From positions 1 to 48,036 of the forward strand of contig JBBHKE010000086.1 in NCBI GenBank assembly GCA_037447655.1: a DNA stretch of 48,036 nucleotides. Reading direction: 5' to 3'. The stretch comes from Zygnema cylindricum (lineage: Eukaryota > Streptophyta > Zygnematophyceae > Zygnematales > Zygnemataceae). A program made the translations under genes and the position numbers. Shown here one piece after another: positions 1-48,036 of this stretch. Each line of letters starts with the position of its first letter. Position 1 is the stretch's first letter. The notes under the pieces are model-generated. The model saw nothing but the letters and a program-made list of their open reading frames with translations. It was not told the origin of the DNA and did no database searches.

Positions 1-123
1 GACGTTTGCAGTACTTTTAAAGAATTGCTTTTATTGTACGGTTAAAGTTTTTCTCGTACGGAACTGCGTTTTGGGTGAAAACGACAGATTAAAGTCGATA
101 CTTTAATACATGGGGACGCACCC
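1..123. mobile_element. Right end of a Harbinger-like element (left end outside window)
   Basis: The stretch ends in ACATGGGGACGCACCC followed by TAA. This resembles, at a few mismatches, the right end of the complete element at 18,946-19,794 (ACATGGGAACACGCCC then TAA). The inner sequence also matches it (GTGAAAACGAC, then an ACTTTAA block before the terminus). A terminus with GGG at its outer end and a 3-bp TAA target is typical of PIF/Harbinger (Tourist-like) elements. The superfamily call is inference from ends only; no transposase is visible. Confidence 0.55.
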
Positions 124-126
124 TAA

Positions 127-754
127 GGGTGAAGTTCCATTACACGAAAAGTGAGGTTGTTTACAGGAATTTGGATCTCTCCGTACTACGTCGTACCTCT
201 TATCTTGTTTCTATCCGCAAAACATCATTACATAGAATCTTCACAATATTCTCCAAAAGTCTTGGAGTTAACAGTGACCGTCGGATACTCTTTCGCACGC
301 TGGATAATGAGCATACGTGTCAATATGGTGACCAACGGAAATCAAAAAAATTCGCACACGATATACGCATTCAGAAATCCAACAAAAATAGCAAACGAAA
401 TGTCGTAACGCACTTTCGTCACGCTATTTCTGTTACCACTCATTCGTCACACTATTTCTCAAAACGCTCATTCGTCACGCGAAAAAGATGGTTAAAAAAA
501 TGAGGTTGGTATCTGACAAAGCGTCTGCAAAGAGCACAAAAGTTGTGTTGAACGATGACGTGGTACGCACGAAGATGGTACGCAAATGAAGGTTTTTGGT
601 CGGTGTGAAAATCATTGACGATTTTTAATATCCGATCTTAACTCACGTGGTACCACTAAATGATGAACACGTGGATTATAGACTGCGCAATGGGACTTCG
701 TTCAAATTGTTTGTTGGCCATACAATTACAGAATGACCTAATGGAACTTCACCC
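127..754. mobile_element. Harbinger-like MITE, 628 bp
   Basis: Perfect 16-bp terminal inverted repeats, GGGTGAAGTTCCATTA at the left and its reverse complement at 739-754, are flanked by TAA on both sides (124-126 and 755-757). This is the target duplication expected of PIF/Harbinger elements. Short reading frames inside show no recognisable protein, so the element is non-autonomous. It begins immediately after the TAA that follows the preceding element's end. Confidence 0.7.
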
Positions 755-770
755 TAATTTAGTAAATTGA

Positions 771-1555
771 GGGTACGGCCCCATGTGGCTAAGTACGGGA
801 TTTTTTCTGTCGTTATCTTTTGTAATTTAGCGCCGTACTTCCTAAGTTGTAGCCGTGCGAAGAAATAGCAAATTTGTACAGTACAATTTGCGTCATACGC
901 TAACTTAGGATGTACTAAAATTTGTCGTCTTGCGTTTTTTCGACCCATTGTCACGTCATTTTTAAACATATCATAAATCACATTGGCAATGCGTTTTAAG
1001 CAAAGTAAAACCAATTGGAAAACATATTCCCACATGTGAAAAGTTTTTAGAAGTTTTTGACGACGAAAAAAATTACAGGGTTGTTTTTTTGTCCGCTTGC
1101 ATGTTGTACGGTTTTTTTTTGGAGGGGTCTCGATGCTGCAGTATCATTTCACGCAAAGTTAAAAAATCTGCGAAGGTGAAAAATTTGCGAAGTCATGGCG
1201 GCCGGACGGGAGAGGTTTGCGCAAAGGCATGTCGTACAGCCACGGCTGCAAAGCTGTACGTCTACGATGTCACGCAATGACATGCGACATGCCAAATCCG
1301 CAAATCGTTTCAAAAATTACGATGTGTCTTGCGACGCCTCAAAAAGTTTCGAAAAAATACTGTGCGGCAAAGACACGGCAAAGACAAATTGTACACGGTG
1401 ACAGCCGTCATGGGTATTGTCGACGTATACAATCGTCTCAAACTTAAGTAACAATTTCGAGTAAACACATAGAGACACAGGAAATCCCGGTGCGCCGAAT
1501 CCGCGCTAAAATACAAAGTAAGTTCGCTAAGTTACAAATACATGGGGCCATACCC
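771..1555. mobile_element. Harbinger-like MITE, 785 bp
   Basis: The left end GGGTACGGCCCCATGT and the right end (reverse complement GGGTATGGCCCCATGT) match at 15 of 16 positions. Flanking triplets are TGA and TAA, so the target duplication is imperfect. The left terminus is homologous, inverted, to the right terminus of the 18,946-19,794 element, including a downstream TTTTTTCTGTCGTT block. No transposase is recognised inside. Confidence 0.6.
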
Positions 1556-2028
1556 TAATTAGTTATGCAATTAATTATTAATTTACGTTCAAAATATTGA
1601 ATTTTTGACAACGTGTATTTAGGTTTGAGTTGGATTTACATGGTTCCCTCAAACCTGCAACCGTTTAAACAGTTTAGCTAGACCATTTTAATGTTCAAAT
1701 CACTTTTTACCTTAAAAATACGTGTGCGAAATTCAGAATAACGAGAGCAACAATTAATGTACGTCTTTATGACGTAGATGACACCATTTATTTACATTTT
1801 TTTTTTTTAATTACATCCTCTTTGCTCCTTTAAAATTTCTCTTCCCCCTCTCCTTTCTTTTCAAAGAAAATCCACTTTCTTTTGCCAAAAATCCTTCTCG
1901 CGTAAACTGACATGTATATTAGATTTATTTAGAAATCTGGGATCCTTGTTTTGGGTAAAAATAACATCATGGGATTAGATTGACAATTTAATATCGATGG
2001 AGGGTGTACTAGTTGTTTGCATGTATTA
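1556..2028. other. Unannotated AT-rich spacer
   Basis: I see no gene, RNA or clear repeat here. There are T-runs near 1,800 and a pyrimidine-rich patch at 1,805-1,895. Confidence 0.5.
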
Positions 2029-2242
2029 CAACGTGTATCGCTATTAGTGGTAATTTTTTTTTTTCACTTAAAACATCCTTTCTCCGTACACACTTGTCCA
2101 ATCTTTAATTGAAGACGGCCGATTGGAAGGTGAGAATCTTACCTTTCGATCGCAACCGTCATATTAACATTCCAACAAGTTTACACTTAGAAAAAATGTT
2201 TTTAGTCCAAAAAAACATTAACACTAACAATGAGACAAGGTG
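2029..2242. mobile_element. TA-flanked palindromic MITE (type I core)
   Basis: The degenerate left end CAACGTGTATCGCTATTAG and a right end finishing AAGGTG are both bordered by TA. The core contains ACTTAAAACATCCTTTCTCC and TACACACTTGTCC, repeated in inverted form at lower identity about 100 bp further on. It is the most diverged of the type I copies; the best preserved is at 43,041-43,257. Confidence 0.6.
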
Positions 2243-3147
2243 TAACTCTATTAAAATGAAATGTACACTACACCTTTGTCTTTGATACTCATGAATTCTT
2301 CAAACATTGGATGAATTTTCGCCTAATTGCGAACCTTGCAAAAAGAGTTGGTAATGCAATTTAGGGAGGTTGGTTTATACCAAACCAAACTCAAAAAATA
2401 GCATAGTATATTCAACAATATTTGGCGGCTATCTATACGAATCCAAAATACAAGATACCGGTGCCTATGGTACGACCAGTTCTAACATGTTGTTTTATTG
2501 TAGGCAATTTACATGTGTGGGATTGTCTCTTAAAGCTTTATTTAAGAAATGGGAATGGTAAACTTTCTTAGTACATTAAAACAATATAAATCAAAAGCCA
2601 TTTACTATTGCGAGTAGTCTATTGTAATTTGGAAATGCGGACATTTGGGGAAGCTTCGAAGATGTCAAATCCACTAAGGTACATTAGTACTAATTCGAGA
2701 AAGGAGGCAAGGTACAGCGTGTGTCACCATTATTTTCACTATTTTAATCAACTTTCTTATGACTACACGACAAATTTTATTTTGAGGATTATTAAGAGGA
2801 AAAAATCTTACTTTTCCAACGTTACCTTTGCAATAATCAAATTGCGAGGAGGAAAATGAGTTTCCACAGTCGATAAAAGATCAACACTAAAAACGAAACA
2901 CGGTTTACACCGCGAATGGCCAACAATAATAAGAAATAATTTGTATGAGTTTTCGTGTTAATAATTTTATTTACGGTCCCATGGATGACTGTAACCTTCA
3001 GCAAGAATTAGCGCCACTAAAAAAAACAATTAGAGTTAATCACGCTTTTATGTGCTTAGAGAGTATTATTACCGTGATGGAACTAGTTTTATTAACTTTG
3101 ACAGTGATTCATGCGGAAATGTATACAATTTACTTGGTCGAGGACAT
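2243..3147. other. Spacer with a possible degenerate MITE
   Basis: No gene is recognised. A stretch from about 2,713 (TACAGCGTGTGTCACC) to about 2,896 (ACACGGTTTA) loosely resembles the ends of the TA-flanked MITE family. TACACCGCGAATGG near 2,904 looks like another left end. Both are too diverged for a firm call. Confidence 0.3.
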
Positions 3148-3345
3148 ATGCCGTGCATAAGAGAGAAGCAAGGAAATCATAAAACATAACCAGATAAGTC
3201 ATGCTCCCAGACATAAATTCAAACGAAAATGAATGTGAATGGAAAAATGTATATACAACATGAGAAATCATAAATGTGAATATCACAAAAAGCAGAAGGG
3301 AAGAATACTCCCATAGAGTGAGAGCGAAACTAGCCTACGTCTAAC

Positions 3346-3420
3346 CTATTTTACATGAATGAAAACTACTTAAGATGTTGGCCAATAGGCGGCCAACATC
3401 GTATGCCGTACGTCTAACAA
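3346..3420. repeat. Left-arm block, inverted copy of 7,440-7,520
   Basis: The sequence around AAGATGTTGGCCAATAGG and GGCCAACATC recurs in reverse complement at 7,455-7,485, followed on both sides by related TTTACATG-AAACTACTTAAG sequence. A third, more diverged copy lies near 36,508-36,625. Confidence 0.65.
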
Positions 3421-4589
3421 AATACAGAATCCAAGGGTAAAAACCCTCCCTGTCTAAGTGTGTGCGTGAACCTGCATGGGTTCACGACTTAAATGCGCAC
3501 CAATGAGAAAACACCAACGAAACGTCCATCGTACATGTAATTCGTACGTCGCGAAAGTCCACTTATGGTGAAAGGGTACCAACAAAATCGAAGGTAAGGG
3601 TGAAACCGAAAGTACATAGGAAAAGCAAAGTACAAATGAAATCCACGATCGTACTCCAAAATCGCGTACCTAAGAAATGAAACGAAACAAAAGTACACAC
3701 GAAAATTAGTATGCATTCAATTAAACGTGTACGCGAATCGTGTACACGTCACAAAAAACTGAGCCGACGTGAAACCGTACGTGCGAACAAATCTCATATA
3801 TGCGTGCCGAAATATCGTGTGTGCGTGCATGATATCGTGCGCGCGCGTCGAATACCTCCCGTGCGTGTTGTCCATAGCCAATTTCAGCCATGGATTACTC
3901 TCGGAAGCACCACAGACTACCCTTCAAACAGTTGTGTTTGCAACAGCACAGATTACTCCACAATCAGAAAAATCACCTTAAACTGCACCAATCGGCAGTA
4001 TACTATAGACACTGTAAACTCCCAAAGTTATAGCCAAATCCACAGTGGGATCTAGAAGATATAAGCTCCAGGGTTTCCCAAAAACAGCTGACAGCTTTTC
4101 AATCTAGCCACTTTGACTTCTCACATAATATCACAGAGATATCATAATAGAATGATACTGCACACACATATATATTGTATAACATAGAATAACTTCACAA
4201 AGTTTCACATGAAAGCACCAAACAGAGCGATCACACCAACAGGTCAAAGATGCAGAAAACAGTTTGCCATTCTTTTGATAAACTTGATTGTAATAATCAA
4301 AATATTCTAAGTCCTCCAAGTTATACTCAGAGAGTTCACTACTGAGTGTACGGAGGCATACCAGCCGTACAGTATCTATCATCGACCTAAACTATTGTAA
4401 GAATACCCGAATAGTTCGAGGTATGTCAGACTGAACAAATCTACACTAATAAACTAATTAGCAAAAAGAAAAACCGATGTTGTACATAATATTTACACCG
4501 ACATCTCCACAATCTTCGTACGTCAAAAACAAGCTACCACTAAGTAACCACTAAACAAATATCATTACTCAAAATCTATACTAGTCATA

Positions 4590-4785
4590 TTATCCGCAGC
4601 TGCGTCAGCTGCTTTGTCCTTACGCATCATATCAAGTTAACCACATCTTTGTTGACTTATCTCCGTCGCAGCTGCTCCTTACTGGGGGCGCGTATTCATC
4701 CAAAATAAACGCAGCTGCGTTGTCCTGTCTACGACGCAGCTGCGCCGTACTGGCGGCGCCTATTTCAACATTTCGTTTATTCCAC
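4590..4785. repeat. Cluster of GCAGCTGC-type palindromes
   Basis: The palindrome CGCAGCTGCG or close variants occur at about 4,596, 4,669, 4,710 and 4,735, spaced by GTCCT/GTACTGG-like sequence, with two GGCGC-rich segments. The cluster looks like decayed tandem units inside the 5.1-kb inverted-arm element. No function is visible. Confidence 0.5.
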
Positions 4786-5056
4786 ATCGGATCGCTTCGC
4801 GATCTGCCGTCCATTTGTCAATGCTTGTTCACGCCACTCATTGAGTCTTTTACGTCACTTAAATTATATCGGTACGTTCGCTCCCCCAATCCGTGAATCA
4901 ATTCGAACCTCCATATTAAATCCAATTAGCTCTTACGCACGAACTGTCGCGTACGCACGAAACTGACTTTTCAAAACATCAATGCGTGCACAATATCGTG
5001 CGTGCGTGTGAAATATCGTGCACGCATGTCGCCGATACCATACGGCATGAAACATA

Positions 5057-5273
5057 CACCAAGTATCGTTGTTAGTATTAACTTTTTTTTTACCACTTAA
5101 AACATCTTTTCTCCATACACACCCGTGAGATTGTTTATCGGATCGGTTGCGATCGACATGTAAGTTTCACACCTTTTGATTGGCAGCCTCGAATCAAAAT
5201 TAGGCATGTGTGTACGGAGAAAAAATGTTTCAAGTTACGAAAAAAAAATCAATACTAATAGCTATACACAATG
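5057..5273. mobile_element. TA-flanked palindromic MITE (type I core), nested
   Basis: TA borders on both sides (5,055-5,056 and 5,274-5,275). The left end CACCAAGTATCGTTGTTAG and the right end CTAATAGCTATACACAATG are decayed versions of the family terminus. The core has ACTTAAAACATCTTTTCTCC and TACACACCCGTG, with the inverted counterpart GTGTGTACGGAGAAAAAATG at 5,208-5,227. It lies inside the 3,148-8,256 element, so it inserted later. Confidence 0.65.
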
Positions 5274-6895
5274 TAATTATCGTACAATATTATTGATACA
5301 TTACAATACTTGTAAGTGAGCCAAAAAACAACTTTTGGCGTCACATCAAAAATCATTTTCAAGGACGTAAACAAAAGTTAGTTTGCATATTTATTGTTGT
5401 CGCTAGAAGTTTTAGACATTTTTTGAGTAGTTTTAAGCGTTTAACTGTATTCAATAGTTGAAACTTCTTTTGTAGGCTAATAATAAAAGCTAAGGGTTAT
5501 ACTTTTTCCATTAAGATGTCCTTAATGGTACAACCTTTACAATTTTTTTAATAATTTTATGTACAATTACCACCGTTCAAGTACCTAGAAAATAAAATCT
5601 GCTTAGTGGAATCACGAGCGGTAGTAAAAAAAAAATAAAAAATCACACGTTTCTAAAATCGACGATTTTTTGGTTTCAATTATCGAGAAATCTCTCAATA
5701 TTCGTCAGTATATTGATATTCCCATATATTGAAAACTAATTGATGATTGACACTATGGATTCTATTTTTTTGTCTTAAATGTCATTTTTGGTCTTTTGTA
5801 GGTTCAATCCTTTCAATAAATGCATATTTTAACCTCCAACCAATTTTGAAAAAGTGTCTCTATTTGTTCTATTTCTATTTGTTTTCTTTGTACTTCGGAA
5901 ATACAAAAACAAACGTATGCACGAAGTCATACAGAATTGTGTTTAGGATTTGTTGAGGTTTTTCATGGTTTTTTAGGGTTTTATAGGGTCTTTTAGGGTA
6001 TCCCAATCGTCACACAACCCCAAAACTACATTCACTATCATTATTGCAAGTTCTTTTTTGAGCCAAAATTATAAATAAGAGTTAACTCTACTAAAACTTA
6101 ACTCTATTTGAACATAACTCTATTTAAATATAACTCTATTTAGGCCAGTTGCTCAAAACGAGAAACGTTTCAAAACAATATTTAACATTACAAAAGTCAA
6201 CCTTTCTAATTTTTAAAAGTCAATCTTATTATTTAACATAGAATTTAGTGCTAACAATGAAACTCTAATAAGGATGGACGGTGTCCGTTGCTCGTCACCA
6301 CTATTACACCGTGAATCGTAATTAGCGTTATTAACGCTAATTCCGTCACCCTGAATTTTGACCCTAAGACCTTAAATAGAGTAAATAACTCTAAACTTTT
6401 CTTTACATTATTTAAGGTACTTTTTGAATCAACGTTAACAACTCTAATATAGTCCCGTTTTAAATAGTGTGGCGTACCATCGTTGTCTGACCGTGCAAAA
6501 TTGTACTTTATTTAGAAGTCTGGCAGATTACACCATGAATCTCTACTTCCCTTTCATCCTTTCGTATTTTCGTAGTCTTTGCCTTGATTTTCCCTTTTGT
6601 TTATTCCATTGTAATGTGGTTTTTCACTTTTAGATATGCTACTTCCTTTTGTTCTTATGGACTTAGATGGTTTACCATCGCGTTTTTTAATAAAGTAGGC
6701 CATATTTAAGTAAAAAGTACAAAAAATGATTTAATACAGTCAGTTATCATGCAACTGTGATTTCAGAAACCGCGTAGTGCAAACGTTATAATGACGTGAA
6801 ACTTTAAGCTTTGTCAGATTCTCAACCTGTACCTAATTTACTGTGAAGATATTGAGCGCGGATAGGTAATACTGAAAGAAACCCAAATTAGAGTT
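5274..6895. other. Interior of the inverted-arm element, no genes recognised
   Basis: AT-rich sequence with no convincing protein. It holds a short run of degenerate TTTAGGG-like units near 5,970-6,000. A TACACCGTGAATCG motif at about 6,307 looks like one end of the TA-flanked MITE family; its partner end is not obvious. Confidence 0.4.
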
Positions 6896-6949
6896 ATTGA
6901 TGTCATGTCGCATCGTGTCGGTTGCCCGCGCGCATGATATCATGTCCGC

Positions 6950-7065
6950 ATGCGCGATATTTCGGATGCACGCGCGATATTTCACACGGACGCGCGGTAT
7001 TTTGCACGCACGCGCGGTATTCTGCATGCACGCACGATTTTATGCATGCACGCACACTTTCATGT
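6950..7065. repeat. 20-bp subterminal tandem repeat
   Basis: About five to six units of roughly 20 bp follow CGCGATATTTCGGATGCACG, CGCGATATTTCACACGGACG, CGCGGTATTTTGCACGCACG and similar. Related GAAATATCGTGTGTGCG units appear in the left arm (3,806-3,870) and at 4,984-5,030. CG-rich subterminal repeats are common transposase-binding arrays; that role is inference. Confidence 0.7.
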
Positions 7066-8256
7066 TGTTTCGTTCGCACGTGCGATTCATTTATTTTCAC
7101 GATTGGTTGTATAGTACTAATTTCGTGCGATACTTTTCATTTTGTGCGTAGGTTCACGATTTTTCGAAGTATGGACGCGAAATATCGTTTGGGCGACGCA
7201 ACTCGATTTCCGAATTGTTTCGTGCGATATGTTTCGTTTCTTGCGATATGTTTCGTTTCGTGCGTATGAACGCGATTTCGGGAGTATCGACACGAAGAAT
7301 CGTTTTGCGCCGAATCGCGATTTTCGGGGGTAACGGTGACGCTTCGATACCTTTTATTTATTTATGTCGCGAACCCATGTAGGTTCGCGCATACATGTAA
7401 TTAGGGAGGGTTTTTACATTCGGACAATGGACTTTGTCAGGCGTACTGCAAATGATGTTGGCCGCCTATTGGCCAACATCTTAAGTAGTTTCATGCATGT
7501 AAAGTAGGCTAGACGTAGGCTAGTTTTGCTTAGGCCTAGCGTAGCTCCTACTTAGGCTAATTCTAGAGAATTAGAGAATTAGAGACTTAGAGAATTTTAG
7601 CTTTTGGACAAGAATTTTCTCTTAGCGGCGGAGTAGTTTTCTTACTTCCTCCTTGCCACCGATTGCCCATTATTTATTTTCCTCTTGTTAGCTTTTGATA
7701 GATGCTAGTTAGCATACGGACTTTTGTCACCTAATATTTCCTCGTTTTTAATCCACACGGCTTCGGTCAAGCCCGGAAGGTTTCCCTCCAAATTTATCTT
7801 ATTGGCGATTTGTGGAGTGGAGGCTTGAAGTGTGGCATCTTCTATCAAGCTGCGCCGTTCTCCGGACAGCTGGACGGTTTGCTTGAGTGTATTTGTTGTT
7901 GAGGCATTTTGGTTGTATTGGAAAGTGTCATTTTTGACTAAATCCGATTTTCTTGGTTTTTGGTTGGAATTGCTTCCTATTGCTTCGTTGCCTTTCTTGA
8001 GATAACTCTTGTAGAGAATACGTGGAAGACCTAGGAGCCTAGTGGCTATCCCACGGCTTAGTATGAATTATTGGGTCCACTTCACTCTAGGGGAGTATTC
8101 TTCCCCTTCTCTCTTTGGGTCATTTTCAGCTTTATTCCTTCTCATGGTGTATATATTTTTGTCTTTTCATATTTATTTTCGTTGGTATATATGTTTGTGA
8201 GCATGACTTTGCTGGTTGTGATGCATGTTCGATTGCTTGCCTCTCATGCACGACAT

Positions 8257-8537
8257 TAATAAATTAGAGTAATTTTTATTTTTGAGAAAACGAAAAAACC
8301 CAAATTTGATTTAATAACACTAATTTTTTTTTTACACTAATTATTTCTTTACGCTAATTACAATTCACGGTGAAGTGTTCATAAATAATTTGTTCGCCAT
8401 TTTTTTTGAAAATCATCAAATTGAATTAATTGATTTTTTTGTGGATGGAAGTCGTAAAATAGTATTTAATAATTACCGAAAACTGAGGTGAAGTACGGAA
8501 CAGGGATGGTAAACCACCTCACTACATGGAGACAAAG
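8257..8537. other. Spacer with a MITE right end
   Basis: The stretch CGCTAATTACAATTCACGGTG near 8,350 matches the right terminus of the TA-flanked MITE family, preceded by the usual TTTTTTTTTACACTAATTA context. The matching left end is not adjacent. It may lie left of the 5.1-kb element near 2,904, which would make that element a nested insertion; this is speculative. Confidence 0.35.
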
Positions 8538-8925
8538 GACTAAAGGACAAAGGACAACGACAAAAGGACAGGATAAAACGACAAAAGGACAAAGGACAAG
8601 GAAAAAGGACAAATGCGAAAGGAAAAGGAAAAAGGACAAATGCGAAAGGAAAAGGAAAAAGGACAAATGCGAAAGGAAAAAGGAAAAAGGACAAAGGACA
8701 AACGACAAAAAGGACAAAGGACAAAGGACAAAACAAAAAGACAAAAAAGAAAGGACAAAGGTCAAAGGACAAAAGGACATGGAGAAAAGACAGGACAGGA
8801 CAAAGGACAAAAGACAAAGTACCAAGGACAAAGGAGAATGGACAAAAGTCAAAGGAAAGAGGACAAAAAACTTGGAAAAGACAAAACAGAACTGGAAAAG
8901 GAACTGAAAACAGAACAAGGGAGGA
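8538..8925 (+). repeat. AAAGGACA-type purine-rich minisatellite
   Basis: Nearly 400 bp of GGACAAA/AAAGGACA units, including three about 24-bp subrepeats around AATGCGAAAGGAAAAGG (8,610-8,690). All frames stay open here on both strands, so apparent Lys/Arg-rich or Phe/Leu/Ser-rich reading frames are artefacts of the repeat. Confidence 0.85.
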
Positions 8926-10489
8926 AGTAAACCAAATAGAAAAATAACCTTAAAAGAAACTATCACACAGGAGGGGTCAAAATAACAATTTGGTAGAGGA
9001 AGAATGATAAACTACCGATCTAAACTATACTTATGATATAATAATAAAAAAACTCTTAAAAAACCCTAAAAACTGTCAAAAACCCTGAAAGGCCCTAAAA
9101 AATCCTAAAAAAAAGGGAGTGGATTACATGCTGAACCACTTTTAGTGTTGAAAAATTTTTTATTAGTTTGAAGGAATCTTTCGCTTTTTTTTTTATTTTA
9201 TTTAGTTTTATTTTTGACCAAGAAATGACGTGGATAGCTAAAAAGATTTAGCATTGGAAAAAAAAAAAGAGAGTTGGTATTAATGATTCGTTTTTTTTTT
9301 TTTTTTTTTTTGAAAAAATGTGTTGCATTTTTTGCAAAATTAACAAAAAACATTCAAAACGGTTAGAATTTAAGAAACAACGGTTCAAATGGTTTAAAAC
9401 GGTTAAACTTGAAGTAAACAAGTAAAACTTTCATATTTGAACCACAAAAATGTGTAAAATTAGTCAAAATTTGAACCAAAATTTTAGAAATTCAATTACA
9501 TTAAAACAGGGAGAACTATAAAAAATACATAAATAAATATTATGTAGATAAATATTAAAAAAAATGATTACTTCAATAATATTGAAAAAAAAAAAAAAAA
9601 AATGAAGGAGAAAGAGCTCAAGAAATAAAAAAGTCGAAAAGCGAAAAAAAATTGGAAAAAAAAAAAAACACTTTCCACTTGAAAAAGCGAGAATATTTAA
9701 ACCGCCTTTAAAAATTCAAGACATTTTTTATTGAGAAAACCCAAAAAAAAAAAAAAAAACATTATTTTCCAGTATTTATTTTAATATTTGATTGATTAGT
9801 TTTTCACACAAATTTCGAACAGAAAATGAACTCAAAAAAGTAATTATAGAGAAATTATAAAATCGATTTCTGACTGTTTTTTTTGTTAAAAAAAAGGGGG
9901 AGATGAGAGGAAAGAAAGGGGAAATAAAAACAAAAAAATAACAAAAATAATATAAAAAAAAACCATATGAGAAAAAAAAGACTAAAAGAACCCCACACTA
10001 TTTATTTTATTTCCTATTGGTCCCAAAAAAACTAAAAAAAAAATATATATATATATATATATATCATCCATCAAATTGAATTCACAGACCCATTTTTTTT
10101 AAAATTTTCCCTCTAATTTTTTTTTCTTCCTTTTTTTCTTTTTTGATTATTCTTTCTAGTAACATTTTTTCCTTTCCCTTTTCTCTTTTCCTTTTTCCTT
10201 TTCCTTCTTCTTTTTTCTTTTTCCTTTTTCCATTTCCCATTTTCCTTTTTCCCTTTTTCATAATCCAATAAATTTTCATGTACCATTTTTGATGATTTTT
10301 TTAACATTTTTGCACATCTTTTCTTTTTTTTCTACCAGCTTCGAGTTTTTTTTGTTTTTTTGTTCGATGATTGATACTTTTCTAGCATATTATTTTACAG
10401 CTTTCTTTTCTTTATAATTTTTTTTTTTTATTTAACATTTTCTAATTATTATTATTAAAACCCTAAAAAACCCTAAGCTCTTCCTCCTC
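8926..10489. other. AT-rich spacer with homopolymers
   Basis: No gene is recognised. It contains degenerate CCCTAAA-like units at 9,060-9,110 and 10,460-10,478, a T-run near 9,292-9,312, several A-runs, an (AT)n tract at 10,043-10,064 and a TTTTCC-rich stretch at 10,120-10,260. It lies downstream of the PLAC8-family gene and may include its 3' UTR. Confidence 0.5.
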
Positions 10490-12473
10490 TCATATTTCCT
10501 CCCAAACCGAATCCCTCGAAGGAGCATTCGATAAATTCACATCCTCTATATTCTCATTTTTACCCTCCATTCTCATCACCTCTGGAGGAGTCTCCATAAC
10601 ATTCTCTCTCGTAACATTCACTCTCCCTCCCCCTCCCACCAGTCCTCGTCCTTCCTTTCCAGCGTACCCTTCCTTCCCTTCCTTTCCCTCTCCCCCTCGC
10701 TGTCCCCCTCTCCTCCTCCTCCTCCTCTTCCTCTCCCTCCCTCTCTTCCTCTCCCTCTCTCGGGATCGACAAAACCGTCCTCCATGTTTGGCCTCCACTT
10801 ATCGAGCATCCTTCCCCCTCCCTCTCCCTCTCCCTCTCCCTCCTCTCCCTCCCTCTCCACCCCCGTTCCCGTTTCCGTAATCTCCTTTTTCGTAAAATTT
10901 TCCGTCGAAAATATCGTAAAACTCAGCGGTACGAACTTCTTGGGCCAAAGCACAACAGGAACAAAAAAACCACGAAAAAAAATCGATCGTCGCGGAATGT
11001 CCACAAAACCATTTTTTTTTCGGTAAATTGTAAACTTGTCTCATCTTCATTCGGAAAAACCCTCCGTAAAGAACTCCTAAAACCGATAAACCGATCCCTA
11101 TCCCTCCGATTATACGCCTCGTTTTATCGTCGTTTATATTCACCGCGGCCAAAACAAATATTAAAAACGGAGCAAAAAGAAAAACGGAAAACGTAATCAT
11201 GTGAACAAATTTATTCCCCAATCCCAAACGTTCGTGGTTTATCCCAAAAATACAAATACAACATAAAGTCGAAAGGAGCCCGACTCGAAAATCGTCGAAA
11301 AAACCCCAAATTAAACCGCCTTTCCATTTTCGCTTTTTCTACCGGAGTCCTTGTTAGAAAAACCGCCCCGTTTTCCGTCGATCAACAACCTTCGGCTTTT
11401 TCCGGCCTCCATCATCGCCAAATCTTTCGTCTCATTATAATCTCCGTCGAAATCTTTTCCTAAAGGAGACAAAAAGTTATAAATTCCCGCGAAAGCGGCG
11501 AATCCTATGGCTCCGGTGAGAGTTACGGCAACTCCTATGGCCGGTCTCTCACTCCTCGTAAAACCCCAATTCAAACCCGATAAACAATATTGAAAAAGAC
11601 AATTTAAATTCAAAGAAATCACGACAATCATCATATGTTTCCATTCGTCCGGTTTCCTCGTCCCTCCCTTATTAAAAGTCATCCTCATAACCAAAATATT
11701 CATGCGGTCTCCATCGATAAAGACGAATTAAGTACCGGATTCTCGCCGGTTGTACCACAACACACATAAAAAAAAAAAGCCCGTTTAAAATTTGATTATT
11801 TACTTCGAACCAAGTATCTCTCCCCTTTTTCGATTTAATTTGGGCGTTCAACATTCCGGTCATCACCAAAAAAAGGAGAGCTCCGGAAATCGCGACGAGG
11901 AGGATCCACAGAAAAAGACAAAAGTTTAACGGATTTTTGATCCATATGAGGCCATCCCGTTTCAAATCCGACCACAAAACGTCGCCGAATAACGGAATGC
12001 GAACGCCTTCCGTTAGGAATCGCGGTTTCGTCACGACTTCCTTCGACCTTTCCTCTTTAAAAGACGCCAATTTTTGGAGAGTCGAGGAGGGAGACCGCAA
12101 AAGTTCCAAACCGGAAATCGAAGTTAAATGTCGCAATTGCGATTTTTGAATCGAATCCGTCGACGATTTTTCAGAACTCGGAAAATTTTGAGAATCGCCT
12201 TCGTTTTCTTTTTCGTTTTCGTTCTCGTTTTCTTTATCGTTATTGGTATTATTGATGTTGTTATTTAAGGTGGTGGATAAAGGGGTGGTATAAGTACTAT
12301 TACTGTTATTTGAGGTGGTGGAAAGAGGGGTATAATTATTATTATTATTATTAGTGTTGATAGGAGTCGAAAGAACTGGGGGTACTCGGAAAATCCACAC
12401 TATTTCCGGTAGATTGAGGAGAAGAAGGAGACATTTCACTCAATTGAGTATGGTCGTGAAATTGCGATTTTTC

Positions 12474-12479
<6 letters not shown>
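10490..12479 (-). CDS. DUF2985/PLAC8-family membrane protein (frame broken)
   Basis: The chosen ATG (12,477-12,479; MPEKSQFHDH) directly follows a (GA)n 5' leader. In order the protein has a Ser/Pro/Asn-rich N-terminus; a conserved FLTEGVRIPLFGDVLW segment; membrane spans around LFLWILLVAISGALLFL, MMIVVISLNLNCLF and IGVAVTLTGAIGFA; a WKGGLI-FFDD block; further spans; and the PLAC8 cysteine motif CSCCALAQEVRT. The C-terminus has METPPEVMRMEG. I recognise this layout from plant DUF2985+PLAC8 proteins, a family tied to cell-size, ion and organ-growth phenotypes; this member's role is unknown. No introns are seen. The frame changes near 12,385, 11,685 (a TTTT run), 11,325 (an A-run), about 10,860 and 10,640. 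Conservation on both sides of each break suggests sequencing or assembly indels, or a very young pseudogene. Confidence 0.7.
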
Positions 12480-12525
<46 letters not shown>

Positions 12526-12735
12526 CTGTCTCTCTCTCCCTCTCTTTCCCACACTCTCTTCCCTCTCTCTCTATCAAGATATCTCCTTATCTCTCCCACT
12601 CTCTGTGAGTATTCTTTACCCTACCCTCTGTGTCTCTCTCCCTCTCTCTCTCTCTCTCCAACTCTTCTATATCTCTCTCTCACAAATTTTTTTCCCCTCG
12701 AGCTGTCACTCTCTCTCCTCTCTCACTCTCCCTCC
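12480..12735 (-). promoter_or_regulatory. (CT/GA)n 5' leader of the PLAC8-family gene
   Basis: An uninterrupted (CT)n tract at 12,480-12,520, on the minus strand (GA)n directly before the start codon, continues as CTCTCTCC-rich sequence to about 12,735. Plant 5' leaders often carry such tracts. It stays open in frame with the ATG (encoding Glu-Arg repeats), so an upstream start cannot be excluded, but repeat translation is the simpler reading. Confidence 0.5.
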
Positions 12736-12786
12736 CTCCCTCCCTTAATTTGAAAAAAGGACCTGAAAATAAAACACAAACACACA

Positions 12787-13808
12787 CACAAAGAGGGAGG
12801 GAGGGAGGGGCGGGCGTGAGAGGGAGGGAGGGGGGAGGGAGGGAGAGGGAGGGAGGGGGAGAGGGAGGGAGAGAGGGAGGGAGGGGGAGAGGGAGGGAGG
12901 GAGAGGGAGGGGGAGAGGGAGGGAGGGAGAGGGAGGGAGGGGGAGAGGGAGGGAGGGAGGGGAGAGGGAGGGAGGGAGGGAGGGGGAGGGAGGGAGGGAG
13001 GGAGGGAGGGAGGGAGGGGGAGGGAGGGAGGGAGGGGAGGGAGGGAGGGGAGAGGGGGAGAGGGGGAGGGGGAGAGGGAGGGAGGGAGGGAGAGGGAGGG
13101 AGGGGGGAGAGGGAGGGAGGGGGGGAGGGAGGGAGAGGGAGGGAGGGGGGAGAGGGAGGGAGGGAGAGGGAGGGAGGGAGAGGGAGGGAGGGGGAGAGGG
13201 AGGGAGGGAGAGGGAGGGAGGGGGAGAGGGAGGGAGGGAGAGGGAGGGAGGGGGAGAGGGAGGGAGGGAGGGAGGGGGAGAGGAGGGAGGGAGGGAGGGG
13301 AGAGGGGAGGGAGGGAGGGAGGGGGAGAGGGAGGAGGGAGGGGGAGAGGAGGAGGGAGGAGGGAGGGGGAGGGAGGAGGGAGGGGAGAGGGGGGAGAGGG
13401 GGAGGGGGAGAGGGAGGGAGGGAGGGAGAGGGAGGGAGGGAGGGGGAGGGAGGGGGAGAGGGAGGGAGGGGGAGAGGGTGGGAGGGAGGGAGGGAGGGAG
13501 GGAGAGGGAGGGAGGGAGGGGGAGGGAGGGGGAGAGGGAGGGAGGGGGAGAGGGTGGGGAGGGGGAGAGGGTGGGAGGGAGGGAGGGAGGGGGAGAGGGA
13601 GGGAGGGGGAGAGGGTGGGAGGGAGGGGGAGAGGGTGGGAGGGAGGGAGGGGGGAGAGGGAGGGAGGGAGGGAGGGAGGGGGAGGGAGGGGGAGAGGGAG
13701 GGAGGGGAGAGGGTGGGAGGGGAGGGAGGGAGGGGGAGAGGGTGGGAGGGAGAGGGTGGGGAGGGTGGGAGGGAGGGAGGGAGGGAGGGAGAGAGAGGGA
13801 GAGAGAGC
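12787..13808 (+). repeat. 1-kb GGGA/GAGGGA purine tract (G-quadruplex-prone)
   Basis: About 1,020 bp of almost pure G+A on the plus strand, built from GGGA, GGGAGG and GAGAGGGAGGGA units with higher-order periodicity and occasional GGGTGGG variants after 13,470. Runs of three or more G at 1-3 nt spacing satisfy the G-quadruplex pattern many times over. It lies just upstream of the PLAC8-family gene. Long Gly/Arg/Glu and Pro/Ser/Leu reading frames across it are repeat artefacts. Confidence 0.9.
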
Positions 13809-14244
13809 TAAAAAAAATACACGGGACTTCTAAACAAGCGTTCTTCCCCCTCAAAAACCCACATTCAAGAAAAATAAAAGGCTAAGGAAAACCCAAAAAA
13901 TGAATAAATTAAAAGGTGTCCCCCCCCCCCCCCCCCCCTTACCCAATTTAAAAACCCTTATTTCAGAAAAAATGTGATTGTCAATAAGTTCTCAAAATCC
14001 GTACAACATCCGTACACCAATTTGAGCTTCATTATGAACCTTCCCGTACAATTTCCGTACAGTCAGCATAGATGGGAGCTCCCCATATCCGTACAGACAT
14101 CATGTGAAGCGACTGTGCGGAAACTGTACGGAAAAGCAATTCTATGTTGTTGAATTCCTGGACTTACTAAAAAAAATAAAAAAAATAGAATAAATAGAAT
14201 AAAAAAAAAATAGAATAAATAAAACAAATAGAATAAATAGATAA

Positions 14245-14325
<81 letters not shown>

Positions 14326-14667
14326 TAAATAAAAATAAAATAAAATAAATAGAATAAATAAAATAAATAAAAGTAATAAATAAATAAATCATTCAAACCA
14401 GTACCAAAAAATTTGCTAAAAAAAAAAAACTAAAAAAAAAAGAGAGAGAGAGGAGCAGGGAGGGTGGAGGCGAGGGGGGGGGGGGGGAGGGGGGGAGAGG
14501 GGGAGGGGGGAGAGGGGAGGGGAGTGGAGGGGATGGAGAGATAGATAGAAGATTGAGGAGCGATAGAAGACAAAGCAGAGACAAGGACAAAAAAAACTCA
14601 TAAATACGCTCCCTGCAACCGTACAATGTTGTCATACTTTCTTTCATCTCCGTACTCACCTGTCTGC
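13809..14667. repeat. Low-complexity spacer: C-run, (AT)n, G/A tract
   Basis: It holds an 18-base C-run at about 13,921-13,938, several CCGTACA motifs at 14,000-14,090, an (AT)n tract at about 14,260-14,322 inside TAAATAAA repeats, and a GA/GGGG-rich stretch at 14,438-14,545. No gene is seen. Confidence 0.7.
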
Positions 14668-15029
14668 CACGTGTCACAACGCGAAAAACAATATCGCCCT
14701 TCCCTCTCTTCCCTGCGCCACGTGTCAGCCAGTCACCACTCCATCCGCTACTTGCCACGTCACCACTTTTTAAAAAAAAAAAAACACCACGTGGCCTGTA
14801 ATTCTCCGTCTTCCACGTGTCGCACGCGTCAGTATACAGAAACGGACAAAAATATAAAAAACTCACTTCTTCTGACAGCGCCTGACACTTTTTTTTTGAC
14901 ACGTGTCGCTCAGGAAATCCTACTTCCGAGAAAAAAAGGCTTTCCGGGAGAAGAGATTCGTGGCAAACTGAGAAGGAGACACGTGTGAAACGCCACGTGT
15001 CAGCTGGAGAACGGCTCGTCAGACACGTG
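14668..15029. promoter_or_regulatory. Cluster of eight CACGTG G-boxes
   Basis: Perfect CACGTG hexamers lie at 14,668, 14,719, 14,788, 14,814, 14,900, 14,980, 14,994 and 15,024, mostly as the extended CCACGTGTC or ACACGTGTC form. A near-match GCCACGTCACC lies at about 14,754. CACGTG is the core bound by plant bZIP (ABF/GBF) and bHLH (PIF/MYC) factors; GCCACGTG is a classic abscisic-acid or light-response element. Eight in 362 bp is far above chance (about one per 4 kb). No gene is recognised directly beside it; the PLAC8-family gene starts 2.2 kb away, pointing away from the cluster. Confidence 0.7.
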
Positions 15030-15694
15030 CGAATGTCGGTGCCAGAAGTCTTTTCGACAGCAAAACAGATTCCTGCTCTAGAAAATAAAAAATTTCGAAA
15101 GGTTTACTTTTTTCTTTTTTTTTAATTTTTGGAATTTTTAAGCGAGTGAATGAAGTAAAAAATGATAAAAAAGATTCAAAAATTTAGGGCTAAGGAAGGA
15201 CGAAAAAATCAAAAATAAAAAGCTACAGCAGAAAGTATCTACGCTCATATGTACGGACCACACGTAATTCCGTACAGACACGTCACAAAAGTGTCAAATA
15301 AAGACACCGCATTTACGAGCCAGAGGCGTACGCCTGTCACAAGTGTCACAAGCTGAAACCGTACGAGGAGATTTTCATTGGTCGGATCGATTTACAGTGA
15401 AAATCTCGACCGTCGAGTACGGATTTCTTTGGACCTGTCCAGCTGTCGCCATATGACTGGCGCACGTGACCTTAGTTGTACAAAAGCTAAAAAGTACAAA
15501 AGTCCTGTTTTGTACTACTGGATAGATTCTGAGGCAAGTCAGGTCAGACGGTCAGATAAGACATTTGGTACGGATGAACCACGCCGCGGTAAAGTCATGC
15601 CACGTGCTTGTACCTATCGGAAAGCATTGATGGCGTAATTTGTCGTGATTGATTATAGCTGCCAGCGTGAAAATAATATTGGCAAAAAAGTCGA
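15030..15694. other. Spacer, possibly 5' region of an unseen transcript
   Basis: No convincing coding region. Two further ACGTG sites (15,463 and 15,600) and several CCGTAC motifs are present. A short open frame at 15,378-15,638 has no recognisable domain and probably arises by chance. Confidence 0.4.
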
Positions 15695-15834
15695 CTCCTA
15701 CAGTCCATAGGGAAACTAGGAGGTATAATTATAGTAGGGATACAAAACCCTAAGCCTTCATTAATGCTGAAAGTATGACTACGTGGAGTAATTATATCCA
15801 CATGTTTTAATATTAGTTATTTGCTATTTAGTAT
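15695..15834. repeat. Dispersed repeat, copy 1 of a CCTAAGCCTTCATTAATGCT unit
   Basis: Begins CTCCTACAGTCCATAGGG and ends GTTATTTGCTATTTAGTA. Near-identical sequence recurs at 16,633-16,776, and its second half again at 16,777-16,882. The two TA-flanked MITEs at 15,849-16,625 now separate copies 1 and 2. Confidence 0.7.
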
Positions 15835-15848
15835 AGTACATTACAGTA

Positions 15849-16064
15849 CACCGTGAATCGTTATTCGCGTAAAGGTTTCTTTAGCGTGTAGGAACAATTA
15901 CCGTTATTTACGCAAATTGAGAATTTGGAAATTTTCAACGAAATCATTTATTCTAATTAGGAATTAGGGTTTTTTTAAAATAGTGTGGATAATTTTATTT
16001 GAGAATTTGCAAAAAAAAAAGGAACCTTGAATAGCGTCCATTACGCCAATGTCGATTCACGGTG
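15849..16064. mobile_element. TA-flanked MITE, 216 bp
   Basis: The left end CACCGTGAATCGTTATTCG and the right end GTCGATTCACGGTG are inverted copies bordered by TA (15,847-15,848 and 16,065-16,066). The core differs from both type I and type II members. Only six bases (CAGTA context) separate it from the next element. Confidence 0.7.
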
Positions 16065-16071
16065 TACAGTA

Positions 16072-16625
16072 CACCGTGAATCGTTATTAGACTTATGTAC
16101 TCTATATCGGCGCCCCAAAATTTTGACATTGATACTCGAAATACAGTGACTGATTCTATTTTATTCGTGGCGTTAATCACGGTTCTTGTGAATTAGCGTC
16201 AATGGAATTACCGTACTTATTTCATGAATAGTGTGGTGTACGGAATGTGTTTGCTGGTACAAAACTGTACTTGATTACCGAAAATCGTACGGAAGTTATA
16301 GTTAACTTATGTCGGTTGCATACAAAACTGCGCTTAGAATAAACGTGGAGTCGAGTTTGCGACAAACGCGCTCCCAAACCCAAATTAGAATTATGGATTA
16401 ATTACACTAAATGGACGCGACGTGGTACGGATTGTCAGATTTTGTACTTCTACCTATTTTAACGTATATGTAATGACGACGGATTCTGTACACCTAAATG
16501 AGCGTTATTTTGAAATTACAATTAAACATTTTTTTCATAATGGGATTGATACACAAATTAACATCAATGACACTAGTTCATTATTGACACTACTAATTTT
16601 TATAGTCTAATAACGATTCACGGTG
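16072..16625. mobile_element. TA-flanked MITE, 554 bp, composite type II
   Basis: The ends CACCGTGAATCGTTATTAG and CTAATAACGATTCACGGTG are perfect 19-bp inverted repeats, bordered by TA at 16,070-16,071 and 16,626-16,627. The first 80 bp carry the type II signature (CTATATCGGCGCCCCAAAA). The middle is unrelated filler, so this is an enlarged or composite member. Confidence 0.75.
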
Positions 16626-16632
16626 TACTGTA

Positions 16633-16882
16633 CTCCTGCAGTCCATAAGGAAACTAGGAGGTATAAATAATTAATTATAGTAGGGATAACCCTAAGCCTT
16701 CATTAATGCTGAAAAGTGTGACTACGTGGACTAATAATATCCACATGTTTTAATATTAGTTATTTTATTATTATTGTAGGGATGCTAAAAAATAAAAATC
16801 CACCCTTCATCGATGCTGAAAAGTATGACCATGTGGACTAATTATGTCCACAGATATATAGATATTAGTTATTTGCTATTTT
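16633..16882. repeat. Dispersed repeat copies 2 and 3 in tandem
   Basis: Copy 2 runs from CTCCTGCAGTCCATAAGG to about 16,776. A partial third copy follows, from TAGGGATGC through CATCGATGCTGAAAAGTATG to GTTATTTGCTATTTT. The family unit is about 140 bp with an internal GTCCATAAGGAAACTAGGAG hairpin. Confidence 0.65.
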
Positions 16883-16934
16883 GTAGTCTACGGCTCTAAA
16901 ACAAAAACTAAATACAAATTAGGTGGTTATTTCT

Positions 16935-17371
16935 TAGTTTTGTGTATCGGTAAGGATTTGCCGATAACCGATATGGGCCTTTTTTCGGGTAGCCGATAAT
17001 CGATATATCGGTACGGAAATATATGTACAGACCGTACAGATAAAAGTACGGCCAATCATACACGTAAATTGTAAACAAAAATAAACGTATTGAGGTGCCT
17101 ACCAATTAGATAATTTGTACAGGCCGAAACTACAATAGCCGGCATAAGATATGTACGGCTTTAGTACGGCTCTAGATAAAAAGATGTACCTTTCACATCC
17201 GGCGTTATGACTTGTCCCTTTCTTCCTTGGGATCCACTGGAAGCCTGCCACGTGTACTACGGACATAAAGTACAAAAAGTACAAATATATCGGTAGCTCT
17301 GACCGTTCGATAACCGATAACTATCGGTATCGGTGTTATCACGATAACTTTTTTACCGATACACAACACTG
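16935..17371. mobile_element. hAT-type MITE, 437 bp
   Basis: Terminal inverted repeats TAGTTTTGTGTATCGGTAA (left) and CAGTGTTGTGTATCGGTAA (right, reversed) match at 17 of 19 positions. The 8-bp flanks TTATTTCT (16,927-16,934) and CTATTTCT (17,372-17,379) are a target duplication with one mismatch. An 8-bp duplication with CAGTGTTG ends is typical of hAT elements. The interior repeats CCGATA/TATCGG motifs and has no coding region. Confidence 0.75.
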
Positions 17372-17379
17372 CTATTTCT

Positions 17380-18247
17380 AATTATTAATCGACACTAAGT
17401 ACAAACTGTGTAGTGTTGTAATTGAATGTATCAAACCGTAGCCAGCTAAATTCCAAAAAATGACATGTATCCACGCTATTACCGATTTTTTTCCCAGAAA
17501 TTATACAGACTTTTCTGTCCCCGAATCTATAACTTAATTAAATGCTACAAAGTCCCCGATGTCCGGCTGGCGGCTAAAATCCGCGTATACACTTGAAATA
17601 GTATGGATTATCTACTTTTATTTAAATACACTGCACTACCACTTCTACGTAATAATAGTTTGAAATTACTGGTAAGTAATTAATTTTATTTACTGTTATT
17701 ATCATCTTTTTGGCTGTTTTTGCGGTAAAGCCGTACAGGAGTAGGAAATGCTATAACTACCCCAACAGAACATCTATAGCTACCAAAAACCCAACTGATC
17801 GTTGAATCTTAAGTGAATCGTACGAGATCATCCGTACACTGTCATGATAACACATTTGAAAGCATCAATATTTGAAATTTTGAATCGAAAGTGTAGCGAC
17901 ACTGTAGCACTGTACCGTACGATCGATCCAAAACGGGCGTCCTAATTCCTCGCTGCGCTAACATCAATTGTTTTTGTCGTATATCAAAGTTGTCGCCTTG
18001 CTCCAGATACGCGGTAAATGGAAATAATATTTTCCGTGTACCGCCTGCGCACACGTTTCCAGAGGGGAATGTGAGATGACGTCATAAGCTGTAAAATCTA
18101 GCGTCACGACTAGAACCATCCAGCGCTCTCTTAAGCAAGGCCTCGAAACTTCCGTCCGCTAAAAGTTAAACTCAGAAACCTCACCGAAATTCACTATTCT
18201 TGAAGTGCTTCCACACTATATATCGCTGCATTTGTTTGAATGAAAGC
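17380..18247. other. Unannotated spacer
   Basis: No gene or clear repeat is recognised. Short open frames (for example minus 17,842-18,054) lack recognisable domains. Confidence 0.4.
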
Positions 18248-18249
18248 TA

Positions 18250-18455
18250 CACCGTGAATCGTTATTACTTATTAGCCTTATGTACGCTATATCGGCACCC
18301 CAAAATTTTGACATTGATACCTTAAATATAATAAATTACACTATTTAAGGACGTGGACCATTATCTGCCACGTCTCCTGGCACTAAATTAGAATGAATGA
18401 CGCTAAGTTTTTCTTTACACTAATAATTTCTACACGCCAATAACGATTCAAGGTG
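18250..18455. mobile_element. TA-flanked MITE, type II core, 206 bp
   Basis: The ends CACCGTGAATCGTTATTAC and AATAACGATTCAAGGTG are bordered by TA at 18,248-18,249 and 18,456-18,457. The core has CTATATCGGCACCCC, then AAAATTTTGACATTGATACC, TTTAAGGACGTGGACCATTA and CTGCCACGTCTCCTGGCAC, shared closely with the copies at 20,042 and 20,253. Confidence 0.8.
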
Positions 18456-18480
18456 TACAATACGGTACTGTAATGCATAG

Positions 18481-18664
18481 TAAACCTCACCACTTAGAAC
18501 AAATTTTCTCCGTACACACTTGTCCAATTTTCACATGAAGACAGCCGATCGGAAGGTGAGAGTCTTGCCTTTCAATCGCAACCGTCAGATCTATAATCCG
18601 ACACACGTGTACGGAATAAAAGCTATTATCAGTGGCGAAAAAAAAAGCATTTTCGAGGTTTAAG
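18481..18664. mobile_element. Type I MITE core, variant ends
   Basis: A copy of the palindromic core: TTTCTCCGTACACACTTGTC at about 18,508-18,527 and its decayed inverse CCGACACACGTGTACGGA at about 18,598-18,615. Its ends are AAACCTC and GAGGTTT rather than the usual CACCGTGAATCG. Either it is a different terminus class or the outer ends were lost. Confidence 0.5.
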
Positions 18665-18755
18665 GTAAAAGGTGACATCTGAACATCGTCAGAAGTCGCG
18701 ATAATTGAAGTATTTTTACACTATATAGTGTTGACATTTGTTTGAATGAACGCTA

Positions 18756-19816
18756 CAACGTGTATGGCTTTTTGCGTCTCTTAAAACAACTTTTCTCCGT
18801 ACACACTTGTCAGATTGCGGATTTGACGTTTGCGATTGAAAACTAAGATTCTCAACTTTCAATTGGCGGTATCCATTTGAAAATCAGACAAGTGTGTACA
18901 GAGAAAATATGTTTTAAGTGGCGAATCAATTGGTAACACTAATAAGGGCGTGTTCCCATGTAACCGAAACTTTGAAACGTTACTTTGGATTTTAGCTCTA
19001 ATTTTACTGTGTACTTTTCAAAGTGTGCCTATGTCAATCGTTACTGTACTTGCGCCTTCATTACTTCGAATATGTGACAATATCTCGCGACGATTGTAGA
19101 CGCCAACAAACTACGGACATCTGTACACTACAACGAGCTTCTCTATACACTTCAACAAGCTTCTAACATACTGCGAACATTTGTCGACGCCAACGAGCTC
19201 CTGACATTTGTAGACGCCCACACATGGACAACAAAAGCAATCGCCTATGTCTACAAATGGGTTGTACAGTACTGTAGTGAAAGTGACATTTAATGTTCAG
19301 CGTGACATTGTAGACGTCGCACTTTCTTTCACTGCCATGTTCGTAGTTCTGGCGGATCCTGTCCGACTGCCTATTGCCATTTTCTACGCTTTTCCATTTG
19401 ACGCAATCACATACAAATTCCGTACATCGAGACAAACAAAGAATTTGATTGCAAACGGACAAACAATTTTTTTTTCGTGTACTCTCCCAACTGCAAAAAA
19501 AAAAAACCGAAAACGTTTGACGCGTGCAATCCAGGTTTTCTATTCGTCAATAGGGTAGTATTTTGATTAAAATCAGCTCGCGATTTGATTCCAGTGCAAG
19601 TGTGAAGATGAGCTGGAAGTGGGTCGCGATGATAATAACGCCAAATTGCCGTACTTTCTGAGTTCCAAGAAGACGCAAAATGTACTTGTGTTTTTGCCCA
19701 TTTTTAGTACGGCGTAATATTTTATCGTTGGAAGTCCCATTTTTTGTGAAAACGACGGAAAAAAACCCTTACTTTAACACATGGGAACACGCCCTAAGTA
19801 ATAACGATGCACGGGG
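18756..19816. mobile_element. TA-flanked type I MITE, split by a Harbinger-like insertion
   Basis: The left end CAACGTGTATGG (TA at 18,754-18,755) and the right end TAATAACGATGCACGGGG (TA at 19,817-19,818) belong together. The core holds TTTTCTCCGTACACACTTGTC and the inverted GACAAGTGTGTACAGAGAAAA. Removing the 849-bp insertion at 18,946-19,794 and one TAA leaves an element of about 209 bp, matching the family length. This fixes the order of insertion. Confidence 0.75.
18946..19794. mobile_element. Harbinger-like MITE, 849 bp
   Basis: Perfect 16-bp inverted repeats, GGGCGTGTTCCCATGT at 18,946-18,961 and its complement at 19,779-19,794, are flanked by TAA on both sides (18,943-18,945 and 19,795-19,797). 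The right end is homologous to the element end at 1-123. Inside are short internal repeats (ACATTTGTAGACGCC-like, 19,095-19,230) and no transposase. It sits within a TA-flanked MITE. Confidence 0.8.
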
Positions 19817-20041
19817 TACTGTACAATATGGGTATCTCGCGAAAAGTTGCAAGATTCAGTAAAAATCTACAAATATAAAAAATATTTATAGTGCGTACGA
19901 CTTGAATTTCATTTGTACGTTTCCGTACTCAATGCATTTTTACAGCGGCAGGTACAGATTTTCACGAGCTTTTAAAATCTTACAATTTGCTTTGTCGTTT
20001 TGTATTTTTAGGGTTTAACAAGGGTTCTTATTAAAGCACTA

Positions 20042-20240
20042 CACCGCGAATCGTTATTAGCGTTATGAACTCTATATCGGCACCCCAAAATTTTGACATT
20101 AATACCTTAAATAGAATAAACTACACTATTTAAGGACGTGGACCATAATCTGCCACGTCTCCTGGCACTAAATTAGAATAAATGACGCTAATTTTTTCTT
20201 TACACTAATAATTTCTCAACGCTAATAACAATTCGCGGTG
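20042..20240. mobile_element. TA-flanked MITE, type II, first of an inverted pair
   Basis: The ends CACCGCGAATCGTTATTAG and CTAATAACAATTCGCGGTG are bordered by TA (20,040-20,041 and 20,241-20,242). The core carries CTATATCGGCACCCC through CTGCCACGTCTCCTGGCAC. It is 10 bp from a second copy in the opposite orientation. Confidence 0.8.
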
Positions 20241-20252
20241 TACCGTACAGTA

Positions 20253-20450
20253 CACCTTGAATCGTTATTAGACTAAGAAATTAGTAGAGTAAAGAAAAAA
20301 TTAGCGTCATTCATTCTAATATAGTGCCAAAAGACGTGGCAGATTATGGTCCACGTCCTTAAATAGTGTAATTTATTCTATTTAAGCTATCAATGTCAAA
20401 ATGTTGGGGTGCCGATATAGAGTACACTAGGCTAATAACGATTCACAGTG
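20253..20450. mobile_element. TA-flanked MITE, type II, second of an inverted pair
   Basis: The ends CACCTTGAATCGTTATTAG and CTAATAACGATTCACAGTG are bordered by TA (20,251-20,252 and 20,451-20,452). The core reads GACGTGGCAGATTATGGTCC and GGGGTGCCGATATAGAG, i.e. the reverse complement of the copy at 20,042-20,240. The pair forms an inverted repeat with arms of about 200 bp and a 10-12 bp spacer. Confidence 0.8.
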
Positions 20451-20452
20451 TA

Positions 20453-21990
20453 CTGGTTGTCTTTTTGTCAAAAAGAAAATATAACGTTTTGTCAATCATT
20501 TTATTTTATTATTTTTTTTATTTTTTTTATGATCTTTGGATCGGCTTACTGTTTAACGTTTAAGAATTTACAGCCTCAAATTGCGGCTGAGGAGTGCTTT
20601 CTCGTTTTTTTTTTATTGCCAGTATTTTATTTATTTTATCTATCCTCTTGTGTGTTTTTTTATGTTGCACTAAATAAGTGTATAATTTGAAAATATTACA
20701 TAATTATTATATTTTAAATTTGAAATTTCGTGCAAATAATTTCTTCATGAGAATTTTGTATCGTATGCAATATGCCCGATTCGAGAAAGTTTTAAAGTAC
20801 ATTTTCGACTAAGTTGCTTGATCGAAAACAAAAAAGGAATCAGGATATTCTAACTATCAAAAAATATAGAAGAAAATACGTGTTTGTAGTGTTGTCAGCC
20901 ATCGAGCTAATAATGATGTTGTTCCAACCTTTTGGGTCTTTGGACTAAGTAGGTTGAATCTTAGTTAAGTCTGATGTTTTTTCTTTTTTTCTTATATTTT
21001 CTTTGTTACGTTTACATTTGTTTCTTTTGTTTTTGTTATGTGATTAAGGTTGTATTTTGGTTATTTATTTTGTTTGTCTTTTTTTTGTTTTCTTCTTTTG
21101 TAATATTATGTATTGATAAAAAAAAATATAAAATATATAAATGCAACACCTTAATATAAAGTAAACAAAACCAGTAGTATTCTGTTTAAACGAAAAATGG
21201 TTTAATAATGCTAATGGTTTAATGTACATTTTAGATTTCATATTAAAGTATTTAATACTACATTTTATATCCAGTCCATTCATTCATATCATTTATTAGA
21301 TTTTGATCGTACGCTCAAATTAATGTGAAACTTTTACTTATAATGAAACCCCCTGCATGAACGAAACACAAATTAAACCATCCACTTGGCTTCGTCATCT
21401 TCTTCTACATAAATGAACCTTTCCGCCATGGATTTTGATAGCAAATAATTAATAAACCCGTAACATACGAGTATTTAACGTAAAATTGTCTTTTTGATTA
21501 AATATGTTTATTAAATGTTAACTACTGTCGCGTGATGCGATTCAGTCTATCGTTTCATTTCTTCGTGTCATTTCAGTGGACGATTGTGCCCCCATATGGT
21601 TTTTATTTATCATACATTTATTTTGTTTCAATTGACTAATGACTATCATTGACAAAGTGTCGTTTCAACTACATTTATTAGCGGATTTGTATGGTGTAAT
21701 TTGGGTTCATGCTTCAATTGTTTTTGTCGTTTCAACTAATTTTGGCGTTACATATTCTCTCATTATTTTGCATTGGGTTAATAAATTGTATACAATGATT
21801 TGTTTCTGCCGTCGGATTGAAAAACAGTCGCAACGTTTAATAGTGTCGGCCGTTATGTAAAACGTTAATCGTTTTCTTTTTTTTCCCAAGTTTGCTTTAG
21901 CCGTTACGTTTGTTTAACCAATCGTTAATGAATTCGGGTACAATATGGTACAATACCATGTGCAATGCGATACTGAGTGCCTACCATGTA
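20453..21990. other. AT-rich spacer
   Basis: No recognised gene. It has T-rich stretches (20,500-20,540; 20,970-21,110). Several open frames of 60-80 codons rich in Phe, Leu and Tyr reflect base composition and show no domain. Confidence 0.45.
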
Positions 21991-21991
21991 T

Positions 21992-22340
21992 GAACATCGT
22001 ACATGACGCCAACAGTGAATTCACGGTAGTGTACGGATAGTGAGAAAACGACAACGTTGGCGTGATGTGACGGGATCGCACGCGCCAAAATTAAAATTAC
22101 GATACTGTACGTTACTGTACCGGTATTGATAACACGACACATTGTACCTGACGCGAACACTGAAATTACGGTAGTGTACGGATGTTCAGAACATGACAAC
22201 GTGGCGTGATGTGACAGGATAGCACGCGCAAAAATTAAAAGTAAGATACTGTACGTTACTCTACCAGTATTCATAACACAACATTTTGGTGTACTTTACT
22301 CTACCGATATTGATAACACAACATTTTGGCGTGACATCTT
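21992..22340. repeat. Tandem repeat, about 145-bp unit, two and a half copies
   Basis: Unit 1 and unit 2 share ACGGTAGTGTACGGAT, GGCGTGATGTGACRGGAT, GCACGCGC, AAAATTAAAA and GATACTGTACGTTACTSTACC. A shorter third copy (TTTACTCTACCGATATTGAT, AACACAACATTTTGG) follows near 22,281-22,330. Confidence 0.75.
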
Positions 22341-22463
22341 ATTAGTTTGGCCGTTTATAATACCATTACAACCACGCAAAATACAACAAATAGGATTGTA
22401 CCACGTGTCTCTTTTCATTACATCAAAATTCGAACATGACAAAGCCAATACAAACTCAAATAA

Positions 22464-22620
22464 CTCAACGGCTCAAGATCTTACACAATAACAATCGACC
22501 ATTAAATATCGTTGTCACCAGAGACACCAATCAAAACTCAAAACACTCAACGGCTCAAGACCTTACAAAAAAAAAATCGACGATCAATTATCGTTGTCAC
22601 CTGAGACGAATGCGACAAGA
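22464..22620. repeat. Short tandem duplication, about 82-bp unit
   Basis: CTCAACGGCTCAAGA occurs at about 22,466 and 22,548. Each is followed by a CTTACA-rich patch, an AATCGAC motif, TATCGTTGTCACC and a GAGAC. No coding potential is evident. Confidence 0.65.
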
Positions 22621-22681
22621 ATGCTTTTTCTTTTTAGAAAAAGGGCAAAGCAAAAAACATTGACGCAGTCATCAATTCACG

Positions 22682-24115
22682 GTGTCCTCACTCCCACATC
22701 CTTCCTCACTTGTCCCTCTTCCTCTCCCTCTCTCTAACACTCCTCTTGCTTTTATTTCTCCTCCTTCTCCTTCTCCTTTTTCTCCATCTCCTACTCCCTT
22801 TTCCTCTCCCTCTCCCACTCTCTCTCCCTCTCCCTCTCCCACCCCCTCTCCCTTTCCCTCTCTTTCTCAATTTCCCTCACACACTCCTCCCTCTCCCTCC
22901 CCCCCTCTCTCTCCCTCGCACCCCACTTTCACCCTTGCCCCCCTCTTTCTCCCTCACCCTTTCCCTCTCCCTTCCCTTCCCTCACCCCTCTCCCTCTCCC
23001 TCTCCATCACTCCATCCCCCTCCCCCTCCCTCTCCTTTCCCCCTCCCCCTTCCACTCCATCTCCCTCTCCCTCTCCCTGCTCCCACCCCCCCTCCCTCTC
23101 CCTCTCCCTGCTCCCACCCCCCCCTCCCTCTCCCTCTCCCCCTCTTTCTCCCTCTCCCTCTCCCTCTCTATCTCCATTTGAGTCCCCCGCTTCCCCCTCT
23201 CCCTCTCCCCTTTCTCTCCCACTTATCCTTCTTTCCCCCTTGCCCCCCTCTTTCTCCCTCACCCTCTCCCTCTCCCTCTACCTCTTCCTCTCCTTCCCTA
23301 GTCCCTCTCTCCCTCTCCCTCTCCCCCTCTCCATCTCTCTCTCTCCCTCTCTCTCTACCTCTCCTCATACTTTTGCTTTTCCTTCTTCTTCTCCCTCTCC
23401 TTCTTCTCCCTCTCCCTCCTCCCTCTCCCTCTCCATTTCCCTCCCTTGCTTCCCCCTCTCCCTCCCCCGTTTTTTCTCCCTCACACCCCTCTTTCTCCCT
23501 TGCCCCCCTCTTTCTCCTCCACCCTCTCCCTCCCTCGCCCCTCTCTCCCTCTCCCTCTCCCTTTCCCTCTCCCTCTCCCTTCTCCCTCTCCCATTCCCTC
23601 TCCCTTCTCCCTCTCTCATTCCCTCTCCGTCTCCTTCTCCCTCACCATCGCCCCCTCCATCACCCCTCTCTCTCCCTCTCCCTCTCCCTCTCTCTCAACC
23701 TTCTCATTCTCCTTATTCTTATTCTCCTTCTCCTTCTCCTTCTCCTTCTCCTTTTTCGTCCTCACCTTTTACTTCTCCCTCTCCCTCTCCCTCCCTTGCC
23801 CTCTCGTTCCCTCATTCAGTCCCTCACCTTCTCTTTCTTCTCCTCCCTCCCTCTCCCTCTCCCTTTCCCTCACCCCACTCTACCTCTCGCCCTCCCTCTA
23901 CCTCTCTCTATCCCTCTCTCTCTCCCTCTCCCTTTCTCACTTCCTCTCCCTTTCCCTCTTCCTCTCCCTCTCCCTCTCCCTTTCCCTCTCCCTTTCCCTC
24001 TCCCTCACCTCAACCCTCTCCCTCTCCGTTTCCCTCTCCCTTTCCCTCTCCCTCTACCCCACCTTCACCCTTGCCCTCACTCGCATCATCACCCTCACCC
24101 TCACCCTCACCTTCT
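22682..24115 (+). repeat. 1.4-kb CCCTCT-type pyrimidine tract
   Basis: Almost pure C+T on the plus strand, built of CTCTCCCTCTCC and related units. It has local variants (CTTCTCCTT triplets at 23,700-23,760, CACCCTCACC near 24,090) and a few longer subrepeats (CCTGCTCCCACCCCCC twice at about 23,077-23,120). It ends just downstream of the gypsy element's 3' end. Long Ser/Pro/Leu frames here are repeat artefacts. Confidence 0.9.
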
Positions 24116-24307
24116 CCCACTTGTCGTGCATGTGTCCGATAACGTGAAGATGCATGCAATATCATCAGCTTTGCTCCACTTAAACCAAATGATGAAAATA
24201 CATTGTAAATGAAATAGGACATAAAAGTAAAAATGGATAAATACAACAACACGCAAGGTGGAAGAAAAAGAAAGGTCAACGACTTAGCTGGTTATGGTTA
24301 GGTCGGT
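24116..24307 (-). other. Region expected to hold the gypsy 3' LTR; none identified
   Basis: Directly downstream of the polypurine tract an LTR beginning TG would be expected. Instead the minus strand reads TAAACCGACCTAACC and then AT-rich sequence with no visible match to the 5' region at 31.4-32.7 kb, before running into the CCCTCT tract. The 3' LTR appears to be lost or replaced. Confidence 0.4.
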
Positions 24308-24326
24308 TTATTCCCCCCCCAGCTCT
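24308..24326 (-). other. Polypurine tract after the integrase-PHD frame
   Basis: Read on the minus strand this is AAGAGCTGGGGGGGGAATA, starting immediately after the TAA stop (24,327-24,329) that ends the PHD reading frame. Its position and purine content fit the primer site for plus-strand DNA synthesis in LTR retrotransposons. Confidence 0.6.
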
Positions 24327-24503
24327 TTAGCCGACAGAGGAGCTAGCCAACATGATCGGAAGCTCGTGACATCCGTGGCAAAACCAGTGACCATCCGGAA
24401 CCGCCAACAATGGTGGCACCAAACACTCCATGTGAAACCCTTGATTGCAGTGATCACAAAGTAACATGGTAGTTTCCCCGTCTGATCAATGACAAAAGGC
24501 ACA
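24327..24503 (-). pseudogene. PHD finger at the integrase C-terminus
   Basis: The minus-strand frame reads VCAFC, a TGA stop (24,486-24,488), then SDGETTMLLCDHC, NQGFHMEC and VPDGHWFCHGC. The spacing is C-x2-C, C-x2-C, x4-H, H-x2-C, W-x-C-x2-C, an exact C4HC3 PHD finger including the conserved Trp two residues before the seventh Cys. PHD fingers bind histone H3 tails, so the likely role is guiding integration to a chromatin state (inference). The finger is in the same frame as the integrase, about 50 codons beyond its last open segment, with TAG and TGA stops between. It replaces the chromodomain that chromovirus integrases carry at this position. Ring-type or FYVE folds fit less well because of the W-x-C-x2-C ending. 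Confidence 0.85.
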
Positions 24504-24647
24504 TACTGTCGAATCCGTAATCGGCTTCCGCATAGGATCCATATCCTCCTACAAATCTAGTAAATAACATGGAGCACAATTCTTGGAGTGCTCTCGAAAA
24601 GTCCGCGTGTCTGCTCCTTGTAATCCCAACATTCCGTTTCGATCCAC

Positions 24648-25730
24648 CTAGATAATCCGTAGGATGTGTGCAGAAACATCCGTGTCCAAAGCGTTTAAAG
24701 ATTGCCTGCGAAGATAAACATAGTCTCCCTCCCGATAGTGCGAAGATAAACATAGTCTCCCTCCCGATAGGGCTTCTGTTGCGGCCTGTAACTGATGCTT
24801 CGAGTGGTGGCAAACCGAATTGTGTCCCAATGTTGGGCAATCAAACCGAATTGTGTCCCGATGTTGGGCAATCTGCAGGTTGTCAAAATTCATAGGCATT
24901 TCACAGGCAAAATGCAAAGCACGACGAGTAAGTTCTTCCAACAAAATGGTGTCAGACATCAGTAGGAGTGGAAAGCTTGCAGCTTTTTGAATATTGCGAC
25001 CGAGCAACGGTTGTCGCCCAAATAAAACGTAATAAGGACTGAAATTAGCCAGACTAGCTTGTACTGATATGCGATATCCCATAGTAATGTAGCCGAGGGA
25101 CTCGTCCCAAACTGAAATGTGTTTCTCTAAGCAATGCTTACGCAAGGCACACTTAAATGTTTGGACTGCCCGTTCAGCTAGGCCATCTGCCTGAGGGTGA
25201 TCGCGACTAGTACGACGATGATCGATGAGAACCTCATTAAGCATATCTTGAAATTCTCCCCGAAATTTCGTACCTTGATCCGTAAGGACCTAGGATGGGG
25301 CACCGTATCTCATAAGGACATGTTCATTAAAGGCGGCGGTAGTGAACTTTGTTGTCTTGTGAGGCAGAGCTACAACTTCCACCCACTTAATGAAATTCTC
25401 GATCATAATCATGATGTATTGTTTTCCTCTACGTGAGATAGGAAAAGGTCCGGCCAAATCGGCCAACCATCGGTAGAGTAAACCCCTAATAGGTAGAGGT
25501 TGGATCCCAGTCTGCCAATTAGAGAAAGAAGTTCGGAGATGGTCGCAGGTGGCACACTTGTGTAGAATAGCAGCGATATCAACTTGCATTTGTGACCACC
25601 AATACCGTGCTTCAACTAGGCTTAACGTCCGCTTAGTACCGTAGTGACCAAGCTCGGTGTGAATTTGCTCAATTAGGGAAAGTCGCTCGGTAGGACGAGG
25701 GACGTGTCTATGGCTTCCGTCTGCCAGCAA
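24648..25730 (-). pseudogene. Ty3/gypsy integrase
   Basis: The N-terminal zinc-binding HHCC motif is visible as HTELGH and CATCDH. The catalytic core follows with the first Asp in DLAGPFP, the second in VLTDQGTKF and the Glu in LAERAVQTFK. A C-terminal region (FSPYYVLFGRQPL) leads toward the PHD finger. Two open segments (25,290-25,730 and 24,648-25,244) share one frame, separated by an in-frame stop just before VLTDQG. Two short tandem duplications (32 bp at 24,707-24,770 and 31 bp at 24,811-24,872) disrupt the C-terminal part. Integrase would insert the element cDNA into host chromatin. Confidence 0.9.
24707..24872. repeat. Two short tandem duplications inside the integrase
   Basis: A 32-bp unit (TGCGAAGATAAACATAG through CCCGATAG) is repeated exactly at 24,707-24,738 and 24,739-24,770. 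A 31-bp unit (CAAACCGAATTGTGTCCC through GGGCAAT) is repeated with one mismatch at 24,811-24,841 and 24,842-24,872. Neither length is a multiple of three, so each shifts the frame. Confidence 0.85.
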
Positions 25731-25900
25731 CCGAACTAAAGAACCTCCGAGCCAAATGTAATTTTTGGCTCTCTTTTCACTCTGTCTTCTTCGTCAAAGG
25801 TAGTACCGGTCGTAAAGGTCTGGGTCGATAGGAAAAGTACGAGAGGCCCATCACGCCAAGGATCTATGGCGGGACAGAGATTCGGAATAAACGCCAAACA

Positions 25901-26590
25901 TTAAGTAAGATAAGAACCCAATGACATGGCAGTAACCTTCTCATCGTCAAAATCATGTCGAACTCCGTTATTCGTTGTTCGGGCCAAAGGATTTCGGGAA
26001 ATCCCGTCCGCATTTAGATTAAGCAGACCGGGTCGGTAAATGGTTTCAACGTCATATTCTTGTAAAATTAAAGCCCATCGGGCTAGATTCTCGGAAAGTT
26101 TATCATTAGTCATCAGCCAATGCAAGGGTTGATGGTCATTTAGGAGTGTGAAAGATTTTCCGTACAAATAATGACGGAAGTGAGCGACTCCACAAACCGC
26201 GGCTAGACACTCTCCTTTGTAGCAACTATAATTTGATTCAGCCCGGTTATTGCTTCTACTCGCGTAAGCAACTACGTATTCCTCTCCGCTCAACTCTCTT
26301 TGTCTCAAGATAACAACAATTCCGGGATTTCCAAAATCTGTTTAGAGACAAAAAGGGAGTTTGTGATTGGGGGGAAGGAGATTCGGAGCACTTGATAAGG
26401 CGGTTTTTAACATTTGAAATGCGGAAATGTGATCGGGACCTCGTATGAAGGCAACTTCCTTCTTGAGGAGGTCATTTAACGGAGATGCGATGGTATTGAA
26501 AATAGATACGAACCTACGATAATAAGTAGCAAGTCCAAGAAAGGCTTGCAGACTCGTGAGGTCTGTAGGAGCCGGCAATACAGTGATCAA
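25901..26590 (-). pseudogene. Ty3/gypsy RNase H
   Basis: The upstream piece (26,342-26,590) shows the connection region LQAFLGLATYYRRFVSIF typical of gypsy polyproteins. The RNase H part (25,901-26,308) has VAYASRSNNRAESNYS, the catalytic Glu in KGECLAAVCG, and NDHQPLHWLM, followed by RWALILQEYDVETIYRPG and NADGISRNP. Both pieces share a frame, separated by a stop. RNase H degrades the RNA strand during reverse transcription. Between it and the integrase lies a poorly conserved spacer (25,731-25,900). Confidence 0.88.
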
Positions 26591-26699
26591 TTCAATTCTC
26601 TACCTTTGCTTCGAGAGGAGTGATCCCCTTTGCCGAGATAAAATGGTCGAGGTAAGGCACTCCCTCGGATCCAAAGGTGCATTTCGCTAGATGACATTT

Positions 26700-27483
26700 T
26701 AATCCGACCTTTTTTAATTCAGTCAATACCCATTCGATGTGAGCAGCGTGCTATTTGATAGAAGCAGAGGCAATGATGAGGTCATCGATGAAACACCTAG
26801 CAAACTTACAACCCCCGAGGACTGAGTCCATGACTTTTTGAAAAATCGCTGGAGCGTTTTTCAGTCTGAATGGCATTACAACCCATTCCCATCGGTCGTC
26901 ACTAGCCCAAAAGGAAGTTTTATGCCTGTCATTTTCCTCTATCTCAGTTTGATTGAATCCTTGACGGAGGTCAAGGATACTGAAGCACTTCCCTCCGCCA
27001 ACGTGATGAAATATTTCTTCGGCAAGAGGAATGAGATGACGACCTTGAACCATTTTTGCATTTAGTTCACGATAATCATCACACATTCTACACTCAGTAA
27101 AATTACCCTTGGAATCCTTTTTGCGAGGCATGACAGTGGTAGTTGCAAATGTGGAGTCTGACCGATACATTAGGCCAGCTTCCTCTAGTTCAGCACATCG
27201 TTTGTCTACCATATCCCATTCAATTTCTGACGGACGATGTTTCGGTTTAAATATCGGGCGGTCATCTTCAAGATCTATCGACATCTTATAAGCGGTGAGA
27301 TGACCCAAATCGTTCATACAAAAAGCAAAGGCATCGACATTTTGTAAAACGTATGACATTTAGTAATTCTTGTTCGGCCTTTGTTAGATTGGTGCCGAAT
27401 TTCCATTTAGGCGCATCGGGATTTTCGGTTGTCATAGCTTCCATGGCTTGTGCAAAGGCCAACTGCTCATCTGGGATAAGCAC
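26700..27483 (-). pseudogene. Ty3/gypsy reverse transcriptase
   Basis: The N-terminal piece (27,286-27,483) contains PKWKFGTNLTKAEQELL; after a frame change near 27,360 the RT core continues (26,751-27,359). Visible motifs include RMCDDYRELN, FSILDLRQGFNQ (catalytic Asp), MPFRLKNAPAIFQKVMD and CFIDDL. The last corresponds to the YxDD box with Phe in place of Tyr. A stop follows at 26,751, and the conserved thumb continues downstream in frame (ELKKVGLKCHLAKCTF). RT copies the element RNA into DNA. Confidence 0.9.
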
Positions 27484-27500
27484 TTGACCTAACTCATAAG

Positions 27501-27764
27501 CTACGGGTGTCTATTTACGACAATTAACCGAATGATTCCACCTGCTTGTTGGAAAAGCAACACTCCAATGAGGAATGGGTGGAATATGCATGGAACTTGT
27601 AGACTGGACAGCCGTGTATGCGGGAATAGACCAGGACATGTGGCTAGGATTGAAGAAATCGTAGATAGAGATTTCCAGAACTGGTGGAATTGGAGAAGGA
27701 AAGAGGAAAAATTGAAATGTGGTCTCTTTGAGAGTGGGACGGAAAGATTCACTTAATGATGCAT
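27501..27764 (-). other. Linker between the DNMT stop and the RT
   Basis: One minus frame reads SMHIPPIPHWSVAFPT and then, after a stop, PVAYELGQVLIPDEQ, continuous with the RT N-terminus. This suggests the downstream polyprotein begins here. No domain is recognised. Confidence 0.4.
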
Positions 27765-27774
27765 CCCCCCCCCC
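27765..27774 (-). other. G10 run overlapping the DNMT stop codon
   Basis: On the minus strand the DNMT frame ends ACTTAG followed by nine more G and then ATGCATC. The purine run directly after a stop resembles the tract after the PHD frame. It could be a central polypurine tract, a slippery site, or a remnant of an element end. Confidence 0.45.
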
Positions 27775-28803
27775 TAAGTTGGTTGAGAGGGATGTATCTG
27801 AGAGTGGCGACCAGCTGCAAACCTAAGACCTAAAACAAAGGACAAAGGCTGAGGGTCCATGACACGACCTAATAAAGTGCATCTTTGACGTTCTGTAAGA
27901 CCAGGAGCGGCTGTAATGCCAGGGATGTAATGCATGAGGTGTTCTCGCTCTGTAGAGATAGGCTCTTTGAGCTGACCGGTATGAATGTTTCAAAGCATGC
28001 CAGGATCGTCATTAGAGAATGCGTGTGAATATGGGTAAGAGACTAAGGTAGGAAGAACCTTGAGAGGTTGACCCGGGACATTGATATTAAAATTGGGGGG
28101 ATAGTATTTTTGAATGCAATGCTGTACCTTGTGGAAAGGAAGAAGTGCAGCCTGAATGTCTGTAGGAGGAGGACGAACTGACAAGTTGGCCTCACGGAGT
28201 CGACCAATATCGATGAGGTGCGTCCATTTGGAGCGAACTTGGTGTGCTAGTGAACCATGGCGAGCAACGTTAATAATAAGAGGTGGACCAATTAATTGTT
28301 CGATCCATTGATAATTAGTCAAGACCGTAGGTCTTAGATCATTATAGGTTGCGACATTTTCCAAGATATACCCCATAGGATGATCTAAAGTTTGTCAAAA
28401 ATGCAGGATGCGAACCAATTCAAAAAATAATTTGGTGCGAGGATCGGCTAATCCGAGACCTTTCCCGGCCCGAGACATTCCCTGGCACTCCCAACCGCCA
28501 AAAACAAGATCGATTGGACCAATCTCTAGTAAGTGATTGTTGCCCACAATCGGAATGTCTTGTGAGAGGGCAGTATGCATATGGTCGCATGCAGATTTTG
28601 ATAACAAATGCGGGTATTGGGAATACAACAGATTACAATGATGTAATTATGCTTTCCGTGCTAACAGATCAATCTAAACCGAATATTGAAATCGGATAAA
28701 TAATCCATTCCGCAAACATGCAAGGAGGGAAGTGCCTATTCCAGTGAAGAGGTCCAAAATCACCAGTCCATTTGGATGAGGTTTCAATTAGACCGGATTC
28801 CAT
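27774..28803 (-). pseudogene. C5-cytosine DNA methyltransferase domain within the gypsy element
   Basis: From motif I to the terminal stop (27,774-27,776) all motifs lie in one minus-strand frame. Motif I is VILDLFTGIGTSL (SAM binding, from 28,763). Motif IV is FGGWECQGMSRAGKGLGL, with the catalytic Cys codon at 28,485-28,487. Motif VI is YILENVATYND (28,353-28,361 for ENV). Motif VIII is a QVRSKW segment. The C-terminal region has EPISTEREHLMHYIPG and LLGRVMDP-type sequence (motifs IX-X). A plausible ATG (28,801-28,803) precedes motif I but needs a one-base shift. Length, about 340 codons, equals a minimal DNMT. The enzyme would methylate cytosine C5. In-frame stops at 28,674, 28,647, 28,395 and about 27,987 show decay. 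The motif order excludes N6/N4 methylases. It sits between protease and RT. Confidence 0.88.
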
Positions 28804-28819
28804 TTATTCGGAAGAAACC

Positions 28820-29250
28820 TAGAAGAGTTTGTAGGGACTGGGATTGGAGGAGAGACCAGAGAAAGTGGAATTGACAGGGTTTGGTTATAAATTTGGTCAA
28901 ATTCCCTCGTATTTATAAGAAAACATGGGTCACTAAAAATTTCGAATTTCTTTTGCTGACAATGAATGAAATATTTCGTCCCCCACCAAATTCCCTAAAA
29001 TTGTAGGAATGGATGTGGCCGAATTTGCCATAGCAGGCATGGGCTTCCTAGCGGAAATTAGGAGAATGCAAATTTTGCGTTTTGAGAAGTTAGTGGGCCT
29101 ATAAGAAAATGTCTGATCATGCATGTCAACTCCACCCCTAGACGAAATATAACGTCTTGTCCAACTAGGCATTCACAGTCACTACATTCAACTCCACCCC
29201 TAGACGAAATATAACGTCTTTTCCAACTAGGCATTCATAGTCACTACATT
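28820..29250 (-). other. Protease-DNMT spacer with a 62-bp tandem duplication
   Basis: The end of the protease (CAACTCCACCCCTAGACG through CACTACATT) is duplicated in tandem at about 29,128-29,189 and 29,190-29,250. Beyond it a frame reads NFSKRKICILLISARKP and NLVGDEIFHSLSAKEI, with no recognised domain, before the DNMT start. Confidence 0.55.
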
Positions 29251-29698
29251 TAGTGACCAGAGCGTGAACTGAGATCTCAGCAAAATCTGTGGCCGTTCCG
29301 TTCTGGAACCTGAAAACGAGCGGTTCCTTAGTGATTCCTAGGACTGGCTCGGTTGTCCACGCTGATGTTAACAATCGAGTCGAAGTGGATTGAAGCTTGT
29401 CCGGAGTTGGACCAAGCTTGAGTGCAAAGCTAGAGCCCAATATCATCGGCTTTGCACCCGTATCCATGAGAGGCAGGGAAGGGGCTTTACAATTGATCAA
29501 CAATGCACCCTTCCCGTTATCCAAAAAACTGATTTGAGGATCGAGGGAATTTTGCTCCTCTATGGAAATAGGCTGAATAGCAGCAAGATTTATGTGCACC
29601 TGAAGTGCTTGTAACGCGGCAGCTGCAGCTGAGCTATCGGGGGTAAAGGAGATAGAGGAGATTTTGGTGAGTCGGAAATCATAGTGGATAGCATGCAC
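29165..29698 (-). pseudogene. Retroviral-type aspartic protease
   Basis: The active-site triad appears as LPLMDTGAKPMIL, followed by a flap-like region and DYECLVGKDVIFRLG near the C-terminus, a pattern typical of pepsin-like proteases in Ty3/gypsy polyproteins. It would cleave the Gag-Pol precursor. A Gag-protease linker rich in Ala/Ser/Pro precedes it. The second copy (32,741-33,205) has DTGAKPVIL at the same position but is truncated by the assembly gap. Confidence 0.85.
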
Positions 29699-31346
29699 AA
29701 GCGTTCCTTCACGCGGTGTGCCTCATGTATAGTTCGATCCACCATGTTCAGAGCTCCAGCCGCGATGGTTGAAGCGGTTTCCGGTAAGGGAGGAGTAGAT
29801 TCTTTAGTGAATGACAAAAGAATGCGTGTGGTAGGAGTTTTACCGTCATGGCTGTGATCGGTCGAACCTTTGTCGAACGTAGCCTCTCGTTGTTGGATGG
29901 TGGAATCTCCCAAGATTTGACCTGCCAACGTAGGCATGTGTACAACAGTGCGAGCCATGCCTGTAAATTGTGGCTTCATTTGAGTCATGAAGGCTGCAAA
30001 TTGTTCTTTTATCATAGCCGCCATTTTCTCTTGCATTTCCAAACGCTCTCTCTCTCTCTTCGAGATACCTTAGGTAGAGTGGTGTCCTTCTCCGGTTCTC
30101 TAACCGGTTGAACCGGTTTTGCAGATTGAGAGGGAATGCCACCACTCTTAATTTGGTTCTGATAGGAAAATTTTGGGTTCTTTTTATGACAACGTTGGAC
30201 ATAATGTCCGCTTTGCTTGTAATGTGTACAGGTAGCAGTTTTGTCTGGACACATTCGGGCATTATGCCCTGTCTTCCCACTTCGAAAAAACAATCGGTTT
30301 CCAAGAGCAACAGGTGAGGTTCCCATAGCCAGAACTTTAGGAAGCCGGTTATTAGGACGAGGATTGGTCTATGGTGGAACAATCGGTTCTTTCGGGACCG
30401 CTTTAGGACGGTCATGGGCATCCCACCATCAATTTGCATTTCGTATTCCACGGCATGCTGGGCGGCTTGGTTGAAAGTGAACTTCAAGCCGTAGGTTTGA
30501 GTCACGTGATTCTGGATAAATTTCTTAGACTGACTCGGAAACTGTCCTACAAATTTCTGGACAGCTTCAGCATCCGACATTAAGTCAGGCAATGCTTCAC
30601 AAAGAGCTTCCATACGAGCACGCATGGCAGAGGCGGTCTCTCCTCACTTCCGTTCAAAGTTCTTTATTTCGCTTGCAACAATTAAAACATGACAGAGAGC
30701 GGATCCAATATAGGGATTGTCATCGTTGGTCGTGCTCGGATTCGAGCACTTGCGGTTATAGCGAACTGCTGCGGTATTTCCGCAACTTCTGCTGTAATAA
30801 CATCACCGTTGAGATCAAGGACTTCCGGAAAAGCTGATTGGTAGGGAATTTCTGGTTGTCCTATAACAGCTAGACTCCCAACGAAAGCTGGAGAAAACTC
30901 TGTCATCGCAAGTACGGAATCATACTTGCGCAAGTAAAGAGTAAGGGCTGAACCGCGAAGTAACGGCCTAAAAGAGAGAAAGCGACCCGTAGGTCAAACC
31001 GATCTTGGTACTGAAATGCAAGATCACGCATTTTGGTATCGAGTAACATTCGGAAATGGGATAAGGTCATGGTGTACTTCATTCCTAAAAAATGGAAATG
31101 AAGCCAACCCCCTCACTCGGATGTGGAAGCCATTTCCAATAATGGAGTGATTAGGGCTAATAATGAATTTGTAATTTGTGGAAACCAAAAAGAAAATGAA
31201 TTGGAATCTGACCAGTCAAGTGAATCGTGGTCAAATTTTTCCTCAAAAAATGTGGAAGAGATTGATGATAAGTAAGATACTGAGGTGAGAGAAGATCGAA
31301 CAGAAAGGGAAATTTGACCCGAGATATTCAGGAAAAGATGCTCCAA
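29590..31346 (-). pseudogene. Gag with zinc knuckles (copy 1)
   Basis: Broken into several frames, but each piece aligns with the longer Gag at 33,611-34,774: LLEMASTSE start, QPEIPYQSAFPEV, ALPDLMSDAEAVQKFVGQF, then zinc knuckles. The knuckles here have lost cysteines (FRSGKTGHNARMC and CTHYKQSGHYVQRC). A linker (29,590-30,042) with EQFAAFMTQMKPQFTGMART leads to the protease. Gag packages element RNA in the cytoplasmic particle. Confidence 0.8.
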
Positions 31347-32686
31347 AAAATTCTAGGTAAATCTAATGGTCCTGATTCTGTGGGCCTAAACGAGGCTGAC
31401 GATCGGGTGGTTCCGAAAGGATAATCAAGATTATCCCAATCGGTGGGCATAAAAATGATAAAACCAAATGACAACTGGATAGCAAAATCGATCTATACGA
31501 GGTGCTTCAAATGCCAGGCCACACCCCTCACTCGTCCAATCAGCCAATCAATCTCTAACAGGGCCTCGATGGCCACCCCCTCACTCGTCCAATCAGCCAA
31601 TCAATCTCTAACAGGGCCTCAATGGCCAGATCTATTAGGAAGCCGTATTACCAAAACCTTTTACCCTGTAAACAAGGGGACAAGGCCGAAGGGCCAGATC
31701 TATAAAGGCAAATAACTTATTATCCAAGCACTCCCAAGTGCAGATCTAAAGCGGCACAATCCACAAAGGAGCTAACCAATGCCTCCAACGGCAAGATCTA
31801 TGGAAGAAATCCCACACCGGGAAAAGCAAACTTAGCCAATGCCACTCAGGGCCAGATAGCAAGCATGGAAAGCTGGAAAAATGCAATGCTCAATACGAGT
31901 GGATTAACACGAATCCACTCCAGCCACGATCCCTCTATACGATCAATCGACTACCTTAGCACGCGCAGGCACCCACAAGGCATTGTAATACTTACATAAC
32001 ACTGTTAACAATCTGGTGATTGCCAAGGGTGAACTGCGATTATTGGCTACAACCGAAGTTTTGCAGAGCTCCCAAGAACGGATCCGCTCCACTAACTCCA
32101 CTCTTTAGTGAGGTATGTCACAATGTGAGCAAACAATGCTCCGTGTATGCAAAGAGAGCGAAAGAAATAAAAATCAAATACTAAAGTTAGTGTAGTATAT
32201 TATGGGCCAAAAATTAGCCGATGAGATTATAACGTCAACCAACAAGCAAATGGGAATTAAAAAATGTAAAGCTAGTTATAGATTTTTGTAGAAATGTATC
32301 TATATATATATTTTTATTTTTTTAATATAAGAAAAACTGAAATTTAAATATAACAAACAAGAGAGAAAGCGAAAAATATGATAATTTTCAAGTGCAGAGT
32401 TATCTTATCGAGAATAATCTGAATTTATACTTAAACTAAACAAATCAAAACATAAACAACCGAGAAAGACAAACAACAACTGAAAATGACAATATGCCCG
32501 ACACTTATGAGGTTTGAGATAGTCAAACTCAAAAGATGCGCATAAGCCAAATAGATATGAATAAATAATCACAAAAAATAAAAACAACAAATCAATAATC
32601 CCAACATGCAACTTCCACATTAAATAAAGCTCAGCCACAGCTGGGAAAAGAAGTTTGTGTCGTGAGAACGCGGTCGAAATCCACTC
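31347..32686 (-). other. 5' LTR/leader-type region of gypsy copy 1
   Basis: About 1.3 kb noncoding, largely homologous to 34,800-36,177 upstream of the second Gag (shared blocks include CGGATCCGCTCCACTAACTCC, CACCCTTGGCAATCAC and the end GCGGTCGAAATCCACTC). LTR limits and a tRNA primer site could not be fixed. A 51-bp tandem duplication (CCCTCACTCGTCCAATCAGCC unit) occurs at about 31,525-31,626 and is single-copy in the other element. Confidence 0.5.
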
Positions 32687-32696
32687 NNNNNNNNNN
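32687..32696. other. Assembly gap (10 N)
   Basis: Ten N lie at the junction between the 5' region of gypsy copy 1 and the truncated protease of copy 2. The true distance and missing sequence are unknown. Confidence 0.99.
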
Positions 32697-32740
32697 TGAA
32701 CGAACAATTGTAGTTGCCCATGTTGGCTTGGCCAGGATCC

Positions 32741-33205
32741 TTAGTGATTCCTTGGCGAACAAAAGTACAAGGTCTTGCTTTGCCGGTGGCGCGGTTCCTT
32801 AGTGATTCCTAGGACCGGTTCGGTTGTACCCGTTGATGTTAACAAGCAAGTCGAAGTAGACTGAAGCTTGTCCGGAGTTAGACCAAGCTTTAGTGCAAAG
32901 CCAGGGCCCAATATCACTGGCTTTGCCCCCGTATCTATGTGAGGCAGGGAAGGGGCTATACCATTGATCAACGATGAACCCTTCCCGTTATCCAGAAAAC
33001 TGATATGAGGATCGGGGGAATGTCGCTCCTCTATAGAAATAGGTTGAATAGACGCAAGATTTCTGTGCAACTGAAGTGCTTGTAAAGCAGCAGCTGCAGC
33101 TGAGCCATCGGAGGTAGAGGAGATATTTGGTGAGTCATAAATCATAGTGGATAGAATGCACAAGCGTTCTTTCACGCGTTGTGTCTCATGTATAGTTCGA
33201 TACAC
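32741..33205 (-). pseudogene. Truncated aspartic protease (copy 2)
   Basis: Reads SSTSDGSAAAAALQALQLHR, then LPHIDTGAKPVIL with the active-site Asp, and EPVLGITKEP, beyond which homology to copy 1 ends and the sequence soon reaches the N gap. The C-terminal half of the protease is missing. Confidence 0.75.
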
Positions 33206-33610
33206 TATGTTGAGAGCTTCAGCCGCAATGGCTGAAGCGGTTTAATGAAAGAGAGGAGAAGGTTCCTTAGCGAATGACAAATGAATGCGTGTGTTAGGAG
33301 TTTTACCGTCACGACTATGATCGGTCGAACCTTTGTCAAACGTAGCCTCTCGTTGTTGGATGGTGGAATCTCGTAAGATTCGACCTACCAACATGGGCAT
33401 GTGTACAACAGTACGAGCCATGCCTGTAAATTGTGGCTTCATTTGAGTCATGAATGCTACAAATTGTTCCTTCATCATAGCCCCTATTTGTTCTTACATT
33501 TCCAAGCGCTCTCTCGCTCTCTTTGAGATACCTTAGGTGGAGTGGTGTCCTTCTCCCGTTCTTTAACCGGTTAAACTGCTTTTGCGGATCGAGCGGGAAT
33601 GCCACCACAT

Positions 33611-34774
33611 TTAATTTGGTTTTGATAGGAAAAATCCGGAATTTTTTATATGACAACGTTGGACATAATGTACGGTTTGCTTGCAATGTGTACAGGTAGC
33701 AGTTTTGTCTGGACACATTCGGGCAACTTGCCCCGTCTTCCCACATCGAAAACATAATCGGTTTCCAGGAGCAACAGGTGGGGTTCCCAAAACTGGGATT
33801 TTATGAGGTCGGTTGCTAGGAGGAGGATTGTTCCATGGTGGAACAATAGGTTCTTTCGGGACCGCTTTAGGACAGTCATGGGATTCCCACCAACAATTTT
33901 GCATTTCGTATTCCACGGCATGTTGGGCGGCTATGTCGAAAGTGAACTTCAAGTTGTAGGCTTGAGTCAAGTGACTTTGGATAAATTTCTTCGATTGACT
34001 ACGAAACTGTCCTACAAATTTATAGACAGCTTCATCATCCGACATTAAGTCGGGCAATGCTTCATAAAGAGCTTCCATACGAGCGGGCATGGCAGGGGCG
34101 GTCTCTCCTGACTTCCGTTCAAAGTTCATTAACTCACGAACTTGGCCAGGGTTTTGCATACGGTATTCCGCTTGCAACATTTCAAACATGACGGAGAGCG
34201 AATCCAGTATAGGAATCGTCATCGCTGGTCTTGCTGGGATTCCAACACGTGCGGCTATAGCAAACTTATGGGTTATTTTCGCAACTGCAGCTGTAATAAC
34301 ATCGCCATCGACATCATGAACTTCCGGAATAGCCGGTTGATACGGAATTTCCGGTTGTCCTATATTAGCGAGACTTCCAGGGAAAGCTGGAGCGAACACC
34401 GTCATCGCAAGTACGGAATTATACTTGCGTGAATAAAGAGTAAGGGCCGAACCGCAAAGGGAACGGCCTAAAAGAGAGAAAGCCACCTGTAGGTCAAACC
34501 GGTCTTGGTATCGAAATGCAAGATCACGTATTTCGGTATCGAATAACATAGGGAAATGAGATAAGGTCATGGTGTCCTTCATTCCTGAAAAACACAAATG
34601 AAGTCGACCCCATCCATCTGATGTGGAAGCCATTTCCAATAATGGAATAATTGGGGCTACTAATAGATTACTGATTTGCGGAAACCAAAAAGATAAGGAA
34701 TTGGAATCCAACCCGTTAAGGGAATTGTGGTCAGTTTCTTCCTCGAAAAGTGAGAAAGAGACTGATGATAACAA
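33611..34774 (-). CDS. Gag-like protein of gypsy copy 2
   Basis: The longest uninterrupted retroelement frame in the window (387 codons). By comparison with copy 1 the likely start is the Met at 34,631-34,633 (MASTSDGWGRLH). The matrix/capsid-like region includes FDTEIRDLAFRYQDRFDLQ and ALPDLMSDDEAVYKFVGQF. The C-terminus has two zinc knuckles: CFRCGKTGQVARMC (His replaced by Gln) and CTHCKQTVHYVQRC (complete CX2CX4HX4C). The frame runs into stops shortly after, where the linker to protease lies in other frames. Confidence 0.75.
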   Translation of the reverse strand: MLSSVSFSLFEEETDHNSLNGLDSNSLSFWFPQISNLLVAPIIPLLEMASTSDGWGRLHLCFSGMKDTMTLSHFPMLFDTEIRDLAFRYQDRFDLQVAFSLLGRSLCGSALTLYSRKYNSVLAMTVFAPAFPGSLANIGQPEIPYQPAIPEVHDVDGDVITAAVAKITHKFAIAARVGIPARPAMTIPILDSLSVMFEMLQAEYRMQNPGQVRELMNFERKSGETAPAMPARMEALYEALPDLMSDDEAVYKFVGQFRSQSKKFIQSHLTQAYNLKFTFDIAAQHAVEYEMQNCWWESHDCPKAVPKEPIVPPWNNPPPSNRPHKIPVLGTPPVAPGNRLCFRCGKTGQVARMCPDKTATCTHCKQTVHYVQRCHIKNSGFFLSKPN

Positions 34775-36177
34775 AGATACTGAAGTGAGAGACGATCGAA
34801 CTGACGAGGAAATTTGACCTAAGATGTCTCAAGAAGGACGATCCAAAAGACTAGATAAGTCTAATGGTCCTGATTCTCTGGGCCTAAACGAGGCCAATGA
34901 TCGGGTGGTTCCGAAAGGATAATCGAGATTATCCCAATCAATGGGCATAAAAATGATAAAACCAAATGACTACCGGATAGCCAAATCGATATATGCAAGA
35001 TGCTTCAAATGCTAGGCCACACCACTCACTCATTCAATCAGCCAATCAATCTTTAACAAGGCCTCGATGGCCAGATTTATCAGCAAGTTGTATTACCGAA
35101 ACCTTCTTCCCTGCAAACAAGGGGACAAGGCCGAAAGGCCAGATCTATAAAGGCAAATAACTTACTATCCAAGCACTCACAAGTGCAAATCTAAAGCGGC
35201 ACAATCCACAAAAGAGCTAACGAATGCCTCCAACGGCAAGATCTATGGAGATTCACCCGGGCTTGAGCTCAGAAACCACTCAGGGCCAGATAGCAACATG
35301 GAAAGCTGGACAAAGATCTCAATCTGATGGTTAACACTAATCCACTCCAGACACGATCCCTCTAAACAATCAAGCGACTACCTTAGCTGCTTGCACCCGC
35401 AATGCATAGTAATACTTACATAACACTCATAGTGATTGCCAAGGGTGAACTGCAATTGTTCGCTACAATCGAAGTTTTGCATAGCTCCGAAGAACGGATC
35501 CGCTCCACTAACTCCACTTATAGGTAAGGTTTGTCACGAGGTGAGCACAAGATGCCCGTTATATAAACAAAAAAAATGAGGAAACAAAAACCAAATACTT
35601 AAGTTAGTGTAGTATACCGTTGGCCAAAAATTGGCCAAGGAGAAAAAAACGTCCACCAACAAGCAAATGGTAATTAAAGATGTAAAACTATTTGTTGATT
35701 TTTGCAAAAATGTATTTATAAAAATATATATGTATTTTTTTTTTTTATTTTTTTTTTTTTTATTATAAGAAAACTGAAATTGAAATAAAACAAACAAGCG
35801 AGAAAAGAAAAGTAACAATTTTCAAGTGCAGGAATACTAATCCGATGGATGACCATTAGGCCCCACGGTCTATTTATATTCCTTGCAGGAGTTATCTTAA
35901 CAATGATAATCTGAATTAATACGTAAATAAAACAAATCGCATAAACAACCGAGAAAGACAAACACAAACTGAAAATAACAATATGTCTGACACTTATGAG
36001 GTTTGAGATAACCAAACTCAAAAGATGCGCATAAGCCAAATAGAAATAAATACACAATCACAAAAAATAAAAACAACAAAAGGAAAATCCCAATATGTAA
36101 CTTCTACACTAATTAAAGTTCAACAACAGCCGGGAAAAGAAGTTTTTGTTGTGAGATCGCGGTCGAAATCCACTCAA

Positions 36178-37640
36178 AAGGACGAGAAAAGTGAAGGGAA
36201 ACCATGTAGGTCTTGGCCGAAGCCGTATAGATTAATATGTAAAGCTTTACAAGAGATTGATAATGTAGTAAAAACTAGACACTTCACGCAAAGGCAGAAA
36301 ATCGCCTCTAAGCTGTCCGGACAATTTTACAAATAAAAAGATGATTGCAGAAAATCCTGAATACTCAAAACAAATAATTCGTGCACATGAAAATTTTGTG
36401 TAGAAAGTGATCTAAAATGAACTAAATAACAAAAAATACGCCTAGCGAAAACAGGCCAATGAGAGTACAGCATGTTATCTAAGTATTTGCGTCTAGTTTG
36501 GATACAGCCAATAGGAGGCCAAATCCTATGCCCTACGTTACAAAATATATAACCTACGGATTAAAACCCTTCCTATCTACATGTGAACGCGTGAACCTCC
36601 AAATGGTTCACGACTTAAAATGGTCCAATCACGTCGCTTCGTCAGAACTGACAACCGATTTGTCCGTCACTTGCGTCGACGGTCCAGATGCGAAGTTACG
36701 AAAATTGCATAATCTGCGTCTACTGTCGAGATGCTACTCCACGCAAACTGATTAAAATTTGTTGTCGGCCAAGATTCAAGGGAAAGAAAGTTTGTACGGT
36801 AGGACCGCAGGTTCGGTCCATTTTATAATCGCGGAAATTCTGAAAAAGGTAAGTCGTACGGTTTACATAATAACCAAAGTAGCCGCCGACGGAAATCGCG
36901 GACGATAGATGTGGTACGACTGACGTGAAATATCACAATTCACCATCGGCAAAAATCAAGGAAAATATATATCCTACGGTCCGATTCGCCGTCGACGGAA
37001 ATTACGCGATTCTGAGTTGTACTGTCAATATTGTCGTCGGCGTGTATTACGGCCAAAAACAAATATGTACGGTCGACGCGTACAACGATAAAATATGCAC
37101 GGTCGACACGAACTCGAAATGTAAGTATGTACGGTTTTGTACACCCCAAAAAACATAAAAATACAAATTAGTGTGGCGGTTGCCCTTCCTAATACCTAAA
37201 TATAAACAAATAAAGTGGTCGACGAGATGCGGCATGACACAAATGATGACAAAGAAATGCAAGTTATGTTGTTCTACAACCACGTGGGGAGAGCCAGCTG
37301 TAGTAGTGATGCATTGCGGTACAACACTTTCAACACCAACTGAGGATTAAGATAATGCAACTTAGTGATCTATGCAGATTCAGATTCACCGCAATGTAAA
37401 CAGAGTTTAGAATCGCTCCTCAAAATTCAACTCAATTGATCCAGTCAACCGCAAGATATTCACTGCAGGTTAAAAGCTGCCCGGTAAATGCCCGGGCGGA
37501 ATTAAATACCGAAAGATATACTCCGCCTGCGGCGGGCAACAACGGTGACTTTGGTGAGCGTTTATGCTGGGCAAGACGCTATTCCGGGTATGAAACTGTT
37601 TGCAATCTGAATAGTGCGACACTATTTTAATTTAGCTAAA
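36178..37640. other. Spacer with a third, diverged copy of the inverted-arm repeat
   Basis: The stretch 36,508-36,625 (CCAATAGGAGGCC, then CCTATGCC, CCCTTCCTATCTA, GTGAACCTCCAAATGGTTCACG) is homologous to 3,380-3,500. Following it are repeated CCGACGGAAAT and GTACGGT motifs (36,700-37,150). No protein-coding gene is recognised. Confidence 0.5.
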
Positions 37641-38140
37641 CTACAAATCCTTGTTTCCAGATATTTACAAATAGGAGTCCGTACGTTAAATGTTCTTGGC
37701 GCTTAGTCAGCAGTGGTCGATAGCATTCGGCTAACTGTTGTCGCGTAGTACGAAGCACCTGATGCCGTCCAAGTGTGCTTCGTCATCTGTGATCCCTTCT
37801 GAATCGCGTTCGTCAATTCGTTGTGAATCAACGGCTCTTCTAGCCTGACCGTACAATACTTTTCCATGTATGCGGTTTGCATTCCGTTCGTCCGATGTCA
37901 TCAATCCACTCGTTAGTCTTCCGACACGTGTAACTAGTTATCGGCGCTACTCCGTAAAACCTGCAACATCCTTTTCATGCCGACACGTGTCCAACTTGCC
38001 ATATAATACACTCTCTTAGTCTTCTATTACTGTAACACTATTTGAGGTAAGTATTACATTTTTTCACTTCCCAAAATATTCTAAGTACTTAATTCCTCCT
38101 CACAGCTCTATCTACTGAGTAAAGATTTCCAATTTCAACA
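37641..38140 (-). mobile_element. Ty1/copia 3' LTR (start clear, end uncertain)
   Basis: On the minus strand the sequence GATTTAGGGGTG, a polypurine tract, is followed directly by TGTTGAAATTGG, the classic start of plant copia LTRs, at 38,140. A TATTATATGG promoter-like motif follows about 140 bp in. The far end could not be identified; the lower limit given is approximate. Confidence 0.5.
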
Positions 38141-38169
38141 CACCCCTAAATCTTTAGACTCACTCACTC

Positions 38170-38530
38170 ACTCAGCCCAATAGCTTTTCTACAAAACTGC
38201 AACTTAGGAGCAGGAAAGTAGTTTGGTTAACATGTTAGCAACCATTTTGTCATCCGATAAATAACACAATTTTAACACTCTTGCAAACACATTTTCTCTC
38301 ACAAAATGAAGTCTGACATCCATGTGCTTGCTCTTAAAATGATGACTCGGGTTAGTAGCAATAGCAATGGCTGCTTGATTGTCACACCAAATAATATGTG
38401 GACCTGTCTACATGTATCTAAGTTTCTGCAGAATGGACTAACCCATAGGCGGTCTTTGAGTGCAGAAGCTGTTGTCATGTACTCTAACTCCATTGTAGAT
38501 TGTGCTGTAACCTTTTGCTACTTGCTGCTC
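38170..38530 (-). pseudogene. Copia RNase H
   Basis: Fragments recognisable in shifting frames: EYMTTASALKD and LWVSPFCRNL, then HILFG, STWMSDFIL-type (the HIDIRYHF position) and finally CYLSDDKMVANMLTKLL, the C-terminus typical of copia polyproteins. Multiple stops. Confidence 0.7.
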
Positions 38531-38555
38531 CTGCAGTAAGTTCCATCACTGATCT

Positions 38556-39479
38556 TTAGGACGACTCACTAACCATTATGTTTGAGTCTGACTCGCTTCC
38601 ATCAAGCTTCAGTCTGATTTCCATGGGAGTTACAGATCCTTTTACATCTTTCATTTCAAATTTTTCTAGCATATTACTTATTGCTTCTTTTTTAGTTAAC
38701 ATAATTAGTTTTCTGTTTCTGTCTCTCTCTACCTGTATTCCCAAGATATACTTAGATTCACCAAGGTCCTTCATCTCGAACCTCGACCTTAAAGCTGTTT
38801 TAATTCGATTTATTTCATCCATATGCTTCCTTATTAAAAGAAAGTCGTCCACATATACAGCAATATAAAGAATCGTATCCTCCCCTTTAGTATATACACT
38901 GAATGATCTGAACTAATCCTTTGAAATCCTAGTCTAGTAAGAAATTCATCTTGTTTTAAGTTCCAATGTCTAGGGGCTTGTTTCAGCCCATACAAAGATT
39001 TTATTAGTTTACAAACTAAGTTTTCTTTCCCTTTCTCTTCATACATCTGTGGTTGTTTCATGTAAATGGTTTCCTCTAATTCTCCATATAGGAAAGTTGT
39101 CTTAACATCCATCTAATGGACTTCCATGTTTTCTATAGTGGCCAAACTTAGTAAGATTCTGACAGTGGGAAATCTGACAACCGGAGAAAAGGTTTCCTCA
39201 AAATCAATACCTTCGTTCTAATTGTAACCTTTGGCCACAAGTCTGGCCTTGTACCTTTTGATGGTGTTGTCCCAGTTGAGTTTCACTTTGAACACCCATT
39301 TGCTGCCGATGGCTTTTTTGCCCGGAGGAAGATCCACTAGCTCCCACGTCTGCGCCTCCATGATAGACTTCATTTCGTCATTTACCGCCTCTATTTAGTG
39401 ATTTCTCTCCGGTGATGAGAAGGCCTCCTGAATTGTTAACAGTTCCGTTGTAGCTGCAGAGAAAGCAAAATGTGAGCTT
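38556..39479 (-). pseudogene. Copia reverse transcriptase
   Basis: The N-terminal part (39,113-39,390) reads MKSIMEAQTWELVDLPPGKK-type sequence followed by SKWVFKVKLN. Then come DVKTTFLYGELEETIYMKQP, KSLYGLKQAPRHW, the catalytic YVDDFLLI (near 38,850) and FEMKDLGESKYILGIQVERD. Two stops and at least one frame change interrupt it. It is clearly Ty1/copia RT rather than gypsy. Confidence 0.88.
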
Positions 39480-39481
39480 GC

Positions 39482-40545
39482 TTACAGACGGCTGCTGGTT
39501 CTTCTTCCCCCCAGAAATTTTGACGCTGAAATCATCGGCAACCTGCGATTTGTTGTCCTGTTATGAGCTGATGTAGATGCCAAAACTGGATCTGGATTCG
39601 CTAGTTCCACATGTGTAAGAAATTGTGTAGATGCTGGTGCCGAATCAGGTTCTGCAAGAGGTGCTGCATCTGGTAGAGGAACATGTGGAGATGTAGGTGT
39701 AGTCGGGGACTGTGACTGAAAATAAGCAGGTTGAGTACGCTGAAAGATTACATACTCTTGTACCTTTTGTGTTTGATCACTCTCATTGTTTTTGAACATA
39801 TCAACCGAATCTTTTTTATCCTTCAGCTGTATATATCTACATACATTAACTTTGTTTTTCTCTAAGACATATACCTTATAACCCTTTGCACTGTCATCAT
39901 ATCCCATAAAAATCCCTGGTAAGCCTTTAGCTTTTATTTTCCATCTAGTCTTCGATGTGTCTAAGACATAAGATTTGCTGCCAAATACTCTAAAGTGACT
40001 AACATCCGGTTTCATGCCTGTCCAAATTTCATAAAGTGTAGTCTTATCCGATCTAGATGCAATTTTTTTTTTAATATAGATCGCACAAATGAGTGATTCA
40101 GCCCATAATTTCAAATCTAAACCTTTGATCTAGCATGCTAACAGGTTCGAAATTTTTTAAATGTCTGATACACCATTACGTTAGTGTGTACGGGCTGTCG
40201 GTTAAATGACCTTCCTGGGAAAACTCTTGAACTCCTTTGGGTATATTCACCTCCGTTGTCCGATCTTAGTGCCAGGATCGGAATCCATGCAACTTTTAGC
40301 CAGCCGTAGTGCTTGAAGTGTGTAAACACTTCACTCTTGTGCAGCATGAAGTAGACTCTTGTGAACCTCGAGTAGTCATCAGTGAATGTAACCATATAGT
40401 GGACACCTCCAGCAGATGGAACTTATGATGGGTCAAGAACATCCGAGTGGATAAGTTGTAGAACTTTGTCCGATCTGTGGTCAGATTGCTGTGGAAAAGA
40501 TTATGTGTGGATCTTTCCAAGTGAGCATCTATCAAACGTCACCTT
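39482..40545 (-). pseudogene. Copia integrase
   Basis: The core shows HSDV (first Asp), MVTFTDDYSRFTRVYF, and RSDNGGEYT (second Asp). The C-terminal part reads WAESLICAIYIKKK, FRVFGSKSYVLDTSK and GIFMGYDDSAKGYKVYV, followed by a variable Ser/Pro-rich linker. Stops occur near 40,137 and in the first 100 codons. Confidence 0.85.
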
Positions 40546-40618
40546 TATGTGTGTGGAGGTATATTTTATGAAAGGGCTTGCCTATGTAATTGTTCTAAAT
40601 CAAAAAGGATGTGTGGTA

Positions 40619-40940
40619 CACTGCCTATCACTCATCAAATTAAACACTAATTTAATTTACGTATGTTTTTGGTTGATAATTATCAAATAATGTTAACGAC
40701 ACTATTTAAGGGTTAGAATCTGTTACATCTCCTTGCACTAAACTACTCCGCTGATTGTTACTATTGTTAATAACACTAATTCGGTCGCGACTTTTTCGGG
40801 CCAAAAATCACAAAATAGAGTTAACAACAATAAGGACGAGAACTACAATCTGCCACGTCTCATTGCACTCAATTACTACTATTAATTATAATTTTGCATT
40901 AACACTAATAAATCTATAACGCTAATAACGATAAGCGGTG
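40619..40940. mobile_element. TA-flanked MITE, 322 bp
   Basis: The left end CACTGCCTATCACTC and the right end GCTAATAACGATAAGCGGTG (reverse CACCGCTTATCG) are bordered by TA at 40,617-40,618 and 40,941-40,942. The core contains two related segments ending CTGTTACATCTCCTTGCAC and CTGCCACGTCTCATTGCAC, so it looks like a partial duplication of the type II core. Confidence 0.65.
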
Positions 40941-41129
40941 TAGCATTTCACACTCTAATTTTGCATTAACCTTGATGACAATAGTCGGTAATTTTTAATG
41001 TTTTGTTGCCTCTTTCGAATCTAAACTTGGATTTGGTTGTCATTCAGGTATAAGTAGATACGGCCTTCAACAGAGTTTACCATAATGTTTATTTATGTGA
41101 ACTCATACACCAAATGTTATTTTTTGTTC

Positions 41130-41665
41130 ATGCTTTTTATTTAAGGTCAAACCTTATCATTTGTCCTATTGATGTCATTCATGCAATAACATCTTGTAAA
41201 GGCACATCTATTTGCTTCGAACCACCATCAACTTTGCGAACCTCGATTACAACCGTTCTTATTACCTTTTCTCCTTCGATGGGAGATGACACGCGTATCG
41301 CCGCAATGAAATCATATTTGCCTTCTATCGTTTTGCGGAACAAAGAAGTAATACCAGTCTACTCGTGTAACCATTTAGGTATGCGGCTTAATGTCCATCT
41401 TATTACCTCACCTTTCCGACAAGCGTTTATGTATTTTATTTGTAAATGGGTATTGAAGTTATAAGTTGTCTCATATGAGTCCATTTTTTCATTTACAAAG
41501 TAGTTGGCGATACATTTCTGGTCGACATCTCCGACTGCAAAGACCTTCCCAAGTTTTTGGACTCTCAAATGGTGTTTCCAATCTTGACGCATTGTTTTGC
41601 TCAAGGTTCTCTTCGTCTTGTATGAACCTTACCGCAAACAAATTTTTTTGTTGTCTTTGTCTATA
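41130..41665 (-). pseudogene. Degenerate coding region of unknown family
   Basis: The minus strand encodes MNYRQRQQKNLFAVRFIQDE onward, then, after a one-base shift near 41,560, KVFAVGDVDQKCIANYFVNE and INACRKGEVIRWTLSRIP. A TAG at about 41,359 is followed by ITSLFRKTIEGKYDFIAAIR and VVIEVRKVDGGSKQIDVP. Together about 180 codons with only two stops and one shift, non-repetitive composition and alternating charged and hydrophobic residues, which favours a former gene over chance. I do not recognise the family. It could be part of a transposon protein. Confidence 0.4.
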
Positions 41666-43040
41666 ATTCATATCGTCTTATAGATGTGATACACAACATT
41701 GTTGGGCATATGGTTTTTGATAAATTTGAGGGACCGTCCAACCATGCACAAGTCAGTTTAGTAGTTGTGATGGCAATATAGTTATGACTATGTTAACCGC
41801 GTGGTTAGGCGCGGTGGCACCTACTATTCCCCATCGTTAAATTGTTCTCGTTATTTTAGTTCATGCTAACCCTTTTGTGGAGGAATATCTATTATTATGT
41901 CAGGTGGCTTTTCTCTCAACTCGTTTAGTACAATTGCATGACGGTCGAAATCATGTATCACCTTTCATCTCCTACTATCCACAACTACTTTCATCTTCAA
42001 TAATCCATATCGAAGACCTAACAACCATTGATTGTCACAACCTCAAAGAAGCGATATTGTTCAATTATTATCGTCGTCACCTATTTTCTTGGTTGAGGCT
42101 TGGGGCTTGTGCATGATGGAAAAAAATAACTCCAACGATTTTAAAAGTCCTCCACCGAACCTTATAAACGTTTTATAAAATCATCTTGTATTAGGCGCCC
42201 TTTAAGTCCGCCAGCTCCGAACATACGAGGCCTTTTGTGTTTTCCACCGTGGGATCCGAACTACGTCCGCGACTTTCGTGGTTGTAGAATTTAGCTTATC
42301 AGGGTTGTGGGTACTCACCTAGTGTAGGTTTTTTCTCTTTGTGGATAGTCATATCCAGTGGTTAATCAAACGCTTACTTGTTTTAGTTAGCAATATATTG
42401 TTTGTATGTATTGTTTAATTTGTTAGACTTATCCATTTATCTTTATTCTATTAGGTTTTATCTATTTTCTTTTCCCTTTGTACCCATATGTTTTTTCCTT
42501 CACAAGTTGTGAAATAAAGCTTCACTTCTCCAGACTTAAATTCAGCTTGTCGTTACCTCTAACAACGACTCTTTGTCTCGGCGTGGTCTTGCGTAACCCA
42601 AGCATCCGCTTGAATCCTGGCGTGAGTCGACTACAAGAAGTCAAGAATCACAGGCTTCGCAAGTTGCTGCTTCATTTTGAGTTTGGGTGCTTTTATTTTC
42701 CTGGTTGTTGTTTTTTTTTGTTTTTGTTTTTGTTGTGTTGTTATTTTATTCCCCTGCTGGTAGTTTTTCAGTTTCGGCCATGCCACCCCTTTTGTACCCC
42801 TGGACTCAAATGGATTACCATCGTGCATTTTAATATATCCTGCGTTTTTTTTTCTTCATATGGTCTAGCGAGATAGAAATAAGGCGCTACAGGACTAGTC
42901 ACCACATTTTCATGTTTGTTTTCTTAGGGTCTATCCACACGCCGAAACTGGGTTAGTTTATTATTTACTTATTTAGATCTATACGTGTTAACATTACTGT
43001 TCTTGTATTTGCAGACTTATGTTCGCCCCGCCGACAATTA
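41666..43040. other. Spacer, no recognised gene
   Basis: Contains scattered open frames without domains. A minus-strand stretch near 41,880-41,965 (HDFDRHAIVLNELREKPPD) might belong to the degenerate unit just before it. T-rich runs occur at 42,700-42,750. Confidence 0.35.
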
Positions 43041-43257
43041 CACTGCGAATCGTAATTAGAGTAAATGTTTTTTTCGCCACTTAAAACATATTTTCTCCGT
43101 ACACACTTGTCGGATTTTCAATTTGAGACCGCCAATCGGAAGCTGAGAATGTAACCTTTCAATCGCAACCGTCAGATCTACAATCCGACAAGTGTGTACG
43201 GAGAAAAGCTTTTTTATGTGGCGAAAAAAACCTTTACTCTAATTACGATTCGCTGTG
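43041..43257. mobile_element. TA-flanked palindromic MITE (type I core), best-preserved copy
   Basis: The ends CACTGCGAATCGTAATTAG and CTAATTACGATTCGCTGTG are bordered by TA (43,039-43,040 and 43,258-43,259). The core is TTTTCTCCGTACACACTTGTC with the inverted GACAAGTGTGTACGGAGAAAA. Nearly the whole 217 bp folds into one hairpin. Confidence 0.85.
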
Positions 43258-43259
43258 TA

Positions 43260-43795
43260 GCAGATTATTTTGTTAAATGCATTGATTCGTAGCCACCAAG
43301 CAATGTTGTATAGTACCTAGAAACTGCATTCGGATTGGACCGGCAGAAATAATAGAAAATGAAATGTCTGGGGGCAGATTTTGGCTGAAAACTGAAAAGT
43401 TGATGTACCGGCTTTTCAACCGCCTATAACCGCTTCAAGGTGTAAGTACTAAGCAGGGTTCACACATTCGACAAGTTCGTATGCGTTTAACCTAATTTTT
43501 CCCAGCGTGTGACACCGTCCTTTACCAAACAAAGTCATGTATTGTACCGTACACTACTGTGGTGTATGCCACATTGGTCTTTTCAACACGTAAGCACTGA
43601 CAAAAAAAATCCTTCGATCAAAAAGTGGCACAAAAAGAGCGAGGGTGAGAAAAGAAGTCCAAACTTTGCACTTGGACCGAAGTGCACGGTGCATGGAGAG
43701 CCCCCCTAGTTCAGAGATTAAAGGTCGTAACCGTAAGCAATTGGCCCGCCTCCTATGCACAAGTTTTCGCATTTTTGAACTACGTAGTCATACGG
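43260..43795. other. Spacer, no recognised gene
   Basis: No coding region or repeat is recognised; short frames show no domain. Confidence 0.4.
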
Positions 43796-44523
43796 CAGAG
43801 GTCGCAAACGGTCAACCGAAACCGTGACCGACCGTTAACCGACCGCCCGCGCCGGATCCGGAACGGATTCGGTTGCCAAATTTTGGGGGTCGGGCGGTTA
43901 CGGTCGGTTGACTCACCAGGAAAAAAAAAAACGGTTAGCTACGGTCGGTCAATCAAAAAACCAAAAAAATGAAAATTTTGTACTTTTTTTTTCCAACATT
44001 ATTGTTCTTTGTACTTTTGGTATCGTGGAAGTACGTGGCATCATGATTAGCGTCGCAAATCTGACACGGTACTGAAGTAAGCTATTTATTTCGAAAATCT
44101 TAGAGAGCGCGACAAAACGTCTCAAATCTGACACGGTTGTACAATATTCATTTCGCAAGTCTTAGGCAACGCGACAAAGTGTTGCAAATCTCACACAGTA
44201 GTACACTATTCATTTCGCAAATCTTAGGGAACGTGACAAAGCGTCACAAATCTGACACGGTAGTAACACTATTCATTTCGCAAATCTTAGGGAACGCGAC
44301 AAATCGTAATTATTGGCTTATTCCGTCGTACATTGATTAATTTTGTACTTTTCAGGTTACGGGCGGGCACGGTCGGTTGATTTTTTTTTTCGTAAACGAC
44401 GGTCGGTTAACGGTTAACAATTTTGGAGCGTGACAAAACTCGGTCGGGCGTCGGTTACTCAGATATTGAAAAAAAAAAACGGTCGGTTTCGGGTATGATT
44501 TTTTTTGACTTTTGCGACCTTTG
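43796..44523. mobile_element. hAT-type MITE, 728 bp, with internal tandem array
   Basis: The ends CAGAGGTCGCAAACGGTCAA and, reversed, CAAAGGTCGCAAAAGTCAA form imperfect inverted repeats. The 8-bp flanks are identical, TCATACGG at 43,788-43,795 and 44,524-44,531. Ends CARAGGTCGCAAA and 8-bp duplications indicate hAT. The interior is rich in CGGTCGG/GGTTAACGG motifs and holds a four-unit tandem repeat; no transposase. Confidence 0.8.
44048..44310. repeat. About 62-bp tandem repeat, four units
   Basis: Each unit reads like CGTCACAAATCTGACACGG, TAGTACACTATTCATTTCGC, AAATCTTAGGGAACGCGACA. The four copies start at about 44,050, 44,116, 44,180 and 44,242. The last two are the most alike, suggesting expansion from the right. 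Confidence 0.8.
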
Positions 44524-44537
44524 TCATACGGTATAGG

Positions 44538-44919
44538 TAGTGTTGGGTATCGGGTAGATTCATATCGCGATAATTTCGATATTCAATATATCGAATATCG
44601 ATCGAGCAAAGTCCTCGATATTTCGTACCGCGACCAACATAAATCATCGCGATATATATCGCAAAAAAGGCTGTCCGTACATGTACCGTACAGTTACAGT
44701 ACGATGGACCGTACACAAAATGGTACGGACCCCCCTCCCCCCCCCCCCCCCCACTGAGCGTTCGCCACGCGGGGGGGGCATTTTGGAAAAAAAAAATCCG
44801 GGAAAAAAAAAAAATCTGGATATTTAGCTTTTCCGTACATGGTCTCGATATATCGATTATCGGGTTCGGAAATTCGATAACATCGAATATCGGCAATAGG
44901 TTCTCGATACCCAACACTA
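44538..44919. mobile_element. hAT-type MITE, 382 bp
   Basis: Perfect 15-bp ends, TAGTGTTGGGTATCG and its complement, are flanked by identical 8-bp GGTATAGG (44,530-44,537 and 44,920-44,927). The interior is rich in GATATATCG motifs, as in the hAT MITE at 16,935-17,371, whose ends are similar, so the two are probably one family. It also contains a long C-run (about 44,727-44,753). Confidence 0.88.
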
Positions 44920-44927
44920 GGTATAGG

Positions 44928-45346
44928 AATCCTCATGTAGTGAGCAAGGTGCTTGTGTGGTCCACAGTAACAAAAGTGAGCTTCGTACTTTTCTTTTGCC
45001 AGCCTCGACCAGCTATATTCGCTGTCACGTACCACACGGGCAACGTATCTACGCATTTTTCACCGACTCTGTTACACTTCTGCAAACCCTAATCGCCGGA
45101 AGCTGGCCCCGAGAGGCACTAAAATTTATGGCGAATTAGCCCTGTCTATTTGGTGTAAGACTCAGGTTTTTTTATCAAAAGTTTCCGATAAGGGTTTGAT
45201 AGTATAAATCTTTGCTTAAATTATATCTGCTTTTGCTGCGATCTTTTGATTAGTGTAAGGCTTTTTTTGGTTAGTTTCTTTCAACTGACTGGCTGGGACC
45301 AGCCAGATCCTGTGCTGGTCCCTCTCTTACCTCAAAGTTTGGCAAG
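44928..45346 (+). promoter_or_regulatory. Promoter and 5' leader of the PP2A-A gene
   Basis: A telo-box-like AAACCCTAA lies at 45,084-45,092, an element frequent in plant promoters of growth and translation genes. A TATAAAT at 45,203-45,209 is a reasonable TATA box, placing transcription start near 45,235 and a leader of about 110 nt. A hAT MITE ends only about 430 bp upstream of the ATG, so the promoter is compact or partly transposon-derived. Confidence 0.45.
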
Positions 45347-48036
45347 ATGTCTTCAACTATGGCAGTAACCGATGAGCCAATTTATCCTATTTCCATATTA
45401 ATTGACGAGCTTAAGAATGACGATATCCAGTTGCGTCTGAACTCTATCAAGCGGCTTAGCACAATAGCCCGGGCCTTAGGAGAGGAAAGGACACGGAAAG
45501 AGCTGATTCCGTTTCTGAATGAAAATAATGATGATGATGACGAGGTCTTACTGGCAATGGCTGAAGAGCTTGGAAGTTTTATTTCTTATGTTGGCGGTAT
45601 AGATTATGCACATGTCCTTCTTCCTCCGTTGGAGACCCTATGTACTGTAGAAGAAACTGTAGTGCGTGATAAAGCTGTAGAGTCCCTTGGACAGATTGGC
45701 AGTCAAATGAAGGAGCGAGACATTGTCGAGTTTTTCATTCCACTTGTCAAGGTAGGTAAACGAGAAAAACTTTTGTGAAATTGGATTACCTGTCCCATAG
45801 TATGCATTGTTTGTTGGAACTTTAGAATTACGATGCGCTAATCATCTGACTAGTAAGTGTGGGGAGATCAACTGGTTATTAAAGGAATTTTGTTAACTGA
45901 GAAAACTTTCAATGTGAATTTAGGCTGCGTACTTCGATTATGGGTAGTTATTTTCATCTAAAAATAAGAAACAAGTTTTTGTGTTTTAGAATTAGGTAAT
46001 TTTTATGTCGTTAGGTTACTGTTGTCTGTAACGTTAAGCTTGCCATAGGTCTCCCTTCATGACGATACAGGCTGCAGAATCCTTTTTTTTTCCCGGGTCG
46101 AAAGCTTTTTGGACAACAGTGAGAATTCCGTGGATTCTTAGGAAATGGTTCATTCTATACATGTAATGGAGTATTTTGACATATCTTGTTGCTGTATCAA
46201 CAATAGCTGTGGATAATTTTATGTAATAAATTCTTGCACCCTAGAAGTACATGCATATCTTTCGCTGTTTATTAAAACCACAGGTTCGTCTTTTAAAGTC
46301 AAGCATCTCTGTTCGCTATTGGTTTAATCTCCCTGCATTAGAATATCTTTCTATGCATATACATTTTTTTCCATCTTCTGCTTCTTTGGTAACTGGCTTC
46401 TATCAGTACTTTAAATAGAAGTTAATGCAGATTTCTTTTTGTACAGCGTCTTGGTGCAGGAGAATGGTTCACAGCTCGGGTCTCTGCTTGTGGGCTGTTT
46501 CACATTGCATATCCACATGCAACTGAGCTGCTGCGTGCAGACTTGAGGGCAAAATTTCTAGAGTTGTGCCAGGATGATATGCCTATGGTGAGACGTTCAG
46601 CTGCACTGAATTTGGGAAAGTTCGCTGCAACAATAGAGCCTCAATTTTTGAAAACCGAAGTGATGCAATTTTTCAAGAGCCTAACACAAGACGGTGAGCA
46701 TGTTTCTCCTGAATGAGGTCTCATTTTTGGCATGGATGCTGCTTGGCATGATTAAATTGCATAATTTGGGAATGATGTCATTTCACCGATAAGTGGGAAA
46801 TCATTAGGTCATTGAATGTTTCTCTTTGTCTTTTTTCCTGCATGTTTGGGAGCCACTTTTGGGAACCCTACTTTTTTGTGCTTTATTGGGTTATTCAAGC
46901 TGCTTGGCTACAAAGAAATTTTCATGTATTCTCTTGAATGATGATGTTTGCTTTATTAAACAAGGAACTAAGACATGTTCATGGAATCTGTCCGTACAAT
47001 GCTGTCTTCTTCCACAGATCAAGACTCTGTTCGTCTGCTGGCGGTGGAAGATTGTGCTGCAGTAGGAAAGCTGCTCGACAAGCAAGACTGTATAACAAAT
47101 GTTCTACCTGTTATCATCAATTTCTCACAGGTGCTTTTGTTACCTGGCCTCTGTTTGCCATTTTGTCTGATTCTGGCAAGAGGATTGAATTTTGCGTCAA
47201 AGTTTGAATTTTGCGCCTAAAATTACCGTCACAAAGACTTGGCATTCATTTGGGCAGATTCAAGATCTTAGTAACTTGAAAACATTGTTCTTCCTTTTCC
47301 TGAGGCATAGTAAAATGTAGCTCCTCTTTAAGTTTCATTAAAGAGGCGATCATTTTGGTCTTTTTCTGCAGGATAAATCATGGCGAGTTCGATACATGGT
47401 GGCCAACCAGCTTTATGAGTTGTGTGAAGCTGTGGGCCAAGACCATGCTAGGTTAACATTCCTTATTCCTTGTTCTTCATGGGAGCCCTTGCCAGAATAA
47501 AATTGCCAGTTTTTTGTTTGAGCGACTTTTGTAATGGCATTTTTTTTTCAGAAGTATATCAAACTATGTAATCTGTAATTGAAAGATTTCCAGCATGGGA
47601 CTATAACCACGTTCGGTTGATTCCAGCTTTCACATTCAGAAGCTGAAGAACAGCCATGTGTGCTGCTGAAGATGTCAAACTGAACCCTTGTTGTGGTTTT
47701 CCCAAGTCAAGTCTTCACTGTTTCACTTTTGTGCAATTTTGTCTGTTCTTGCACCCTAGCTGCTGGAACCGTTTGAGGTTGAAGGTACAGTTCAAGTTAG
47801 ATTTCTACCTAGTCATTACTATGTCATTGGTATTTCTAGAAAATACCTTAAACGTGGAGTTCTGTCACCTGTGACCAACGTTGACCAGTGTTTCCTCTCT
47901 AGTTTGGTACTTGGATTTGCATTTTATGCGTTTTTGTCATCTCTCATTAGCTTGTCCTGTGATGGAACTGCCAGGACGGAACTGGTACCTGCGTATGTCC
48001 GCCTTCTTAAAGACAATGAGGCTGAAGTGCGGATTG
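45347..48036 (+). CDS. PP2AA: PP2A 65 kDa regulatory (scaffold) subunit A, 5' half
   Basis: Encodes the HEAT-repeat scaffold that joins the catalytic C subunit to a variable B subunit in the PP2A Ser/Thr phosphatase. Exons: 45,347-45,751, 46,447-46,693, 47,018-47,130, 47,372-47,451 and 47,975 to the window edge; all introns are GT-AG and the phases join correctly. The product starts [20 protein letters not shown] and includes [74 protein letters not shown] and [20 protein letters not shown], matching plant PP2A-A closely. About 302 residues of the usual 587 are present; the gene runs off the window. The ATG is the family start. No stops or frame breaks, so it is presumably functional. Confidence 0.96.

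What the first reader, a model, noticed from the sequence alone, without database searches (positions are those of the whole stretch)
27774..28803. Cytosine DNA methyltransferase embedded in a Ty3/gypsy retrotransposon
Between protease and reverse transcriptase, on the same strand, one frame encodes motif I (DLFTGIGTSL), motif IV with the catalytic Cys (GGWECQGMS), motif VI (ENV), a motif VIII-like QVRSKW and a C-terminal region resembling motifs IX-X. Established knowledge: capture of C5 methyltransferases by retrotransposons has been described in charophytes and dinoflagellates, with the suggestion that such elements methylate their own cDNA. Inference: this element belongs to such a lineage or is an independent capture, placed inside the polyprotein rather than at its end.
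Basis: partly seen in the sequence, partly recalled or inferred. Interest (0 to 1): 0.93.

Follow-up and report, generated by a model that had tools for sequence, protein, structure and literature searches.

The report
DNA methyltransferase inside a jumping gene
The stretch is a decayed copy of a retrotransposon that carries its own DNA-methylating enzyme (related to animal DNMT3) between its protease and reverse transcriptase; such elements were already known from a green alga, and here the enzyme turns out to be a long-standing, selected part of a large family rather than a chance insertion.

Summary
Confirmed. On the minus strand at 27768-28769 lies a DNMT3-type cytosine methyltransferase domain, between protease and reverse transcriptase of a Ty3/gypsy element that ends in a PHD finger. 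This copy is dead (five stops in the domain). It is not a secondary insertion: of 108 related RT matches in this genome 50 have a listed DNMT directly upstream, and 16 of 20 fetched from the other 58 have one too. A relative is open over 2395 codons; the domain shows purifying selection. Three families (40-59% identical in the domain) share A-coding-B-A-B repeats, mostly 4-bp target duplications and a palindrome GACAGCTGTC at the inner repeat junction. This matches KnitGypsy-Dnmt3 of Klebsormidium nitens (2018), so the kind is known. Added here: the PHD finger; two fixed positions of the DNMT in Pol that split DNMT and RT trees alike; relatives in the liverwort Marchantia; signs that integration cuts a palindrome inside the repeat. 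Methylation of the element's own DNA copy is the likeliest role but is not shown; the Klebsormidium domain was inactive in yeast (inconclusive test).

The parts
24121..24312 (-). repeat B1 (start of the 3' repeat block), next to the poly-G tract; the A2 and B2 repeats are missing, pyrimidine-rich low-complexity DNA follows
   Evidence: blastn to the C46 copy, 24121-24291 at 90%; the stretch to 24312 is taken from the flanking sequence
24313..24320 (-). run of eight G on the element's strand, polypurine tract (start of plus-strand synthesis, inferred)
   Evidence: sequence; G run at the same place before B1 in C1344, C1407, C449, C895, C1374
24330..24545 (-). C-terminal PHD finger (one stop)
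   Evidence: tblastn 68% to the C1344 PHD; PF00628 at 24369-24503, 44.6 bits
24858..25775 (-). integrase: H2C2 zinc finger and DDE core
   Evidence: tblastn 83%; PF17921 2.3e-14, rve weak at 0.043
26027..26476 (-). RNase H
   Evidence: tblastn 79%; PF17917 4.9e-28
26477..27206 (-). reverse transcriptase
   Evidence: tblastn 82% and 73% in two pieces; PF00078 3.2e-14
27207..27738 (-). linker between DNMT and RT
   Evidence: tblastn 51% and 78% in two pieces
27768..28769 (-). DNMT3-type C5 cytosine DNA methyltransferase domain, motifs I, IV (Glu-Cys in place of Pro-Cys), VI, VIII, IX-X; 5 stops
   Evidence: PF00145 9.5e-10; 334 of 335 residues aligned at 73%
28770..29100 (-). spacer between protease and DNMT
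   Evidence: tblastn 52%
29198..29551 (-). retroviral-type aspartyl protease
   Evidence: tblastn 73% to the C1344 protease region; PF13650 weak, E 0.032
30084..30341 (-). gag zinc-knuckle region
   Evidence: tblastn 65%
30390..31235 (-). gag
   Evidence: tblastn 48-76% in pieces
32342..32686 (-). 3' part of repeat A1 (5' repeat), cut by the assembly gap 32687-32696
   Evidence: blastn 87-88% to the C46 A repeats at 32393-32686; lower end by offset from C46
32771..37240 (-). second, partial copy: repeat A, gag, protease; ends near the gap

Best explanation
A dead copy of a Ty3/gypsy LTR-retrotransposon lineage, most likely of streptophyte green plants, in which a DNMT3-type cytosine methyltransferase is a fixed domain of Pol, here between protease and RT, with a PHD finger after the integrase. 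In relatives with an open frame the enzyme would be made as part of one Gag-Pol chain and so enter the particle with RT (inferred). The likeliest role is to methylate the element's own double-stranded DNA copy before or at integration, so that it arrives already marked like host heterochromatin, while the PHD finger reads a histone tail at the target (inferred, by analogy with chromodomain gypsy elements, recalled). Integration appears to use a DNA form opened at an internal palindrome of the long repeat rather than at the repeat's ends: synthesis starts at the poly-G tract before B, giving a repeat B-GC-A; the ends A and B are joined in a circle; the DDE integrase cuts GACA/GCTGTC and inserts with a 4-bp duplication, leaving A-coding-B-A-B (inferred from anatomy). 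My estimates: identity and anatomy 0.95; circle and palindrome integration 0.6; self-methylation of the DNA copy 0.45.
Against: No activity is shown for any gypsy-borne DNMT in what I read: the K. nitens domain gave no methylation in yeast, called inconclusive because DNMT3B failed too. Family A has Glu for Pro before the catalytic Cys. CG-biased decay of the repeats fits host methylation just as well as self-methylation. No tRNA primer site was recognised after A1. Of 8 copies looked at for layout, 4 show it complete; C1374 has an extra B block and no clear target duplication, C1407 lacks A1, C544 and C2577 do not show it. C449's duplication is imperfect. Four of 20 fetched places had no DNMT match.
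Confidence: 0.5

Rival explanations
1. The enzyme acts on the host rather than on the element's cDNA: as part of Pol or released by the protease it methylates chromatin at the insertion site or competes with host silencing, the PHD finger bringing it to histone tails.
For: A PHD reader and a DNMT3 writer in one polyprotein recall the ADD-plus-catalytic arrangement of animal DNMT3 (recalled); the PHD is found by profile in 30 of 62 database hits, on both sides of the split by DNMT position, and at least 71 of 150 scored PHD places of this genome lie within 12 kb downstream of a listed family A RT or DNMT.
Against: Gag-Pol products sit in cytoplasmic particles until integration (general knowledge); two Closterium proteins (P0017, P0018) and P0046 run past the integrase without a recognised PHD.
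Confidence: 0.2
2. The domain no longer works as a DNA methylase; it binds nucleic acid or methylates RNA, or serves a structural role in the particle.
For: Glu instead of Pro before the catalytic Cys in family A, Closterium and many others; no activity of the K. nitens domain in yeast.
Against: The catalytic Cys, the ENV Glu and two Arg of motif VIII are invariant in 23 aligned sequences; dN well below dS in the informative pairs; Pro and Glu forms occur on both sides of the tree, which suggests a tolerated switch.
Confidence: 0.2
3. An independent capture of a host DNMT by this element, unrelated to the Klebsormidium elements.
For: De Mendoza et al. report captures into different superfamilies.
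Against: DNMT and RT trees agree in the split by DNMT position and in the groups A, B+C, Klebsormidium and Closterium; shared repeat layout. The trees are unrooted, so two captures of similar DNMT3s by sister gypsy lineages cannot be excluded for the two positions.
Confidence: 0.07
4. A secondary insertion of a methyltransferase gene into one gypsy copy, or an assembly chimera.
For: The window has a 10-N gap at 32687-32696 and a second partial copy beside it.
Against: The gap lies 3.9 kb from the DNMT; many other RT copies have the domain at the same place; single open frames run through protease, DNMT and RT at C1344, C1407 and C449.
Confidence: 0.01

Closest known systems
KnitGypsy-Dnmt3 of Klebsormidium nitens (de Mendoza et al. 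2018, PMC5890265)
   Same: LTR gypsy element, DNMT3-type domain in the Pol ORF, repeats laid out as in DIRS elements, low dN/dS (Ka/Ks under 0.2 there); K. nitens proteins P0005 and P0054 fall on the same side of the DNMT tree, P0054 also in the RT tree.
   Different: 37% identity in the domain (P0005); Glu-Cys instead of Pro-Cys in motif IV; PHD finger (the word PHD has no occurrence in that paper's main text; the K. nitens protein held ends before that region, so its absence there is not shown); far more copies than the few stated for K. nitens.
SymbioDIRS-Dnmt3 of Symbiodinium (same paper)
   Same: DNMT3-type domain in Pol; A-coding-B-A-B repeats.
   Different: DIRS element with a tyrosine recombinase; this lineage has a DDE integrase and 4-bp target duplications.
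Animal DNMT3A/DNMT3B
   Same: Best sequence and fold match of the catalytic domain.
   Different: About 20-25% identity; no ADD or PWWP next to it; lies inside Gag-Pol.
Plant DRM and CMT
   Same: C5 methyltransferases of the plant lineage; a CMT-like exon is in this genome (L015).
   Different: DRM2 scores far lower (1.1e-7 against 8.6e-21); motifs here are in the unrearranged order.
Chromoviruses (gypsy elements with a C-terminal chromodomain; recalled)
   Same: A histone-reading type of domain after the integrase.
   Different: A PHD finger instead of a chromodomain.

Membership tests
KnitGypsy-Dnmt3-like LTR retrotransposons | gypsy Pol (RT, RNase H, DDE integrase) | tested here: met
KnitGypsy-Dnmt3-like LTR retrotransposons | DNMT3-type domain inside the Pol ORF | tested here: met
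   window; relatives with open frames:
KnitGypsy-Dnmt3-like LTR retrotransposons | A-coding-B-A-B repeats | tested here: met
   complete in 4 of 8 relatives looked at (C1344, C449, C46, C895); C1374 with an extra B block, C1407 without A1, C544 and C2577 not; in the window itself only part of A1 and B1 remain
KnitGypsy-Dnmt3-like LTR retrotransposons | purifying selection on the DNMT | tested here: met
   on 14 rows chosen for being open; near-identical pairs are uninformative
KnitGypsy-Dnmt3-like LTR retrotransposons | common descent with the K. nitens element | tested here: met
   P0054 on the same side as the own rows in the RT tree and, with P0005, in the DNMT tree; unrooted, some inner branches weak
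DNMT3 | catalytic motifs in unrearranged order, nearest to DNMT3 in sequence and fold | tested here: met
DNMT3 | de novo CG methylation activity | not testable with these tools
   K. nitens domain negative but inconclusive in yeast
DRM (rearranged plant DNMT3) | permuted motif order | tested here: not met
   motif I precedes motif IV
DIRS retrotransposons | tyrosine recombinase, no target duplication | tested here: not met
   DDE integrase; exact 4-bp duplications in 3 of the 5 copies whose two ends were read

The most novel reading that the evidence does not exclude
An old gypsy lineage of green plants, from streptophyte algae to a liverwort, that carries its own epigenetic kit (a DNMT3 writer and a PHD reader in one Gag-Pol), with the writer fixed in one of two Pol positions since a single deep split, and that integrates a circularised, self-methylated DNA copy by cutting a conserved palindrome inside its long repeat with a DDE integrase, a life cycle that I have not seen described for LTR retrotransposons.
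Probability: 0.3. Interest if true: 0.85.

Novelty: new member of a known kind. Interest (0 to 1): 0.6.

Why it matters
Plants silence transposons by cytosine methylation, so a transposon that brings and keeps its own de novo methyltransferase is a puzzle. A genome with many copies, open frames and three families offers a better subject than K. nitens, which has fewer copies. The relatives in Marchantia, a land plant with good genetics, would make the question testable in a model plant; [quoted passage not shown] The repeat layout with palindrome and 4-bp duplication turns an odd remark in the 2018 figure legend into a testable integration mechanism. PHD counts in algal genomes may also be inflated by such elements.

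Tried and rejected
Secondary insertion and assembly chimera: rejected by the other copies. Independent capture: not supported. A search of 5.8 billion proteins with the decayed domain itself found nothing at E 0.001 (429 candidates); the same search with relatives that have an open frame found 21 and 43 proteins. IMG/VR viral contigs: one weak relative (31%, query residues 32-168, L077), with no match there to the other domains of the C1344 element, so a viral origin finds no support. A tRNA primer site beginning TGG directly after A1 was looked for by eye in 5 copies and not found. The first structure model was poor (pLDDT 56.9) and was not used. The copy number of families B and C, a ribosomal RNA search for the host (RF01960) and a RuBisCO search (PF00016) did not complete by the genome tool. 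One search was a useless alignment; a failed script. Host name: not established. A CMT-like exon and a PP2A-A gene point to streptophytes; the size (352.8 Mb here, 359.8 Mb for Zygnema cf. cylindricum SAG 698-1a in PMC9915684, passages) makes that alga a guess only. Statements that something was not found in print rest on searches in an open-access library that lacks most subscription journals.

Full report
What is there. The minus strand of the window from about 32.7 kb down to 24.1 kb is a decayed Ty3/gypsy element. Aligned to the protein parts of a relative with an open frame it reads gag (31235-30390), zinc knuckle (30341-30084), protease (29551-29198), DNMT (28769-27768), linker, RT (27206-26477), RNase H (26476-26027), integrase (25775-24858) and a PHD finger (24545-24330). 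Pfam confirms DNA_methylase (9.5e-10), RVT_1, RNase H and integrase zinc finger and the PHD finger at 24369-24503; the protease and integrase-core profile hits in the window are weak (0.032 and 0.043), and the two other stretches given there (gag, 29849-30643, and 24651-25289) had none. The DNMT has five stops. A 10-N gap at 32687-32696 cuts the 5' repeat; beyond it lies a second copy with only repeat, gag and protease.

Is the methyltransferase part of the element? DNA search with the window's domain scored 40 places of 355 first-look candidates, at 88-100% identity, the window's own copy included; the Pfam profile scored 123 places of 782 candidates; the protein of the copy at C1344 gave 121 rows (120 scored of 1864 candidates), at 67-100% identity. 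The tool says such counts are lower bounds. RT and RNase H of the same copy gave 108 rows (107 scored of 4363 candidates). In 50 of these 108 rows a DNMT listed or 68 lies within 1.5 kb upstream on the same strand (two of the rows are pieces of one copy). Such a list can only give positives, so for the 58 others I fetched the expected place for the first 20 by score: 16 of 20 match the DNMT there, one of them by 17 residues only (L062), and four do not (L061, L063, L064, L070), though the first of these has a DNMT listed 1.9 kb off. 38 rows were not judged. The fair estimate is the 16 of 20.

A relative with an open frame. At C1344 a single frame of 2395 codons holds zinc knuckle and protease (both weak), DNMT, RT, RNase H, integrase and, at its end, a PHD finger (5.5e-12). 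The DNMT domains read from this genome fall into three families: A (the window's; motif IV with Glu-Cys), B and C (Pro-Cys), with A-B 42%, A-C 40% and B-C 59% identity. The B copies C544 and C1374 and the C copy C895 also end in a PHD-like cysteine pattern (by eye).

Selection. Nei-Gojobori counts on 14 domains: C1344 against C449 (both A) pN 0.141, pS 0.80, that is saturated silent sites; family B pairs 0.12-0.26; two C pairs 0.13 and 0.14. Against this: L026-L038 1.25 (dS 0.008), L004-L006 0.32 (dS 0.061), C1344-C1407 0.32 (dS 0.004) carry few changes; L016/L017 and L027/L028 are identical. The rows were chosen for being open, which favours constraint.

Relatives elsewhere. Protein searches with the DNMT part of an A and a B frame gave 21 and 43 hits, 62 different proteins, among them Klebsormidium nitens (2), Closterium (5) and Marchantia polymorpha (4, one of them Mp_4g09160 on a contig of 27 Mb). 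Domain order was read with profiles. Where it can be told, the DNMT lies either directly after the protease or before RT (own A, B, C, Klebsormidium, Closterium; Marchantia as PR-DNMT, with no RT in the protein held) or between RNase H and integrase (proteins without a named organism, one of them from EukProt). In a DNMT tree of 65 rows (58 of 62 hits, four dropped as too short, and 7 own rows) the two positions are the two sides of one branch, SH-aLRT 100, three rows without a position not counted (28 rows, 100/99). An RT-RNase H tree of 33 rows (27 of 62 hits, those with both domains found, and 6 own rows) splits the same way, 100/98, and shows the groups A, B+C, Klebsormidium and Closterium again. 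The two trees differ in places: P0046 joins Closterium by RT but not by DNMT. DNMT and RT thus largely share one history. The trees are unrooted, and several inner branches are weak. A PHD finger is found by profile in 30 of 62 hits, on both sides of the split (P0014 and P0022 on the pre-RT side); P0062 shows the pattern by eye; P0017 and P0018 (Closterium) and P0046 run past the integrase without one.

Repeats and integration. C1344 has A1 (931 bp), coding region, B1 (242), GC, A2, B2; A1 and A2 are identical, B1 and B2 99.6%. Of 8 copies looked at, C1344, C449 (A), C46 (A, nearest to the window's copy) and C895 (C) show this layout; C1374 (B) has an extra B block 3.7 kb after B1; C1407 has B1, a shortened A2 and B2 but no A1; C544 (B) showed no such repeats in 14.9 kb, and C2577 (A) has no A2 and B2 in the stretch held. 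The ends are TGT and ACA. The flanks repeat 4 bp exactly in C1344 (TTGG), C895 (AAGT) and C46 (ACAG), three letters of four in C449, not in C1374 (read by eye). A run of G lies directly before B1. The B1-A2 junction reads GACAGCTGTC, present exactly once in each of 5 of 6 copies searched and changed by one base in the sixth, C46. Inference: plus-strand synthesis starts at the G run, so the repeat made by RT is B-GC-A; A joined straight to B (exactly or with a few extra bases) looks like joined cDNA ends; the integrase cuts the palindrome after CA on both strands, which gives the usual recessed CA ends. That retroviral integrases can cut such palindromes is recalled, not looked up. The primer site is not explained.

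Methylation history. Between paired repeats of four copies (8 pairs) transitions hit 49 of 435 CG, 23 of 337 CHG and 47 of 1387 CHH cytosines (Fisher CG against CHH 3.7e-9, CHG against CHH 0.008). This order is that of plant DNA methylation and suggests that inserted copies are methylated; it does not say by which enzyme.

Host. One of the PF00145 hits (L015) is an exon nearest to the chain group 4fsx/4ft2 (listed as DNA (cytosine-5)-methyltransferase 1; I recall it as the maize chromomethylase ZMET2) at about 3e-29, the next DNMT1 chains at 1e-12, and the window holds a PP2A scaffold gene. A streptophyte is likely; the species is not known.

Comparison. De Mendoza et al. 2018 (PMC5890265; abstract, sections 9-11 and passages seen) describe KnitGypsy-Dnmt3 in K. 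nitens with the same superfamily, the DNMT3 domain in Pol and a DIRS-like repeat structure, given for SymbioDIRS as A-coding region-B-A-B; they argue for methylation of cDNA and report that the K. nitens domain gave no methylation in yeast, inconclusively. A 2025 survey (PMC12344493, passages) repeats that some DNMT3 members sit in retrotransposons of streptophytes and dinoflagellates. I found no mention of a PHD finger in such elements, nor of the Marchantia members, in the listings of searches and the passages read, in this limited library. So the window's element is a new member of a known kind; the PHD finger, the two positions with like-split trees, the land-plant members and the palindrome are additions.

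Noticed in passing
window 45278-45778 (+): N-terminal part of a PP2A 65-kDa scaffold subunit gene, a host gene.
   Followed up: partly
window 10802-11338 (-), with neighbouring frames up to 12439: PLAC8-domain gene, in pieces.
   Followed up: partly
window 38556-40129 (-): Fragment of a Ty1/copia element (SH3_retrovirus domain at 39485-40129; RT by eye).
   Followed up: no
window 12.6-13.9 kb and 22.6-24.1 kb: Long purine- or pyrimidine-rich low-complexity tracts; the second begins where the element's B1 ends, and in C2577 a pyrimidine-rich tract also follows B1.
   Followed up: no
window 29100-29250, 31507-31620, 24700-24770: Short tandem duplications of some 30-60 bp inside the decayed copy, by eye.
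   Followed up: no
L015 (C514:125180-128428): CMT-like (chromomethylase) exon, so the host seems to have its own plant-type methyltransferase.
   Followed up: partly
DNMT motif IV in own families and P0001-P0062: The residue before the catalytic Cys is Glu in family A, Closterium and many unnamed members, Pro in B, C, Klebsormidium and a Marchantia member: switches on both sides of the tree (Marchantia P0024 read; the pattern was not found in 12 or more of 62 proteins).
   Followed up: partly
G000, PF00628 places: At least 71 of 150 scored PHD fingers lie within 12 kb downstream of a listed family A RT or DNMT. PMC9915684 (passages) reports 9-fold or more PHD counts in Zygnema cf. cylindricum SAG 698-1a; such elements might explain it.
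   Followed up: partly
L077 (IMG/VR contig 3300049846_000848): A lone distant DNMT fragment (31%) on a contig classed as viral, with no match to the C1344 element's other domains.
   Followed up: partly
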